DNA from: Jiangella sp. DSM 45060
GTDB lineage: Bacteria; Actinomycetota; Actinomycetes; Jiangellales; Jiangellaceae
NCBI RefSeq assembly: GCF_900105175.1
Contig: NZ_LT629771.1
Location: 186,001-250,000, forward strand
Direction: 5' to 3'
Length of the DNA: 64,000 nucleotides
The notes below the pieces were generated by a model. It was given only the letters and a program-made list of their open reading frames with translations. It was not told the DNA's origin and made no database searches. Shown piece after piece: positions 1-64,000 of the stretch. Both the position numbers and the translations under genes were made by a program. Position 1 is the first letter of the stretch. Every line of letters begins with the position of its first letter.

Positions 1-4
1 CGGC

Positions 5-844
5 GTGCTGACGGCGCGCCCGGTCGCCGCGCTGACGTCCGAGCAGGCGGCCGAGGCCATGACGCGGGCGTTCGAGGGCTACGTCGTGCCGGTGTCGGTC
101 GACGGGCCGGGGTTCGAGCGCCGTTTCGGCGCCGAGCACCTCGACCGCTACCTCAGCGAGGTCTACACCGCCGACGGCGACCTCGTCGGCATCTGCCTCA
201 TCACCCGGCGCGGCAGCACGGCGCGCATCGGCGGGTTCGGCTGCACGCCGGCCTACCGCGGCGTCGGGGTGGGCCGGACGCTGATGGAGCGGGCGATCGT
301 CCGCTGCGTCGAGGCAGGCGCCACCCGCGTCACGCTCGAGGTCATCACCAGCAACGCGGCCGCGGTCCGGCTGTACGAGCGGCTCGGCTTCCGCATCGTG
401 CGCACGCTGGTCGGCTACCGCTGGGAGCGGCCCGCCGCGGCCGGCCCGGTGCCGCCGTCCACCCCGTCCGCGATCGACCCCGCGCGGTTCGCCCGCGACG
501 TCGCCGCCGGGCTGGAGTACGCCGACGAGCCGCCCTGGCAGCTCGCGCCCGAGACGCTGGCCGCCGCCGGGCCGCCGCGCCGGGCCTACCGGCTCGGCCC
601 CGCCGCGGCGCTGCTCAGCCTCACCGGGACCACCGCCGTGCTGAGCGCCGTCCACACCGAACCGGCCGCCAGACGCCGTGGTCACGGCCGCGCGCTGCTG
701 GCCGCGCTGCGCGAGGCGTTCCCCGGACGACGCTGGACGGTGCCGCCGCTCGTGCCTGAGTCGGACGGGGCCGAATTCTTCCGCGCGACGGGCTGGGTTC
801 GCGAGGAGCTGGCCCAGTATGAGATGGTGCACGGGAACGTGTGA
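5..844 (+). CDS. GNAT family N-acetyltransferase (two-domain)
   Basis: About 279 residues. The N-terminal half (residues 10-140) is a typical GNAT fold with the acetyl-CoA loop RGVGVGRTLM and the end motif AAVRLYERLGFR. The C-terminal part (about 190-275) looks like a second, weaker acetyltransferase half with RRRGHGRALL. The substrate cannot be told from sequence. The first in-frame start seen is GTG at 5, but the window edge hides anything further upstream, so the true start may lie outside. It ends about 140 bases before the rplM start and is separated from it by a good promoter. Confidence 0.75.
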   Translation: MLTARPVAALTSEQAAEAMTRAFEGYVVPVSVDGPGFERRFGAEHLDRYLSEVYTADGDLVGICLITRRGSTARIGGFGCTPAYRGVGVGRTLMERAIVRCVEAGATRVTLEVITSNAAAVRLYERLGFRIVRTLVGYRWERPAAAGPVPPSTPSAIDPARFARDVAAGLEYADEPPWQLAPETLAAAGPPRRAYRLGPAAALLSLTGTTAVLSAVHTEPAARRRGHGRALLAALREAFPGRRWTVPPLVPESDGAEFFRATGWVREELAQYEMVHGNV

Positions 845-872
845 CCGGCGTCGGGCGGGGATTCCCCACGTT

Positions 873-902
873 TTGACCATGCGGCGCCCGCACAGGTATC
901 CT
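873..902 (+). promoter_or_regulatory. rplM-rpsI promoter
   Basis: The -35 box TTGACC (873-878) and -10 box TATCCT (897-902) are separated by 18 bases. Predicted transcription starts near 909 and leaves a leader of about 77 nt before rplM. No obvious ribosomal-protein leader structure was recognised in it. Confidence 0.6.
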
Positions 903-985
903 GTCGTGTCGTTGTGCGTACCGGAGCGCGGCACGCCAGCCACCAGCCAGATCCATCCTCTCGACCAAAGCGAAGGCCTACGACC

Positions 986-1429
986 GTGCGCACGTACAGC
1001 CCCAAGCCCGGCGATGTCCAGCGCCAGTGGCATGTCATCGATGCCACCGACATCGTGCTCGGCAGGCTCGCCAGCCAGACCGCGACCCTGCTGCGCGGCA
1101 AGCACAAGCCCGTCTACGCGCCGCACGTCGACACCGGCGACTTCGTCATCGTGGTGAACGCCGACAAGGTCGCGCTCACCGGCAACAAGCTGGAGCAGAA
1201 GCTCGACCACCGGCACTCCGGCCGGCCGGGCGGCCTGCGCTCCACCAGCTACCGCGACCTCCTCGAGAAGAACCCGCGCCGGGTCATCGAGAAGGCCGTC
1301 AAGGGGATGCTCCCGCACAACAGCCTCGGGCGGCAGATGCTGTCCAAGCTGAAGGTGTACGCGGGTCCGGAGCACCCGCACCAGGCCCAGCAGCCCGTGC
1401 CGTACGAGATCGGCCAGGTCGCGCAGTGA
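986..1429 (+). CDS. rplM: 50S ribosomal protein L13
   Basis: 147 residues starting [10 protein letters not shown], the usual actinobacterial L13 beginning, so the GTG at 986 is preferred over the upstream in-frame start at 914. A GAAGG sequence lies 9 bases upstream. The family core is clear: [16 protein letters not shown], the [14 protein letters not shown] segment, and [14 protein letters not shown] near the end. L13 is an early-assembling large-subunit protein. The stop codon lies next to rpsI, the usual rplM-rpsI operon. Confidence 0.97.
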
Positions 1430-1437
1430 GTGAGGAC

Positions 1438-1917
1438 ATGACTGAGACCACCGTCGACGAGATCGACACCGACGAGGCTCCCATCGAGAGCTACACCTCC
1501 GAGTCGGCGCCGTCGCGCTTCTCGAACATCGAGGCCGCCGCGGCCACCGGCCGGCGCAAGCAGGCCATCGCGCGCGTCCGCATCGCGCCCGGCACCGGGC
1601 AGTGGACCATCAACGGCCGCACGCTCGACGCCTACTTCCCGAACAAGGTGCACCAGCAGCTGGTCAGCTCGCCGCTGGTCGAGCTCGAGCTGGGCGACCG
1701 CTACGACATCGTCGCCCGCATCGACGGCGGCGGCGTCACCGGCCAGGCCGGCGCGCTGCGGCTGGGCATCGCCCGGGCGCTGAACGCCGCCGACACCGAG
1801 AACAACCGCCCGGCGCTGAAGAAGGCCGGCTTCCTCACCCGCGACGCCCGCGTCACGGAGCGGAAGAAGGCCGGTCTCAAGAAGGCCCGCAAGGCTCCGC
1901 AGTACAGCAAGCGCTGA
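1438..1917 (+). CDS. rpsI: 30S ribosomal protein S9
   Basis: 159 residues from ATG 1438. An in-frame GTG at 1426 overlapping the rplM stop is an alternative start that would add four residues. The acidic N-terminal extension (residues 1-30) is typical of actinobacterial S9. The conserved core has [24 protein letters not shown] and [19 protein letters not shown], and the end is [12 protein letters not shown], the invariant basic tail that reaches the ribosomal P-site tRNA. Translated from the rplM message and followed by a strong terminator. Confidence 0.96.
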
Positions 1918-1940
1918 TTTCGCGCACCGCGCGAGCATCC

Positions 1941-1988
1941 GCGAACGGCCCCGGGGGGTATACAGAACCCGGGGCCGTTCGCGTTTCC
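1941..1988 (+). terminator. Intrinsic-type terminator after rpsI
   Basis: A perfect 15-bp stem (1941-1955 with 1968-1982) and a 12-nt loop are followed by GTTTCCC, a weak T-tract as usual in high-G+C actinomycetes. It separates rplM-rpsI from glmM. Confidence 0.85.
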
Positions 1989-2024
1989 CATCGTTCGTCC
2001 GCTGTCCCACTAGGAGCACAATCC

Positions 2025-3374
2025 GTGGCTCGTCTCTTCGGCACCGACGGCGTTCGCGGCCTGGCGAACTCCGATCTCACGGCCGAGCTCGCCCTCGACC
2101 TCTCCGTCGCCGCCGCCCACGTGCTGGGTGAGATCGGCGCGTTCGGCTCCGGTCGCCGCCCGGTCGCGGTGGTCGGCCGCGACCCGCGGGCCTCCGGCGA
2201 GTTCCTCGAGGCGGCCGTCGTGGCCGGCCTCGCCAGCGCCGGCGCCGACGTCCTGAAGGTCGGCGTGTTGCCCACGCCCGCCGTGGCGTTCCTCACCGGC
2301 ATGCTCGACGCCGACCTCGGCGTCATGCTGTCGGCCAGCCACAACCCGATGCCCGACAACGGCATCAAGTTCTTCGCCAAGGGCGGCCAGAAGCTCGAGG
2401 ACTCCGTCGAGGACGCCATCGAGGCGCGGCTGCGCGAGCCGTGGAAGCGGCCCACCGGCGCCGAGATCGGCCGCGTCCACGACCACCCCGAGGGCCTCGA
2501 GACCTACATCTCGCACATCGTCGGCACCGCGCCGTCGCGGCTCGAGGGCCTGCGCGTCGTCGTCGACTGCGCGCACGGCGCCGCCTACCGCGCGGCCCCC
2601 GAGGCGCTGCGCCGGCTGGGCGCCGACGTCCTCGCCGTCTGCGCCGAGCCCGACGGCCTGAACATCAACCACAACTGCGGCTCCACCCACCTCGACGTCG
2701 TCGCGGCCGAGGTGGTCGCGGCCGGCGCCGACCTCGGCATCGCCCACGACGGCGACGCCGACCGCTGCCTGGCCGTCGACGCCACCGGCGAGATCGTCGA
2801 CGGCGACCAGATCCTGGCGATCCTCGCGCTGGCCATGCGCGGCCAGGGGACGCTGCGCCGCGACTCCGTCGTCGCCACCGTCATGTCCAACGAGGGCTTC
2901 CGGCTGGCCATGCGGCAGTCCGGCGTCGGCGTCATCGACACCGCCGTCGGCGACCGGTACGTCCTCGAGGCGATGAAGGCCGGCGGCTACAACCTCGGCG
3001 GCGAGCAGTCCGGCCACGTCGTCATGCTCGACCACGGCACCACCGGCGACGGCGTGCTGACGGCCGTCCACCTGCTCGCCCAGGTCGCGTCGTCCGGCAC
3101 CCCGCTGGCCGAGCTGGCCGGCGTCGTGCAGCGGCTCCCGCAGGTCCTGGTCAACGTCAAGGGCGTCGACAAGAGCCGGGTCACCGTCGACGAAGGCGTC
3201 AAGACCGCCGTCGCCGAGGCCGAGGCCGAGCTCGGCGACACCGGCCGCGTCCTGCTCCGCCCGTCGGGCACCGAGCCGCTGGTCCGCGTCATGGTCGAGG
3301 CCGCCACCCCCGAGCAGGCCGAGACGGTGGCCCGCCGGCTGGCCGCGACCGTCCAGGCCGAGCTCGCCCTCTGA
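2025..3374 (+). CDS. glmM: Phosphoglucosamine mutase
   Basis: 449 residues from GTG 2025, preceded by AGGAG at 2012-2016. It begins [12 protein letters not shown] as is usual for GlmM. The phosphoserine loop SASHNP has the catalytic Ser at about residue 105. The metal loop DGDADRC is at about 245 and the C-terminal phosphate-binding loop [12 protein letters not shown] is present. The enzyme converts glucosamine-6-phosphate to glucosamine-1-phosphate for UDP-GlcNAc and peptidoglycan. With glmS nearby it forms the amino-sugar branch of this block. Confidence 0.97.
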
Positions 3375-3417
3375 AAACCGGTTGCCCGCGCCAGGTGGTG
3401 AAGGGGACGCTCGACGG

Positions 3418-4410
3418 GTGCAGATCATGAAGATTGACGCCGCCGACGCCGACTTCGCCACCTGGTACGAGGTCTACCTCGCCGCGCGGGTGGCCGACAA
3501 CCCCACCGGCCCGCAGTGGCTCGAACCCGAGCTGAAGGTCATCTACCAGGGCACCGAGTACCGCTCGGTGCAGCTGTGGCTGGCCGAGGAGGACGGCCGG
3601 GCCGTCGGCGCCGCCGTGCTGGCGCTGCCGCAGCGCGACAACCTCACGATGGCCGAGCCCGAGGTGTTCGTGCGGCCCGAGGACGCCCGCCGCGGCATCG
3701 GCAGCGCGCTGCTGGCCACCGTCGACGACGCGTCGAAGGCCGCGGGGCGCAGCAGCCAGCTGCTCTACATCGAGGCGCCGCTGGGCACCGAGCAGACGGC
3801 GGGCATGGCGTTCGCCGAGAAGCACGGCTTCACCCGGCGCATCGGCGAGATCATGCGCGTGCAGCGCCCGCCGTTCGACCTCGACGCCGTCGCGGCGGCC
3901 GAGGAGGCGGCCCGGCCGCACGCCGAGGGCTACCGCATCGTCACGTGGCGCGACCACGCCTCCGACGAGTTCGTCGACGAGTACGCCCGGCTCGAGGGCC
4001 GCATGAGCACCGACGAGCCGCAGGGTGGCATCGAGTCCGAGCCCGAGGTGTGGGACGCCGCCCGCATCCGCACCGCCGAGCGGCGCAGCGACCTCATGCG
4101 CCGCAGCACGTGGGTCGCGGCGGCCATCGCGCCCGACGGCAGCATGGCCGGCGTCACCGAGATCACGGTGTCGCGCGACAGCGACGACATCGGCTTCCAG
4201 GACGCCACCATCGTCGACCCCCGCCACCGCGGCCACCGGCTCGGCCTGCTGCTCAAGGCGGCCAACCTGCGCCAACTGCTGGCCGACCGGCCCGGCGTGC
4301 AGTCGGTGTGGACGTGGAACGCCGACGTCAACACGCACATGATCGCCATCAACGAGACGCTCGGCTACGAGATCGCCGGCTGGTCCGCCGCCTACCAGCG
4401 CAGCATCTAG
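3418..4410 (+). CDS. GNAT family N-acetyltransferase (tandem GNAT)
   Basis: About 330 residues. The first domain (residues 1-165) has the acetyl-CoA loop ARRGIGSALL and the second (180-330) has HRGHRLGLLLKAANL with a WNADVNTHMIAINETLGY ending. This tandem layout resembles mycothiol-synthase-like double GNAT proteins, but that specific role is not shown. GTG 3418 is chosen because AAGGGG lies 11 bases upstream; ATG 3427 is an alternative. It converges on coaA with only two bases between the stop codons. Confidence 0.78.
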   Translation: MQIMKIDAADADFATWYEVYLAARVADNPTGPQWLEPELKVIYQGTEYRSVQLWLAEEDGRAVGAAVLALPQRDNLTMAEPEVFVRPEDARRGIGSALLATVDDASKAAGRSSQLLYIEAPLGTEQTAGMAFAEKHGFTRRIGEIMRVQRPPFDLDAVAAAEEAARPHAEGYRIVTWRDHASDEFVDEYARLEGRMSTDEPQGGIESEPEVWDAARIRTAERRSDLMRRSTWVAAAIAPDGSMAGVTEITVSRDSDDIGFQDATIVDPRHRGHRLGLLLKAANLRQLLADRPGVQSVWTWNADVNTHMIAINETLGYEIAGWSAAYQRSI

Positions 4411-4412
4411 AT

Positions 4413-5360
4413 CTAGATCTTGCGCAGCCTGATGCGCTGCACCGAGTGATCAGGGCCCTTGGTCAGCGTCAACGTGGCCCGGCCCCGCGTGGGCAGGATG
4501 TTCTGCGCGAGGTTGGGCCCGTTGATGGTGTCCCACAGCTGCTCGGCCTGGGTGACGGCGGCGTCGTGGTCGAGGTCGCCGTAGCGGCGGAAGTACGACT
4601 CCGGCCGCTGGAACGCCGTCTCGCGCAGCCGCAGGAACCGCTCGACGTACCAGCGGCGGACGTCCTTCGGTGAGGCGTCGACGTACAGGGAGAAGTCGAA
4701 GAAGTCGCTGACGGCGAGGCCGGCGACGCCGTCGGCGCGGGGCCGGGCCGGCTGCAGCACGTTCAGGCCCTCGATCAGCAGGATGTCCGGCCGCTCGACG
4801 CTGATCTGCCCGCCTTCGACGATGTCGTAGGTGAGGTGCGAGTACACCGGCGCCGTCACCACCTGCTCGCCCGACTTCACCGCCGTCACGAACCGCAGCA
4901 GCGCCCGCCGGTCGTACGACTCCGGGAACCCCTTGCGCTGCATGAGCCCGCGCCGCTGCAACTCGGCGTTGGGCAGCAGGAAGCCGTCGGTGGTGACCAA
5001 CGCCACCCGGGGATGTTCGGACCAGCGGGCCAGCAGCACACGCAGCAGCCGCGCCGTCGTCGACTTCCCGACGGCGACCGACCCGGCGATGCCGATGACG
5101 AACGGCGTGCGCGCCGCGAACCCGCCGAGGAACGTCGTCGTCGCCTCGTGCAGCCGCGCCGTGGCCCGGAACCGCAGGTTGAGCAGGCGCGACAGCGGCA
5201 GATACACCTCGCGCACCTCGTCGAGGTCGACGGCGTCGCCGAGCCCGCGCAGCTCTTCCAGCTCCGCCGCCGTCAGCGACAACGGGGTCTCGTCGCGCAG
5301 CCGCGCCCAGTCGGCGCGGGACATCTCGACGAACGGTGACGAGTCGCGGACAACAGTCAT
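4413..5360 (-). CDS. coaA: Type I pantothenate kinase
   Basis: 315 residues. The P-loop GSVAVGKS is at about residues 93-100, followed by TTDGFLLPN and the KGFPESYD segment that are typical of the CoaA (PanK-I) family. The enzyme phosphorylates pantothenate, the first and rate-controlling step of coenzyme A synthesis. Divergent from glmS across 71 bases. A CAGAAT hexamer and GAGG just upstream leave it open whether translation is leaderless or SD-driven. Confidence 0.96.
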
Positions 5361-5431
5361 GGTGGCCTCATTCTGACCGACATGTCCCGGCGATGCGCGA
5401 TCCGGGGCCGAGTGCGGTTACAGTGACCGCC

Positions 5432-7279
5432 GTGTGCGGGATCGTGGGATACACAGGACATCGCCCAGCGCTCGACGTCGTCGTCGAGGGGCTGCGCAGG
5501 CTCGAATACCGCGGCTACGACTCCGCGGGCGTGGCGGTCGTCGCCGACGGCGCGCTGGCCTCGGCCAAGCGGGCAGGAAAGCTGGTGAACCTCGAGAAGG
5601 CGCTGGAGGAGCGGCCGCTGCCGGTCTCGGGCACCGGGCTGGGCCACACCCGGTGGGCCACGCACGGCTCGCCCACCGACCGCAACGCCCACCCGCACCT
5701 CGACGAGTCCGGCCGCGTCGCCGTCATCCACAACGGCATCATCGAGAACTTCGCCCGGCTGCGCGCCGAGCTGGAGGACTCCGGCGTCCGGTTCGCCTCC
5801 GAGACCGACACCGAGGTCGTCGCGCACCTGCTGGCCGCCGAGGTCGCCGCAGGGTCCGACCTCGTCGACGCCATGCGCTCGGTCTGCCGCCGCCTCGACG
5901 GCGCGTTCACGCTGCTCGCCGTGCACGCCGACGCCCCCGACCGCGTCGTCGCCGCCCGTCGCAACTCGCCGCTGGTCATCGGCGTCGGCGAGGGCGAGAA
6001 CTTCCTCGCGTCCGACGTCTCCGCGTTCATCGCGCACACCCGCGAGGCCCTCGAGATCGGCGACGGCCAGGTCGTCGAGATCACGCCCGACGACGTCACG
6101 CTCACCGACTTCCACGGCAACGCCGTCGAGGAGAAGCGCTTCCACGTCGACTGGGACGCGTCGGCCGCCGAGAAGGACGGCTACGACTACTTCATGCTCA
6201 AGGAGATCGCTGAGCAGCCCAAGGCGGTCGCCAACACCCTGCTCGGGCGGGTCGGCAAGGACGGCCTGCTGTCGCTGGACGAGATGCGGCTGTCCGATGA
6301 CGAACTGCGCGAGGTCGACAAGGTCGTCGTCGTGGCCTGCGGCACCGCCTACCACGCCGGCATGGTCGCCAAGTACGCCATCGAGCACTGGACCCGGCTC
6401 CCCTGCGAGGTCGAGCTGGCCAGCGAGTTCCGCTACCGCGACCCCGTCGTCGACCGTCAGACGCTGGTCATCGCGATCAGCCAGTCCGGCGAGACCATGG
6501 ACACCCTGATGGCGCTGCGGTACGCCCGCGAGCAGGGCGCCAGGGTGCTGGCCATCTGCAACACCAACGGCTCCACCATCCCGCGCGAGTCCGACGCCGT
6601 CCTCTACACGCACGCCGGCCCCGAGGTCGCCGTCGCGTCGACGAAGGCGTTCCTCACCCAGCTGATCGCCTGCTTCCTCGTCGGCCTCTACCTCGGCCAG
6701 GTCCGCGGCACCAAGTGGGGCGACGAGATCCGCTCCGTCGTACGCGACCTCTCCGACCTGCCCGCCAAGGTCGACCTCGTCCTGGAGACGATGGAGCCGG
6801 TCCGCGAGCTGGCCCGCAACCTCGCCTCGGCCACGTCGGTGCTCTTCCTCGGCCGCCACGTCGGCTTCCCGGTGGCGTTGGAGGGCGCGCTCAAGCTCAA
6901 GGAGCTCGCCTACATGCACGCCGAGGGGTTCGCCGCCGGCGAGCTGAAGCACGGCCCCATCGCGCTGGTCGAGGAGGGCACCCCGATCGTCGTCGTGGTC
7001 CCGTCGCCGAAGGGCCGCTCGGTGCTGCACGACAAGATCGTCAGCAACATCCAGGAGGTCCGCGCCCGCGGCGCCCGCACCATCGTCATCGCCGAAGAGG
7101 GCGACGAGGACGTCGTGCCGTACGCCGACCACCTGATCCGCGTGCCCGAGTGCCCCGTGCTGCTGCAGCCGGTCGTCTCGACGGTGCCGCTGCAGGTCTT
7201 CGCCTGCGAAATGGCGAGCGCGCGAGGCTTCGACGTCGACCAGCCGCGGAACCTCGCCAAGAGCGTGACGGTGGAGTGA
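5432..7279 (+). CDS. glmS: Glutamine--fructose-6-phosphate aminotransferase (isomerizing)
   Basis: 615 residues. GTG 5432 is fixed as the start because the next codon is the essential N-terminal Cys (M-C-G-I-V-G-Y); longer in-frame starts would bury it. The N-terminal glutaminase domain (1-240) has HTRWATHG and HNGIIEN. Two SIS sugar-isomerase domains follow (about 290-420 and 460-600). They carry CGTAYHAG, SQSGETMDT and the closing PRNLAKSVTVE. It makes glucosamine-6-phosphate for GlmM. A TACAGT hexamer ends 7 bases before the GTG and no SD is seen, so the mRNA is probably leaderless. Confidence 0.97.
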   Translation: MCGIVGYTGHRPALDVVVEGLRRLEYRGYDSAGVAVVADGALASAKRAGKLVNLEKALEERPLPVSGTGLGHTRWATHGSPTDRNAHPHLDESGRVAVIHNGIIENFARLRAELEDSGVRFASETDTEVVAHLLAAEVAAGSDLVDAMRSVCRRLDGAFTLLAVHADAPDRVVAARRNSPLVIGVGEGENFLASDVSAFIAHTREALEIGDGQVVEITPDDVTLTDFHGNAVEEKRFHVDWDASAAEKDGYDYFMLKEIAEQPKAVANTLLGRVGKDGLLSLDEMRLSDDELREVDKVVVVACGTAYHAGMVAKYAIEHWTRLPCEVELASEFRYRDPVVDRQTLVIAISQSGETMDTLMALRYAREQGARVLAICNTNGSTIPRESDAVLYTHAGPEVAVASTKAFLTQLIACFLVGLYLGQVRGTKWGDEIRSVVRDLSDLPAKVDLVLETMEPVRELARNLASATSVLFLGRHVGFPVALEGALKLKELAYMHAEGFAAGELKHGPIALVEEGTPIVVVVPSPKGRSVLHDKIVSNIQEVRARGARTIVIAEEGDEDVVPYADHLIRVPECPVLLQPVVSTVPLQVFACEMASARGFDVDQPRNLAKSVTVE

Positions 7280-7286
7280 GCGACGT

Positions 7287-7775
7287 TCAGAAGTCGGTGG
7301 AGAGCAGGTCCATGACGAAGCCGTCGCGGCCGGTGAGCATGCCGACCGGGCGGAAGCCGACCGCGGCGTAGCAGCGGATCGCCACCTCGTTCGTCGCCGC
7401 CGTCTCGACGACGATGCGGTGGTGGTCGCAGGCGTCGAACAGGTGCCGGGCCAGCGTGCCGACGGCCTCGCGGCCCAGGCCGCGGCCGTGGAGGTCGGGG
7501 TCGAGCAGGATCTCCATGCCGGCGTGGCGGTCGCGCGGGTTGTCGACCTCCCAGTACTGGATCAGCCCGGCGATGCGCCGTCCGGCCAGGATGGTGTACC
7601 GCGTGGTGGACCCGTCCTGGAGCAGCCAGCCCTCACCGAGGCCGGTGGGATCCCACCACTGCTTGACCTCGGGTGTGCTGATGATGTGCAGCAGCATCGG
7701 CACGTCATCGGCGGCGACGGGGCGCAGAACGACGTGCTCGCCGGCCAATCCGCCCACGAGACTCAATTCGCCCAT
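7287..7775 (-). CDS. GNAT family N-acetyltransferase
   Basis: 162 residues. It resembles RimJ/RimL-type or aminoglycoside-6'-like acetyltransferases, with the acetyl-CoA loop GRGLGREAVGTL and the end segment NEVAIRCYAAVGFRPVG. ATG 7775 is chosen over the longer frame to 7811. A minus-strand TACACT (7783-7788) ends 7 bases before it, fitting a leaderless start. The substrate is unknown. It converges with glmS, 7 bases from its stop. Confidence 0.75.
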   Translation of the reverse strand: MGELSLVGGLAGEHVVLRPVAADDVPMLLHIISTPEVKQWWDPTGLGEGWLLQDGSTTRYTILAGRRIAGLIQYWEVDNPRDRHAGMEILLDPDLHGRGLGREAVGTLARHLFDACDHHRIVVETAATNEVAIRCYAAVGFRPVGMLTGRDGFVMDLLSTDF

Positions 7776-7849
7776 AGCCGCGAGTGTAAGTCGGCCACGG
7801 CATATCGGCATGCGGAACGACCGGCGGCCGCCCGGCTAGGGTGGTGCAG

Positions 7850-8209
7850 GTGATCGTGGGCGTGGGCATCGACGTCGTCGACGTGCGGCGGTTCGCCGAG
7901 ACGCTGGAGCGGACGCCGGCGCTGGCGGTGCGCGTCTTCACCCCCGCCGAGCGGGCCCGGTCGGTCGCGTCGCAGGCGGCCCGGTTCGCCGCCAAGGAGG
8001 CGCTGGCCAAGGCGCTCGGCGCGCCGAAGGGGCTGCTCTGGCACGACGCCGAGGTCATCAGCGACGCCGACGGGCGGCCGTGGTTCGAGGTGCGCGGGAC
8101 CGTCAAGGAGCGGTGCGAGCGGCTGCGCGTCGAGACGGTGCACCTGTCGCTGTCGCACGACGCCGGGGTGGCGTCGGCGATCGTGATCCTGGAAGGCGCG
8201 TCTCGGTGA
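7850..8209 (+). CDS. acpS: Holo-[acyl-carrier-protein] synthase
   Basis: 119 residues, beginning [11 protein letters not shown] with the Mg-binding Asp of the AcpS family, then FTPAERA and [13 protein letters not shown]. It transfers 4'-phosphopantetheine from coenzyme A to acyl carrier protein. Of three possible GTG codons (7841, 7844, 7850) the last gives the normal N-terminus and lies 7 bases after TAGGGT (7837-7842), a leaderless arrangement. Overlaps nnr by 4 bases. Confidence 0.93.
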
Positions 8210-9648
8210 GAGCCGTGCACACCGTCGCGGAGATCCGCGCCGCCGAGGACGCCCTGATGGCGCGGCTGCCCGAGGGCGCGCTCATGCAGCGGGCGGTCGC
8301 CGGCCTGGTGACGGTCTGCGCGGGCCTGCTCGACGGGGTGTACGGCGCGCGCGTGGTCGTGCTGGCCGGCGCCGGCAACAACGGCGGCGACGCGCTCTGG
8401 GCCGGCGCCCGGCTGGCCCGCCGCGGCGCGCACGCCGACGCCGTCCTGCTGAACCCGGAGAAGGCGCATGCGGAGGGCTTGGCGGCGTTCCGCGCCGCGG
8501 GCGGGCGCATCGTCGGCCCTGACGGCGTGAACGGCGCGCTCGCCGCCGCCGACCTCGTGCTGGACGGCATCCTCGGCATCGGCGGGCGGGGCGGGCTGCG
8601 CGGCGAGGCGGCCGAGCTGGCGCAGCTGCTGGGCGCGGGCCGCACGGCGGGCGCCGTCGTCGCCGTCGATCTTCCCAGCGGGGTCGACCCCGACACCGGC
8701 GAGACGCCCGGCCCGCACGTCGTCGCCGACCACACCGTCACGTTCGGCACCGGTAAGGCCGCGCTGGTCATCGACCCCGCGGCGGCCGCGGCCGGCGTCG
8801 TGCACGCCGTCGACATCGGGCTGACCCCGTACCTGCCGGAACCCGGGCTGACCGTGCTCGACGACGCCGACGTCGCGGCGCTGCTGCCCGATCCCGGCCG
8901 CGAGTCGGACAAGTACTCCCGCGGCGTCGTCGGCGTGCTGGCCGGGTCGGGGGAGTACCCCGGCGCGGCCGTCCTGGCCGTCGGCGGCGCGCTGCACGGC
9001 GGCGCCGGCATGGTCCGCTACGCCGGGCCCGGGGCCGTCGCCACCGAAGTGCGGGCCCGCTGGCCCGAGGCGATCGCCGGACCGTCACCGGACACCGTCG
9101 GGCGGGTGCAGGCCTGGACCATCGGCTCCGGGCTCGGTTCCGGCCGCGAGGCCGATGTCGCGGCGGCGCTGGCCGCCGGCCTGCCGGTCCTCGTCGACGC
9201 CGACGGCCTGCGCTCGCTGCCCGAGCGGTTCACCGGCTCGGCGCTGCTGACTCCGCACGCCGGTGAGCTGGCCCGGCTGCTGGGCGTCGAACGCGACGAG
9301 GTCGAGGCTCGTCGGCTGCACCACGCCCGGGCCGCCGCGGCCAGGTGGAACGCCGTCGTGCTGCTCAAGGGGTCGACGACGGTGCTGGCGTCGCCCGACG
9401 GGCGGGTGCGGGTCAACCCGACCGGGACGTCCGCGCTGGCCGCCGCCGGCACCGGCGACGTGCTCGCAGGGCTGGCCGGATCGCTGCTGGCCGGCGGGCT
9501 GTCACCGCTCGACGCGGGCAGCGTGGCGGCGTACGCGCACGGCCTCGCCGGGCAGCGGGCCGCGGCCGCGTCCGGGTACCCGAGCGCCGGCGACGTGCTG
9601 GCGGAGCTGCCGGCCGTGCTGCGGTCCCTGCGCGGCGCTTTGCCATGA
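8206..9648 (+). CDS. nnr: Bifunctional NAD(P)HX epimerase / ADP-dependent NAD(P)HX dehydratase
   Basis: 480 residues, with GTG 8206 overlapping the acpS stop. The N-terminal YjeF_N domain (about 1-205) carries [12 protein letters not shown] and ends in [13 protein letters not shown]; it epimerises damaged NAD(P)H hydrate. The C-terminal ribokinase-like domain (about 215-480) carries [22 protein letters not shown] and [12 protein letters not shown]; it dehydrates the S-form using ADP. The fused two-domain form is the usual bacterial one. The stop codon lies inside a 52-bp near-perfect palindrome. Upstream of alr, as in many actinomycetes. Confidence 0.93.
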
Positions 9649-9689
9649 GCACCCATACGCATCGATGCGTATCGGTGCTCATGGCAAAG
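9638..9689. repeat. 52-bp near-perfect palindrome over the nnr stop codon
   Basis: Two 26-base arms (9638-9663 and 9664-9689) pair with a single C-C mismatch and no loop. The centre is ATCGAT and the outer ends read CTTTGCC / GGCAAAG. The nnr TGA (9646-9648) is inside the left arm. It may act as a terminator, although no T-tract follows, or be a palindromic repeat unit. No second copy was noticed in the window. Confidence 0.85.
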
Positions 9690-9751
9690 GCCGCCGCCCG
9701 GTCGCCAGGGGCGGGCACCCCTTGTCGGTGGTGGCTGACACAATCGGTGAC

Positions 9752-10927
9752 GTGGTGACCGATCAGTACGGCTCCCGGCCCGTGCCGCACGCGGAGGTGC
9801 GGGTCGACCTTGCCGCCATCCGCGACAACGTCGCCGAGCTCGCCGTCCGTTCCGCTCCCGCGCAGGTCATGGCGGTGGTGAAGGGCGACGCGTACGGCCA
9901 CGGGCTGGTCCCGTCGGCGCGCGCCGCCCAGGCCGGCGGCGCCACCTGGCTGGGCACCGCCACCATGGCCGAGGCGCTGGCGCTGCGCGCCGCCGGGATC
10001 GGCGGACGGGTCATGGCCTGGCTCTGCGCGCCGGGCGAGCGGTGGGCCGACGCGCTGGCTGCCGACGTCGACGTGTCCGCGTCGGCGCCGTGGGCGGTGG
10101 CCGAGATCGCCGCCGCGGCGCGCGAGACCGGCCGCACCGCGCGGCTGCACCTCAAGGCCGACACCGGCATGGGCCGGTCCGGCGCGCCGCCGGCCGAGTG
10201 GCCCGAACTCGTCGACGACGCGCTGAAGGCCCAGGCCGAGGGGCTGGTCGAGGTCGTCGGCCTCTGGTCGCACCTGGCCTGCGCCGACGAACCCGGCCAC
10301 CCGGCCAACGCCCAGCAGCTGGCCGCGTTCCGCGACGCCGTCGCGCTGGCCGAGTCGCGCGGCGCCCGGCCCGAGGTCCGCCACCTCGCCAACTCCGCCG
10401 CCACGCTCGCGCTGCGCGACGCCCACTTCGACCTCGTCCGGCCCGGGCTGGCCAGCTACGGGCTGTCGCCGGTGCCGCAGCAGGTCGCGCCGGGCGACGT
10501 CGGGCTGCGTCCGGCCATGTCGGTGCGGGCCCGGCTGACGCTGGTCAAACGGGTGCCGGCCGGTCAGGGCGTGTCGTACGGCCACCTCTACGTCACCGAC
10601 CGCGAGTCCACGCTCGGGCTGGTGCCGCTCGGCTACGCCGACGGCGTGCCGCGGCACGCGTCCGGCGGCTCGGCCGGCCCCGGCGGGCCGTTGCTGGTGG
10701 GCGGCGTCACGCGGCGCGTCGCCGGGCGGGTCTGCATGGACCAGTTCGTCGTCGACCTCCGCGACGACGACGTCCGCGCCGGCGACGAGGTCGTGCTGTT
10801 CGGCGACGCCGCGGCCGGCGAGCCCACGGCACAGGACTGGGCCGACGCCGCGGGCACCATCTCGTACGAGATCGTCACCCGGTTCGCGCCGCGGCTGCCC
10901 CGCGTCTACGTCGGCGGAGCGCTGTGA
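9752..10927 (+). CDS. alr: Alanine racemase
   Basis: 391 residues. The PLP-binding Lys is in VVKGDAYGHG (about Lys44), and the catalytic Tyr of the opposite face is in GVSYGHLY (about Tyr276). GYADGVPR and the RVCMDQFVVDL segment complete the fold-III racemase pattern. It makes D-alanine for peptidoglycan. The start is GTG 9752, 7 bases after CACAAT, or GTG 9755. The 3' end overlaps the next gene by 4 bases. Confidence 0.94.
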   Translation: MVTDQYGSRPVPHAEVRVDLAAIRDNVAELAVRSAPAQVMAVVKGDAYGHGLVPSARAAQAGGATWLGTATMAEALALRAAGIGGRVMAWLCAPGERWADALAADVDVSASAPWAVAEIAAAARETGRTARLHLKADTGMGRSGAPPAEWPELVDDALKAQAEGLVEVVGLWSHLACADEPGHPANAQQLAAFRDAVALAESRGARPEVRHLANSAATLALRDAHFDLVRPGLASYGLSPVPQQVAPGDVGLRPAMSVRARLTLVKRVPAGQGVSYGHLYVTDRESTLGLVPLGYADGVPRHASGGSAGPGGPLLVGGVTRRVAGRVCMDQFVVDLRDDDVRAGDEVVLFGDAAAGEPTAQDWADAAGTISYEIVTRFAPRLPRVYVGGAL

Positions 10928-12051
10928 GCCGGCTCGTCACGGCGGGACGCACGGCCGGGCTGATCGGCACGTGGGTCGGCGTCGCCACCGCCGGCGCCGC
11001 CGTCGGGTTCGCCGCCGAGCGCTACGTCATGGGCCGGTCGCTGAAGAAGGACGACCCCTACGCCGACGAGCCGTTCGGGTCGCTGCGCGGCACGTCGCAC
11101 ACCGTCACCACCGACGACGGCGTCGACCTCGGCGTCGAGGTCGACGACGGCCCGGCCGGCGCGCCCACCGTGGTGTTCTGCCACGGCTTCGCGCTCACCA
11201 TGGACGCCTGGCACTTCCAGCGCCGCGACCTCCGCGGCAGCGCCCGGCTGGTGTTCTGGGACCAGCGCGGGCACGGCCGGTCCGGCCCGCTGCCCGACGA
11301 CGGCGAGCTGTCCTTCCGGCGGCTCGGCGCCGACCTCGGCCAGGTCATCGACGAGATCGTGCCGAAGGGGCCCATCGTGCTGGTCGGCCACTCCATGGGC
11401 GGCATGACGGTGCAGGCGCTGGCCGAGGCGCGGCCCGAGCTGTTCGGCAAGCGGGTCGTCGCCGTCGCGCTCATCGCCACCAGCGGCCAGAAGATCGACG
11501 TCTCCGGGCTCGGGCTGCCCGGCTACCTCGGCCGGCTGGCCGGGCGGGCCGCGCCGGCCGCCGTCTCGATCCTGGCCCGCAAACCCGTGCTGGTCGAGCG
11601 CGGCCGCAAGATGGGCAGCGACCTCGCCTACGTGCTGACCAGGCGCTACGCGTTCGCCGAGGGCGGTTCGCCGAAGCTGGTCGAGTTCACCGCCATCATG
11701 AACGCGGCGGTACCCATCGACGTCGTCGCGCGGTTCTTCCCGCTGTTCGGCGAGCTCGACGCCGCGCCCGCCGTCCCCGTCCTGGCGAAGATCCCGGTGC
11801 TCGTCGTGGGTGGCGAGCGAGACCAGATGACGCCGGTCCAGCACAGCCGCGACCTCGCCGACGCGCTGGTCGACGTCGAGTACGTCGAGGCCACCGACGC
11901 CGGGCACATGGTGCTGCTGGAACGACACGAGGTGGTCACCGAGGCCTTGCGCACGCTGCTCGACCGGTCCCGCCGCGGCGGCCGGCCGCGGCGCATGAGC
12001 AGCCGCATCGCGTCCGTCCGGCGGCGGCGCACCGAGGAGGGCAAGCGGTGA
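10924..12051 (+). CDS. Alpha/beta hydrolase
   Basis: 375 residues with an N-terminal hydrophobic stretch (about 8-30) that may anchor it in the membrane. The hydrolase fold has the oxyanion motif CHGFALTMD, the nucleophile elbow GHSMGG (Ser157), an acid in GGERDQMTP and the final His in DAGHMVLLERH. It ends in a strongly basic tail. This hydrolase commonly sits between alr and tsaE in actinomycetes; its substrate is not known from sequence. GTGA overlaps on both sides suggest translational coupling. Confidence 0.88.
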   Translation: MSRLVTAGRTAGLIGTWVGVATAGAAVGFAAERYVMGRSLKKDDPYADEPFGSLRGTSHTVTTDDGVDLGVEVDDGPAGAPTVVFCHGFALTMDAWHFQRRDLRGSARLVFWDQRGHGRSGPLPDDGELSFRRLGADLGQVIDEIVPKGPIVLVGHSMGGMTVQALAEARPELFGKRVVAVALIATSGQKIDVSGLGLPGYLGRLAGRAAPAAVSILARKPVLVERGRKMGSDLAYVLTRRYAFAEGGSPKLVEFTAIMNAAVPIDVVARFFPLFGELDAAPAVPVLAKIPVLVVGGERDQMTPVQHSRDLADALVDVEYVEATDAGHMVLLERHEVVTEALRTLLDRSRRGGRPRRMSSRIASVRRRRTEEGKR

Positions 12052-12527
12052 TCGACCTCGACGTCCCCGACGCCGAGTCCATGACGGCGCTGGGGGAACG
12101 GCTCGCGGGGCTGCTGCGCCCCGGCGACCTCGTGCTGCTCGGCGGCGACCTCGGGGCCGGCAAGACGACGCTCGCCCAGGGCGTCGGCGCCGGGCTGGGC
12201 GTGCGCGGCCCCGTCACGTCGCCGACGTTCGTCATCGCGCGGGTGCACCCGTCGCTGGCCGGCGGCCCGCCGCTGGTGCACGTCGACGCGTACCGGCTGG
12301 GCGGCTGGGACGAGCTCGAGGACATCGACCTCGAGGCCACGCTGGACGAGGCGGTCACGCTGGTCGAGTGGGGCGAGGGCGTCGCCGAAGGGCTGGCCGG
12401 CGACCGGCTGGAGATCCACATCGACCGCGCGCACGGCGCCGACCTCGGTGAGGTGCGGCACGTCCGCGTCCGCGTCGTCGGCGACCGCTGGAACGAGGAC
12501 GCGCTGGCCGCGGTGGTGCGGCCGTGA
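12048..12527 (+). CDS. tsaE: tRNA N6-threonylcarbamoyladenosine synthesis ATPase TsaE
   Basis: 159 residues. The Walker A motif is GDLGAGKTT (Lys about 39), followed by GPVTSPTFVI and VDAYRL, all typical of the TsaE (YjeE) family. With TsaB and TsaD it makes the t6A37 modification of ANN-decoding tRNAs. The start GTG 12048 overlaps the hydrolase stop, with GAGGAGG seven bases upstream. Its usual partners tsaB-rimI-tsaD are 2.4 kb downstream, separated by a pentapeptide protein and an inverted exporter. Confidence 0.94.
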   Translation: MIDLDVPDAESMTALGERLAGLLRPGDLVLLGGDLGAGKTTLAQGVGAGLGVRGPVTSPTFVIARVHPSLAGGPPLVHVDAYRLGGWDELEDIDLEATLDEAVTLVEWGEGVAEGLAGDRLEIHIDRAHGADLGEVRHVRVRVVGDRWNEDALAAVVRP

Positions 12528-13258
12528 CCGACCGCACCGCGCCCACCGACGACCAGCTGGCCGCGCTGCTGGCCGCCGGCGCCGCCGTCGAGGACGCCGA
12601 CCTCACCGAACGCGACCTCACCGAGCTGCTGGGCGTCGCCGGGCCGGCGCCGCGCGTGTTCCGCCGCTGCGACCTCACCGAGGCGCGGCTGGGCGGCGCC
12701 GCGCTGGTCGGCGCCACGTTCGAGTCGTGCACCATGGACGGCGCCGGGTTCGGGCGGGCCGACCTCGACGGCTCGGTGTGGACCGGCGGTGGCGCCCCGA
12801 AGGCCGACTTCTCCCGCGCCGACCTCTCCGACGCCCGCTTCGACGGCGTCGACCTCGCCAACACCAACTGGCGCGACACGCTGATCGCCGGTGTGGCCTT
12901 CACCGGCTGCCGCATGGTCGGCGCCCGGCTCGACGACTCGCGCGGACTCGGTGCCACGTTCAAGCGGTGCAACCTCATGCTGGCCGGGCTGTCCGGCATC
13001 AGCCTGCGCGGCCAGGAGCTCGACGGCCTGCGCATGGACGACGCCGTGCTGGCCGGCGCCGACCTGCGCGACACCGTCTGGACCGACTCCCGGCTGCGCG
13101 GCGTGGTGCTGCGCGCCGCCGAGCTCGACGGCGCCGATCTCCGCGGCGCCGACCTCGGCGACTTCTCCTGGCAGGAGGTCCACCTGCTGTCCGGCGCCAC
13201 GATCTCCGGCGAGCAGGCGTCGCGGCTGCTCGGCCAGCTCGGCATCGTCGTCGACTGA
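12524..13258 (+). CDS. Pentapeptide repeat-containing protein
   Basis: 244 residues. After an N-terminal helix (1-45) the protein is mostly A(D/N)LXX-type pentapeptides (such as RADLD, RADLS, GVDLA, GADLR) from about residue 48 to 225, predicting a right-handed quadrilateral beta-helix. Some members of the fold mimic DNA and protect gyrase (Qnr, MfpA), but most have no known function and nothing here shows that activity. It overlaps tsaE by 4 bases, so the two are probably co-translated. Confidence 0.85.
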   Translation: MTDRTAPTDDQLAALLAAGAAVEDADLTERDLTELLGVAGPAPRVFRRCDLTEARLGGAALVGATFESCTMDGAGFGRADLDGSVWTGGGAPKADFSRADLSDARFDGVDLANTNWRDTLIAGVAFTGCRMVGARLDDSRGLGATFKRCNLMLAGLSGISLRGQELDGLRMDDAVLAGADLRDTVWTDSRLRGVVLRAAELDGADLRGADLGDFSWQEVHLLSGATISGEQASRLLGQLGIVVD

Positions 13259-13296
13259 TGGCCCTCAGCTCGTCGGGAGGCGGCAGATCGCGCACG

Positions 13297-14880
13297 TCAG
13301 GCGGGATGCGACGGTGTGGAGGCTCGGTCCGGCTCGGTCCGCTTCGCGTCCTCCTGTGCCGGGCGGTCGCCGGGGTGGCGCAGGGCGATGAGGAACGCCA
13401 CCGTCAGCGCGACGGCCATCGCGATCAGGACGGCTCGGATGCTCTCGGCGAAGTCCGCCGCCACCGCCTGCTCGACCGCGCCGCGCGCCGACGCGGGCAC
13501 GCCGCTGAGGTCTCGGTCGCCGCCGCCGCTGGTGGCGGCCCGCTGGGCCAGCTCGTCCGCCGTGCTCCGGCCGACGCCGAGGCCGACCAGCGACGACGCG
13601 AACCGGTCGGTGAACACGTGCGTGGCGATGGTGCCAAGCACCGCGAACCCCAGCGCCGACCCGTAGTTGCGGATCGTCTGGTTGATGCCGGTGACCTCGC
13701 CGTAGGACGCGTCGTGGGTGCGGCTGACCGCGTCGGCGCTAGCCGGCCCGAGCAGGAACCCAATCCCGGCCCCGGCCAGCAGCAGCGGGTGGTGCTGGTC
13801 CGAGGCGTCCAGCGTGGTCACCTGCGTCGCCCACCTGGCGTAGCCGGCGATGCCCACCGCACAGCCCAGGAGGATCGTCGGCTTCGCGCCCCAGGCATCG
13901 AAGATGCGCCCGCCGACCTGCGCCGCCAGCAGGAAGCCGAGGAAGTACAGGAGCAGTAGCGTGCTCGCGCCGCCCGCGTCGAGGCCCAGCGACACCGCCG
14001 CGTACACGCTGAGGAAGTACGCGACGGGCACGAACGCGACCATCGCGAAGAACAGCACGCCGGAGTCGACCCGGAAGCCGCGCAGCCGGAAGATGTCCAG
14101 CCGGATCAGCGGCGGGTGACGGCGTCGCTCGACGAACCCGAACAACACCAGCAACACGGCACCGCCGACCAGGCACGCCCAGGTCCAGACGCTGGTCCAG
14201 CCCCACTCCGTGGCCTGCGAGAACCCGACCACGCTGAGCGCCATGCCGGCCGCCACCATGGCCGCCCCGAGCCAGTCGATCGCGCCCGGTCGCCGATGCT
14301 CGCCGATCGGCGCCAGCACGACGCCCACCAGCGCGGCCGCCGCGACCGGCAGGTTGATCCAGAAGATCGTCCGCCACGACCACTCGAGCAGGTAGCTGCC
14401 CAGGACCGGGCCCAGCGCGGTGAACGCCCCGGTGAGGCCGAAGAACATCGCCATCGACCGGCCGCGCTTCTCTGGCGCCGCGCTGCCGTAGACGATCGAG
14501 ATCGCCGCGGGCAGCAGCACCGCCGCGAAGACGCCCTGCGCCGCCCGTGCCGTGATCAGCCAGGCCTCCGCCCACGATGCGTCGGGGGTCGCGCCGCACA
14601 GCGCCGACATAACAGCGAACCCGGCGACGCCGACCAGCACCATGCGCCGGGCGCCCCAGGCGTCGGCGATGCGCCCGCCGAGGGCGAACGTCGCGGCCAG
14701 CGCCACCAGGTAAGCGTTGATCACCCATTCGCCCTCGTTGCTGGTGAGGCCGAGGTCGCGCTGCAGGTCCGGCGACGCGATCGCCACGATGGTCTGGTCG
14801 ATGAACGACATCGAGACGGCCAGGATCATCGCCACCATGACGAGCGGCGACAGCCGGGCGGTGCGGGTCGAGTCGGTCAT
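13297..14880 (-). CDS. MFS transporter, DHA2 (EmrB/QacA-like) family
   Basis: 527 residues with about 14 hydrophobic segments. The DHA2 signatures are FIDQTIVAIASPDL in helix 1, the loop GGRIADAWGARRM and the helix-5 antiporter-like GPVLGSYLLEWSWRTIFWINLP. It is likely a proton-driven exporter of hydrophobic compounds in the cytoplasmic membrane. ATG 14880 is chosen because GGAGGG lies 8 bases upstream; ATG 14886 would be only two bases from it. It is inverted inside an otherwise conserved t6A gene cluster. An inverted repeat upstream may be an operator. Confidence 0.88.
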   Translation of the reverse strand: MTDSTRTARLSPLVMVAMILAVSMSFIDQTIVAIASPDLQRDLGLTSNEGEWVINAYLVALAATFALGGRIADAWGARRMVLVGVAGFAVMSALCGATPDASWAEAWLITARAAQGVFAAVLLPAAISIVYGSAAPEKRGRSMAMFFGLTGAFTALGPVLGSYLLEWSWRTIFWINLPVAAAALVGVVLAPIGEHRRPGAIDWLGAAMVAAGMALSVVGFSQATEWGWTSVWTWACLVGGAVLLVLFGFVERRRHPPLIRLDIFRLRGFRVDSGVLFFAMVAFVPVAYFLSVYAAVSLGLDAGGASTLLLLYFLGFLLAAQVGGRIFDAWGAKPTILLGCAVGIAGYARWATQVTTLDASDQHHPLLLAGAGIGFLLGPASADAVSRTHDASYGEVTGINQTIRNYGSALGFAVLGTIATHVFTDRFASSLVGLGVGRSTADELAQRAATSGGGDRDLSGVPASARGAVEQAVAADFAESIRAVLIAMAVALTVAFLIALRHPGDRPAQEDAKRTEPDRASTPSHPA

Positions 14881-14916
14881 GAGCATTACCCTCCGCCCGG
14901 TCGCGCCGCGCCCAGG

Positions 14917-14933
14917 TCACCCGAACTGGGTGA
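14917..14933. promoter_or_regulatory. Inverted repeat between the exporter and tsaB
   Basis: TCACCC, five bases, then GGGTGA: a perfect 6-bp inverted repeat in the 82-bp divergent region. It is a candidate repressor site for the exporter, tsaB or both. No regulator gene is adjacent. Confidence 0.35.
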
Positions 14934-14950
14934 GGTGGGTACCGCGGACG

Positions 14951-14956
14951 TAGGGT
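14951..14956 (+). promoter_or_regulatory. -10 hexamer of leaderless tsaB
   Basis: TAGGGT ends 6 bases before the tsaB GTG; no SD is visible. Confidence 0.5.
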
Positions 14957-14962
14957 GGGCGG

Positions 14963-15613
14963 GTGCTGTTGCTGGCCCTGGACACGTCGACTCCCGCGGT
15001 GACCGTCGCCCTGCATGACGGCGAGCGGGTGCTGGCCGAGGCGACCACCGTCGACCCACGCCGGCACACCGAGTTGCTGATGCCGCTGGTCACGTCCGTG
15101 CTGGACGATGCCGGCGCCGGCCGCCGCGACCTCACCGAGCTGGCCGTCGGCGTCGGGCCGGGGCCGTTCACCGGGCTGCGGGTCGGCCTGGCCGCGGCGC
15201 GCACCATGGGCGCCGTCCTCGACCTCCCGGTCCGCGGGGTCTGCAGCCTCGACGTGCTCGCGTACGGCGTGCGCGCGGCGAACCCGCCGGGCGAGCCGTT
15301 CGCCGTCGCCACCGACGCCCGCCGCCGCGAGGTGTACTGGGCCACCTACGACGCCGGCGGCGTGCGCGTCAGCGGCCCCGACGTCGGTCCGGCCGCCGCT
15401 CTCGCCGAGCACCGGCTGCCCGCCGCGGGCGCCGGCGCACGCCTGTACCCCGACGCGTTCGCCCGCGCGCTCGACCCCGAGTACCCGTCCGCCGCGCACC
15501 TCGCCGCCGCCGTCGTCGCCGAGGCCGTCGAGATCCTGCCGCCCGACCCGCTCTACCTGCGCCGCCCCGACGCCACGCCGCCGAGCGCGCGGAAGAGCGT
15601 CCTCGCCCGGTGA
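14963..15613 (+). CDS. tsaB: tRNA threonylcarbamoyladenosine biosynthesis protein TsaB
   Basis: 216 residues of the ASKHA fold: [15 protein letters not shown] at the start, [10 protein letters not shown], and [15 protein letters not shown] at about 64-78. These are the standard TsaB (YeaZ) motifs. It is the non-catalytic scaffold that pairs with TsaD. First gene of tsaB-rimI-tsaD, overlapping rimI by 4 bases. Probably leaderless, because TAGGGT ends six bases upstream. Confidence 0.93.
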
Positions 15614-16092
15614 GGGTCGCGCTGCGGCCCATGCGCGAGCCGGACCTCGACACCGTCGTGCCGCTGGAGCAGGAGCTGTTCGCCGGCGACCCGCCGTGGT
15701 CGGCGGAGCAGTTCCGGTCGGAACTGGCCGGCGTCCCGGACACCCGCTGGTACGTCGTCGCCGAGGACGACGGCGAGGTGGTCGGCTACGCGGGGCTGCT
15801 GCTGCCCGGGCTGGCCGGCGAGCCCGCCGACGTCATGACGATCGCCGTCGCGCCGGGCCGGCAGCGCGGCGGCGTCGGGACGTTGCTGATGACGGCGCTC
15901 GAGGCGGAGGCCCGGCGCCGCGGCGCCGGGGAGCTGCTGCTGGAGGTCCGCGCCGACAACGAGCCGGCGCGGACGTTCTACACGCGGCACGGTTTCGAGC
16001 GCATCGCCGTGCGGCGCAAGTACTACGGCGGCGGCCGCGACGGGCTCGTCCTGCGGAAGTGGCTGCGGGCCGGGTCCGCGGCGGAGGGATAA
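15610..16092 (+). CDS. rimI: Ribosomal-protein-alanine N-acetyltransferase RimI
   Basis: 160 residues. The GNAT fold has the acetyl-CoA loop [11 protein letters not shown] and the RimI-type end [23 protein letters not shown]. In E. coli RimI acetylates the N-terminal Ala of ribosomal protein S18; the position between tsaB and tsaD supports the assignment. GTGA overlap with tsaB. The stop TAA forms part of a GATAAT box that may serve tsaD. Confidence 0.88.
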
Positions 16093-16100
16093 TCGGCGGC

Positions 16101-17150
16101 GTGAGCGACCAGCCCCTGATCCTCGGCATCGAGACCTCCTGCGACGAGACCGGCGTCGGCCTGGTGCGCGGCACCACGCTGCTCGCCAACGCCGTCGCCA
16201 GCTCCGTCGACGAGCACGTCCGCTTCGGCGGCGTCGTCCCGGAGGTGGCCAGCCGCGCGCACCTCGAGGCGATGGTGCCGACGCTGCAGCGGGCGCTGTC
16301 CGAGGCCGGCGCCTCGCTCGGTGACGTCGACGCCGTCGCCGTCACCGCGGGGCCGGGGCTGGCCGGCGCCCTGATGGTGGGGGTGTCCGCTGCCAAGGCG
16401 CTCGCCGTTGCGCTGGACAAGCCCTTCTACGGCGTCAACCACCTGGTCGGGCACGTGGCGGCGGAGCAGCTGGAGAACGGCCCGCTGACCGAGCCGGTGG
16501 TCGCGCTGCTGGTGTCGGGCGGCCACACCGAGATCCTGCTGGTCGAGGACATCGCGACGTCGGCGACGCTGCTCGGCCAGACCCTCGACGACGCCGCGGG
16601 CGAGGCGTTCGACAAGGTGGCCCGGCTGATCGGGCTGAAGTACCCGGGCGGGCCGAACATCCAGCGCGCCGCCGAGGAGGGCGACCCCGCCGCCATCCGG
16701 TTCCCGCGCGGCCTCACCAGCCAGCGCGACCTCGAACGGCACCGCTACGACTTCTCCTTCTCCGGCCTGAAGACGGCGGTCGCCCGCTGGGTCGAGACCG
16801 CCGAGCGCGAAGGCCGGGCGGTCCCGGTGGCCGACGTCGCGGCCGGCTTCCAGGAGGCCGTGGCCGACGTGCTCACCCGCAAGGCCGTGCTGGCCTGCCA
16901 GGAGCGCGGCATCTCGACGATGGTCCTGGCCGGCGGCGTGGCGGCGAACGCCCGGCTGCGCGACCTCACCCGCGAGCGCTGCGCGGCGGCCGGCATCGAG
17001 CTGCGCCAGCCCCGGTTCTCGCTGTGCACCGACAACGGCGCCATGATCGCGGCCCTCGGCGCCGCCGTCGTCGAGCGTGGCCTGCCGCCGTCGTCGCTGG
17101 ACTTCGCCTCCGACTCGTCGCTGCCGGTGACCCAGGTGCTGGTCGGCTAG
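16101..17150 (+). CDS. tsaD: tRNA N6-adenosine threonylcarbamoyltransferase TsaD
   Basis: 349 residues. [14 protein letters not shown] opens the ASKHA fold. The metal site is in [10 protein letters not shown] (HxxxH) together with the late Asp in [26 protein letters not shown] and FSGLKTAV are also family motifs. It transfers the threonylcarbamoyl group to A37 of tRNA. GTG 16101 is used, 7 bases after GATAAT and 12 after GGAGGG, so the mode of initiation is uncertain. It converges on the HAD gene, overlapping it by 4 bases. Confidence 0.95.
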
Positions 17151-17794
17151 AGCCGCTCCAGGGCGCCGGGGAGCTCGCTGATGTCGCCGAGGACGGTCGT
17201 GGCGGTCGCGGCCAGGACTGCCGGGTCGGGCGGGAAGTGCGGGTTCGGCACCGCGACGACGGTCAGGCCGGCGGCGTGGGCGGAGCGCAGCCCGTTGGTG
17301 GAGTCCTCGACCGCGGCGGCGCGACGCGGATCGACGTCCAGGCGGCGGGCGGCCTCGAGGTAGACGTCGGGGGCGGGCTTGCCGGCGGCGACGTCCTCGC
17401 TGGACACCGCGACGGGCACGAGGCCGGTGAGCCCGGCGAACTCCAGGAACGACGTGATCAGCACCGGCGGCGACGAGCTGGCGATGCCGACCGGCCCGCG
17501 CGCGGCCACCGCCCGCACGGCGTCGACGGCGCCCTCGATGACCGGCGGCGCGTCGGCGTACCTGCGGGCCATCTCGTCGACGACCGCCCGCGCCACCTCG
17601 TCCGCCGTCAGCGCCGTGCCCAGCTCGCCGACCAGGTAGGCGGCCCACTCGGGCGTGCTCATGCCCTGCATGGCGCGCGTCGCCGCCTCCGTCCACGTCC
17701 CCCCGTGCTCCGCCACCACCGCCCGGCGCACCTCGTCCCACGCACGTTCGGAGTCGACCAGCACGCCGTCGAGATCGAAGACCACCGCATCCAT
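17147..17794 (-). CDS. HAD family hydrolase (beta-phosphoglucomutase/phosphatase-like)
   Basis: 215 residues. HAD motif I is [11 protein letters not shown] near the N-terminus. Motif II is around GIASSSPP, the motif III lysine is in [14 protein letters not shown], and motif IV is [11 protein letters not shown]. The cap lies after motif I (subclass I), as in sugar-phosphate phosphatases and phosphoglucomutases; which of these is unknown. ATG 17794 follows TAGCGT (17802-17807, minus strand) by 7 bases and is preferred to the GTG at 17803. Confidence 0.88.
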
Positions 17795-17816
17795 GCCCGC
17801 CACGCTACCGGGGCGG

Positions 17817-19103
17817 TCAGCGGGGCTCCGGGATCAGCCAGAGGCCGCCGCGGGGGCGGAGGGTGATCAGCGGGTCCAGCCGTAGCGGCCGGCCGGGGAC
17901 GGGGCGCAGGCGCCAGTGCCGCAGGATCGTCGCCAGGCCGAGCACCGCCTCGGTCCAGGCGAACCCCTCGCCGATGCAGCGGCGCAGTCCGGCGCCGAAC
18001 GGGAAGAACGCCCACCGCGGCCGGTCGGCGCCCCCGTCCAACCAGCGGGAGGGGTCGAAGGTGAACGGCTGCGGCCACCATCGCTCGTCGTGGTGGACGA
18101 CCCACTGGGGCAGGACGACGAGGTCGCCCGGCTCGATGACGTGCCCGCCCACCTCGTGCGGGACGAGCGCCTGGCGACCCATCATCCACGACGGCGGGTA
18201 GAGCCGCAGCGTCTCGGACACGACGGCGCGGCACAGCGGCAGCCGGTCGAGGTCGTCCGGCCCCGGTGCGCCGACACCGTCGACCTCGTCCCGCACCGAC
18301 GCCTGCACGGACGGGTGGACGGCGAGCAGGTGCAGCGCGAACGCCAGCGTGTTCGCCGTCGTCTCGTGGCCGGCCAGCAGCAGCGTCGCCGCCTCGTCGC
18401 GCAACTCCTGCGACGACAGGCGGCCGTCGCCGGACCCCAGGACCAGGGCGGACAGCAGGTCGCCGCCGTCGCGGCCGGACGCCACCCGGTCGGCGACCAC
18501 CGAGTCGACCAGCCCATGCAGCCGCCGCCGTCCCCGCTGCAGCCGCCGCAGCGGCCCGACCGGCAGCCCCTGCAGCCGCTGGCTGAACGGCAGGAACGCC
18601 AGCTTGTACGCGCTCAGCAGGTCCGCCAGCGCCCCCTCGACGGCGCCGACGTCGACGGACGTGCCGAGCAGCGTCGTGCCGGCCGTCTCCAGCGTCATCC
18701 GGACCGTCGCCGCGTGCACGTCCAGCGGCTCCCGAGGGGTCCACGACGCCGACACAGCAGCGGAACGGTCCACCATCACCGACGCGTACCCGGTAATGTG
18801 CCGCGAGTGGAACGCCGGCTGCACGAGGTCGCGGTGCTGACGGTGCACGTCGCCCTCGGCGGTGAGCAGGCCGTCGCCGAGCACGACGCGGGCGCGCTGC
18901 AGCACCATGCCCTTGCGGAACCCGGCGGCGTCGGTGACCAGCACCTGCCGGACGAGGTCGGGGTGCGCGAGCTGCCACACCGGGAACGGGCCGAGCCGGA
19001 ACCGGGCGACGTCGCCGTGCTCGCGCTGCATGGCGGCGACGAAGCGCAGCCGGTCGGACTGGAACGCGAACAGATCACCGACGACCGGCAGCGGGCGGCG
19101 CAT
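17817..19103 (-). CDS. Cytochrome P450
   Basis: 428 residues. The I-helix oxygen-binding motif is AGHETT (about 246-251), the K-helix ExxR is ETLRLYPP, and the heme loop FPFGAGLRRCIGEG has Cys376 as thiolate ligand. The sequence style is closer to the soluble CYP102/CYP4-like group than to short actinobacterial CYP105/107 types. No ferredoxin or reductase gene is adjacent, so redox partners must come from elsewhere. TAGCGT lies 6 bases before the ATG, a leaderless pattern. Confidence 0.93.
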   Translation of the reverse strand: MRRPLPVVGDLFAFQSDRLRFVAAMQREHGDVARFRLGPFPVWQLAHPDLVRQVLVTDAAGFRKGMVLQRARVVLGDGLLTAEGDVHRQHRDLVQPAFHSRHITGYASVMVDRSAAVSASWTPREPLDVHAATVRMTLETAGTTLLGTSVDVGAVEGALADLLSAYKLAFLPFSQRLQGLPVGPLRRLQRGRRRLHGLVDSVVADRVASGRDGGDLLSALVLGSGDGRLSSQELRDEAATLLLAGHETTANTLAFALHLLAVHPSVQASVRDEVDGVGAPGPDDLDRLPLCRAVVSETLRLYPPSWMMGRQALVPHEVGGHVIEPGDLVVLPQWVVHHDERWWPQPFTFDPSRWLDGGADRPRWAFFPFGAGLRRCIGEGFAWTEAVLGLATILRHWRLRPVPGRPLRLDPLITLRPRGGLWLIPEPR

Positions 19104-19185
19104 ACCCCGACGCTACGAGCGCCGGCCCGCGCGCCGCCACCCGTTCGCTCACGGTCCGGACACCCGGCGTGGCAGACTGGCGGAA

Positions 19186-20808
19186 ATGCGGCGACTGCTC
19201 CTCCTTCTCGCCGGTGCGCTCCTGCTCGCCTCCTGTGGCGGCAGTGACGACGGCGCCGACGACGACTCCTCGGCCACCGAACCCGGCACCACGGCCACCA
19301 CCAGCCCCAGCCCTACCCCGTCGCCGACCCCCACCACGCCGCCGCCGCTGGCCTGGGGCCCCACGCAGGACGAGTTCGACCGCGCCGCCGCACTGGTGGC
19401 CGAGATGCCGGTGGAACGGCAGGCCGGGCAGGTCATCGTCGCGCGCTACAGCGGCCTCGAGCCGCCGACGAGCCAGATCGCGGAGCTCGGCCTCGGCGGC
19501 GTCATCCTCATGGGCGACAACGTCGAGTCGCCGGAGCAGGTCCAGGAGGCGACGGCGGCCATCCAGGCGGCCGACGACCGCGAGTTCCCCGTCATCATCG
19601 GCATCGACCAGGAGGGCGGCACGGTCGCGCGCATCAAGGCGCCGGCGACGGAGTTCCCCGCCTACATGACGCTCGGCGCGTCCCGCGACACCGAGCTTGC
19701 GGCGCAGGTCGCGCTGGCCAGCGGCGAGGAGCTGCGCGGCATGGGCCTGACCATGGTGTTCGCCCCCGACGCCGACGTCACCACCGGCCCGGACGACCCC
19801 ACCATCGGCACGCGGTCGGCGTCGTCCGACCCGCAGGTCGTCGCCGAGACCGTCCAGGCGTCGCTCGGCGGTTACGCGGCGTCCGGCATCGTCGCGGTGT
19901 CCAAGCACTTCCCGGGGCACGGCTCGGTCCCGGCCGACAGCCACGAGGAGCTGCCGGTGCAGACGGCCGGCCTGGACGAGCTGCGCGCCCGCGACTTCGT
20001 ACCGTTCCAGGCGGCGGTGGCCGCCGGCGCCGAGGCGATCATGGTCGCGCACATAGAAGTAGAGGCCGTCGAGTCAGGTCTGCCGTCGTCGCTGTCGCCG
20101 AAGGTCATCGGACTCCTGCGGGACGAGCTCGGCTTCGACGGGCTGGTGGTCACCGACGCGCAGGACATGGCCGCCATCAGCGACGGCTACGGCTCCGGCG
20201 CCGCCGCGGTGCAGTCGCTGGCCGCCGGCGCCGACGTCGTGCTGATGCCGGCCGACGTCGAGTCCGCGCACACCGCGATCGTCGACGCCGTCGCGAGCGG
20301 CGAGCTGCCCGCGGACCGGCTGGCCCAGGCGGCCACCCGCGGCGTCGCGCTGATGCTGCACGAGGCGGCCGGCCCGGCGCCCGACTCGGCCGCCGTCGGC
20401 ACGCACGAGGAGCTGTCCTACCAGGAGTCGCTCGGCGGCGTCACGGTCGTCGCCGGCGCCTGCGAGGGCCCCCTGGTCGACGGCCCCGTCCGCGTCGTCG
20501 GCGGCGAGGAGGCCGACCGCGTCCGCTTCGACGAGGCCGCCGCGGCCGCCGGCCTCACCACCGACGCGAACGCGCCGACGACGGTCCGGCTGCTCGGCGG
20601 GACGGAGCCCGGCTCCGGCGACGTCGTGGTCGCGCTGGACCGCCCGTACGCGCTCGGCGGCAGCGACGCGCCGGTCAAGGTGGCACTGTACGGGCGCACG
20701 CCGGGGGCGTTCCGCGCGCTGGCCGAGGTGCTGGCCGGAACGTCACCGGCGCGCGGCACGCTGCCCGTCCCCGTCTCCGGGGCCGAGCAGCAGGGCTGCG
20801 CGTCCTAG
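19186..20808 (+). CDS. Glycoside hydrolase family 3 lipoprotein (NagZ-like)
   Basis: 540 residues. The signal peptide ends in lipobox LLASC (Cys17), followed by a Ser/Thr/Pro-rich linker to about residue 55. The GH3 domain has IGIDQEGGTVARI, the NagZ-type loop KHFPGHG...DSHEELP (about 240-255) with its His general acid/base, and the nucleophile Asp in VTDAQDM (about 321). This suggests a surface-anchored beta-N-acetylhexosaminidase acting on cell-wall fragments or chitin-type oligosaccharides. A smaller C-terminal domain (about 420-540) follows. It converges with the M20 gene (4-base overlap). Confidence 0.88.
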   Translation: MRRLLLLLAGALLLASCGGSDDGADDDSSATEPGTTATTSPSPTPSPTPTTPPPLAWGPTQDEFDRAAALVAEMPVERQAGQVIVARYSGLEPPTSQIAELGLGGVILMGDNVESPEQVQEATAAIQAADDREFPVIIGIDQEGGTVARIKAPATEFPAYMTLGASRDTELAAQVALASGEELRGMGLTMVFAPDADVTTGPDDPTIGTRSASSDPQVVAETVQASLGGYAASGIVAVSKHFPGHGSVPADSHEELPVQTAGLDELRARDFVPFQAAVAAGAEAIMVAHIEVEAVESGLPSSLSPKVIGLLRDELGFDGLVVTDAQDMAAISDGYGSGAAAVQSLAAGADVVLMPADVESAHTAIVDAVASGELPADRLAQAATRGVALMLHEAAGPAPDSAAVGTHEELSYQESLGGVTVVAGACEGPLVDGPVRVVGGEEADRVRFDEAAAAAGLTTDANAPTTVRLLGGTEPGSGDVVVALDRPYALGGSDAPVKVALYGRTPGAFRALAEVLAGTSPARGTLPVPVSGAEQQGCAS

Positions 20809-21977
20809 CGTGACGCCGTCAGCGCGGCCAGCGCCGTGCTGACGAACACCCGCACGCCGTAGGCCAGCGCCTTCTCGTCGATGTCGAAGTCGCCCTGGTG
20901 GAGGTCGCCCATCTTCGCCAGCGCGCTGCCGTGCACGCCGATGCGGGCCAGCGCCAGCGGCACGTGCTCGCCGTACCAGGCGAAGTCCTCGCCGCCCATG
21001 CTGGTCGACGTTCCGGTGACGGCGTGCGGGCCCAGCTCGGTGGCGACGGCCTGGCGCATGAGCACCACGCTGGCCTCGTCGTTCACCACCGGCGGCACGC
21101 CCCGCTCGTAGTCGACCTCGACCCGGGCGCCGCTGGGGTGTGCGAGGTCGCGGACGACGGCGCGGACGTACTTCTCGGCGTCGGCCCAGGCGGCGTGGTC
21201 GAGCACGCGGACGGTGCCGCGCAGCACGCCCTCGGACGGGATGGCGTTGGGCGGTCCGCCGGCCTGGATCGACCCCCACACCAGCGAGAACCCGGCCCGG
21301 ATGTCGATCTGCCGGGCCAGCAGCGCCGGCGCGTCGACGGCGATGCGCGACAGGGTGTCGACGGTGTCGACGGTCAGCTGCGGCCGCGCGGTGTGCCCGC
21401 CGGGGCCGGAGACGCGCACCTCGACGAGGTCGCAGGCCGCCGTGATGGGGCCGGACCGCATGCCGATCTGGCCGACCGGCAGCCGTGGGTCGCAGTGCAG
21501 CGCGAACGCCCGCTCGACCCCCTCCAGCGCGCCGGCCGCGATGACCTCGCGGGCGCCGGCCATGATCTCCTCGGCGGGCTGGAAGATCACCCGCACCCGT
21601 CCGGGCAGCTGCGGCACCTTCGCCAGCGCCAGGGCCGCACCGAGCGCCATGACGGTGTGCGCGTCGTGGCCGCACGCGTGGCAGACGCCGTCGACGGTGG
21701 AGCGGTAGGGGACGTCCTTGAGGTCGCGCAGCGGCAGCGCGTCGATATCGGCGCGCAGCGCGACGGTGCGCGAGCCGGTACCGATGTCGACGACCACGCC
21801 GGTGCCGCGCGGCAGCACCCGCGGCTCGAGGCCGGACATCCGCAGCTGGCGGACGAGGAGGTCGGTGGTCTGGTGCTCGTTCAGGCCGAGCTCGGGCCGC
21901 GCATGGAGCGTGCGACGCAGCGCTGTGAGGTCGTCGGTATGAAGGTCGAGCCAGCTCGCAAGCCAGTCGTAGGTCAC
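20805..21977 (-). CDS. M20 family amidohydrolase / aminoacylase
   Basis: 390 residues. Metal ligands are visible in HARPELG, CHACGHDAH, FQPAEE and the late FxxH-like segment MGDLHQGDFD. The dimerisation domain lies at about 180-290 (VSGPGGHTARP). It belongs to the HipO/AbgB/AmhX group that cuts N-acyl or N-aminoacyl amides; the substrate is unknown. The start is four bases after the stop of the carboxylate-amine ligase gene, so the two form an operon and may act on the same amide compound. Confidence 0.88.
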   Translation of the reverse strand: MTYDWLASWLDLHTDDLTALRRTLHARPELGLNEHQTTDLLVRQLRMSGLEPRVLPRGTGVVVDIGTGSRTVALRADIDALPLRDLKDVPYRSTVDGVCHACGHDAHTVMALGAALALAKVPQLPGRVRVIFQPAEEIMAGAREVIAAGALEGVERAFALHCDPRLPVGQIGMRSGPITAACDLVEVRVSGPGGHTARPQLTVDTVDTLSRIAVDAPALLARQIDIRAGFSLVWGSIQAGGPPNAIPSEGVLRGTVRVLDHAAWADAEKYVRAVVRDLAHPSGARVEVDYERGVPPVVNDEASVVLMRQAVATELGPHAVTGTSTSMGGEDFAWYGEHVPLALARIGVHGSALAKMGDLHQGDFDIDEKALAYGVRVFVSTALAALTASR

Positions 21978-21981
21978 TCGG

Positions 21982-23112
21982 TCACAACCCTGTAGCCATC
22001 TCTTCCAAGAGGCTGTCGACGACCTTGGTCAAATCACCGCCGTTCGCCTCTGCAATTGTCCGTTGCCGCTGATAGCTCGCACCCTGCGCGACAATGCGTT
22101 CGATGCCGGCGAGCTCCGCGGTGCAGGACAGTCTACGGGCAATGGGCATGAGTTCGTCGGTCAAATCGAGCAATGCCCTGCGCACGGGCACGACGGTGTC
22201 CTGGTCGTCGACGATGATCTCGGCGTCGAGACCGAACCGGGCGGCGCGCCACTTGTTCTCGCGGACCACCCAGTTCTTCGGCGACGGCAGCCGGTAGCCG
22301 CGGTCGATCTCGCGGTCCAGCCGCTCGACCAGACACTGGGCCAGCGCGGCGACGGCGCCCACCTCGTCCAGCGTGGGCAGGCCGTCGCAGATGCGCAGTT
22401 CGACGGTGCCGAAGTCGGGGTGCGGGCGGATGTCCCACCACACCTCGCGGACGGAGTCGATGGTGCGGGTGGAGATCAGCGTCCCCATGTAGCTCTCGAA
22501 CTGGTCCCAGCCGGACAGCTGGTACGGCAGGCCGGCCGTGGGCAGCGCCTCGAACACCTTGCTGCGCGACGAGGCCAGGCCGGTGTCGTGGCCCACCCAG
22601 TACGGCGACGACGCGGAGAGCGCCAGGAAATGCGGCACGTAGGACGTCAGGGCGTTGACAATGGGAATGACTTTCTCCGGCGAGCGCACGCCGACGTGCA
22701 CGTGGACGCCGAAGATCTGCAGCCGGCGGGCCAGCCACTGCAGGTTCTCGACGAGTTGCTCGTAGCGCGGCTTCGGGCTGATCTTCTGGCTGTTCCAGTT
22801 GGTGATCGGGTGGGTGCCGGCGCACATCAGCGCCAGCCCGCGGCGGTCGGCCGCCTTGGCCACCGTCCGGACCGTCTCGGCGAGGTCGGCCTTGGCCTCG
22901 CCGACCGTCTGGCACACGCCGGTGACGACCTCGATGGTCGACTGCAGCAACTCGTGCTTGGCCTTCGGGTGCTCCTCGGCGCCGGCCGGGCGGAGCTCGT
23001 CGAGGATCTCGATGGCGCCGGAGGTCAGCTCGCGGGTCTCGGGATCGACCAGTTGCAGTTCCCATTCCACGCCCAGGCTGCTGTGGGTGGACGGCGCGAA
23101 AGGGATCTGCAT
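21982..23112 (-). CDS. YbdK-type carboxylate-amine ligase (glutamate-cysteine ligase 2 family)
   Basis: 376 residues from ATG 23112 (MQIPFAPSTHSSLGVEWELQ), which matches the family start; an upstream frame to 23214 is not needed. GVEWELQLVD, HELLQSTIEV, CAGTHPI, HVHVGV and TVELRICDGLPTLDE are the expected GCS2 motifs. E. coli YbdK has weak glutamate-cysteine ligase activity, and actinobacterial relatives may join other carboxylates and amines. First gene of a two-gene unit with the M20 hydrolase. The upstream region is less G+C-rich and contains the palindrome GTAATTAC. Confidence 0.88.
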   Translation of the reverse strand: MQIPFAPSTHSSLGVEWELQLVDPETRELTSGAIEILDELRPAGAEEHPKAKHELLQSTIEVVTGVCQTVGEAKADLAETVRTVAKAADRRGLALMCAGTHPITNWNSQKISPKPRYEQLVENLQWLARRLQIFGVHVHVGVRSPEKVIPIVNALTSYVPHFLALSASSPYWVGHDTGLASSRSKVFEALPTAGLPYQLSGWDQFESYMGTLISTRTIDSVREVWWDIRPHPDFGTVELRICDGLPTLDEVGAVAALAQCLVERLDREIDRGYRLPSPKNWVVRENKWRAARFGLDAEIIVDDQDTVVPVRRALLDLTDELMPIARRLSCTAELAGIERIVAQGASYQRQRTIAEANGGDLTKVVDSLLEEMATGL

Positions 23113-23220
23113 GTCCGGAAGTGTTACATGCCTTCCGGTAATTACGGAATGCCCTATCTCACACCTTTTGCGGAGTGAAACCGCTGCGCTTATTGACAAG
23201 AGGCATCGCTTCACCCACGA

Positions 23221-23261
23221 GTGCGAGTCACGGACCTTCGTCCGGCGGGGACGACTCGCAC
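23221..23261. other. 41-bp nested hairpin between divergent genes
   Basis: The outer stem GTGCGAGTC / GACTCGCAC (23221-23229, 23253-23261) encloses an inner stem CGGAC-CTTC-GTCCG (23231-23244). It lies between two genes that point away from each other, so it is not a simple terminator. It could be part of a leader, an operator or a small RNA. Confidence 0.5.
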
Positions 23262-23366
23262 CCGGCGCGGCCAGCGTCGGGCGTGGGCATACGGTGAGCG
23301 GGCTGGCTCAAGATCCAATCCTCGCAGCATGACCACCCCGTGACAAGACTTGAGAGGATGCACCCG

Positions 23367-24065
23367 ATGACCGTCCCGAGGGTCCCGCCCATCACGTTCG
23401 CCCACCGTGGCGCCATGGCGCGGGAACGCGAGAACACGCTGCCGGCGTTCGAACTGGCGCTGCGGCTGGGCGCGTCGGGCCTCGAGAGCGACGCCTGGGT
23501 CACCTCCGACGGCGTCGTCGTGCTCGACCACGACGGCGTCGTGGGGCCGCGGTTCGGGCGCCGGCCGATCGCGCAGGTGCCGCGGTCGCAGCTGCCGGCG
23601 CACGTGCCGTCGCTCGCCGAGCTGTACGCCGCCTGCGGGACGGACTTCGAGCTGTCGCTGGACGTCAAGGACCCGGCCGCGTTCGAGCCGGTGGTCGCGG
23701 CGGTCCGGGCCGGCGGCGACCCCGGGCGGACGTGGCTCTGCCACCCGTCGCTGTCCGTCGTCACGCGGTGGCGGGCGCTGGCATCGGACGTCCGGCTGGT
23801 CGACTCCACCCGGGTCAGCCGCCTGCAGGACGGCGTCCGCGGCCGGGCCCGCACACTGGCCGACCGCGGCATCGACGCCGTCAACCTGCACTGGCTGGAC
23901 TGGACGCCGATCTACGTGAACCTGTTCCACGAGGTGGGCGTGCACGCGTTCGGCTGGGACGCGCAGTCGCGCTCGTCCATCGACCGCCTCCTCGCCACCG
24001 GTGTCGACGCCGTCTACGGCAACCATGTCGATCGCCTGGTCGCCGCGGTCGCCCGGCTCAGCTGA
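23367..24065 (+). CDS. Glycerophosphodiester phosphodiesterase family protein
   Basis: 232 residues. The GDPD motifs are FAHRGAMARERENTLPAFELALRLGA, then LESDAWVTSDGVVVLDHD, and ELSLDVKD. It should hydrolyse glycerophosphodiesters to glycerol-3-phosphate and an alcohol. No signal peptide is seen, so it is probably cytoplasmic. ATG 23367 is chosen because GAGAGG (23352-23357) lies 9 bases upstream. It overlaps the convergent NUDIX gene by 8 bases. A second, longer GDPD gene is at 57.9 kb. Confidence 0.88.
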   Translation: MTVPRVPPITFAHRGAMARERENTLPAFELALRLGASGLESDAWVTSDGVVVLDHDGVVGPRFGRRPIAQVPRSQLPAHVPSLAELYAACGTDFELSLDVKDPAAFEPVVAAVRAGGDPGRTWLCHPSLSVVTRWRALASDVRLVDSTRVSRLQDGVRGRARTLADRGIDAVNLHWLDWTPIYVNLFHEVGVHAFGWDAQSRSSIDRLLATGVDAVYGNHVDRLVAAVARLS

Positions 24066-24522
24066 CGGCGTCGGCCAGCCGGTCGAGGAACGCGGCCTGG
24101 GCCTTGACGATCTTCTCGCGGGCGACGTCGAGCGGGAACCACTCGACCCGGTCGACCTCGGGGAACTCCTGCGTGCGGCCGGAGCGCGGTGGCCACTCCA
24201 GCTCGAACGTGCCGGGCACGACGGCGGCGGGGTCGAGGTCGCCGCGCAGCGCCCACGCCGTCACCGTCTTGCCGCCCGACTGCTTCACCGTGCCCAGCTC
24301 GACCAGCTCGCCGTCGGGGACCGGCACGCCGAGCTCCTCGGTGAACTCGCGCCGGGCCGCGGCCTCCGGCGTCTCGTCGGGGTCGTACTCGCCCTTCGGC
24401 AGCGACCACGCGCCGGCGTCCTTCTTCGCCCAGAACGGCCCGCCCATGTGCCCCAGCAGCACCTCGACGCCGCCGGCGCCGTCACGGTGGAGGAGGATGC
24501 CCGCGCTCTGCTTGCCCGCCAT
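24058..24522 (-). CDS. NUDIX hydrolase
   Basis: 154 residues. The Nudix box GEYDPDETPEAAARREFTEE fits GX5EX7REUXEEXGU (about residues 44-66). The start SAGILLHR and the LPKGEYDPDE segment resemble the small NTP-pyrophosphohydrolase group acting on nucleoside-diphosphate derivatives; the substrate is not determined. Second gene of a unit with the methyltransferase, whose stop is 12 bases upstream. Confidence 0.9.
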   Translation of the reverse strand: MAGKQSAGILLHRDGAGGVEVLLGHMGGPFWAKKDAGAWSLPKGEYDPDETPEAAARREFTEELGVPVPDGELVELGTVKQSGGKTVTAWALRGDLDPAAVVPGTFELEWPPRSGRTQEFPEVDRVEWFPLDVAREKIVKAQAAFLDRLADAVS

Positions 24523-24534
24523 GCCCTCAGGGTC

Positions 24535-25707
24535 TCAGAGCGGGTCGGCGACGAGCACCGTCGCCGCGCCGGCCACCCGCGTGACGACGAACGTCGCGGT
24601 CCGCTCGCCGCGCGGCCGCAGCGCCGCCCGCAGCTTCTCCGGCTCGACCCCGACGCCGCGCTTCTTGACCGTCAGCACGCCGATGCCGTGGTCGCGGACG
24701 TACCGGCGCAGCGCCTTCACGTCGTACGGCAGGGTGTCGAGGACGCGGTAGCCGCGCGCGAACGGGGTCTCGACCGCCGCGTCGGCCGTCACGTAGGCGA
24801 TGGACTGGTCGATCAGCCCGCCGCCGACCCGCGCGGCCGCCGCCGTCACCAGGCCGGCCCGGATGACGGCGCCGTCCGGCTCGTACAGGTACGCGCCCAG
24901 CGGGCGGACGACCGGCCCGGGGTCGTCGCGGTCGGTCAGCGTCGCGCCCGACGGCAGCAGCGTCGCCCGCCGCCTGACGCCGTCGCGGGCCAGCTCGCCG
25001 GACCAGAGCGCCGCTTCCTTCACCTCGCCGCGCTCGGACACCCACTCCGCCTCGACGCCGCCGGGGATCCGCTCGTGCGGCAGGCCCGGCGCGACCTTGA
25101 CGCATGCCGTCCCCGCCAGCAGCTCCAGCACGAAAGACCACGGCGGCCGGTACGCGTCGGGGTCGAACACCCGGCCGCGGCCGCCGCGGCGGGCCGGGTC
25201 GCACACGGCCGCCGCGTACCCCGTCCGGTCGGTTGTCGTCGCGTCGGCGTGCACTACCTGGGCTGGGACGCCCAGGGCCGCGACGTTCGCGGCCGCCACC
25301 GCCGCCGTGAGCTCGTCCGCCTCGACGCCCGTTACCGTCAGCCCGGCCCGGGCCAGCTCGACGAGGTCGCCGCCGATGCCGCAGCACAGGTCCGCGACGC
25401 TCGCGCCCCGGCCGAGCGCCGCCGCCAGCCGCTCCGCCCGGTGCCGCGCGACCGCGACGCGGGTCGCCTGCTCGTAGCCGTCGACCGTGAAGAACATCCG
25501 GCCCGCGTCGGCCGGGTCGAACTTGTCCACCGCGCGGGCCCGCAGCCGCGCCTGCGTCAGCGCCGCCGGGACGAGGTCGGGCGCATGGGTGCGGCGCAGC
25601 CGGGTGCCCAGCGCGAACTCGTCCTCGCGCCCGTAGGCGGCGCTCGCCTCGGCCAGCAGCGCGGCACCGGCCGGGGTCCGGAGCGCCTCGAACGTGGCCG
25701 TCTGCAC
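24535..25707 (-). CDS. Class I SAM-dependent methyltransferase with THUMP-like domain
   Basis: 390 residues. The methyltransferase core (about 75-210) has VADLCCGIGGDLVELA as SAM motif I, GVEADELTAAVA as motif II and VCDPARRGGRGRVFDP, where an N/D-P-P-type motif would be expected. The C-terminal part (about 300-390) with LKALRRYVRDHGIG...KKRGV is typical of the THUMP-like extension of this actinobacterial family. That suggests an RNA substrate, but the target is unknown. GTG 25707 follows TAGGCT by 7 bases. The -35 region overlaps the palindrome at 25722-25742. Confidence 0.85.
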   Translation of the reverse strand: MQTATFEALRTPAGAALLAEASAAYGREDEFALGTRLRRTHAPDLVPAALTQARLRARAVDKFDPADAGRMFFTVDGYEQATRVAVARHRAERLAAALGRGASVADLCCGIGGDLVELARAGLTVTGVEADELTAAVAAANVAALGVPAQVVHADATTTDRTGYAAAVCDPARRGGRGRVFDPDAYRPPWSFVLELLAGTACVKVAPGLPHERIPGGVEAEWVSERGEVKEAALWSGELARDGVRRRATLLPSGATLTDRDDPGPVVRPLGAYLYEPDGAVIRAGLVTAAAARVGGGLIDQSIAYVTADAAVETPFARGYRVLDTLPYDVKALRRYVRDHGIGVLTVKKRGVGVEPEKLRAALRPRGERTATFVVTRVAGAATVLVADPL

Positions 25708-25721
25708 GGCGATCAGCCTAT

Positions 25722-25742
25722 CTTGAGTCGAGTCGACTCAAG
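25722..25742. promoter_or_regulatory. 21-bp perfect palindromic operator candidate
   Basis: Two 10-base arms beginning CTTGAGTCGA flank a single central G. The site sits two bases from the methyltransferase -10 hexamer and 18 bases before the MFS start, so one repressor could control both divergent units. No regulator gene is adjacent. Confidence 0.65.
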
Positions 25743-25759
25743 TATGACGGGAGTGGCGC

Positions 25760-26989
25760 GTGGGACTGCTCCGGGATCATCCGGACTTCCGCCGGCTGTG
25801 GGTGGGCGATGTGCTGAGCAAGGCCGGCAGCCAGGTCCTCCTCCTCGCGGTGCCCGTCCTGGCGGCCACCACGCTGGACGCGTCGACCTGGCAGGTCGGC
25901 CTGCTGAGCGCTCTCGCCGGGCTTCCGTACCTGCTGTTCGGGCTGCCGATCGGTGCGTGGAGCGACCGCGTCCGCCGTCGCCCCGTCCTCGTCGCCGCGG
26001 ACGCCGCCAGGGCCGTGGCGCTGGCCTGGATCCCGCTGGCCGCGCTCATCGGCGTCCTGGCGATCGAGCAGCTCTACGCCGTGCAGTTCGTGGCGGGAAC
26101 GGCGGCCGCTGTCTTCGATGTGTCGCTGGGCGCCTACCTGCCCTTCCTGGTCGGCCGGGGCCGACTGGTCGAGGCGAACGGCGCCCTGGAGGCGAACCGG
26201 GCGGTCACGTTCACGCTCGGCCCCGGCCTGGCCGGCCAGCTGGTCGCCTGGCTCGGCGCCGCGACGGCGGTGGTCGCCTCGGTGGCCGGGTTCCTCTGGT
26301 CAGCGCTCTGGCTCGGCCTGATCAGGTCCGCCGAACCGGTCCGGCCGCCCGCGCCGTCGCGGCACCTGGGCCGGGAGATCCGCGAGGGCATCCGGCTCAC
26401 CCTGGGCCAGCCGTTCATCCGCGCCACGACGCTGCACGCGACCAGCGTCGTGCTGTTCCTGTCCATGCGATACGCGATCGAGACGCTGTTCCTGCTGCGC
26501 ACCGTGGGGCTGTCGCCGTCGACGATCGGGCTGCTCATGGTCGGGCCGGGGGTGGGCTCGGTCGCCGGCGCGGCGACGGCGGCCCGGATCGCCCGGCGGG
26601 CCGGCCGGGTTCGGGCGGTCCTGCTCGCCGGTCTCGTCATGGGCGCGGCCGGCCTGCTCATCCCGCTGGCCGCCGACGGCGCCAGGCTGGCCTGCTACGT
26701 CGTCGGTGCCGCCGTGGTGTCGTTCTCGATCGCGGTGACCAACGTGACCGCGGCCAGCCTCCGTCAGGTCCTCTGCCCGGACGAGCTGCTGGGACGGATG
26801 AACGCCACAAGCCGTTTCCTGGCGTGGGCGACGCTGCCGCTCGGCGGGATCGCCGGCGGCGCCCTGGGGACGGTCCTCGGCCTGCGCGCGGCGCTCTGGG
26901 TCGCCGCCGCCGGGGCCGCGGCGTCCGCGTTCTGGCTGCTGTCGGCCCGGGTGATGCGGGCTCGGGACCTGGCTGCCGAGGCGGACTAG
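25760..26989 (+). CDS. MFS transporter (MFS_3, EntS/macrolide-exporter-like)
   Basis: 409 residues with about 12 hydrophobic helices. FRRLWVGDVLSKAGSQVLLLAVPVLA at the start and GLPIGAWSDRVRRRPVLVAADAARA (motif A-like) are typical of the EntS-like exporter group. It probably exports a small hydrophobic compound or siderophore; the substrate is unknown. GTG 25760 has GGGAG six bases upstream. The stop TAG (26987-26989) is the first triplet of the CIRCE operator core of groES. Confidence 0.88.
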   Translation: MGLLRDHPDFRRLWVGDVLSKAGSQVLLLAVPVLAATTLDASTWQVGLLSALAGLPYLLFGLPIGAWSDRVRRRPVLVAADAARAVALAWIPLAALIGVLAIEQLYAVQFVAGTAAAVFDVSLGAYLPFLVGRGRLVEANGALEANRAVTFTLGPGLAGQLVAWLGAATAVVASVAGFLWSALWLGLIRSAEPVRPPAPSRHLGREIREGIRLTLGQPFIRATTLHATSVVLFLSMRYAIETLFLLRTVGLSPSTIGLLMVGPGVGSVAGAATAARIARRAGRVRAVLLAGLVMGAAGLLIPLAADGARLACYVVGAAVVSFSIAVTNVTAASLRQVLCPDELLGRMNATSRFLAWATLPLGGIAGGALGTVLGLRAALWVAAAGAAASAFWLLSARVMRARDLAAEAD

Positions 26990-27012
26990 CACTCATCGCG
27001 ACCGAGTGCTAA
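26986..27012. promoter_or_regulatory. CIRCE operator 1 (HrcA site)
   Basis: TAGCACTC - 9 bases - GAGTGCTA, a perfect inverted repeat matching the CIRCE consensus except for the first base. It is the binding site of the heat-shock repressor HrcA and includes the stop codon of the preceding MFS gene. Confidence 0.92.
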
Positions 27013-27020
27013 CTTGAGGA

Positions 27021-27047
27021 CTGGCACCCTCACCATGAGAGTGCCAA
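27021..27047. promoter_or_regulatory. CIRCE-like operator 2
   Basis: CTGGCACCC - 9 bases - GAGTGCCAA, the same 9-N9-9 spacing as CIRCE but with a less perfect left arm. It lies 8 bases after the first operator. Together they imply strong HrcA control of groES-groEL. Confidence 0.75.
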
Positions 27048-27139
27048 CGGTCGAGGTCGCCGGCACCCGCGACGACGGCGGCATGCGGCCGGTCCACAAG
27101 CAATCACCGTGACATCCCGCGAAAGGGGAGGTCAGACAA

Positions 27140-27439
27140 GTGTCGGTCTCCATCAAGCCACTCGAGGACCGCATCGTGGTCAAGCCGCTCGAAGCGGAGC
27201 AGACCACGGCGTCCGGGCTCGTCATCCCTGACACCGCCAAGGAGAAGCCCCAGGAGGGCGAGGTCGTCGCCGTCGGCGAGGGCCGCTGGGACGACGAGGG
27301 CGAGAAGCGCATCCCGCTCGACGTCAAGGTCGGCGACGTGGTGCTCTACTCGAAGTACGGCGGCACCGAGGTGAAGTACGGCGGCGACGAGCTGCTCATC
27401 CTCTCCGGCCGCGACGTTCTGGCGATCGTCCAGAAGTGA
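27140..27439 (+). CDS. groES: Co-chaperonin GroES
   Basis: 99 residues, the normal length. It contains [20 protein letters not shown] (the mobile-loop region), [28 protein letters not shown] and [11 protein letters not shown]. The heptameric lid of GroEL. GTG 27140 is preceded by GGGGAGGT with 7 bases spacing. A 90-base leader after the tandem CIRCE sites precedes it. Heat-shock control by HrcA is expected. Confidence 0.97.
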
Positions 27440-27447
27440 CGCGCTGA

Positions 27448-29145
<1,698 letters not shown>

Positions 29146-29163
29146 GGTTCATCGCTGCACCGG

Positions 29164-29201
29164 CGGCCCGGGTCCCCTGCACGGGGCCCGGGCCGTCGCT
29201 T
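29164..29201 (+). terminator. Terminator of groES-groEL
   Basis: A 14-bp G+C stem (29164-29177 with 29182-29195, one G-T pair) with a TGCA loop is followed by TCGCTTT. Confidence 0.85.
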
Positions 29202-29208
29202 TGAGACG

Positions 29209-29745
29209 ATGTCCGGCGTGACGCGCCGCCGGGTCCTGCTGTTGCTGCCGCTGCTGACGCTGACCGCGTGCGGGTCGTCCGGACCGGCCGACGCGGACGA
29301 GCTGGCCGCCCGGGCGGCCTCGATCGGCGTCGACCCCGACGTCGTCTACGCGGTCTCGCTGGACGGCTTCGCACCGGCCTCCCAGTCGGCCGGGGTGATG
29401 GGCGACGCCGGCTTCGGGGTCGCCTACACCGCGCCGGACGGCCGGATGGCGATGCTCACCACCGACCCGCGCGGCGCGGCCGACCCCGGCTGCGTCGTGG
29501 CCGGCGACCAGCACGAGTGTGTCGCCGTGCACGACGGCGTCGCGGTGCGGTTGTCGGCCGCCGCGGACGCCGTCGACGAGGAGACGCTGCGCGCCGCGGT
29601 CGAGGGCGCGCACGCGCCGTCGGCGGACGAACTGGCCGCGCTGTTCGCGGACGCTCCCGACGGCGGCGGCGCACCGGTCGAGCGTGGCGACCTGCCGTCG
29701 TCCGGCGACGGCGCGCCGATCGACCCCGAGGGCGCGGCCGGATGA
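29209..29745 (+). CDS. Small lipoprotein of unknown function
   Basis: 178 residues, not recognised as a named family. An Arg-rich start, a hydrophobic core and the lipobox LTAC (Cys about 21) predict a surface lipoprotein. The rest (about 25-178) is acidic, with a pair of Cys (about 93 and 103: PGC...HEC) and no catalytic motif. GTG 29218 is an alternative start. It overlaps the next gene by 4 bases (ATGA) and lies just after the groEL terminator. Confidence 0.72.
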   Translation: MSGVTRRRVLLLLPLLTLTACGSSGPADADELAARAASIGVDPDVVYAVSLDGFAPASQSAGVMGDAGFGVAYTAPDGRMAMLTTDPRGAADPGCVVAGDQHECVAVHDGVAVRLSAAADAVDEETLRAAVEGAHAPSADELAALFADAPDGGGAPVERGDLPSSGDGAPIDPEGAAG

Positions 29746-30762
29746 CGACCCGCCTCGACCTGCTGCGCGAGAATGCTGCCGCCTACGCACGCACCGCGCT
29801 GACCTGCATCGATCGCGAGTATCCGCACCTGCCGATCATCTACGCCGTAGAACCGGGGCCGTATCCGTTGCACCGTGACCAGCATCCGGCGTTCTACGGC
29901 TCGCTGGACTGGCATTCGGCGGTCGAGATGCACTGGGTGCTGGTGCGGCTGCTCCGGCTGGCCGGTTCCGACCTGCCGCCGGCGCTGGCCACCTCGGTTC
30001 GGGAGGCGCTGGGCGCGCACCTGACTCCGTCGAACCCTGGCGCGGGAGGCCGAGTTCTTCGCGTCCGGGCCGGGCCGCACGCGGGAACGTCCCTACGGGT
30101 GGGGCTGGCTGCTGACGCTGGCGCACGAGCTGGCCGCGTGGTCCGACCCCGACGCGGACGCCTGGGCCGCCGCCGTCCGCCCGCTGGCCGACGTGCTGTC
30201 GGGGAACCTGGTGGGCTGGCTGCCGGCGCAGACCTACCCGGTGCGGGGCGGGCTGCACCCGAATTCGGCGTTCGGGCTGCTCCGCTGCTACGAGGGCGCA
30301 CCGGCGGAGCTGCGCGACGCGATCGACGACGCCGTCCGCCGGTGGTATCTCGACGACACCGACTATCCGGCGCACTACGAGCCGTCCGGCAGCGACTTCC
30401 TGTCGCCGGCGCTGGCCGAGGCCGAGCTGGTGGCGCGGGTGCTGCCGGCGGAGGCGTTCGGCGCCTGGTTCGCCGCGTTCCTCCCGCGCGCCGCGTCCTC
30501 GTCGCCGTCGCAGCTGTTCGCGCCGGTCACCGTCTCAGACCCGTCGGACGGGCAGCTCGCGCACCTGGCGGGGCTGAACCTCAGCCGGGCGTGGTCGATG
30601 CTGGCCGTCGCGTCGGCCTTGCCGGACGGTGCCCCAGCGGCGGCCGCGCTGACGGCGTCGGCCGCCGTGCACGCCGAGGCCGGACTGCCCTTTGTCGTCG
30701 GTGGCGACTACATGGTCGAGCACTGGCTCGCCGCCTACGCCGTCGGTTACCTGACCGCCTGA
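29742..30762 (+). pseudogene. DUF2891 family protein, frameshifted
   Basis: The first part runs in one frame from ATG 29742 (MTTRLDLLRENAAAYARTAL...) through HPAFYGSLDWHSAVEMHW, a hallmark of DUF2891. At the CCC run 30035-30037 the family similarity jumps to the next frame (LAREAEFFASGPGR...) and continues to the TGA at 30762 with TYPVRGGLHPNSAFGL and GGDYMVEHWLAAYAVGYLT. Removing one C gives a normal protein of about 339 residues. Either the gene is broken or one C is a sequencing error. DUF2891 proteins have no firmly known function. Overlaps the lipoprotein gene by 4 bases. Confidence 0.8.
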
Positions 30763-30769
30763 GCGTGAA

Positions 30770-30818
30770 GAAGCCCCGGCGCGGAATGGCCCGCAATGCG
30801 GAGACGCGCCGAGGCTTC
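30770..30818 (+). terminator. Terminator-like hairpin after the DUF2891 gene
   Basis: 14-base arms (30770-30783 and 30805-30818) pair with one mismatch around a 21-base loop. No T-tract. Confidence 0.6.
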
Positions 30819-30872
30819 GGCCGGGATCACTGGTGTTAGCGCACCTCCTCCAGCCACTGCCCATGGTAGCCG

Positions 30873-30902
30873 TTGACGGGCTGATTGTCCGAATGTCATG
30901 AT
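30873..30902 (+). promoter_or_regulatory. Candidate promoter of the small ORF
   Basis: TTGACG (30873-30878), 18 bases, CATGAT (30897-30902). Transcription from here would give a leader of about 100 nt before the small ORF at 31010. Confidence 0.4.
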
Positions 30903-30926
30903 GGTCGGCTAACTACATCGGGAATT

Positions 30927-30960
30927 CGCCCGGCGTAGTCCAGAGATGGGCTACCGGGCG
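30927..30960 (+). other. Stem-loop in the small-ORF leader
   Basis: CGCCCGG...TAG pairs with CTACCGGGCG, giving a 10-bp stem with a two-base bulge and a 12-base loop, about 40 bases before the small ORF's SD. It could be an operator or a cis-acting RNA element. The short sequence TGTTAGCGC occurs near 30834 and 30964, on both sides of this region. Confidence 0.4.
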
Positions 30961-31009
30961 GACTGTTAGCGCGGTTCACCGGTGCCCTCAGCACTCAGGA
31001 GGAAATCGA

Positions 31010-31183
31010 ATGGCCCGCACCAACAGGCGAGAGCGATCGATGCTGAGCAGGCTACGGAAGCTGCGTGAGCACACCGAGGTTCTGGGGGAGATCTCCAGTG
31101 ATCTGCGGAAGCTGCTCGAGGTCATCGCAACGCTCTCGGTTCTGGGTGTCGCCCTGCACCAGTTCGTCACGCTGCTGAGGTAG
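31010..31183 (+). CDS. Small protein, 57 residues, with hydrophobic C-terminal helix
   Basis: ATG 31010 is preceded by a perfect AGGAGG (30997-31002) with 7-base spacing, the best SD in the window, which supports real translation. The N-terminal third is strongly basic (MARTNRRERSMLSRLRKLRE). The middle is leucine-rich and could form a coiled coil (VLGEISSDLRKLLEV). The end (IATLSVLGVALHQFVTLL) is a single hydrophobic or amphipathic helix. No family recognised. The shape recalls small membrane-active peptides or membrane regulators. The surrounding DNA is less G+C-rich than its neighbours. Confidence 0.6.
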   Translation: MARTNRRERSMLSRLRKLREHTEVLGEISSDLRKLLEVIATLSVLGVALHQFVTLLR

Positions 31184-31240
31184 CGAGGCGAGCCGCAGGG
31201 AACGGGGTCGGTGGGAGCCGGACCTGGAGTGCGTCACTCG

Positions 31241-32629
31241 TCAGAAGCTCCCCTGCCAGACGCGGGGAGTGCGGATGCCGGGGCCGACCTCACCACTCGC
31301 GATCACCAGGTCGCCGTCCCAGTCGACGGCCGGGGTGGTGGCGGGAGGCGGGCCGGGGAACCAGCCGTCGACGCTCCAGCGGTCGCGGCGGGTGTCGTAG
31401 CGCAGGAGCTCGCCGTTGAAGCCGGTGTGGTGGTCGTAGATCCAGGTGACGACGTCGTTCTGGCGCTGCCACTCCGCCGATCCGGGCGGTGCCGCGTTCC
31501 GGAGCGCGACGTGGTGCTCGATGAGGTTCCAGCGGTCGATGTCCTTGTCGCCGCCGGCGACGACCAGCCCGGTGCGGCCGACGGGGTGGGCGAGCCCCGC
31601 GGTGACGCACCAGGGCAGGTCGGCGATCCGGTCCCAGCGCCGCCGCCGCGGCGAGTACGCGTACGCGTCGCGGTAGAACGTCCAGGTCTTGTCCGCGTGC
31701 TGCGCCCGCCCGCTGAGCAGGAAGAACCGGCCGTCCTGGGCGGCTCCGACGGCGACGGTGCGCGGGTCGCCCGGCCAGCGCGGCAGCGTCGTCCAGCCGC
31801 GGTCCGGACGGTCGAGGTCCAGGCCGTAGAAGTCGGCGCCCTCCGCGACGTACACGACGCCGTCGACGATGCCGGCGACCGCATACGACAACGGCCGGGG
31901 GAGCGGCGGCAGCTCGACCCGGTCGAGCCGGGACCGCCGCGCGTCCCAGCGCAGCAGGTAGACGTCGGCGAACTTCTCGGCCGGGCGCTGCAGCGTGCCG
32001 CCGGGGCCGCCGCGGTAGCCCTCGCCGCCGATCACCAGCACGCCGTCGCCGGTGCTCACCGTCGCCGCGTAACCGACGGCGTCGGGCAGCTGGCCGGCCG
32101 GCTGCCAGCCGCCGGTCCGCCGCGAGTAGACGAACGCGTCGGTCCAGTACACCTTGCCCAGCGTGTTCGCGCGGGTCGCCGTCAGCGCCGGCTCCGGGAA
32201 GTTCGCCCCGCCGGCGACGATGAGGTGGTCGCCGTGCGCGCCGGCGACGGGCCCGGCCAGCCCGAGCTGCGTCCAGTACGACTCCCCGACCGGGATGGCC
32301 GGGTGCCAGTCGACCCCGTTCGCGGGCACGTCGGGCAGCCGCCGCCACGTCGCCCCGCCGCCCGCCGGGCCAGCCGCGGCGTCGGCCGCGCCCGTCGCGT
32401 CGTCGTCACCTGCCGTGGTAGGTAGACCCCTCCCGGCCCGGGTGGGGCCCACCCTACGGGCGGGCACCGACACACTCGTCCGCGCCGACGAACCGGCCCC
32501 AGCCGACGCCCTCGCCTGAGCCGACGCCCGCGCCTGAGCTGACGCGCTCGTCTGCGTCGACGCGGTCCACGCCGCCGCGCCGGCCGCCGCTGCCAAGGTG
32601 AGTGCCGCTCGCCGTGTGAGATCCGTCAT
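31241..32629 (-). CDS. Kelch-type beta-propeller, N-acetylneuraminate epimerase (NanM)-like
   Basis: 462 residues from ATG 32629. A twin-arginine signal (TRRAALTLAAAAG) and an Ala/Gly/Ser-rich linker (to about residue 95) precede a six-bladed kelch domain. Its blades include LIVAGGANFPEP, VLVIGGEGYRGG, YVAEGADFYG and LVVAGGDKDIDRW, as in the permuted-mutarotase/NanM family that interconverts sialic acid anomers. Its divergent neighbour is a sialidase, which supports the role. The linker contains a copy of a dispersed repeat (32424-32472). An upstream start at 32728 would overlap the sialidase promoter and is rejected. Confidence 0.8.
   Translation of the reverse strand: MTDLTRRAALTLAAAAGAAAWTASTQTSASAQARASAQARASAGAGSSARTSVSVPARRVGPTRAGRGLPTTAGDDDATGAADAAAGPAGGGATWRRLPDVPANGVDWHPAIPVGESYWTQLGLAGPVAGAHGDHLIVAGGANFPEPALTATRANTLGKVYWTDAFVYSRRTGGWQPAGQLPDAVGYAATVSTGDGVLVIGGEGYRGGPGGTLQRPAEKFADVYLLRWDARRSRLDRVELPPLPRPLSYAVAGIVDGVVYVAEGADFYGLDLDRPDRGWTTLPRWPGDPRTVAVGAAQDGRFFLLSGRAQHADKTWTFYRDAYAYSPRRRRWDRIADLPWCVTAGLAHPVGRTGLVVAGGDKDIDRWNLIEHHVALRNAAPPGSAEWQRQNDVVTWIYDHHTGFNGELLRYDTRRDRWSVDGWFPGPPPATTPAVDWDGDLVIASGEVGPGIRTPRVWQGSF
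32424..32472 (-). repeat. Dispersed short repeat, copy C
   Basis: 49 bp that match 42047-42095 with one difference when read on the minus strand, and resemble the copies near 39.1 and 39.2 kb. It lies in frame within the linker of the epimerase-like gene, encoding SVPARRVGPTRAGRGL. Confidence 0.75.
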
Positions 32630-32643
32630 GTCGGATATCCGAC
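32630..32643. promoter_or_regulatory. 14-bp palindrome at the epimerase start
   Basis: GTCGGATATCCGAC is perfectly symmetric. It covers the minus-strand -10 box TCGGAT and touches the ATG, so a bound protein would block transcription. Confidence 0.5.
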
Positions 32644-32665
32644 CAAAGAGACGAGGGTTCGTCAA
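32637..32665 (-). promoter_or_regulatory. Promoter of the epimerase-like gene (leaderless)
   Basis: On the minus strand TTGACG (32660-32665), 17 bases and TCGGAT (32637-32642) are followed by 7 bases and the ATG. Confidence 0.55.
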
Positions 32666-32670
32666 CGTTC

Positions 32671-32700
32671 TTGACACATATCCCATATGTGATGTGGGAT
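32671..32700 (+). promoter_or_regulatory. Sialidase promoter with embedded operator
   Basis: TTGACA (32671-32676), 18 bases, TGGGAT (32695-32700). Within the spacer is a perfect inverted repeat, CACATAT-CCC-ATATGTG (32675-32691), a likely repressor site responding to sialic acid or a product. Confidence 0.6.
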
Positions 32701-32726
32701 GAATCTTCCCCGACGAAGGAGACCCC

Positions 32727-34562
32727 ATGCGCCGGCCCGTCGTCCTTGCCCTTGTTCTCGCGCTTCCAGCGACCGTTCTCGCAGCTCACGCTCCCGCACA
32801 GGCGTCGCCGCCGATCAGGCAGACCGTCGTCTTCGAGTCCGGTACCGAGGGTTACGACACGTTCCGCATCCCCGCGATCGTCCGCTCCGACAAGGGGACG
32901 CTGCTCGCGTTCGCCGAGGGCCGGGTCGGCGGCGGGGGCGACACCGGCGACATCGACCTGGTGCTGCGCCGCTCGTACGACGACGGCCGCACGTGGGGCC
33001 CGCTGCAGGTGGTCGGCGACAACGGCGTGAACGTCTTCGGCAACCCGACCCCCGTGGTCGACCCGAGCACCGGCGACGTCGTCCTGCTCAGCACCCACAA
33101 CGCCGGCGACGCCACCGAGGCCGAGATCATGCGCGGCGAGGTCACCCCCGAGCAGAGCCGCCGCGTGTTCGTCCAGCGCAGCAGCGACGACGGCGCCAGC
33201 TGGTCGGCCGCGCAGGACATCACGGCCGCCACCAAGCTGCCCGAGTGGCGCTGGTACGCCACCGGGCCGGTGCACGCCATCGCGCTGGAGCACGGCGAGC
33301 ACCGCGGGCGGCTCGTCGCGGCGGCGAACCACTCGACCAGCCCGCCGCCCGGCTCGTCCGACACCGGGCAGGAGGCGAAGTACTACGGCGCGCACTCCCT
33401 CTACAGCGACGACGGCGGCCTGACCTGGCAGCTCGGCGACGTCGACACCCCGCTGACCGGCGTCGTGAACCCGAACGAGAACACCGTCACCGAGCTCGCC
33501 GACGGCACCCTCTACTTCAACGCGCGCGACCAGAACGGCACCGGCGTCGGCACCCGCGCGACGACCACCAGCAGCGACGGCGGCGAGACGTTCGACGCGC
33601 CGTACGCGCTGGAGCCGGACATCGTCACCCCGGTCGTGCAGGGCTCGGTGCTGCGGCTGCCGCGCGCCGGCGACCGGCTCGTGTACTCCGGCCCGGCGAA
33701 CCCGACGGCCAGGCGGACGCTGCAGCTGCGGTACAGCTTCGACGAGGGCGCGACGTGGACCGGCGGGCCGGTGCTGCACGACGGGCCGGCGGCGTACTCC
33801 GACGTGGTCGTGGCCGGCGGGCGGACGCTCGGCGTGCTGTACGAGAACGGCGACACCGGGACGTACGAGCGCATCACGTTCGCGCGGGTGCCGTTCGCCG
33901 CGCTGGACCGCGGGCTGGCGCCGGTCACGACGACGCCGGACGCGTCGGGCGGCGGGCAGGACGGCGTCGTCGGCGGGTCGCCGGAGGTGGTCGCCGACGG
34001 TGCCGTGGACGCGGGGCTGCGACTCGCGGCGGGCGACTTCGTGGCGGTGCCGCGGAGCTCTCGCGTCGACGTCGGCGCCGGGCCGTTCACCGCGGCCGGC
34101 TGGTTCCGTACCGACGCCGCCGCCGACCAGGCGCTGCTGTGGGCGTACAACTCGGGCAGCGGGCGGGACCAGTGGTGGGTCCGGCTCGAGCCCGGGGCGA
34201 ACCGGATCCGGGCACTGATCGACACCTCGCTGGGCAGCGGCACGCTGGTCGCGCCGGGCTCGTTCGCCGACGGCGCCTGGCACCACGTGGCGCTGGTCCG
34301 CGGTGACGACGGGGTGGCCCTCTACGTCGACGGTGCCCTGGCCGCGTCGGCCGGGCCGGTCGCGGGCTCCGTCACCACCGACGCCGCCATCGGCCTGCAC
34401 CTGGGCCAGCGGCCGGACGGCGCCAACCAGCTGCTCGGCGACCTCGACGACGTCTGGCTGCTCGGCCGGGCGGCGGCCGCGGACGAGCTCGCCGCGCTGG
34501 CCGCCGGTGCCGCCGTCGGAGACCCGCTCGTGCACCTGCCGCTCGACGAGCTGAGCCGCTGA
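32727..34562 (+). CDS. Secreted sialidase (GH33) with C-terminal LamG-like domain
   Basis: 611 residues. Signal peptide 1-26 ends in AQA. The catalytic propeller (about 30-390) has the FRIP motif (DTFRIPAIV) holding the first Arg of the triad, and Asp-boxes SYDDGRTW, SSDDGASW, SDDGGLTW, SSDGGETF and SFDEGATW. A concanavalin-A/LamG-type domain (about 430-600; FTAAGWFRTD, WHHVALVRGDDGVALYVDG) probably binds glycan. It releases terminal sialic acids outside the cell. SD GAAGGAG precedes ATG 32727. Divergent from the sialic-acid-epimerase-like gene. Confidence 0.92.
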   Translation: MRRPVVLALVLALPATVLAAHAPAQASPPIRQTVVFESGTEGYDTFRIPAIVRSDKGTLLAFAEGRVGGGGDTGDIDLVLRRSYDDGRTWGPLQVVGDNGVNVFGNPTPVVDPSTGDVVLLSTHNAGDATEAEIMRGEVTPEQSRRVFVQRSSDDGASWSAAQDITAATKLPEWRWYATGPVHAIALEHGEHRGRLVAAANHSTSPPPGSSDTGQEAKYYGAHSLYSDDGGLTWQLGDVDTPLTGVVNPNENTVTELADGTLYFNARDQNGTGVGTRATTTSSDGGETFDAPYALEPDIVTPVVQGSVLRLPRAGDRLVYSGPANPTARRTLQLRYSFDEGATWTGGPVLHDGPAAYSDVVVAGGRTLGVLYENGDTGTYERITFARVPFAALDRGLAPVTTTPDASGGGQDGVVGGSPEVVADGAVDAGLRLAAGDFVAVPRSSRVDVGAGPFTAAGWFRTDAAADQALLWAYNSGSGRDQWWVRLEPGANRIRALIDTSLGSGTLVAPGSFADGAWHHVALVRGDDGVALYVDGALAASAGPVAGSVTTDAAIGLHLGQRPDGANQLLGDLDDVWLLGRAAAADELAALAAGAAVGDPLVHLPLDELSR

Positions 34563-34575
34563 CCTCGTACCCTGA

Positions 34576-34602
34576 GTGTCCCTGACGCTGAGAGAGGGAC
34601 AC
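34576..34602 (+). promoter_or_regulatory. SD-sequestering hairpin before the LLM gene
   Basis: GTGTCCCT (34576-34583) pairs perfectly with AGGGACAC (34595-34602), the sequence right before the ATG that carries the ribosome-binding purines. TACCCT at 34569-34574 could be the -10 box. Confidence 0.45.
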
Positions 34603-34603
34603 G

Positions 34604-35593
34604 ATGAGCCGTGCGCGGGTCGGGTACAGCGCCATGTTGGAGCGGTTCGCGCCGTCCGAGGTGGTGCAACTGACGGTGGCGGCCGAGGAGGCCGGGTTCG
34701 ACGGCGTCATGGCCGACGACCACTTCCAGCCGTGGACGCCGCAGCAGGGGCAGGCCGGGTTCGTCTGGAACGTCATGACGGCGATGGCCGAGCGCACCCG
34801 CGGCTCGGTCGGCGTCGGCGCGACCTGCCCGTCGTTCCGCTGGCACCCGGCGGTCGTCGCGCAGGCGGCGGCAACGCTGGAGCAGCTGTACCCGGGGCGG
34901 CACTGGCTCGGCATCGGGTCCGGCGAGGCCATCAGCGAGCACGTCGTCGGCGGGTACTGGCCCGAGGCGCCGCAGCGCATCGCCCGCATGTTCGAGGCGG
35001 TGGAGATCATCCAGAAGCTCTTCACCGGCCGCGACGTCCGCCACGACGGCCGGTTCTTCACCCTCGAGCGCACCCGCCTCTGGACCATGCCCGACGCGCC
35101 GCCGCCGGTCTACATCGCGACGTCCGGCCCGATCACCGCCCGCCGGGCCGGCGCCTCCTGCGACGGCATGATCACCGTCGCCAGCACGCCCGAGAAGGTG
35201 GCGTCCCTCTTCGCCCGGTTCGACGATGGCGCCCGCTCGAACGGCAAGGACCCGTCGACGCTGGCGAAGATCGTGCAGGTGCACCTGTCGTGGGCGCCCG
35301 ACCCGGCCGAGGCCGCCGCCCAGGCGTTGCGCGAATGGCCCAACGGCGCCATGCGCTTCTCCAAGGCCGACCTCCGTTCCCCCTACGACGTCGACCAGAT
35401 CGCCCGCATGGTCCGCGTCGAGGACTTCGACGGCCGGGTCACCATCTCCGCCGACCTCGACGTGCACCGCCAGGAGCTCCAGCGCTACCTCGACGCCGGC
35501 GCCACCCACCTCTATCTGCACGACGCCGGCCCCGACCAGCGCACCTGGATCGACGTGTTCGGCCGCGAGGTCCTCCCGAAGCTCACGGCCTGA
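34604..35593 (+). CDS. F420-dependent LLM-class oxidoreductase (F420 G6P-dehydrogenase-like family)
   Basis: 329 residues. It begins VGYSAMLERFAPSEVVQL, with ADDHFQPW near residue 40 and GIGSGEAISEHVVGGYWP near 100. This is the pattern of the luciferase-like subfamily that includes F420-dependent glucose-6-phosphate dehydrogenase; the exact substrate is unknown. The TIM-barrel is probably cytoplasmic and uses coenzyme F420 as hydride carrier. It faces a convergent importer whose proposed cargo is an F420 precursor, with stops only 6 bases apart. Confidence 0.85.
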   Translation: MSRARVGYSAMLERFAPSEVVQLTVAAEEAGFDGVMADDHFQPWTPQQGQAGFVWNVMTAMAERTRGSVGVGATCPSFRWHPAVVAQAAATLEQLYPGRHWLGIGSGEAISEHVVGGYWPEAPQRIARMFEAVEIIQKLFTGRDVRHDGRFFTLERTRLWTMPDAPPPVYIATSGPITARRAGASCDGMITVASTPEKVASLFARFDDGARSNGKDPSTLAKIVQVHLSWAPDPAEAAAQALREWPNGAMRFSKADLRSPYDVDQIARMVRVEDFDGRVTISADLDVHRQELQRYLDAGATHLYLHDAGPDQRTWIDVFGREVLPKLTA

Positions 35594-35599
35594 CGAGGG

Positions 35600-36396
<797 letters not shown>

Positions 36397-36400
<4 letters not shown>

Positions 36401-37476
36401 CGGCCTACCCTCCGGCGACGCAACAGGACGGCGAACGCGGGCGCGCCGAGGAACGCCGTGACGACGCCCACCGGCAGCTCGCGCGGATCGAACAGCGTGC
36501 GGGCCAGCGTGTCGGCCCAGATCATGAAGCTCGCGCCGGCCAGCGCCGCCAGCGGCAGCACCCGCCGGTGCCCGGAGCCGACGACGAACCTGACGGCGTG
36601 CGGCAGCATCAGCCCGACGAACCCGATGGCCCCGCTGACGGCGACGGCGGCCCCGGTGAGCAGCGCGACCAGCGTCAGCAGCGTCCACCGGGTCGCGTTG
36701 ACGTTGATGCCCAGCGTCGACGCGGTGCTGTCGCCGAACGCGAACGCGTCCAGCGTCCGGGCCCGCGACACCAGCGCCGTCCCGACCACGACGACGGCGA
36801 CCCAGACGATCGCCGCGTCGGTCCACGACGCGCCGCCGAGCGAGCCGAGCAGCCAGCTGAGGATCTCGCGGTAGGAGTCGCCTGTCGCCGACCAGAAGAT
36901 GATGAACGACGTCGCCGCCGAGCACAGGTACGACACCGCCAGCCCGGCCAGCACCGTCCGCGTCGGCGCCAGTTCGCCGCGGCGGTTGGCCAGCGCGAAC
37001 GTCACTACGAGCGCCAGCAGCGCGCCGGCGAACGCGGCGACCGGCAGCCCGAGCCAGCCGATGCCCAGGATCAGCACCGCCACGGCCCCGACCGACGCGC
37101 CGGACGACAGGCCCAGCAGGTACGGGTCGGCCAGCGGGTTGCGCGTCAGCGTCTGCATGACGGCGCCACAGAGGGCCAGCGCGGCGCCCACCGCGGCCGC
37201 CGTCAGCACCCGCGGCAGCCGCAGCTCCCACACGATGCCGTCACGCAGCACCGACAGCGACGTCGAGGTCAGCCCCAGGTGGTCGCCGATCGAGCGCCAC
37301 ACGTCGAGCGGGTGCAGGTCGGCCGAGCCGATCGTCACCGCGAGCGTCACCGACGCCGCCAGCACGACCGCCATGGCGGTGATCCAGGCGGTCGTGCGCG
37401 CGGCCGTCCGTCCCGACGGTGCGTCCGCGGGCGCGGGCGGAGGTGCGCCGGTCGCCGGTGCCGTCGTCGTGGTCAC
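36397..37476 (-). CDS. FecCD-type ABC transporter permease (proposed F420-0 importer)
   Basis: 359 residues from GTG 37476, which overlaps the binding-protein stop. After a Pro/Ala-rich cytoplasmic start there are about nine to ten helices. FecCD/BtuC motifs include LRLPRVLTAAAVGAALALCGAVMQ, NPLADPYLLGLSSGASVGA and GFVGLMLPHAVR (the ATPase-coupling loop). Homodimer expected in the membrane. Confidence 0.9.
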
Positions 37477-38501
37477 TGGTCCAGCGCCTCCAGCTGGGCC
37501 GCGAGGTCGACGACGGCCTGCGCGTTGCGGACGCCCGCCTCGGCCGCCGGGAACGGCAGCCGCAGATACCGCTGCTCGGCGACGGCGGGCAGCGCGGCGG
37601 TGGCCGGATTGCCCTCGAGTCGCTCGATCTTGCTGTCGGCGGTGTTCCACGCGGCGTCGACCAGGACGATCACGTCGGGGTCGCGGTCGATGACCTGCTC
37701 CCAGCTGACGTTCGACCAGGTGGCGTCGACGTCGGCGAAGATGTTCTCGACGCCGAGCTCGCGCATCACCATGGCCGGCGCGCCGATGTCGCCGCCGACG
37801 AACGGCGCGTCCTCGCCGGAGGAGTACCAGAGCGCCGTCAGCCCGTCGCCGGGCGCCTCGACCTGGTCGAGCAGCGCCTGCTGCTCGGCGATCAGCTCGT
37901 CGGCGCGCTCGGTGGCGCCGAAGAACGACGCGACCTCACGGATCTCCGCGAACAGCTCGTCGAACGTCATCGGGTCGGGCTGGTACTCGGGCTCCTGGCA
38001 GGCGGCCGGGGACACGTACGTCGCGATGCCGAAGTCGGCCAGCGATGACCGGTCACCGGCGGTGTCGGCGCCGAAGTTGCTCTCCCAGCCGCCGTAGACG
38101 AAGTCGGGCTCGACGTCGAGCAGGGCCTCCTGGCCGGGCACGTTGTCGGACAGCACGGGGACGTCGTCGAGGTCGCCCGCATAGTCGTCCGGCAGCGGGC
38201 CGTCGGAGAACGCGGTGCCGACGAGGCGGTCGGCGAGGCCGAGCGCGAGCATCATCTCCGTCGCGGTCGACTTGATGGTGACGACGCGCTCCGGCGGGCT
38301 GTCGATGCTCACCTCGGTGCCGCAGTTGTCGACGGTGACCGGCGTGAACTCGCCGGCCGTACCGGTTGCGGCCGCCTCGGTCTGGCCGGCCTCGGCCGGG
38401 TCGTCATCGGCCGAGCAGCCGGTCAGCACGACCGTCGCGACCGCGCCGGCCGCGACGCCGACGAGGGCAGCGCGGAACGTTCGGAAAGGGAATAGCGCCA
38501 C
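37473..38501 (-). CDS. ABC transporter substrate-binding lipoprotein (proposed F420-0 binding protein)
   Basis: 342 residues from GTG 38501, with lipobox VLTGC (Cys29). The type III binding fold has DNCGTEVSIDSPPERVVTI, STATEMMLALGLADRLVG, DFVYGGWESNFG and a C-terminal WNTADSKIERLEGNP. From memory these match the clade annotated as putative F420-0 transporter binding protein more closely than iron-siderophore binders. No database search was possible. An F420-dependent oxidoreductase follows the cassette, which fits. GGAGA lies five bases before the GTG but is inside a hairpin. Confidence 0.82.
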   Translation of the reverse strand: MALFPFRTFRAALVGVAAGAVATVVLTGCSADDDPAEAGQTEAAATGTAGEFTPVTVDNCGTEVSIDSPPERVVTIKSTATEMMLALGLADRLVGTAFSDGPLPDDYAGDLDDVPVLSDNVPGQEALLDVEPDFVYGGWESNFGADTAGDRSSLADFGIATYVSPAACQEPEYQPDPMTFDELFAEIREVASFFGATERADELIAEQQALLDQVEAPGDGLTALWYSSGEDAPFVGGDIGAPAMVMRELGVENIFADVDATWSNVSWEQVIDRDPDVIVLVDAAWNTADSKIERLEGNPATAALPAVAEQRYLRLPFPAAEAGVRNAQAVVDLAAQLEALDQ

Positions 38502-38504
38502 TGG

Positions 38505-38604
38505 GTCTCCACAGGCAGGCAGGGTCCGTTGGAGACGGTCCAAGGCGACCGCCGAACCAGCTGCCCACTGACCGGGCAGACACAACAGAGCACAAGCGGT
38601 GCTC
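38505..38604 (-). promoter_or_regulatory. Structured leader of the proposed F420-0 importer
   Basis: Reading the minus strand there are four stem-loops in order: GAGCAC/GTGCTC (38588-38604), CTGCCC/GGGCAG (38561-38579), GGTC/GACC (38537-38550), and GTCTCC/GGAGAC (38505-38536). The last includes the SD and ends 4 bases before the GTG. The order suggests a cis-regulatory RNA that can expose or hide the ribosome-binding site. It does not match the cobalamin riboswitch core. Confidence 0.45.
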
Positions 38605-39050
38605 CGGGGCTTCGCTCATCTTAAGCAGCCGAACCCGCAGAAATCATCCCCCTGGGGCGAGATTTATCAAGAATCCATGGATGCGGGCTGGGTTGGGGTG
38701 GTGTCGGCGCGGTGGGGCGGGCGCTGTGGGGCCGGCACGGTGGGGAGCGGGTCGAGGCGGGCGCGGTGACGACGCCGCCCGCTCGGCGGCTGAGGGGCCG
38801 GGGCGGCTGATGGGGCCGGGGTCGTGTGGGCGGCGGTGCGCCGGGATCGGCGGCCGGAGCGGCGACGGAGGCGCAGCGGCCCTGGGGTGGCCGGTGGCCT
38901 GCGGCGGGGTGGCGGGCTGGGGCGGTGCGCCGGAATCGGCGGCCCCGGGGTCGTGCGGCGGGCGGTGGCCGGGGATGCGCGCCGCGGCCGGCGGCCCGGG
39001 GGTGGGACGGCCGGCGGTCCGCGTCCGGCGGGGTGACCGGCCGGTTGCGC

Positions 39051-39136
39051 GGTGCGGCGGCCCACCCAGGAGGGTGGGGTGCCCTCCCGGCCGGGTGGGC
39101 CTTCACACTACGCGCGAGCACCGACAACGTCCGCCG
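39051..39136 (+). repeat. 85-bp repeat, copy A
   Basis: 86 bp, matching 39211-39295 with one substitution and one base of length difference. The reverse complement of its second half (TGTCGGTGC...GTAG...GGCC...CACCCGG) resembles the dispersed repeat copies at 32.4 and 42.0 kb. Confidence 0.85.
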
Positions 39137-39210
39137 CTCGGCTGCGTGGGCGTCCGGTGGGTGGAGCCGTCCGGTGGCCCGGGTGGTGTGCCGCGATCGA
39201 CGCGCGGGGC

Positions 39211-39295
39211 GGTGCGGTGGCCCACCCAGGAGGGTGGGTGCCCTCCCGGCCGGGTGGGCCTTCACACTACGCGCGAGCACCGACAACGTCCGCCG
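39211..39295 (+). repeat. 85-bp repeat, copy B
   Basis: Second copy, 160 bases downstream of copy A in the same orientation; it includes ACTACGCGCGAGCACCGACA. Confidence 0.85.
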
Positions 39296-39300
39296 CCCGC

Positions 39301-39358
39301 CCGACACCGGCTGCCCGGCCCGCTCGACCGACACCGGCTGCCCGACACCGGCTGCCCG
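39301..39358 (+). repeat. Three copies of a 17-bp repeat
   Basis: CCGACACCGGCTGCCCG occurs at 39301-39317, 39328-39344 and 39342-39358; the last two overlap. Slippage-type repeat just upstream of the aminotransferase promoter. Confidence 0.8.
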
Positions 39359-39403
39359 GCCCGACCCGCTCGCCCGACGCTGCTGGCCGGCCGGCTGCCC
39401 GAG

Positions 39404-39409
39404 TACCGT
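39404..39409 (+). promoter_or_regulatory. -10 hexamer of leaderless aminotransferase
   Basis: TACCGT ends 6 bases before GTG 39416; no SD is seen. Confidence 0.5.
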
Positions 39410-39415
39410 GATCCC

Positions 39416-40591
39416 GTGCCACCACGCCGACCCGCGCTCGTCGAGCGGATGCGCCCGTTCACGTCGACCATCTTCGCCGAGATCACGGCGCTGGCGACCC
39501 GCACCGGCGCGATCAACCTCGGGCAGGGCTTCCCCGACACCGACGGCCCGGCGGAGATCCTCGAGGCGGCCACCCAGGCGATCCACGGCGGCCTGAACCA
39601 GTACCCGCCCGGCCCCGGCGTCCCGGTACTCCGTCAGAGCATCGCCCGGCACCAGAAGCGCTTCTACGGCCTCGACGTCGACCCGGACAGCGAGGTGCTG
39701 GTCACCGCCGGCGCCACCGAGGCCATCGCGGCGACGATCCTGGCGCTGTGCGAGCCGGGCGACGAGGTGGTGACGTTCGATCCGGTGTACGACTCGTACG
39801 CCGCGTCCATCGCGCTGGCCGGGGCGGTCAAGCGGACGGTGACGCTGCGCTGGCCCGACTTCGCCGTCGACGAGGCGGAGCTGCGGGCCGCGTTCGGGCC
39901 GCGCACCCGGGTGGTGCTGGTCAACACGCCGCACAACCCGACCGGCAAGGTGTTCACGCGCGCCGAGCTGGAGGCGATCGGCGCGCTGGCCCGCGAGCAC
40001 GACGCGATCGTCGTCACCGACGAGGTGTACGAGCACCAGGTCTTCGACGACGCGGTGCATGTGCCGGTCGCGACGCTGCCGGGCCTGGGTGAGCGGACGG
40101 TGACGGTGTCGTCGGCGGGCAAGACGTTCTCGGTGACGGGCTGGAAGGTCGGCTGGCTGCACGGTCCGGCCGAGCTGGTGGCCGCCGCGCGCGCCGTCAA
40201 GCAGTTCCTGACGTTCGTCAGTGCCGGCCCGCTGCAGCCGGCCGTCGCGACGGGGCTCGACCTCGGCGACGACTTCTACGCAGGGCTGGCCGGTGGTCTG
40301 CGGGCGAAGCGCGACCTGCTGATCGAGGGCCTGACGGCGGCCGGGTTCGAGGTGTCGGTGCCGCGCGGGACGTACTTCGTGGTGGCCGACGCCGCGCCGC
40401 TCGGGTTCGCCGACGGCGTCGAACTGTGCCAGCGGCTGCCCGAGCTGGCCGGTGTCGCGGCCGTACCGGTGTCGGTGTTCCACGACGACCCGAAGGCGGC
40501 GCCGTCGCTGGTCCGGTTCGCGTTCTGCAAGCGTGACGAGGTGCTGCGCGAGGCTGTCGCACGGCTGAGCCGGCTGGCGCCCGGGGCGTAG
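39416..40591 (+). CDS. PLP-dependent aminotransferase (class I/II, DapC/YbdL-like)
   Basis: 391 residues from GTG 39416; a much longer in-frame extension upstream is low-complexity and is rejected. INLGQGFPDTDGP, NQYPPGPGVPVLRQSIA, VLVTAGATEAIAA, NTPHNPTGKVF and the PLP-lysine motif SSAGKTFSVTGWKVGW place it with kynurenine/methionine/glutamine aminotransferases. Actinobacterial relatives are often called N-succinyldiaminopimelate aminotransferase (DapC), which is possible here. Cytoplasmic fold-type I dimer. Confidence 0.9.
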   Translation: MPPRRPALVERMRPFTSTIFAEITALATRTGAINLGQGFPDTDGPAEILEAATQAIHGGLNQYPPGPGVPVLRQSIARHQKRFYGLDVDPDSEVLVTAGATEAIAATILALCEPGDEVVTFDPVYDSYAASIALAGAVKRTVTLRWPDFAVDEAELRAAFGPRTRVVLVNTPHNPTGKVFTRAELEAIGALAREHDAIVVTDEVYEHQVFDDAVHVPVATLPGLGERTVTVSSAGKTFSVTGWKVGWLHGPAELVAAARAVKQFLTFVSAGPLQPAVATGLDLGDDFYAGLAGGLRAKRDLLIEGLTAAGFEVSVPRGTYFVVADAAPLGFADGVELCQRLPELAGVAAVPVSVFHDDPKAAPSLVRFAFCKRDEVLREAVARLSRLAPGA

Positions 40592-40592
40592 C

Positions 40593-41099
40593 TCACTCCA
40601 GCACGAACTCCAGCGCCGACCGCACGCCGGCCGCCGGCGCGCCGTCGGCGACCTCGAGCAGCGCCGCCCGCCAGGCCGCGGTCAGCGGCGCCGCGGCCAC
40701 CCGCACCTCACCCGGCAGCAGGGCGGCCAGGGTGTCGCCGACGGGGTCGGCGACGGCGTCCGGCGCGGTCTCGCCGAGCAGCCGGCACACGCCGAAGCGC
40801 ACCGTCGCGTCGAACGCCACCAGCAGCGCCGCCCGCACCGCCGCCCGCCCCGGGCCGCCGACCGCCTCGGCCGCGCCCTCCATGCGATCGGTGATGCGCT
40901 TCTCGAGGTCGTCGCGGACGACGGTGTACAGGCCGAGCTTCGACCCGAAGTGGTGGTAGAGCGAACCGGTGGTGACGCCGGCCTTCGACGCCAGCTCGGT
41001 GACGGTGGCCGCCTCGAAGCCGGCCTGCTCGAAATGGTGCATGGCGGCCTCGATCAGCCGGGCCTTCGCCGACCCGGGAACGGGGATCCACTCCTGCAT
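40593..41099 (-). CDS. TetR/AcrR family regulator
   Basis: 168 residues from ATG 41099. The DNA-binding HTH is ARLIEAAMHHFEQAGFEAATVTELASKAGVTTGSLYHHFGSK (about residues 12-53, quoted in part); the C-terminal ligand domain is not assigned. ATG 41099 is chosen over 41132 because TACGGT (41107-41112, minus strand) ends 7 bases before it. The divergent VOC gene has the mirror-image arrangement, and paired inverted sequences between them suggest that this TetR represses both genes. Confidence 0.85.
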   Translation of the reverse strand: MQEWIPVPGSAKARLIEAAMHHFEQAGFEAATVTELASKAGVTTGSLYHHFGSKLGLYTVVRDDLEKRITDRMEGAAEAVGGPGRAAVRAALLVAFDATVRFGVCRLLGETAPDAVADPVGDTLAALLPGEVRVAAAPLTAAWRAALLEVADGAPAAGVRSALEFVLE

Positions 41100-41106
41100 G
41101 GCCATC

Positions 41107-41146
41107 ACCGTAACACGTTGACGGGTGGCCATAACGTCGTTACGGT
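41107..41146. promoter_or_regulatory. Symmetric divergent promoter/operator of the TetR and VOC genes
   Basis: ACCGTAAC at 41107-41114 and GTTACGGT at 41139-41146 form an inverted repeat. Inside, TAACGTCGTTA (41132-41142) is itself palindromic and TAACACGTTGA (41111-41121) is a degenerate copy. The outer TACGGT of each side is the -10 box of the gene on that side, exactly 7 bases before its ATG. Confidence 0.65.
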
Positions 41147-41153
41147 CTCAGGC

Positions 41154-41501
41154 ATGAAGCTCACCTTCATCTACGTGTCGGTGCCGGATCTGAAAGAGGC
41201 ACTCGGCTTCTACCGCGACCAGCTCGGGTTCGACGAGGCGTGGCGCGAGGGCGACGACACCGTCGCCTTCCAGTTGCCGGGCACGGAGGTCCAGCTGATG
41301 GTCTGTGTTCCGCCGGACGACGGACCGAGGTGGTCCACCGGGCCGTTCTACGGGGTGGACGACCTGCCGGCGTTCATGGCCGAGCACAACGACCTGACCT
41401 GGGTCGGCGAGCCGAACGAGATCCCGGGCGGCCGATCCGCCTCGTTCCGCGATCCCGGCGGCAACCTCATCCACGTGTTCGACCAGTCCGGCGCCGAGTG
41501 A
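41154..41501 (+). CDS. VOC (glyoxalase/bleomycin-resistance-type) family protein
   Basis: 115 residues. A single VOC module pair: FIYVSVPDLKEALGFYRDQLGF at the start and SASFRDPGGNLIHVFDQ at the end, with likely metal ligands among the usual positions. The function (isomerase, dioxygenase or drug-binding) cannot be read from this. Divergent from a TetR regulator that likely controls it. Leaderless. The 3' end overlaps the convergent membrane protein gene by 35 bases. Confidence 0.85.
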   Translation: MKLTFIYVSVPDLKEALGFYRDQLGFDEAWREGDDTVAFQLPGTEVQLMVCVPPDDGPRWSTGPFYGVDDLPAFMAEHNDLTWVGEPNEIPGGRSASFRDPGGNLIHVFDQSGAE

Positions 41502-42111
41502 TCCGGCCCCACGGCTTGTAGACCGACAGCAGGAACGCGACGAGCAGCAGGCTGGTCGACACGATCGGCGGGTACAGCAGGTCGCCGGGCTCCAGCCGGA
41601 CGTCCGCGACTGTGTCCAGCAGTCGGCCCTGCTCGGCCGCCTCCTGCACACCGGGACGCAGCAGCACCAGCACCAGCGTCGACAGCAGCACGTTGAGCAC
41701 CAGCTTCACCGCGACCCACCAGTACCGCACCAGGCCGTACTTGCTGCCGAGTCCGAGCAGCACGCCGCTCACCAGGCACGCCAGGCTGGCGATCGCCAAC
41801 GGCCAGCCGGCGAACAGTTCCAGTGCCCGGTAGCTGAGCGCGCGGGTCTCGTCCTCGCTGGTGCGGGCCGCGGTGAAGACCAGCACGGCCATGACGACGT
41901 CCATGCCGAACCAGGTGCCCGCCGACAAGAGGTGCGTGACCAGCACGGCCTTGCGGGTGCGACCGCCGAGCCGCCACGGACGGCGAGTCGGCGCGGCCGG
42001 CCCGGCCGCGCCGCCCGGGCCGTCGGTGCGGCGGCGTCGGCGCGACTGTCGGTGCCCGCCCGTAGGGTGGGCCCCACCCGGGCCGGGCGGGGTCTGCGTC
42101 GTGATCGTCAT
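41467..42111 (-). CDS. Integral membrane protein of unknown function
   Basis: 214 residues with four hydrophobic helices (about 53-75, 85-115, 118-145 and 180-200). THLLSAGTWFGMDVVMAVLVF and GLVRYWWVAVKLVLNVLLS resemble actinobacterial small membrane proteins of uncharacterised families. It ends in a basic tail. ATG 42111 is used; a longer frame to 42183 exists. Codons about 6-22 are contributed by a copy of a dispersed repeat, so the N-terminus may be recent. No function is proposed. Confidence 0.7.
   Translation of the reverse strand: MTITTQTPPGPGGAHPTGGHRQSRRRRRTDGPGGAAGPAAPTRRPWRLGGRTRKAVLVTHLLSAGTWFGMDVVMAVLVFTAARTSEDETRALSYRALELFAGWPLAIASLACLVSGVLLGLGSKYGLVRYWWVAVKLVLNVLLSTLVLVLLRPGVQEAAEQGRLLDTVADVRLEPGDLLYPPIVSTSLLLVAFLLSVYKPWGRITRRRTGRTRG
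42047..42095 (+). repeat. Dispersed short repeat, copy D
   Basis: 49 bp, 48 identical to copy C (32424-32472) in opposite orientation. It lies within the N-terminal codons of the membrane protein gene, encoding TPPGPGGAHPTGGHRQ on the minus strand. Confidence 0.75.
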
Positions 42112-42212
42112 GCCGTCCACCTTGTCGCCCGCCGCCGTCGCCGTCGTCGGGCGCGGAACGTATCCGCGCGTACGCCCGATCACGTACGGGCAGCTGTTTT
42201 GTAAGGATTCGT

Positions 42213-42276
42213 CCCCCTGGTCAACCGGCGTGGCCGGTCGTGCGTCAACGCCGTATCACCATCGGGCACCAGGGGG
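42213..42276 (+). promoter_or_regulatory. Long-range stem hiding the SD of the AMIN-like gene
   Basis: CCCCCTGGT (42213-42221) is perfectly complementary to ACCAGGGGG (42268-42276), which includes the G-run seven bases before ATG 42283. The intervening 46 bases can form smaller stems. Confidence 0.4.
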
Positions 42277-42282
42277 ATCGTC

Positions 42283-45825
<3,543 letters not shown>

Positions 45826-45856
45826 CACCGGTGTACCTCGCTGGGGTCTTGTCATC

Positions 45857-45901
45857 CTTACGGGTGTAAGGCTATCGTGTCTCGAGACTTACACGTGTAA
45901 G
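45857..45901. promoter_or_regulatory. Twin palindromic operators of the TetR/oxidoreductase divergon
   Basis: CTTACGGGTGTAAG (45857-45870) and the perfect palindrome CTTACACGTGTAAG (45888-45901) have centres 31 bases apart, about three helical turns. The first overlaps the minus-strand TAGCCT -10 box of the regulator; the second is next to the oxidoreductase SD. Confidence 0.75.
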
Positions 45902-45910
45902 GGGGGCATT

Positions 45911-46852
45911 GTGAAGGCAGCGGTCTTCGACCGGTACGGCTCGCCGGAGGTCCTGCGGCTCGCCGACGTTCCGCAACCCGCGCCCGGTCCGAAGGACGCG
46001 CTCGTCCGGGTCCACGCGGTCGCGGCCACCTCGGGCGACGCCCGTATCCGCGGCGCGAACTTCCCGCCCGGGTTCGCGCTGTTCGGGCGGCTGGCGTTCG
46101 GTGTGTTCCGGCCGCGGCGCAAGATCCTGGGTGGGTCCTTCTCCGGAGTGGTCGAGAGCGTCGGCTCGGCGGTGACGCGGCTGCGGCCCGGCGACGAGGT
46201 CAGCGGCATGTCCGGGGCGCGGCTGGGCGGTTACGCCGAGTATCTGACGGTGGCCGCCGACCGGCTCGCCGCGAAGCCGGCCGGCGTGAGCCACGACGAC
46301 GCGGCCGGACTGCTGTTCGGCGGCACGACGGCGCTGCACTTCCTGCGCGGCCGGGCCAAGCCGGGCCGCAGCGTCCTGGTCGTCGGGGCCTCCGGCGCCG
46401 TCGGCACCAACGCCGTCCAGCTGGCACGGCACTTCGGCGCCACGGTCACCGGGGTCACCAGCGGCGCCAACGCCGCCCTGGTCACCGAACTGGGCGCGGA
46501 CCGCGTCGTCGACCACACGCGCGAGGACGTCACGCAGGGCGCCGAGCGCTACGACGTCGTCTTCGACACCGTCGGCGCCGTCTCGATCGCGAGCGGCCGC
46601 CGGCTGCTGACCGGCGACGGTGTCCTCCTGCTGGCCGTGGGCGGCCTGGGCACGGCCGTGCGGGCCCGCGGGAACGTCGTCGCCGGCGTCTCCGCCGAGC
46701 GCCGCGAGGACTTCGAGTTCCTGCTGGGGCTGGTCGAGGCCGGCGAGCTCACCGTCGTCATCGACCAGGTCCACGACCTCGCCGACGCCGCCGCGGCGCA
46801 CGCCCGCGTCGACACCGGTCACAAGGTCGGCAACGTCCTGTTACATCCGTGA
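45911..46852 (+). CDS. MDR-family NAD(P)-dependent quinone oxidoreductase-like protein
   Basis: 313 residues. The N-terminal GroES-like domain is VKAAVFDRYGSPEVLRL...; the Rossmann domain has VLVVGASGAVGTNAVQLARHFGA (about 150-172) followed by VVDHTRED. Zinc-ligand residues of true alcohol dehydrogenases are not evident, which fits the zeta-crystallin/quinone reductase branch. Strong SD AAGGGGGG just before GTG 45911. Probably repressed by the divergent TetR and induced by a reactive or lipophilic compound. Confidence 0.88.
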   Translation: MKAAVFDRYGSPEVLRLADVPQPAPGPKDALVRVHAVAATSGDARIRGANFPPGFALFGRLAFGVFRPRRKILGGSFSGVVESVGSAVTRLRPGDEVSGMSGARLGGYAEYLTVAADRLAAKPAGVSHDDAAGLLFGGTTALHFLRGRAKPGRSVLVVGASGAVGTNAVQLARHFGATVTGVTSGANAALVTELGADRVVDHTREDVTQGAERYDVVFDTVGAVSIASGRRLLTGDGVLLLAVGGLGTAVRARGNVVAGVSAERREDFEFLLGLVEAGELTVVIDQVHDLADAAAAHARVDTGHKVGNVLLHP

Positions 46853-46877
46853 CGGGGCGCTCCGATATCCTTCGCAC

Positions 46878-47987
46878 GTGGCGGAGATCGAGATCGGCCG
46901 TGGCAAGCGCGGCCGCCAAGCATATGCCTTCGACGACGTGGCGATCGTGCCCTCGCGGCGCACCCGCGACCCCGAAGAGGTGTCCACGCACTGGCAGATC
47001 GACGCCTACCGGTTCGAGATCCCGCTGCTGGCCGCGCCCATGGACTCCGTCATGTCGCCGCAGACGGCCATCGAGCTGGGGCGGGCCGGCGGGCTGGGCG
47101 TGCTCGACCTCGAAGGGCTCTGGACCCGCTACGACGACCCCGAGCCGCTGCTCGAGGAGATCGCCGGGCTCGAGGAGGGCAAGGCGCTCAACCGGCTGCA
47201 GGAGATCTACGCCGCGCCGGTGCGCGAAGACCTCATCGCCGACCGCCTGCGCGAGATCCGCGACGCCGGCGTCACGGTGGCCGGGGCGCTGTCGCCGCCG
47301 CGGGTGAAGCGCTACCACCAGGCCGTCATCGACGCCGGGGTCGACCTCGTGGTCATCCGCGGCACGACGGTGTCCGCCGAGCACGTCTCCGGCCGGGCCG
47401 AGCCGCTGAACCTCAAGCAGTTCATCTACGAGCTCGACGTCCCGGTCATCGTCGGCGGCTGCGCCACGTACCAGGCGGCGCTGCACCTCATGCGCACCGG
47501 CGCGGCCGGCGTGCTGGTCGGCTTCGGCGGCGGCTCGTCGCACACCACCCGCTCGGTGCTCGGCCTCACCGTCCCCATGGCCACGGCGGTGGCCGACGTC
47601 GCGGCGGCCCGGCGCGACTACCTCGACGAGTCCGGCGGCCGGTACGTGCACGTCATCGCCGACGGCTCCATCGGGCGCTCCGGCGACATCGCCAAGGCCA
47701 TCGCGTGCGGCGCCGACGCCGTCATGGTCGGCTCGCCGCTGGCCCGGGCCACCGAGGCGCCCGGCCGCGGCTGGCACTGGGGCTCCGAGGCGCACCACGC
47801 CGACCTCCCGCGCGGCGAGCGGGTGCACGTCGGCACCATCGGGCCGCTGTCCGAGATCCTGGGCGGCCCGTCCTACCTCGCCGACGGCTCCATGAACCTC
47901 GTCGGCGCGCTGCGGCGGGCCATGGCCACCACCGGCTACACCGAGGTCAAGGAGTTCCAGCGGGTCGAGGTCACCGTCCTGCGGTAG
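46878..47987 (+). CDS. guaB3: GuaB3 family IMP dehydrogenase-related protein
   Basis: 369 residues. IEIGRGKRGRQAYAFDDVAIVPSRRTRDPEEV is the usual GuaB3 opening. The barrel has no CBS insertion. At the place of the IMPDH loop GPGSICTTR it reads GGGSSHTTR, so the catalytic Cys is His (about residue 222). The C-terminal phosphate-binding ADGSIGRSGDIAKAIACGADAVM and EILGGPSYLADGSMNLVGALR are normal. It is a paralogue of GuaB found beside guaA/guaB in actinobacteria; its reaction is unclear. TATCCT ends six bases before GTG 46878. Confidence 0.92.
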   Translation: MAEIEIGRGKRGRQAYAFDDVAIVPSRRTRDPEEVSTHWQIDAYRFEIPLLAAPMDSVMSPQTAIELGRAGGLGVLDLEGLWTRYDDPEPLLEEIAGLEEGKALNRLQEIYAAPVREDLIADRLREIRDAGVTVAGALSPPRVKRYHQAVIDAGVDLVVIRGTTVSAEHVSGRAEPLNLKQFIYELDVPVIVGGCATYQAALHLMRTGAAGVLVGFGGGSSHTTRSVLGLTVPMATAVADVAAARRDYLDESGGRYVHVIADGSIGRSGDIAKAIACGADAVMVGSPLARATEAPGRGWHWGSEAHHADLPRGERVHVGTIGPLSEILGGPSYLADGSMNLVGALRRAMATTGYTEVKEFQRVEVTVLR

Positions 47988-48003
47988 ACGTAGGCTGGCG
48001 TCG

Positions 48004-49575
48004 ATGACCACCACGCCCGTCAACGTCGACACCGTCGTCGACCGCGCACTCCTCGACCGCCTCACCGACCGCGTGGTCGCGCGGCCGCGGGCCGACCGCG
48101 CCGCCACCGTCGCGCCGTTCAGCGGCACCCCGCTGGCCGAGGTGCCGCTGTCCACCACCGACGACGTCGCCACGGCGTTCGCCGCCGCCCGCGACGCCCA
48201 GCGCTGGTGGGCGGCCCGCCCGGTCGCCGAGCGGGCCCGCATCATCGGCCACGTCCACGACCTCGTGCTCGACCGCCGCGGCGAGATCGCCGACCTCGTG
48301 CAGGCCGAGGCGGGCAAGGCGCGGCGCGACGCGTTCGAGGAGGTCGCCGACGTCGCGCTCGCCGCCCACTACGTCGCCGTCCGCGGCCCGCGGGTGCTGC
48401 GCGAACGCCGCCGGCTCGGCCTGCTGCCGGGGCTGACGCGGGCCATCGAGGGACACCGTCCCAAGGGCGTCGTCGGCGTCATCTCGCCGTGGAACTACCC
48501 GCTGACGCTGGCCATCTCCGACTGCCTGCCCGCGTTCGTCGCCGGCAACGCCGTCGTGCACAAGCCCGACTCGCAGGCCATGCTGACGGCGCTGCTGGCG
48601 CGGTCCATCGCGATCGAGGCGGGGCTGCCGGAGGCGTTGTGGCAGATCGTGTCCGGCGACGGCCCGGTCATCGGCGGGGCCGTCGTCGAGCACGCCGACT
48701 ACGTGTCGTTCACCGGCTCCACCGCCACGGGGCGGGTCATCGCGGCGCGCCTCGGCGAGCGGCTGGTCGGCGCGTCGCTGGAGCTGGGCGGCAAGAACCC
48801 CATGCTCGTCCTCGACGACGCCGATCTCGACCGCGCCGCCGAGGCCGCCGTCCGGGCCTGCTTCTCCAACGCCGGCCAGCTGTGCATGTCGATGGAGCGC
48901 CTGTACGTCGCGGCGCCGCTGCGCGAGCCGTTCCTCGAACGGTTCCTCGGCCGGGTCGAGTCGATGCACGTCGGCGCGGCGTTCGACTACTCCTGCGACA
49001 TGGGCTCGCTGATGTCGCAGGCCCAGCTCGACAAGGTCCGCGCCCACGTCGACGACGCGGTCGCGAAGGGCGCGCGGGTGCTCACCGGCGGGCGGGCCCG
49101 GCCCGACCTCGGACCCTGGTTCCACGAGCCGACGGTCCTCGACGGCGTCCGGCCCGGCATGCTCGCGGCCGACGCCGAGACGTTCGGCCCGGTCGTCTCC
49201 GTCTACCCCGTCAGCTCCGACGACGAGGCGGTCGAGCTGGCCAACGACACCCCGTACGGCCTCAACGCCAGCGTGTGGACGACCAACGTCCGCCGCGGCA
49301 TCCACGTCGCCCGCCGGCTGCGCTCCGGCGTCGTCAACGTCAACGAGGGCTACGCCGCGGCGTGGGGCAGCCACGACCTCCCGATCGGCGGCATGGGCGC
49401 CTCCGGCCTCGGCCGGCGGCACGGCCGCGAGGGCATCCTGCGCTACACCGAGCCGCAGGCCATCGCCGTCCAGCGGGTGCACAACATCGCACCGCCGGCC
49501 GGCCTGTCCTACGACACCTTCACCGACGCCATGGCCAAGTCCCTGCGCGTACTACGCCGCACCGGCCGCGCCTGA
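48004..49575 (+). CDS. Succinate-semialdehyde dehydrogenase (GabD2-like aldehyde dehydrogenase)
   Basis: 523 residues. ALDH motifs: GVVGVISPWNYPLTL, VHKPDSQ, FTGSTATGR, catalytic Glu260 in LELGGKNP and Cys294 in NAGQLCMS, then ETFGPVVSV. The sequence is closest to NADP-dependent succinate-semialdehyde dehydrogenases (GabD2), but other aldehydes are possible. TAGGCT (47991-47996) ends 7 bases before ATG 48004, so the transcript is probably leaderless and separate from guaB3 upstream. Confidence 0.9.
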   Translation: MTTTPVNVDTVVDRALLDRLTDRVVARPRADRAATVAPFSGTPLAEVPLSTTDDVATAFAAARDAQRWWAARPVAERARIIGHVHDLVLDRRGEIADLVQAEAGKARRDAFEEVADVALAAHYVAVRGPRVLRERRRLGLLPGLTRAIEGHRPKGVVGVISPWNYPLTLAISDCLPAFVAGNAVVHKPDSQAMLTALLARSIAIEAGLPEALWQIVSGDGPVIGGAVVEHADYVSFTGSTATGRVIAARLGERLVGASLELGGKNPMLVLDDADLDRAAEAAVRACFSNAGQLCMSMERLYVAAPLREPFLERFLGRVESMHVGAAFDYSCDMGSLMSQAQLDKVRAHVDDAVAKGARVLTGGRARPDLGPWFHEPTVLDGVRPGMLAADAETFGPVVSVYPVSSDDEAVELANDTPYGLNASVWTTNVRRGIHVARRLRSGVVNVNEGYAAAWGSHDLPIGGMGASGLGRRHGREGILRYTEPQAIAVQRVHNIAPPAGLSYDTFTDAMAKSLRVLRRTGRA

Positions 49576-49587
49576 GCCGTTCGACGC

Positions 49588-49986
49588 TCAGGCGCTGCGG
49601 AGATCGCGGATCCGGCACCGCACTCCCGGCGCGCCGGCGAGTTTGCTGTCGGTGGTGAGGAGCTCGGCGTCCAGTGTCTCCGCCAGTGCCACGTAGGCGG
49701 CGTCGTACGGCCAAAGGTTCTCCCGAAGCTCCCAGATCCGCGGGAGGAGGGCCACGTGATCGTAGCGACGCAGGTTCATCGCGCCCAGGAGATCCAGTGC
49801 CCGGCGCGCCTCGTCGGCCGGCAGTTTGCCGCCACGCACCAGGCCACGCAGGGTCGACGCACATTCGAGGTCGACCGCATGCGGCGCGGCCACGTACTCG
49901 CCGGTGACCGCCACGCGGACGCGCTCGGCGGTTGCGTCGGTCCCGACCAGGAACTCGACCAGCGCCGAGGTATCGAGAACGATCAC
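49588..49986 (-). CDS. vapC: PIN-domain toxin VapC
   Basis: 132 residues. The PIN acidic quartet is visible: Asp5 (IVLDTSALV), Glu41 (DLECAS), Asp95 (WPYDAAY) and Asp113 (LLTTDSKL). VapC toxins are Mg-dependent ribonucleases that cut tRNA or rRNA. GTG 49986 overlaps the antitoxin stop by 4 bases, the usual coupled order antitoxin-toxin. Confidence 0.92.
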   Translation of the reverse strand: MIVLDTSALVEFLVGTDATAERVRVAVTGEYVAAPHAVDLECASTLRGLVRGGKLPADEARRALDLLGAMNLRRYDHVALLPRIWELRENLWPYDAAYVALAETLDAELLTTDSKLAGAPGVRCRIRDLRSA

Positions 49987-50219
49987 CCGCGCGCCGCGCG
50001 GATGTTGTCCAGGACCTCGGTGACGTCGTCAGCCGTCACCGACGAGCGCGCCGCGATGGACCGGGCGACGTCTGCGGCCTCGTCCGTGGACAGCGCTGCC
50101 GCCTCCCGTTCGAGCATCTGCTGGACGTACGCCTGCAGCGACCGCCCGGCTCGCGCAGCGCGCACCTTCAATGTCGTGACGGTCTCGTCCGAGACATCGC
50201 GGATGTGGATGGTTGCCAT
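49983..50219 (-). CDS. vapB: Ribbon-helix-helix antitoxin (VapB/FitA-like)
   Basis: 78 residues. MATIHIRDVSDETVTTLKVRAA forms the N-terminal beta-strand and first helix of an RHH DNA-binding fold; the C-terminal part would wrap the VapC toxin. TAGAAT (50226-50231, minus strand) ends six bases before the ATG, so it is leaderless. Two direct repeats overlap this promoter and are likely bound by the VapBC complex. Confidence 0.9.
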   Translation of the reverse strand: MATIHIRDVSDETVTTLKVRAARAGRSLQAYVQQMLEREAAALSTDEAADVARSIAARSSVTADDVTEVLDNIRAARG

Positions 50220-50249
50220 GCAATCATTCTACTTGCACGGCAATCATTC
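50220..50249. promoter_or_regulatory. Direct-repeat operator of vapBC
   Basis: GCAATCATTC occurs at 50220-50229 and 50240-50249, 20 bases apart (two helical turns) on the same face, covering the -10 region of vapB. Confidence 0.65.
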
Positions 50250-50259
50250 CGCTAGCAGC

Positions 50260-52062
50260 TCATCGCTGGTCGGCCGGCGCTGACGCCGGGGTGCCGTGCC
50301 AGGACTCCCAGAGCGCGGCGTAGGCGCCGCCCTCGGCGACGAGTTCGTCGTGGGAGCCGAGCTCGGCGATCTGGCCGCCCTCGACGACGGCGACGCGGTC
50401 GGCGTCGTGGGCGGTGTGCAGGCGGTGGGCGATGGCGATGACCGTGCGCCCGTGCAGCACCGCCGACAGCGACCGCTCCAGATGCCGCGCCGCCCGGGGG
50501 TCGAGCAGCGACGTCGCTTCGTCGAGGACCAGTGTGTGCGGGTCGGCGAGGACGATGCGGGCCAGCGCGATCTGCTGCGCGAACGCCGGCCCCACCTGGT
50601 GGCCGCCGGAGCCCACGACGGTGTCGAGTCCGTCGGGCAGCGCGTCGGTGGCCTCGAGCGCGTCGACGGCGCCCAGCGCGCGACGCAGGTCGTCGTCGGA
50701 GGCGGACGGGGCCGCCAGCGCGAGGTTGTCGCGCAGGGTGCCGACGAACACGTGGTGCTCCTGGGTGACCAGCACGACCTCGCGGCGCAGTTGGTCGACC
50801 TCGAGGTCGACCAGGGGGACGCCGCCGACGTCGACGCGGCCCTGCCGGGGCGGGTGGATGCCGGCCAGCAGCCGCCCGAGCGTCGACTTGCCGGCGCCGG
50901 ACGGCCCGACCATGGCCAACCGTTCGCCGTGCGCGAGCTCCAGCGACACCCCGTGCAGGACGTCCTGGCCCTCGACGTACGCGTATCGCACGTCGGAGGC
51001 CTCGATGTCCTCGCCCGCGGGCACGGCGCCCGTGGGTGCGCGGTCGGGCGGCACGTTGGCGATGCCGACCACCCGGGCGAACGACGTCAGCCCGACCTGC
51101 AGCTCGTCGAGCCACGAGACCAGGCGGTCGACGGGGTCGACGATCTGCACCATGTACAGGACGACGGTGGTGACCTGGCCGACGGTGGCGTGGCCGCCCG
51201 CGGCCAGCCAGGCGCCCCACGCCAGCGTGGCCACGACCGGCAGCACGTACGCCATCTCGGCGGACGGGAACCAGACGCTGCGCAGGAACAGCGTGCGCTT
51301 CTCGGCCGCGAACGCCTCGCGCAGGTCGTCGTCGCCGCGGGTGACGCGGACGTCGCCGAGGCCGAGCGCCTCGATGGTGCGGGCGCCGTCGACGGTCTCG
51401 GTGATGGTGCCGTTGATGGTGGCGTACGCCGCGCGCTCCCACAGGTATCCGGCCCGCGCGCGGTTGAGATACCAGCGGGTGCTGACGATCAGCAGCGGCG
51501 CGCCGACGATGGCGCCCAGCGCCACCAGCGGACCGGCGAGCACGGCCGCCGTCAGCGTGAGCACCGTGGTGACCACCGCGACCAGGATCTCGGGCACCGC
51601 GAACCGCACGGTGCGCGACAGCGCGTCGATGTCGCCGGTGGTGCGGGCGACGAGGTCGCCGGTGCCGGCCCGCTCGACGGTGGACAGCGGCAGGCTCAGC
51701 ACGCGGGTGATGAAGGTGTCGCGCAGTTCGGCGAAGACCCGCTCGCCGAGCACCAGCGACCGTTTGATCGCCACCCGGGTCAGCAGCGCCTGCACGACGA
51801 TGCAGCCGGCCAGCACGGCGGCCAGCACGTCGACCCTGGTCTCGGTGCCGTCGCTCGTGACGGTGTCGACCATGCGGCCGAGCAGGAACGGGCCGGCCAG
51901 CCCGGCGGCGGCCGCCAGGACGTGGACGGCCAGCGCGATGATCAGCGTGCCGCGGTGCCGGCGGAACAGCCGGGCGGCCTCGTGGCGGACCTCGGCCGGC
52001 GTGGCGACCGGCAGCGCACCCGCGGGCGTCCGGTCGGCCGACGGGGTGGGGGTCGTGCTCAT
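50260..52062 (-). CDS. ABC exporter subunit with intact Walker motifs but degenerate signature
   Basis: 600 residues. Type I exporter transmembrane domain (about 35-325, six helices) and a nucleotide-binding domain (about 350-590). Walker [10 protein letters not shown] (about 385-393), Walker [10 protein letters not shown] (about 508) and the H-loop IAIAHRL are intact. Where LSGGQ should be (about 490) it reads [14 protein letters not shown]. It pairs with the upstream gene (ATGA overlap), whose motifs are lost in the complementary way. The substrate is unknown. Confidence 0.9.
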
Positions 52063-53765
52063 TCCGGGTCCTCCTCTCGGGTGACGGTGCGGCGGTAGGC
52101 GGGGGTGGTGCTCATCAACTCGTCGTGGCTGCCGGTGGCGACCAGCCGGCCGTCGTCGAACCAGACGACGGTGTCGGCCTTGGCCAGCATGAGCGGGCTG
52201 GCGGTGACGACGACGGTGGTGCGCCCGGCGCGGGCGTCGCGCAGCCGGCCGGCGATGGCCGCCTCGGTGTGCGCGTCGACGGCGCTGGTGGGCTCGACCA
52301 GCACCAGCACCTCGGGCTCGCGCACCAGCACGCGGGCCAGCGCGACCCGCTGCCGCTGACCGCCGGACAGCGACCGGCCGCGCTCCTCGACGGTGGCGTC
52401 GAGGCCCTCGCGCAGCGTCTCGAGCACGTCGCCGGCCGACGCGGTCTCCATGGCCGTGGTCAGCTGGGCGTCGTCGTGGCGTCCGTAGGGGTCGAGCCCG
52501 CCCCGCAGCGAGCCGGTGAACAGCGTCGGCTCGGGGTCGCTGACCACGATGCGGCGACGGACCTCGTCGATGCTCAGCTGGTCGAGCGGCACGTCGCCGA
52601 GCCGCACGCCGTTGCCGGGCACCAGCCGGCCGAGCCGGTCGGCCAGCGCGGCGGTGAACCCGGGCTCGTCGGCGACCAGCATGGTCAGCGAGCCGGGCTC
52701 GACCCGCAGCCCGGTGGCGTCGTCGACCAGCACGCCCGCGGGCGCCGCCGGCGCGTCGGTGGCGGTGTCGGGCACCTCGCGCTCGACCGCCAGCACGGCC
52801 AGCACGCGCCGCGCGGCGACCACCGCACGGGTGGCCGCGAACGCCATCTCACCGGCCGTGCGGACCGGCATGAGCAGGAAGAACGCGTAGCCGTACAGCG
52901 CCACCAGCGCGCCCGGCTCGATGTCGCCGCGCAGCACCAGCCGCGCGCCGACCCACGTCAGTAGCACCAGGAAGATGCCCGGCAGCAGCACCAGGACGGC
53001 GTCGAGGATGGCCTGGGTGCCGGCCAGCCGGACGCCGGCCGCACGGACGGTCTCGGACCGCTCGGCGTAGCGGCGGATGAACACCTTCTCGCCGCCGATG
53101 CCGCGCAGCACCCGCAGGCCGCCGACGGTGTCGGCGCCGAGGGCGGTGAGGTCGCCGAGCGCCTCGCGCTGGCGGCGCTGCCGTTCCTGCAGCGGGCGGA
53201 TGAGCGGGCCCATGGCGACGACCAGCAGCGGCACCCCGATGAGCACCATGAGGCCGATCGGCACGGACGTGTTCAGCACGATGACGGCCACGACGAGGTA
53301 CGACACGATGGCGCCGACGAAGCGCGGCACCACCTCCATCATGTGGCCGATGTGCATGGAGTCGCTGGACACCGTGGCCACGACCTCGCCGGTGGGCATC
53401 GACTTCGGCACCGCCGGCCCGGTGCGCGCGGTGTGCCGCGAGACCAGCTGGATGACCCGGAACGCCGCGTACAACCAGTTGGCCACCGACGCGCGGTGGC
53501 GCATGACGCCGGCCAGCGCCTGCAGCAGGCCCAGCCCGCCGACGAACACCGCCCAGCGGGCCGTGCTGCCGGAGTCGTCGGCGACGATGCCGTCGATGCC
53601 GTGGCCGATGCCCCAGGGGATCAGCGCCTGCGCGACCATCCAGACGACGCCGAAGAAGCCGCCGACGACGAGCGTGCGCCACTGTGCCCGCGCCAGCCAG
53701 GTCAGGAACCTGAAACGGGAGCGGGTGTCGGGGATGCCGGGGTCGGCGTAGGGAAGATCGCGCAC
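52059..53765 (-). CDS. ABC exporter subunit with intact signature but lost Walker motifs
   Basis: 568 residues. Transmembrane domain about 28-320. In the ATPase domain the P-loop region reads [15 protein letters not shown] (about 357-371) with no GxxGxGKS. Walker B reads VLVLVEPTS (the Asp is Val) and the H-loop His is replaced (VVVTASPLM). The signature [14 protein letters not shown] (about 463-476) is perfect. It can supply only the signature half of an ATP site, so it should work as a heterodimer with the downstream subunit. GTG 53765 follows TACCGT by 8 bases. Confidence 0.9.
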
Positions 53766-53840
53766 GACATACCACGGTACGGATGGTGAAGGCTGTGCCG
53801 CACCTGGTTTTCCGCCTGCTGGGATCGTTCCCGGGGCTGG

Positions 53841-56165
53841 TCAGCGCCCGAACGCGGGCCGGGCTTCGAGCCGCTCGGTGACGCTCGCGACGTTGCCGGC
53901 CCGGTCCGCCACCCTGACCTCGACGAGGTGCCGCCCTGGCCGCAGCCGCACCGGCCCGGTGTAGGTCGTCCACGGCCCGCCGTCGAGCCGGTAGGCGATC
54001 TCGTGCACGCCGAGGCCGGCTCCGTCGTCGGCGGTCAGTTCCAGGTACGGTCGCCAGTCGCCGTCCACGTGCGCCACACCCACCTCGACGGCGGGCGGCG
54101 CGGCGTCGACGGCCGGCGGCGTCCAGCGGAACAGCTCCGGGCCGGACGCCATCGCGAGGTCGCCGTCGTCGAGCACGGTGAATGACGAGTACGCGAACGC
54201 GCCCAGGTCCTCGGCCGCGCCGGTCGCGCCGTACACGCAGTAGAGCCGGCCGCCGACGGACACGTACACCGCGTCGGCGCCGGGCACGGTCTCGACGATG
54301 CCGGCCTGGTGCGGCCAGGTCTTCCGCCCGGACGGCAGTGGGTCGCCGAGCTGGACGGTGCGCAGCGTCGCGCCCGTGGCCGGGTCCAGTTCGACCAGCG
54401 CCGACCCGGCCAGCGTCCACAGCCGGCCGGCCGCGTCGACCGTCGTCGCGACGTAGGCCGGCGCGCCCGGCACCGGCGTGACCTGCCAGCGGACGTCGCC
54501 GCTGACCGGGTCGAACGCCAGCACCGTCCCGTCGGACTGCACCGGATCGGGGCTGCCGGTGCCGCCGTACACCCAGGTCCCCGCGTACACCGTCGCACCG
54601 TCCGCCGATGCCGCGAGCGAGGTCAGCGCGCGATCTGGGGAGAGGTCGTCGAGGAACCGGGTCTCGCCCGTCGCGCGGTCGGAGACCGCGACCGACCCGC
54701 CGAACGTCGAGCCCTTGGGCCCGGTCGCCGCGACCACCACGTCGTCCAGCGGCAGCAGCGCGAACACCCGGTCCTGCGGGTTCGCCGTGTGCTGCTTGAA
54801 GTCCCACAGCTTCACCGGGTTGACCGGCGTCCCGGGCGGGCCGGGCGCGTAGTCGGGGTCGTTGAACGCCGCGTCCGGGTCGTAGCGGTAGCCGCGCGCG
54901 TCGGGGTAGGCGCCCACCCATACCGAGTCGCCGTCGTCGTACAGGTACTCCGTCTGCGAGAACCGGTTGAACCGCGATGCGCCGGTCGCGGTGTCGACGT
55001 GGGCGAAGCCGCCGAGGAAGCCGCCGGCCCACACGCCGCCGCCGGTGGCCGGCTCCAATGACACGATCTCGATCGGCTCGCCCGGAACCTCCGTCCGCGC
55101 GACCTCGCCGCGGCCGGTCCGCGGGTTGTACCGCCACAGCTCGCCGCGCCAGAAGAAGCCGGTCAGCGTCAGGCCGGGCCACTCCGGATCGCCGAGGTCG
55201 GCCCAGCCGGCGCCGCGGTAGTTGTAGACGCGGCCCTCGTAGCGCAGCGACGTCGGCGTGACGTCGCCGGTGGCCGGGTCCCAGGCGGTCAGCGTGTTGG
55301 TGCGCATGACGTACAGCTCGCCGTCCGGGCCGGGCGCGGGCAGTTCCAGCCCGGCGACGGTGTCCAGCGACGCGCCCCAGGTGCCGGTGGCCGGGTCGTA
55401 CTCGTACAGCGGGGCGTACTTGATGTCGGTGCCGATGCGCACGTACAGCCGGTCGCCGGCCACGTTGACATCGAACACCGAGGTCAGGTCGTTGCCCGGG
55501 TCGGAAGCCGGCGGGAGTGCGATCTCCCGCTGGTCGCCGGTGGCGGGGTCGACCTCGACGAGGTGTGCGCGCGTCATCGTGCCGACGTAGAGCTTGCCGC
55601 CGTACGAGGCGATCGTGCGGCCCTGCTGGGTGTCGGCGGCCACGGCGCCGTAGTCCTGGTACTCGCGGGTGTCGGGGTCGTACGCGTACAGCCGCGCGCC
55701 GGGGTAGGTGACGCCGTAGACACGGCCGTCCGGGCCCTCGGTGATGTCCCAGGCGAACGTCTGGCCGGGCGCGACCTGGCCGAGGTCCTCGACGGCGCCG
55801 GCGCCCCACGGCAGCCGGTACAGGTGCCCGTTGGAGTTCGCGCTGATGTAGACGTCGCCGCCGTCGAGCGTGATGACGCTGTACGACGAGCTGGCGCCGG
55901 GCAGCGGCGTGGTCAGCAGGATCTCGCCGGTGCGTGCGTCGGCGGCGGTCAGCCGGGCCGGCTCGCCGTTGGTGACGCCGTAGACCGTCGGCACGCCGTC
56001 GGGGGTGGTCGCCACCGCGCCGCCGATCAGGTTGACGTCGCTCAGCGGCGCGCCCAGCGGGACGGGCTCGGCGGCGGCCGCGGCGGGCGCGACGGCCGCG
56101 GCGGGAGCCGCACCCAGTGGAAGGGCGACGGCGACGAGAACGGCGGCGAGCAGCGGGTGGCGCAT
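53841..56165 (-). CDS. Large secreted beta-propeller protein with C-terminal Ig-like domain
   Basis: 774 residues. Signal peptide 1-32 (Ala-rich, ends AAA/EPV). Most of the protein (40-670) is repeated WD/YVTN/PQQ-like blades with motifs such as [57 protein letters not shown] and [13 protein letters not shown]. The final 90 residues ([30 protein letters not shown]) form a Big/OmpL47-type Ig-like module. Probably an extracellular binding protein or lyase-like enzyme; no active site is recognised. SD GGAGG just before ATG. An inverted repeat lies upstream. Confidence 0.82.
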
Positions 56166-56177
56166 CGAACCTCCGAG

Positions 56178-56195
56178 TTACGGGCTGGACCGTAA
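56178..56195. promoter_or_regulatory. Inverted repeat upstream of the beta-propeller gene
   Basis: TTACGG - 6 bases - CCGTAA, 13 bases upstream of the propeller start and within the divergent guaA region. Operator candidate. Confidence 0.35.
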
Positions 56196-56247
56196 ATACG
56201 CCTCGCGACCCTACTGGAGGGGGCGGCATCCTGCCAAGGGTCTGCAC

Positions 56248-56253
56248 TACGCT
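56248..56253 (+). promoter_or_regulatory. -10 hexamer of leaderless guaA
   Basis: TACGCT ends 6 bases before GTG 56260, with no SD in between. Confidence 0.5.
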
Positions 56254-56259
56254 CGATGG

Positions 56260-57831
56260 GTGGCCGAGACCTCCCATGACACCGTTCTCGTCGTCGACTT
56301 CGGCGCCCAGTACGCCCAGCTGATCGCGCGGCGCGTCCGCGAGGCGCGGGTCTACTCCGAGATCGTCCCGCACACCATGCCGGTCGCGGACCTGCTGGCG
56401 AAGAACCCGAAGGCGATCATCCTGTCCGGTGGGCCGTCCAGCGTGTACGCCGAGGGCGCCCCCGCCGTCGATCCCGCGCTGTTCCAGGCCGGGGTCCCCG
56501 CGTTCGGCATCTGCTACGGCTTCCAGGCCATGGCGCGGGCGCTCGGCGGCACCGTCGCGCACACCGGGCGGTCCGAGTTCGGCCGCACCGACCTCGCCGT
56601 GCAAGTCGAAGGCACGCTGCTGCAGGGCGTCGAGACCGGCACGAAGGTGTGGATGAGCCACGGCGACTCCGTCACCGCCGCGCCGGCCGGGTTCGCCGTG
56701 CTGGCCGGCACGCCCGACACCCCGGTCGCGGCGTTCGAGGACACCGCGCGCGGGCTGGCCGGCGTGCAGTGGCACCCCGAGGTGCTGCACTCCGAGCACG
56801 GCCAGGCCGTCCTGCAGCACTTCCTGTACGAGATCGCCGGCGCCCGGCCCACCTGGACCATGGCGAACATCGTCGACGAGACGGTGACGGCGGTGCGCGA
56901 GCAGGTCGGCGGCAAGCGCGTCATCTGCGCGCTGTCCGGCGGCGTCGACTCCGCGGTGGCCGCGGCGCTGGTCCAGAAGGCCGTCGGCGCCCAGCTGACC
57001 TGCGTCTACGTCGACCACGGGCTCATGCGCCAGGGCGAGTCCGAGCAGGTCGAGCGCGACTACGTCGCCGCCACCGGGGTCGACCTCCACGTCGTCGACG
57101 CAGCTGATCGCTTCCTCACCCAGCTGAAGGGCGTCGAGGACCCGGAGGAGAAGCGCAAGATCATCGGGCGCGAGTTCATCCGGGTGTTCGAGCAGGCCGC
57201 CCGCGACATCGTCGCCCAGGCCGGCGAGGCGGGCACCGAGGTCGAGTTCCTGGTGCAGGGCACGCTGTACCCCGACGTCGTCGAGTCCGGCGGCGGCGAA
57301 GGCACCGCGAACATCAAGAGCCACCACAACGTCGGCGGGCTGCCCGACGACCTCCAGTTCACCCTCATCGAGCCGCTGCGCACGCTGTTCAAGGACGAGG
57401 TCCGCGCGGTCGGCGAGGAGCTGGGGCTGCCGGCCGAGATGGTCTGGCGCCAGCCGTTCCCCGGCCCCGGCCTCGCCATCCGCATCGTCGGCGCCGTCGA
57501 CTCCGAGCGGCTGGCCATCCTGCGCCGGGCCGACGCCATCGCCCGCGCCGAGCTGACCGCGGCCGGCCTCGACCGCGAGGTCTGGCAGTTCCCGGTGGTG
57601 CTGCTGGCCGACGTCCGGTCGGTCGGCGTGCAGGGCGACGGCCGCACCTACGGCCACCCGATCGTGCTGCGCCCGGTGTCCAGCGAGGACGCCATGACGG
57701 CGGACTGGTCGCGGCTGCCGTACGAGGTCATCGAGCGCATCTCCACCCGCATCACCAACGAGGTGCGTGAGGTCAACCGCGTCGTGCTCGACGTCACCAG
57801 CAAGCCGCCGGGCACCATCGAGTGGGAGTGA
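56260..57831 (+). CDS. guaA: GMP synthase (glutamine-hydrolysing)
   Basis: 523 residues. The class I glutaminase domain (1-200) has [11 protein letters not shown] with the catalytic Cys, and WHPEV with His and Glu. The ATP pyrophosphatase domain has [12 protein letters not shown] (P-loop-like), then the dimerisation domain with [12 protein letters not shown] and KPPGTIEWE at the end. It turns XMP into GMP and completes the pathway started by GuaB. GTG 56260 gives the normal N-terminus. Confidence 0.97.
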
Positions 57832-57924
57832 TCCGTCCGATTGTGCGCGTGCGTTGGGCAGCGCGTCACGCCCAGTTCGACGTCGTGTGGTCGAGGTGAC
57901 ACGGTCGCTCCCTAGCCTGACCGC

Positions 57925-59055
57925 ATGTCGGACACGCCCGGGCTGCAGCGGCCCCTCGTCGTCGCGCACCGTGGCGCGTGCGGCTACCGGCCGGAGCACA
58001 CGCTTGCCGCCTACCAGCTCGCCGTCGACCTCGGCGCCGACTACCTCGCGACCGACCTCCAGCTCACCCGCGACGGCGTCCTGGTCGCCCGGCACGACGC
58101 CGAGCTGTCCGCGTCCACCGACGTCGCCGATCGGCCGGAGTTCGCGCACCGGCGCCGCCGCGGGCTGGTCGACGGCCGCGAGCTGACCGGCTGGTTCGTC
58201 GACGACTTCACCCTCGACGAGGTCAGGTCGCTGTACGCGCGGGAGCGGATCCCCGAGCTGCGCCCCGCCAACCAGGCCTACGACGGCCGGCTACGGGTGC
58301 CGACGTTCGACGAGATCATCACGCTGGCGGTCGAGGGTGGCCGCCGCCGCGGCCGTCCGGTCGGACTGTGCCCGGAGCTCAAGCACCCCACCTATTACGC
58401 CGAGCGGGGACTGTCGGCGGAGGACGCGCTGATGGCGGCGCTGCTGGCGTTCCGGCTGGAGCGCGGCGGCGTCCCCGTCCTCGTCCAGTGCTCCGAGCCG
58501 ACGGTGCTGCGGCGGCTGGCCGCGCGCACGTCGGTGCCGCTGGCGCAGCTGGTCGACAGCACCGGCCGGCCGTTCGACTGGGAACGCGCCGGCGACGGCC
58601 GCCGGTTCGTCGACCTGCTCACCCCGACCGGGCTGCGCGAGGTGGCTACGTACGCGACGGTGCTGGCGGCGCACCGGTCGCTGGTGGTGCCGCGCGACCC
58701 GGAAGGGCGGCTGGGCCATCCGGGCCGGCTGGTGTCCGACGCTCACGACCTCGGCATGGCGGTGCATGCCTGGACGTTCCGGAACGAGAACTCGTTCCTG
58801 CCGGCCGACCGGCGCCGCGGCTCGCAGGCGGCTGGCCACGGCGACGCGCTGGGGGAGTACGAGGTGTTCTTCGGCGCCGGGGTGGACGCTGTGGTCACCG
58901 ACCACCCCGACACCGCGGTTGGGGCCAGGGATCAGGCCTTCGGGTCGCGCTCGCGGCGCAGCTTGCTCAGCGACGCCAGCAGCCCGGCGAGGCCGATCGA
59001 GACCAGCAGTACCGGCATGGCGACCTCGAGGCCGGACAGTCCCAGCACGTCGTAG
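57925..59055 (+). CDS. Glycerophosphodiester phosphodiesterase
   Basis: 376 residues. VVAHRGACGYRPEHTLAAY and YLATDLQLTRDGVLVARHD carry the GDPD catalytic residues; LCPELKHPTYY and the late AVHAWTFRNENSFLP match the longer GlpQ-like group. No clear signal peptide. Family similarity ends near VVTDHPDTAV (about residue 332). The last 40 or so residues are antisense to the convergent membrane gene and look like run-on past a lost stop codon. TAGCCT ends six bases before ATG 57925. Confidence 0.88.
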   Translation: MSDTPGLQRPLVVAHRGACGYRPEHTLAAYQLAVDLGADYLATDLQLTRDGVLVARHDAELSASTDVADRPEFAHRRRRGLVDGRELTGWFVDDFTLDEVRSLYARERIPELRPANQAYDGRLRVPTFDEIITLAVEGGRRRGRPVGLCPELKHPTYYAERGLSAEDALMAALLAFRLERGGVPVLVQCSEPTVLRRLAARTSVPLAQLVDSTGRPFDWERAGDGRRFVDLLTPTGLREVATYATVLAAHRSLVVPRDPEGRLGHPGRLVSDAHDLGMAVHAWTFRNENSFLPADRRRGSQAAGHGDALGEYEVFFGAGVDAVVTDHPDTAVGARDQAFGSRSRRSLLSDASSPARPIETSSTGMATSRPDSPSTS

Positions 59056-59138
59056 TGCACGAACGGCCACATGGCGCTCACTCCAAGGAAGAGAAGTCCG
59101 AAGATCAGGGAGACGACGTCGGTGTCGTGGCGCCTCAT
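58932..59138 (-). CDS. Small two-helix membrane protein
   Basis: 68 residues: MRRHDTDVVSLIFGLLFLGV opens the first membrane helix (about 8-28), and LEVAMPVLLVSIGLAGLLAS is the second (about 38-57), with a basic tail. No family function is known. The ATG overlaps the stop of the PspC/LiaF-like gene (ATGA), so it is probably co-translated and belongs to the same envelope module. Its 3' half overlaps the antisense GDPD gene by 124 bases. Confidence 0.75.
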   Translation of the reverse strand: MRRHDTDVVSLIFGLLFLGVSAMWPFVHYDVLGLSGLEVAMPVLLVSIGLAGLLASLSKLRRERDPKA

Positions 59139-60466
59139 CGGGTCACCTCCAGATCGCCCAGGCCCAGCTCGAGGTCCAGCACGACGGTGCCGCCGCCGGG
59201 CCCGTCGGCGCCGTTGTCGGTGACGTCCTCGAGCTCCTGGCCGAGACCGTCCTGCCGCTCGCCGAAGATGTCGAGGTTGCCCGCGCCGACCGAGGCCCGG
59301 GTGATCTCGACGTCGGCGTTGGGCGGCAGCGTGATGGTGAGGCTGCCGGCGCCCTGCTCGATGTCGAGACGCACGGTGTCGGCGTCGGTGAGGGTGAGCC
59401 CGGACAGGTCGTACGTGATGTCGCCCGCGCCGTACTCCTGAGTCCCCGTGGGGATCTGCTCGGTGGTGACGTAGGTGCGGGTGATGTTGCCCGAGTTGTG
59501 GTAGTCCCACTGCGACACGAACGTGGCCGGGACCAGCGCGATCGCCAGCAGGAAGCCGAGCACGATCAGTCCGCGGGAGCGCCCGTACCAGGCGCCGACG
59601 ATCAGCCCCAGCGCCACGATGCCCAGCGGCACCGCCACGTAGATGGCCGGCGGGTAGTCGGCCCAGGAGGCGTCGTTGGCGGCGAGCACGCCGACCGACA
59701 CCAGCGCGAGGCAGAAGGTGATCAGGCCGAGCGCCGAGCGCTGCTTGGCCGGCTTCGCGGGCGGGGGCGACGGCGCGGGGGCGGGCGGCTCGGGCGGCGG
59801 GCCCCAGTCGGGGCCTTCCGGCCAGCCGCTGGTGGGGCCGGTCGGGCCGGCGGGCGCGGTGGCGGCAGCGGCGCCGGTGGCGGCGGCCGCGGGGCCCGTG
59901 GCGGCCGGGCCGGCCGTGGCGCCGGCCGGGCCGGTGACCGTCCCGCCCGGGGCCGCCGGAGCGACGGTGGGGTCGTAGACGTAGGAGTCGAACCCGGCCT
60001 CCTGCGGGTAGCCGTCGCCGGCCTGTTCGTCGTCGGCGCGGCGGCGCAGCAGCAGGTACACGCCCATGACGGCGAGCAGGAGCAGCACGCCGCCGTCCCA
60101 CGTGCCGGCGATGATGCCGATGCCGGCGATCAGGCCGACGCCGCCGAGCAGCAGCGCCAGTGGGACGGTGCCCGAGCGGCGGTACTCGCCACGCCCGAGC
60201 GCCTGGTCGAGGATCGAGCGCTCCTCGTCCTCGGCCGGGACCACCAGCCAGCCGATGGCGTACAGCAGCACGCCGACGCCGCCGAAGATGGCGAGGACGA
60301 CGGTCGCGACGCGGAGCACGACGGGATCGATGCCGAGCCGCCGGCCCAGTCCGCCGAGCACGCCGGCGACGACCCGGTCCGACCGGCTGCGGCGCAGCAA
60401 GCGGAACTCGTCCGAGACGCTCGGCCCGGCGCCCGCGGCGGGGGAGGCAGGAGGCACATCACTCAT
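59135..60466 (-). CDS. PspC-domain, LiaF-like membrane protein
   Basis: 443 residues. N-terminal PspC domain (about 20-80: LLRRSRSDRVVAGVLGGLGRR, VLLYAIGWLVVPAEDEE), further helices (to about 125), a long Pro/Ala/Gly linker (about 150-220) and three helices (about 230-310). The C-terminal beta-rich domain (about 320-443; GAGDITYDLSGL, LGLGDLEVT) resembles the LiaF/DUF4097-type adhesin fold. It probably senses envelope state and restrains the divergent histidine kinase. ATG 60466 follows a 15-bp palindrome directly. Confidence 0.85.
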   Translation of the reverse strand: MSDVPPASPAAGAGPSVSDEFRLLRRSRSDRVVAGVLGGLGRRLGIDPVVLRVATVVLAIFGGVGVLLYAIGWLVVPAEDEERSILDQALGRGEYRRSGTVPLALLLGGVGLIAGIGIIAGTWDGGVLLLLAVMGVYLLLRRRADDEQAGDGYPQEAGFDSYVYDPTVAPAAPGGTVTGPAGATAGPAATGPAAAATGAAAATAPAGPTGPTSGWPEGPDWGPPPEPPAPAPSPPPAKPAKQRSALGLITFCLALVSVGVLAANDASWADYPPAIYVAVPLGIVALGLIVGAWYGRSRGLIVLGFLLAIALVPATFVSQWDYHNSGNITRTYVTTEQIPTGTQEYGAGDITYDLSGLTLTDADTVRLDIEQGAGSLTITLPPNADVEITRASVGAGNLDIFGERQDGLGQELEDVTDNGADGPGGGTVVLDLELGLGDLEVTR

Positions 60467-60481
60467 GGCATCGATGATGCC
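60467..60481. promoter_or_regulatory. 15-bp palindrome before the PspC/LiaF-like gene
   Basis: GGCATC-GAT-GATGCC, perfect 6-base arms, immediately before the ATG at 60466. It contains the minus-strand CATCAT that could be the -10 box. Possible binding site of the linked response regulator. Confidence 0.45.
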
Positions 60482-60590
60482 GAGAAGACGACCCCGAATG
60501 CATCGGGGATGACCCGGAACGGTCCCCGAGCCGCGATCTCCGGGAGGTCCCTCATGGCGGCGCGCGCTCGCGCGTGTGACCATCGATGTC

Positions 60591-62114
60591 ATGAGCACTG
60601 TGCCGACGCCACGTGCTGCCGGGCCGGCAGCGCGCGGTTCGGCGCGCCCCGGCGAGGCCGGCGACGACCCTGTCGAGGCGCCCGACGCCGCCGTCGAGCC
60701 GCCCGCCGAGCCCGTCGACGCCGACCCTGAGCCCGAGTCCGAGGCCGCCGCGGCCACCGAGCGCGGCTCCCGTGAGCTGCCGCCGGGCGAGCCGCCCCAG
60801 GCCGGGCGCACCGGCGCCCGCGAGCCCGACGCCGCCGACGACACCGGCGCGCCGCCCAAGTTCGTCCGCCATTCCGACGGCCGCATGGTCGCCGGCGTCG
60901 CCGTGGCGCTGGCCGCGCAGTTCAAGGTGCAGCCGCTCGCCGTCAGGGTCGCGTTCAGCCTGCTCAGCGCCGTCTCCGGGTTCGGCATCGTGCTCTACCT
61001 CGCGCTGTGGATCTTCACCCCGCTCGACCAGACGGTGCAGCGCGAGGCCGAGGAGGCGAACACGCCGGCCGGCCTCGCCGCCGCCACCCGCACCGGCAAG
61101 CGCCGCCGCCGCACGTTCGTCCAGCGCACGGGCGACCTCGGCCAGCTGGCCGCGCTGGTCGTCCTCGGCGCCGGCGTGTGGCTGCTGGTCCAGCAGACCC
61201 CCCTCGGCGTCAGCCCGGCCGTCTTCTTCCCGCTGCTGCTGGCCGCCGCCGGCCTGACGCTGGTGTGGCGGGCCGCCGACGAGCAGGAGCGCAGCCGGCT
61301 GTCGGCCATCTCGCCGCGGCTGCCGTGGCTGGCCGCGCTGACCGGCAAGGGCGGCTGGATCGCCGGCATGCGGGTCGTGGCCGGCGCCGGCGTCGTCGTG
61401 GCCGGCGTCGTCGTGTTCCTCGTCGGGCAGGGCCAGTTCGACGCGACGATGGACGCGCTCGGCGGCGTGCTGGTCATCCTGGTCGGCGTCGGGCTGATCG
61501 CCGGGCCGTGGCTGTGGAAGCTGTGGCGCAACCTCGAGAGCGAGCGGCGCGCCCGCATCGTCTCGCAGGAACGCGCCGACATGGCCTCCCACCTGCACGA
61601 CTCCGTGCTGCAGACGCTCGCGCTCATCCAGAAGCAGGCCAACGACCCCCGCGCCGTCGTCCGGCTGGCCCGCAGCCAGGAGCGCGACCTCCGCGCCTGG
61701 CTCTACAGCGACCTCGTCGACGACGGCTCATCGCTGGCCGCAGCGCTGACGAAGATGGCCGCCGAGGTCGAGGACGCGTTCGGCACGCCGGTCGAGGTGG
61801 TCACCGTCGGCGACGCCGAGATCGACGACGTCGCCCGGGCCGTCCTCAAGGCCGCCCGCGAGGCCACCGTCAACGCCGCCAAGCACTCCGGCGCCGACAA
61901 GATCGACATCTTCGTCGAGGCCGGCGACGACGGCGTCGAGGTGTTCGTCCGCGACCGCGGCGCCGGGTTCGACCCCGACTCCGTGCCCGAGGACCGGCTG
62001 GGTGTGCGACGCTCGGTCATCGGGCGTATGGAACGGCACGGGGGCGAGGCCACCATCCGGTCCGCGCCCGGCGAAGGCACCGAAGTCCGACTGTCGACCA
62101 GGAGAAGCTCGTGA
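60591..62114 (+). CDS. PspC-domain sensor histidine kinase (NarL-type partner)
   Basis: 507 residues. A disordered acidic/Pro-rich start (1-85) leads to a PspC domain (about 88-145: HSDGRMVAGVAVALAAQF, VLYLALWIFTPLD) and further membrane helices to about 315. HisKA_3 follows, with phospho-acceptor His336 in SHLHDSVLQTLALI, then a HATPase domain (EATVNAAKHSGA, DRGAGFDPDSV). Similar kinases in Streptomyces belong to the MacS-type group. ATG 60591 is preferred to GTG 60576. The regulator gene overlaps by 4 bases. Confidence 0.9.
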   Translation: MSTVPTPRAAGPAARGSARPGEAGDDPVEAPDAAVEPPAEPVDADPEPESEAAAATERGSRELPPGEPPQAGRTGAREPDAADDTGAPPKFVRHSDGRMVAGVAVALAAQFKVQPLAVRVAFSLLSAVSGFGIVLYLALWIFTPLDQTVQREAEEANTPAGLAAATRTGKRRRRTFVQRTGDLGQLAALVVLGAGVWLLVQQTPLGVSPAVFFPLLLAAAGLTLVWRAADEQERSRLSAISPRLPWLAALTGKGGWIAGMRVVAGAGVVVAGVVVFLVGQGQFDATMDALGGVLVILVGVGLIAGPWLWKLWRNLESERRARIVSQERADMASHLHDSVLQTLALIQKQANDPRAVVRLARSQERDLRAWLYSDLVDDGSSLAAALTKMAAEVEDAFGTPVEVVTVGDAEIDDVARAVLKAAREATVNAAKHSGADKIDIFVEAGDDGVEVFVRDRGAGFDPDSVPEDRLGVRRSVIGRMERHGGEATIRSAPGEGTEVRLSTRRSS

Positions 62115-62794
62115 GCGAGACCAAGCCAGACGAGACCAGGCCCGCCGACTCCGGCCCGGTCACGGTCGTCCTCGTCGACGACCACGCCATGTTCCGCACG
62201 GGCGTCCGCGCAGAGCTGGCCCAGGCGCCGTCCGTCGACGTCGTCGGCGAGGCGGCCGACACCGCCGAGGCCGTCGCCGTGGTGCTGCGCACCAAACCCG
62301 AGGTCGTGCTGCTCGACGTCCACCTGCCCGGCGGCGGTGGCGGCGAGGTCATCCGCCAGGTGCACCCCAAGGAGCCCGGCGTGCGGTTCCTGGCGCTGTC
62401 GGTGTCCGACGCCGCTGAGGACGTCATCGGCACCATCCGGGCCGGCGCGCGCGGCTACGTCACGAAGTCCATCACCGGCGACGACCTCGTGTCCGCCGTC
62501 GGCCGCGTGGCCGACGGCGACGCCGTCTTCTCGCCCCGGCTGGCCGGGTTCGTGCTCGACGCCTTCGCCGGCACCGAGGCGCCGTCCGTCGACGACGACC
62601 TCGACCGCCTCACCCAGCGCGAGCGCGAGGTGCTGCGGCTGATCGCCCGCGGCTACGCGTACAAGGAGATCGCCAAGGAGCTGTTCATCTCGGTCAAGAC
62701 GGTCGAGACGCACGTGTCGGCGGTGCTGCGCAAGCTGCAGCTGTCCAACCGGTACGAGCTGACCCGCTGGGCCACCGATCGGCGGCTCGTCTGA
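62111..62794 (+). CDS. LuxR/NarL-family response regulator
   Basis: 227 residues. The receiver domain has VVLVDDHAMFRTGVRAEL, the phospho-acceptor Asp69 in VVLLDVHLPGG and the Thr/Lys region ALSVSD...YVTKSITGDDL. The C-terminal LuxR HTH is LTQREREVLRLIARGYAYKEI with ISVKTVETHVSAVLRKL. GTG 62111 has GGAG six bases upstream and overlaps the kinase stop. Likely activates envelope-stress genes, perhaps the divergent PspC/LiaF-like operon. Confidence 0.93.
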   Translation: MSETKPDETRPADSGPVTVVLVDDHAMFRTGVRAELAQAPSVDVVGEAADTAEAVAVVLRTKPEVVLLDVHLPGGGGGEVIRQVHPKEPGVRFLALSVSDAAEDVIGTIRAGARGYVTKSITGDDLVSAVGRVADGDAVFSPRLAGFVLDAFAGTEAPSVDDDLDRLTQREREVLRLIARGYAYKEIAKELFISVKTVETHVSAVLRKLQLSNRYELTRWATDRRLV

Positions 62795-62839
62795 CCCGGT
62801 GTCGCTGAAGTACGACGCGACGTAGTAGGCTCCCCGATC

Positions 62840-63196
62840 ATGGAGTTCGTCTACGACCTCGTGCTCGTGCTGCACTTCTTCGGACTGGCCAGCCTGCTCG
62901 GCGGCATCATGGTGCAGCTGAGCGCGCGTGGCGGCCGCGTCGTCAACCTGGCCATGCTGCACGGCGCGCTGACGCAGCTCGTCACCGGTGTCGCGATGGT
63001 CGGCATGGCGTCCGGCATCGACTCCCTCGGCAAGGACGTCGACAACGCGAAGATCGGCGTGAAGCTGGTCATCGTGCTGATCATCACCGCGTTGTGCTTC
63101 GCTCAGCGCAAACGCACCGCCATCGCCGACGGGCTGTTCTTCGCCCTGTTCGGGCTCACCGCCGCGAACGTCGTGATCGCCGTCTTCTGGAGCTGA
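62840..63196 (+). CDS. Small integral membrane protein
   Basis: 118 residues with four hydrophobic helices (about 5-25, 38-58, 71-88 and 96-116). FVYDLVLVLHFFGLASLLGGIM, IGVKLVIVLIITALCF and LTAANVVIAVFW are typical of an uncharacterised actinobacterial membrane family. No catalytic motif. TAGGCT (62826-62831) ends 8 bases before the ATG, suggesting a leaderless transcript separate from the regulator gene. Confidence 0.8.
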   Translation: MEFVYDLVLVLHFFGLASLLGGIMVQLSARGGRVVNLAMLHGALTQLVTGVAMVGMASGIDSLGKDVDNAKIGVKLVIVLIITALCFAQRKRTAIADGLFFALFGLTAANVVIAVFWS

Positions 63197-63887
63197 TCCC
63201 GTCAGGGCTCCGCCGCGTCCACGGCCAGGTGACCAGAGCCCAGACTGCGGCGACGAGCACCGTCTCGACCACCACGTACCACGGCCAGGGGCCGAACAGG
63301 TCCAGCAACGACGCCGAGTCCGGCTTGGCGTTGAGGAAGCCGTAGTTCGCGCCGGCCGCCGCGTTGAACGCGAACACCAGCGCCGCCCACACAGCGGTCG
63401 CCGTCACCGCGACCCGGTACGAGTCCCAGCCGGGCCGGATCCCCAGGCCCCACGTCAGGAAGACCGCCGCCGCCACGGTCAGCCCGTGCATCGACCAGTA
63501 GAGGACGAAGGCGGGATCGGGGAACTCCGCGTCGAGATCCGGGGTGAGGATCGGCTGGACGCTGAGCGTGAGGCCCCAGTAGTACGTCAGTGCGGCCGAC
63601 CAGCGCCGGCGCGTCAGCAGCGCGTGGATCGCCGCCAGCCACGCCAGGTCGCAGAGCTGGATCGGCAACGACAGTCCCAGGTCGAAGCGGCCGGGCAGGT
63701 TGAAGTACACCTGCAGCGGCAGCGTCAGTGCCAGGAAGACGACGGCGAACCCGGTGCTGAGCCGATCCGCTGCGAGGGTGCCGCGGGCCGCGCGTCCCCG
63801 CCGCACCAGCCACCAGGCCAGCGCTACCAGGACCACGAGCACGGCCACGTGGGAGAGGCCGTACGGCGTGAAGGTGTCGCCCGACAT
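63156..63887 (-). CDS. TIGR02206/YwaF-type membrane protein
   Basis: 243 residues with about seven hydrophobic helices. FTPYGLSHVAVLVVLVALAWW at the start, SLPIQLCDLAWLAAIHALL, YYWGLTLSVQPILTPDL and NYGFLNAKPDSASLLDLFGPWPWY are the expected motifs of the YwaF (TMEM164-like) family, function unknown. ATG 63887 with GGGAG eight bases upstream is preferred over 63953. It ends in an Arg-rich tail that overlaps the convergent small membrane gene by 41 bases. Confidence 0.85.
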   Translation of the reverse strand: MSGDTFTPYGLSHVAVLVVLVALAWWLVRRGRAARGTLAADRLSTGFAVVFLALTLPLQVYFNLPGRFDLGLSLPIQLCDLAWLAAIHALLTRRRWSAALTYYWGLTLSVQPILTPDLDAEFPDPAFVLYWSMHGLTVAAAVFLTWGLGIRPGWDSYRVAVTATAVWAALVFAFNAAAGANYGFLNAKPDSASLLDLFGPWPWYVVVETVLVAAVWALVTWPWTRRSPDGISSRRRRSRRSRR

Positions 63888-64000
63888 CGATGCCGCTCCC
63901 GTCGTGGACGGTTCCCCTTCCGGCGGGAGGTATGCGGGGGCGGCCGATCGCACCGTGCGTTCGTAAGCGTGTTCGGGCGGAGTCTGTCGGCGGTCGGGCA

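Follow-up and report, generated by a model that had tools for sequence, protein, structure and literature searches.

A conserved structured RNA forms the leader of an importer gene in Jiangella sp. DSM 45060, and we consider it, with a probability of roughly 0.6, to be a cis-regulatory RNA and riboswitch candidate of a class outside Rfam, a deazaflavin sensor that would control translation of the importer. The DNA analysed, here called the window, is the 64,000-nucleotide stretch from 186,001 to 250,000 of contig NZ_LT629771.1 (assembly GCF_900105175.1); coordinates below are those of the window. The RNA is conserved and structured, it starts behind a promoter box, it is associated with genes for a putative F420-0 importer, and genomes with this importer have no match for CofH/FbiC.

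There is about an even chance that the RNA represents the first class of riboswitches for a deazaflavin (F420, F420-0 or Fo), one that marks actinobacteria living on the Fo or F420 of their neighbours and tunes their importer. If that is true, there would be a riboswitch for a cofactor without one in the literature searched, and evidence at the level of regulation for the scavenging of F420 precursors as public goods; the leader RNA could also give a genetic reporter for Fo or F420. In that literature (main texts, mostly open access) no description was found of a riboswitch for F420, F420-0 or Fo, nor of this RNA, which was not found in PMC12855090, PMC11109978, PMC8498797, PMC6429828 and PMC8632094.

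The leader RNA and its parts

The leader lies on the minus strand, at about 38505-38614, 5' of the importer lipoprotein gene. It comprises the following parts (R3 is a covariance model described below; the family is Jiangellaceae).

38618-38623, minus strand: -10-like box TAAGAT, separated by 3 nt from P1 in the structure drawn here
38608-38614, minus strand: 5' arm of P1, CGAAGCC, with its partner at 38553-38558; placed by R3 with CGAA/UUCG (E 0.052)
38587-38605, minus strand: P2 hairpin, GGAGCAC-CGCUU-GUGCUCU; 97.6% of cells paired in 18 family leaders
38561-38579, minus strand: P3 hairpin, CUGCCC-GGUCAGU-GGGCAG; 100% of cells paired in 18 family leaders
38553-38558, minus strand: 3' arm of P1, GGUUCG; from the R3 placement and the family alignment
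38534-38553, minus strand: P4 hairpin, GGCGGUC-GCCUUG-GACCGUC, 3' of the three-way junction; 121 of 126 pair cells kept
38531-38536, minus strand: candidate anti-Shine-Dalgarno (anti-SD) sequence GUCUCC, exact complement of the SD region
38505-38510, minus strand: Shine-Dalgarno (SD) region GGAGAC, from the sequence

The candidate anti-SD overlaps the 3' arm of P4 by GUC, so that P4 and the GTCTCC/GGAGAC pairing compete. An earlier note on this DNA had proposed four consecutive stems within 38505-38604. P2, P3, P4 and the anti-SD pairing can indeed all form, but because of this overlap they are not simply consecutive; likewise, the sequence of that span is as given there, but the closing stem P1 begins upstream of it. 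The exact SD complement that the note had pointed out is present, GTCTCC being fully complementary to GGAGAC, which overlaps the SD. By itself it is weak evidence and not beyond chance: the pattern GTCTCC-N8..30-GGAGAC occurs once in the window against 0.26 expected, and 24 of 100 shuffled sequences contain at least one.

Folding of the single sequence was mildly unusual compared with shuffles (z -1.59, -1.65 and -1.42). The anti-SD stem was missing from the two longer minimum-energy folds and present in the fold of a 41-nt piece. The case for the leader rests on comparison with relatives, and it is conservation that raises it above chance.

No match to any Rfam family at the gathering score was obtained within the window, in agreement with the earlier note, which found the cobalamin core lacking and recognised no other class. 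A scan of 38400-38800 with Rfam 15 at E <= 10 returned only a 12-nt chance match to a snoRNA.

Promoter and transcription start

Upstream of P1, and no more than 22 nt from it, 50 of 50 leaders from Micrococcales have a TANNNT box whose end is 5-10 nt before P1; 10 of 2000 control stretches have one. Given this position, transcription most likely begins at or just before P1. A start downstream of the stems, which would speak against the structured leader, is not indicated in the window, where the -10-like box is found just upstream of P1. Another promoter-like pair (TTGATA-16-GATGAT, 38643-38670, minus strand) lies about 30 nt upstream of P1, inside the conserved block. Upstream of the leader, the window also contains two 64-nt direct repeats, 98% identical and 159 nt apart (39077-39299).

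Conservation within Jiangellaceae

A covariance model of 18 family leaders (R1) gave one strong match per genome in 19 of the 22 Jiangellaceae genomes (E 8e-14 to 3e-23), including G004, which was outside the training set. These matches cover 12 of 12 genomes of the genus Jiangella and every genome of two other genera; this is the group to which the Haloactinopolyspora and Phytoactinopolyspora loci belong. A strong match was absent from G014 and G015, which are small genomes of 75% and 81% completeness, and from G021, the single genome of a sixth genus. When R1 was run on 393 genomes of the class (E <= 0.01, stricter filters), it found those 19 plus one chance match. The R1 match L077 was set aside, because it falls within a frame whose translation looks like a sensor kinase.

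Identity among 10 Jiangella leaders was 0.74-0.97 from about -173 to +6, against 0.30-0.53 just upstream. The inner CC/GG of P1 pairs in 18 of 18 family rows, and its G-U (or A-U) pair in all 17 rows with letters at that place. In P2, an A-U to G-C double change was seen in 4 of 18 family leaders; in P3, 5 of 6 pairs are invariant among the 18. The 121 of 126 kept pair cells of P4 (18 Jiangellaceae leaders, gaps placed by script) were reached by 126 of 2000 shuffles. Covariation among Jiangellaceae alone was not above shuffles (0.140 vs 0.135, the score being reached by 157 of 500 shuffles), and the covariation support therefore comes from the wider group.

A wider class of importer leaders

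Importer leaders of the same plan were found in Cellulomonas, Cellulosimicrobium, Agromyces, Occultella, Georgenia, Ruania and others. They consist of a TANNNT box followed by P1, P2, P3 and P1', often with a further hairpin, and the hairpin loops of P2 and P3 usually end in U. A model built from 15 importer leaders from outside Jiangellaceae (R2) recovered the leader in 50 of 62 named loci outside the family at E <= 0.063, 35 of them untrained, with one false match in the same E range (L204 at 8430, 8430-8490, minus strand). Six loci with little upstream DNA (L132, L138, L142, L143, L144 and L157) were left out of this locus count, and L204 was left out of one later step, which kept out its false second match.

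In 48 distinct leaders of the wider group, 96.5% of cells pair and 14 of 18 pairs are changed on both sides, among them six of the seven pairs of P3. The covariation score was 0.447, against 0.154 +- 0.011 in shuffled alignments and at most 0.057 with partners slid; this alignment (A7) was fitted to the structure that it scores and leans towards it, and the shuffles ignore relatedness. An alignment fitted by covariance model was used because MAFFT misaligned P2 and P4 in some rows. Unguided RNAalifold recovered P1-P2-P3 from a MAFFT alignment of 15 trimmed leaders, and P2 and P3 from a mixed alignment of 36 leaders (five from Jiangellaceae), in which 8 of 10 pairs were changed on both sides; the segments for alignments A4 and A5 had been trimmed by hand to P1-P3. 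Compensatory changes, which the earlier note had proposed to look for in homologous leaders, thus occur, at those 14 of 18 pairs of the wider group and in P2 of the family. In the wider class the leader has what defines a riboswitch candidate, a conserved structured 5' domain with covarying stems, while for Jiangellaceae taken alone the covariation stays at the level of shuffles.

The order and position of the parts agree between the Jiangella leader and the wider class. In 13 loci outside the family, R1 without filters gave 22 matches at E <= 2. Five fall on the leader (L080, 0.0015; L082, 0.0078; L085, 0.049; L079, 0.061; L083, 0.48), and matches off the leader scored as well (L083, 0.0037; L081, 0.037). 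In the opposite direction we used R3, a model trained on importer leaders without Jiangellaceae. It matched the window leader at E 0.052, with P1, P2 and P3 placed as proposed here, and 9 of 19 family leaders at E 0.05-1.4, the eight besides that of the window at 0.14-1.4; two matches off the leader rank above the window leader (L051, 0.04; L057, 0.049). For R2 without filters the result was no better than chance, with 2 of the 19 Jiangellaceae leaders touched (E 1.0 and 3.0). Class-wide, R3 found 8 of the 13 importer genomes over the TIGR03868 cut-off outside the family and no family leader; its matches L215-L219 and L221-L223 overlap long open frames and were treated as chance. Judged from the shared layout and these weak model matches, the Jiangella RNA likely belongs to the wider class.

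The importer and its association with the RNA

Downstream of the leader lie the importer genes, followed by a convergent gene for an F420-dependent enzyme.

37473-38501, minus strand: importer substrate-binding lipoprotein; TIGR03868, 439.2 bits (cut-off 392.4)
36397-37542, minus strand: importer permease, 5' end approximate; TIGR03869, 474 bits (cut-off 437.35)
35600-36409, minus strand: importer ATP-binding protein, 5' end approximate; best match TIGR03873, 349 bits, below the cut-off of 372.4
34604-35593, plus strand: F420-dependent LLM-class oxidoreductase, convergent with and adjoining the importer; TIGR03557, 292.1 bits (cut-off 210.4)

The lipoprotein starts with a GTG at 38499-38501; its searches were run with 37473-38504, one codon too long. 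The designation as an F420-0-type importer, made earlier from the sequence, is borne out by the lipoprotein and the permease, which pass their cut-offs; for the ATPase TIGR03873 is the best match, though below its cut-off. The top match of the oxidoreductase, TIGR03885 (303.1), falls below the cut-off of that model (398.7). Beside this F420 enzyme gene a sialidase-like BNR protein with a laminin-G-like domain is encoded (32727-34562, plus strand).

In 376 genomes of the order of genome G217, R3 gave 51 matches at E <= 0.01, in 49 genomes. An importer binding protein lies downstream on the same strand, with 10-502 nt to its estimated start, for 43 of the 51. At E <= 4e-4, 38 of 39 matches were upstream of the importer; these genomes surely include some of the species that R3 was trained on, and the telling point is the near absence of strong matches elsewhere. 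The one remaining strong match (G050, E 6.8e-5) is 50 nt upstream of a gene for an EamA-family transporter; the chance expectation for such a match in 393 genomes is about 0.03. Weak matches in the order (L279, L287 and L291-L295, E 0.0019-0.0094) have no importer gene downstream, one of them being beside masked sequence, and were treated as chance. At L237 (6913-8000, minus strand), where the EamA-family gene follows the RNA, the genome has CofD and gave no CofH match; this transporter is possibly a second one for deazaflavins.

Relatives of the importer below the TIGR03868 cut-off occupy 33 places, of which 25 were given to Rfam; all 25 have the cobalamin riboswitch (RF00174) immediately upstream, whereas none of the 13 over-cut-off loci outside Jiangellaceae has a match to it. 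These sub-cut-off members may be corrinoid importers. The Jiangella genome studied here has a paralogous binding protein of this kind, also below the TIGR03868 cut-off, with a cobalamin riboswitch at 2533-2709 of its locus (L002, minus strand).

F420 metabolism of the importer genomes

CofH/FbiC is needed to make Fo. A search with TIGR03551 gave no CofH/FbiC match in 39 of 39 importer genomes, nor in G050, while 7 of 8 contrast genomes had one (p 1.3e-7 for the difference to the importer genomes). The 39 comprise 28 genomes over the TIGR03868 cut-off and 11 named genomes whose protein was found by similarity, without a TIGR03868 score; the 8 contrast genomes were chosen for having only a sub-cut-off relative, and G050 was added. 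In the class, 182 of 286 genomes have CofH/FbiC, and no importer genome is among the 182. G021 is the only family genome found with CofH; it has neither an over-cut-off importer nor a strong R1 match.

CofD was matched in 36 of the 39 importer genomes, in two of these below the cut-off (G192, and G017, where it is in two pieces). No CofD match was found in the importer genomes of L161, L196 and L206, all of which have the importer and the RNA. Of 80 importer loci, at least 29 have an LLM F420 enzyme among the neighbours, 21 have CofC, 11 CofE and 10 CofD; these lower bounds rest on ORFs called by a home-made picker, with one representative per F420 cluster confirmed. In the Jiangella genome itself CofD lies beside CofE.

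Since CofH/FbiC is absent throughout and CofD is mostly kept, the importer genomes probably salvage Fo or F420-0, and because the 36 genomes have CofD and no CofH, the cargo may be Fo rather than F420-0. On a plain reading of these gene contents, most bacteria with the importer would import Fo and finish F420 themselves, and those without CofD would need F420-0 or F420; the genomes of L161, L196 and L206 may accordingly import F420-0 or F420 rather than Fo. If all members of the class sense one compound, these three RNA-bearing genomes make F420-0 or F420 a likelier ligand than Fo. With the importer present where CofH/FbiC is absent, the idea that actinobacteria cross-feed one another with F420 can be put to a direct test.

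Proposed mechanism

The presumed aptamer is the three-way junction of P2 and P3 with the closing stem P1; in Jiangella P4, the downstream hairpin, and the anti-SD would make up the expression platform. With plenty of deazaflavin (most likely F420-0 or F420, possibly Fo) the junction would be stabilised, GUCUCC would mask GGAGAC and less importer would be made. With little deazaflavin, P4 would form in place of the anti-SD pairing, as the two share GUC, and translation would proceed. Feedback repression is the logic expected for an importer; the direction of control (ON or OFF), the ligand and the masking of the SD are inferred.

The GTCTCC anti-SD is found in all 11 aligned Jiangella leaders (L001 and L007-L016) without variation, and as both it and the SD are invariant in the genus, covariation cannot speak on this pairing. 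Among the sister genera, L037 and L038 have the pairing, and in L035, L036 and L040 it is weak or absent (the rows of L034 and L039 are void in this comparison). Enforcing P2 and P3 during folding produced no consistent shift of the predicted SD access in 7 leaders, and ON or OFF could not be read from folding energies. Of the ligand- or translation-controlled access to the ribosome-binding site suggested in the earlier note, the riboswitch-like conserved structured leader stands, but SD masking is putative, the pairing being invariant in the genus and inconsistent in its sister genera.

Alternative explanations and related systems

The leader could bind a protein instead of being a ligand-binding aptamer; the protein might be a regulator, or an F420-related enzyme that feeds back on the mRNA. 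Ligand binding by the leader is itself putative, and a survey of structured RNAs calls its own three-stem junction and other candidates possibly protein-bound (PMC11109978). However, the RNA starts at a promoter box and its shape has been kept with the importer in several actinobacterial families, and no regulator was recognised among the ten neighbour clusters whose sequences were read; we regard protein binding as unlikely, though worth keeping in mind. That the RNA is a genuine sensor with another target, for instance FMN, riboflavin or a redox signal, appears less likely again. Fo is an analogue of riboflavin. One genome has the RNA in front of an EamA transporter, and riboflavin importers are among the EamA/DMT proteins. 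On the other hand, FMN riboswitches are an Rfam family that had no match in the window, and the RNA is associated with an F420-type importer in genomes without CofH.

That the leader is ordinary mRNA structure or encodes a short leader peptide, without any sensing, would agree with its mildly stable single-sequence fold and with an open frame that runs through it in the window (ORF from 38585). This frame is broken among relatives, since the length from P1 to the start codon differs by one base (118 nt in L012, 119 nt in L001 and 120 nt in L007), and the compensatory changes and the recurrence of the shape in distant genera also make this explanation very improbable. Least credible of all is a degenerate cobalamin riboswitch in front of a corrinoid importer. 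The importer proteins do score on models of B12 importers, far below the cut-off, and the sub-cut-off relatives all have RF00174 where tested; yet 38400-38800 had no Rfam match apart from the chance snoRNA fragment, the over-cut-off loci outside the family had no RF00174, and the absence of CofH and the CofC, CofD and CofE neighbours point to F420.

As the riboswitch candidate for a deazaflavin that we favour, the RNA can be compared with several known systems. The cobalamin riboswitch occupies the same place, the leader, in sister importers, and in actinobacteria it is thought to act on translation; it differs in that neither the window leader nor the 13 over-cut-off loci match RF00174, and in size, as P1-P3 take up about 60 nt here against 189 positions in the RF00174 model. 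If the deazaflavin reading holds, the leader would resemble the FMN riboswitch (RF00050) in sensing a flavin-like ring. The aptamer for FMN is built as a six-helix junction, and scanning the window with Rfam gave no match to that riboswitch.

The dauA motif, found in Streptomyces in a survey of 50 genomes, is likewise a three-stem junction and includes the SD; it precedes a STAS-domain gene, which by description sets it apart (PMC11109978). The main text of that survey contains none of the words Jiangella, Cellulomonas and deazaflavin. The putative F420-0 ABC importer (TIGR03868/TIGR03869/TIGR03873) has the same gene cassette as the window, with the binding protein and the permease passing the cut-offs; that family is defined by its protein, however, and the occurrence of CofD without CofH in 36 of 39 genomes suggests Fo as the cargo in most.
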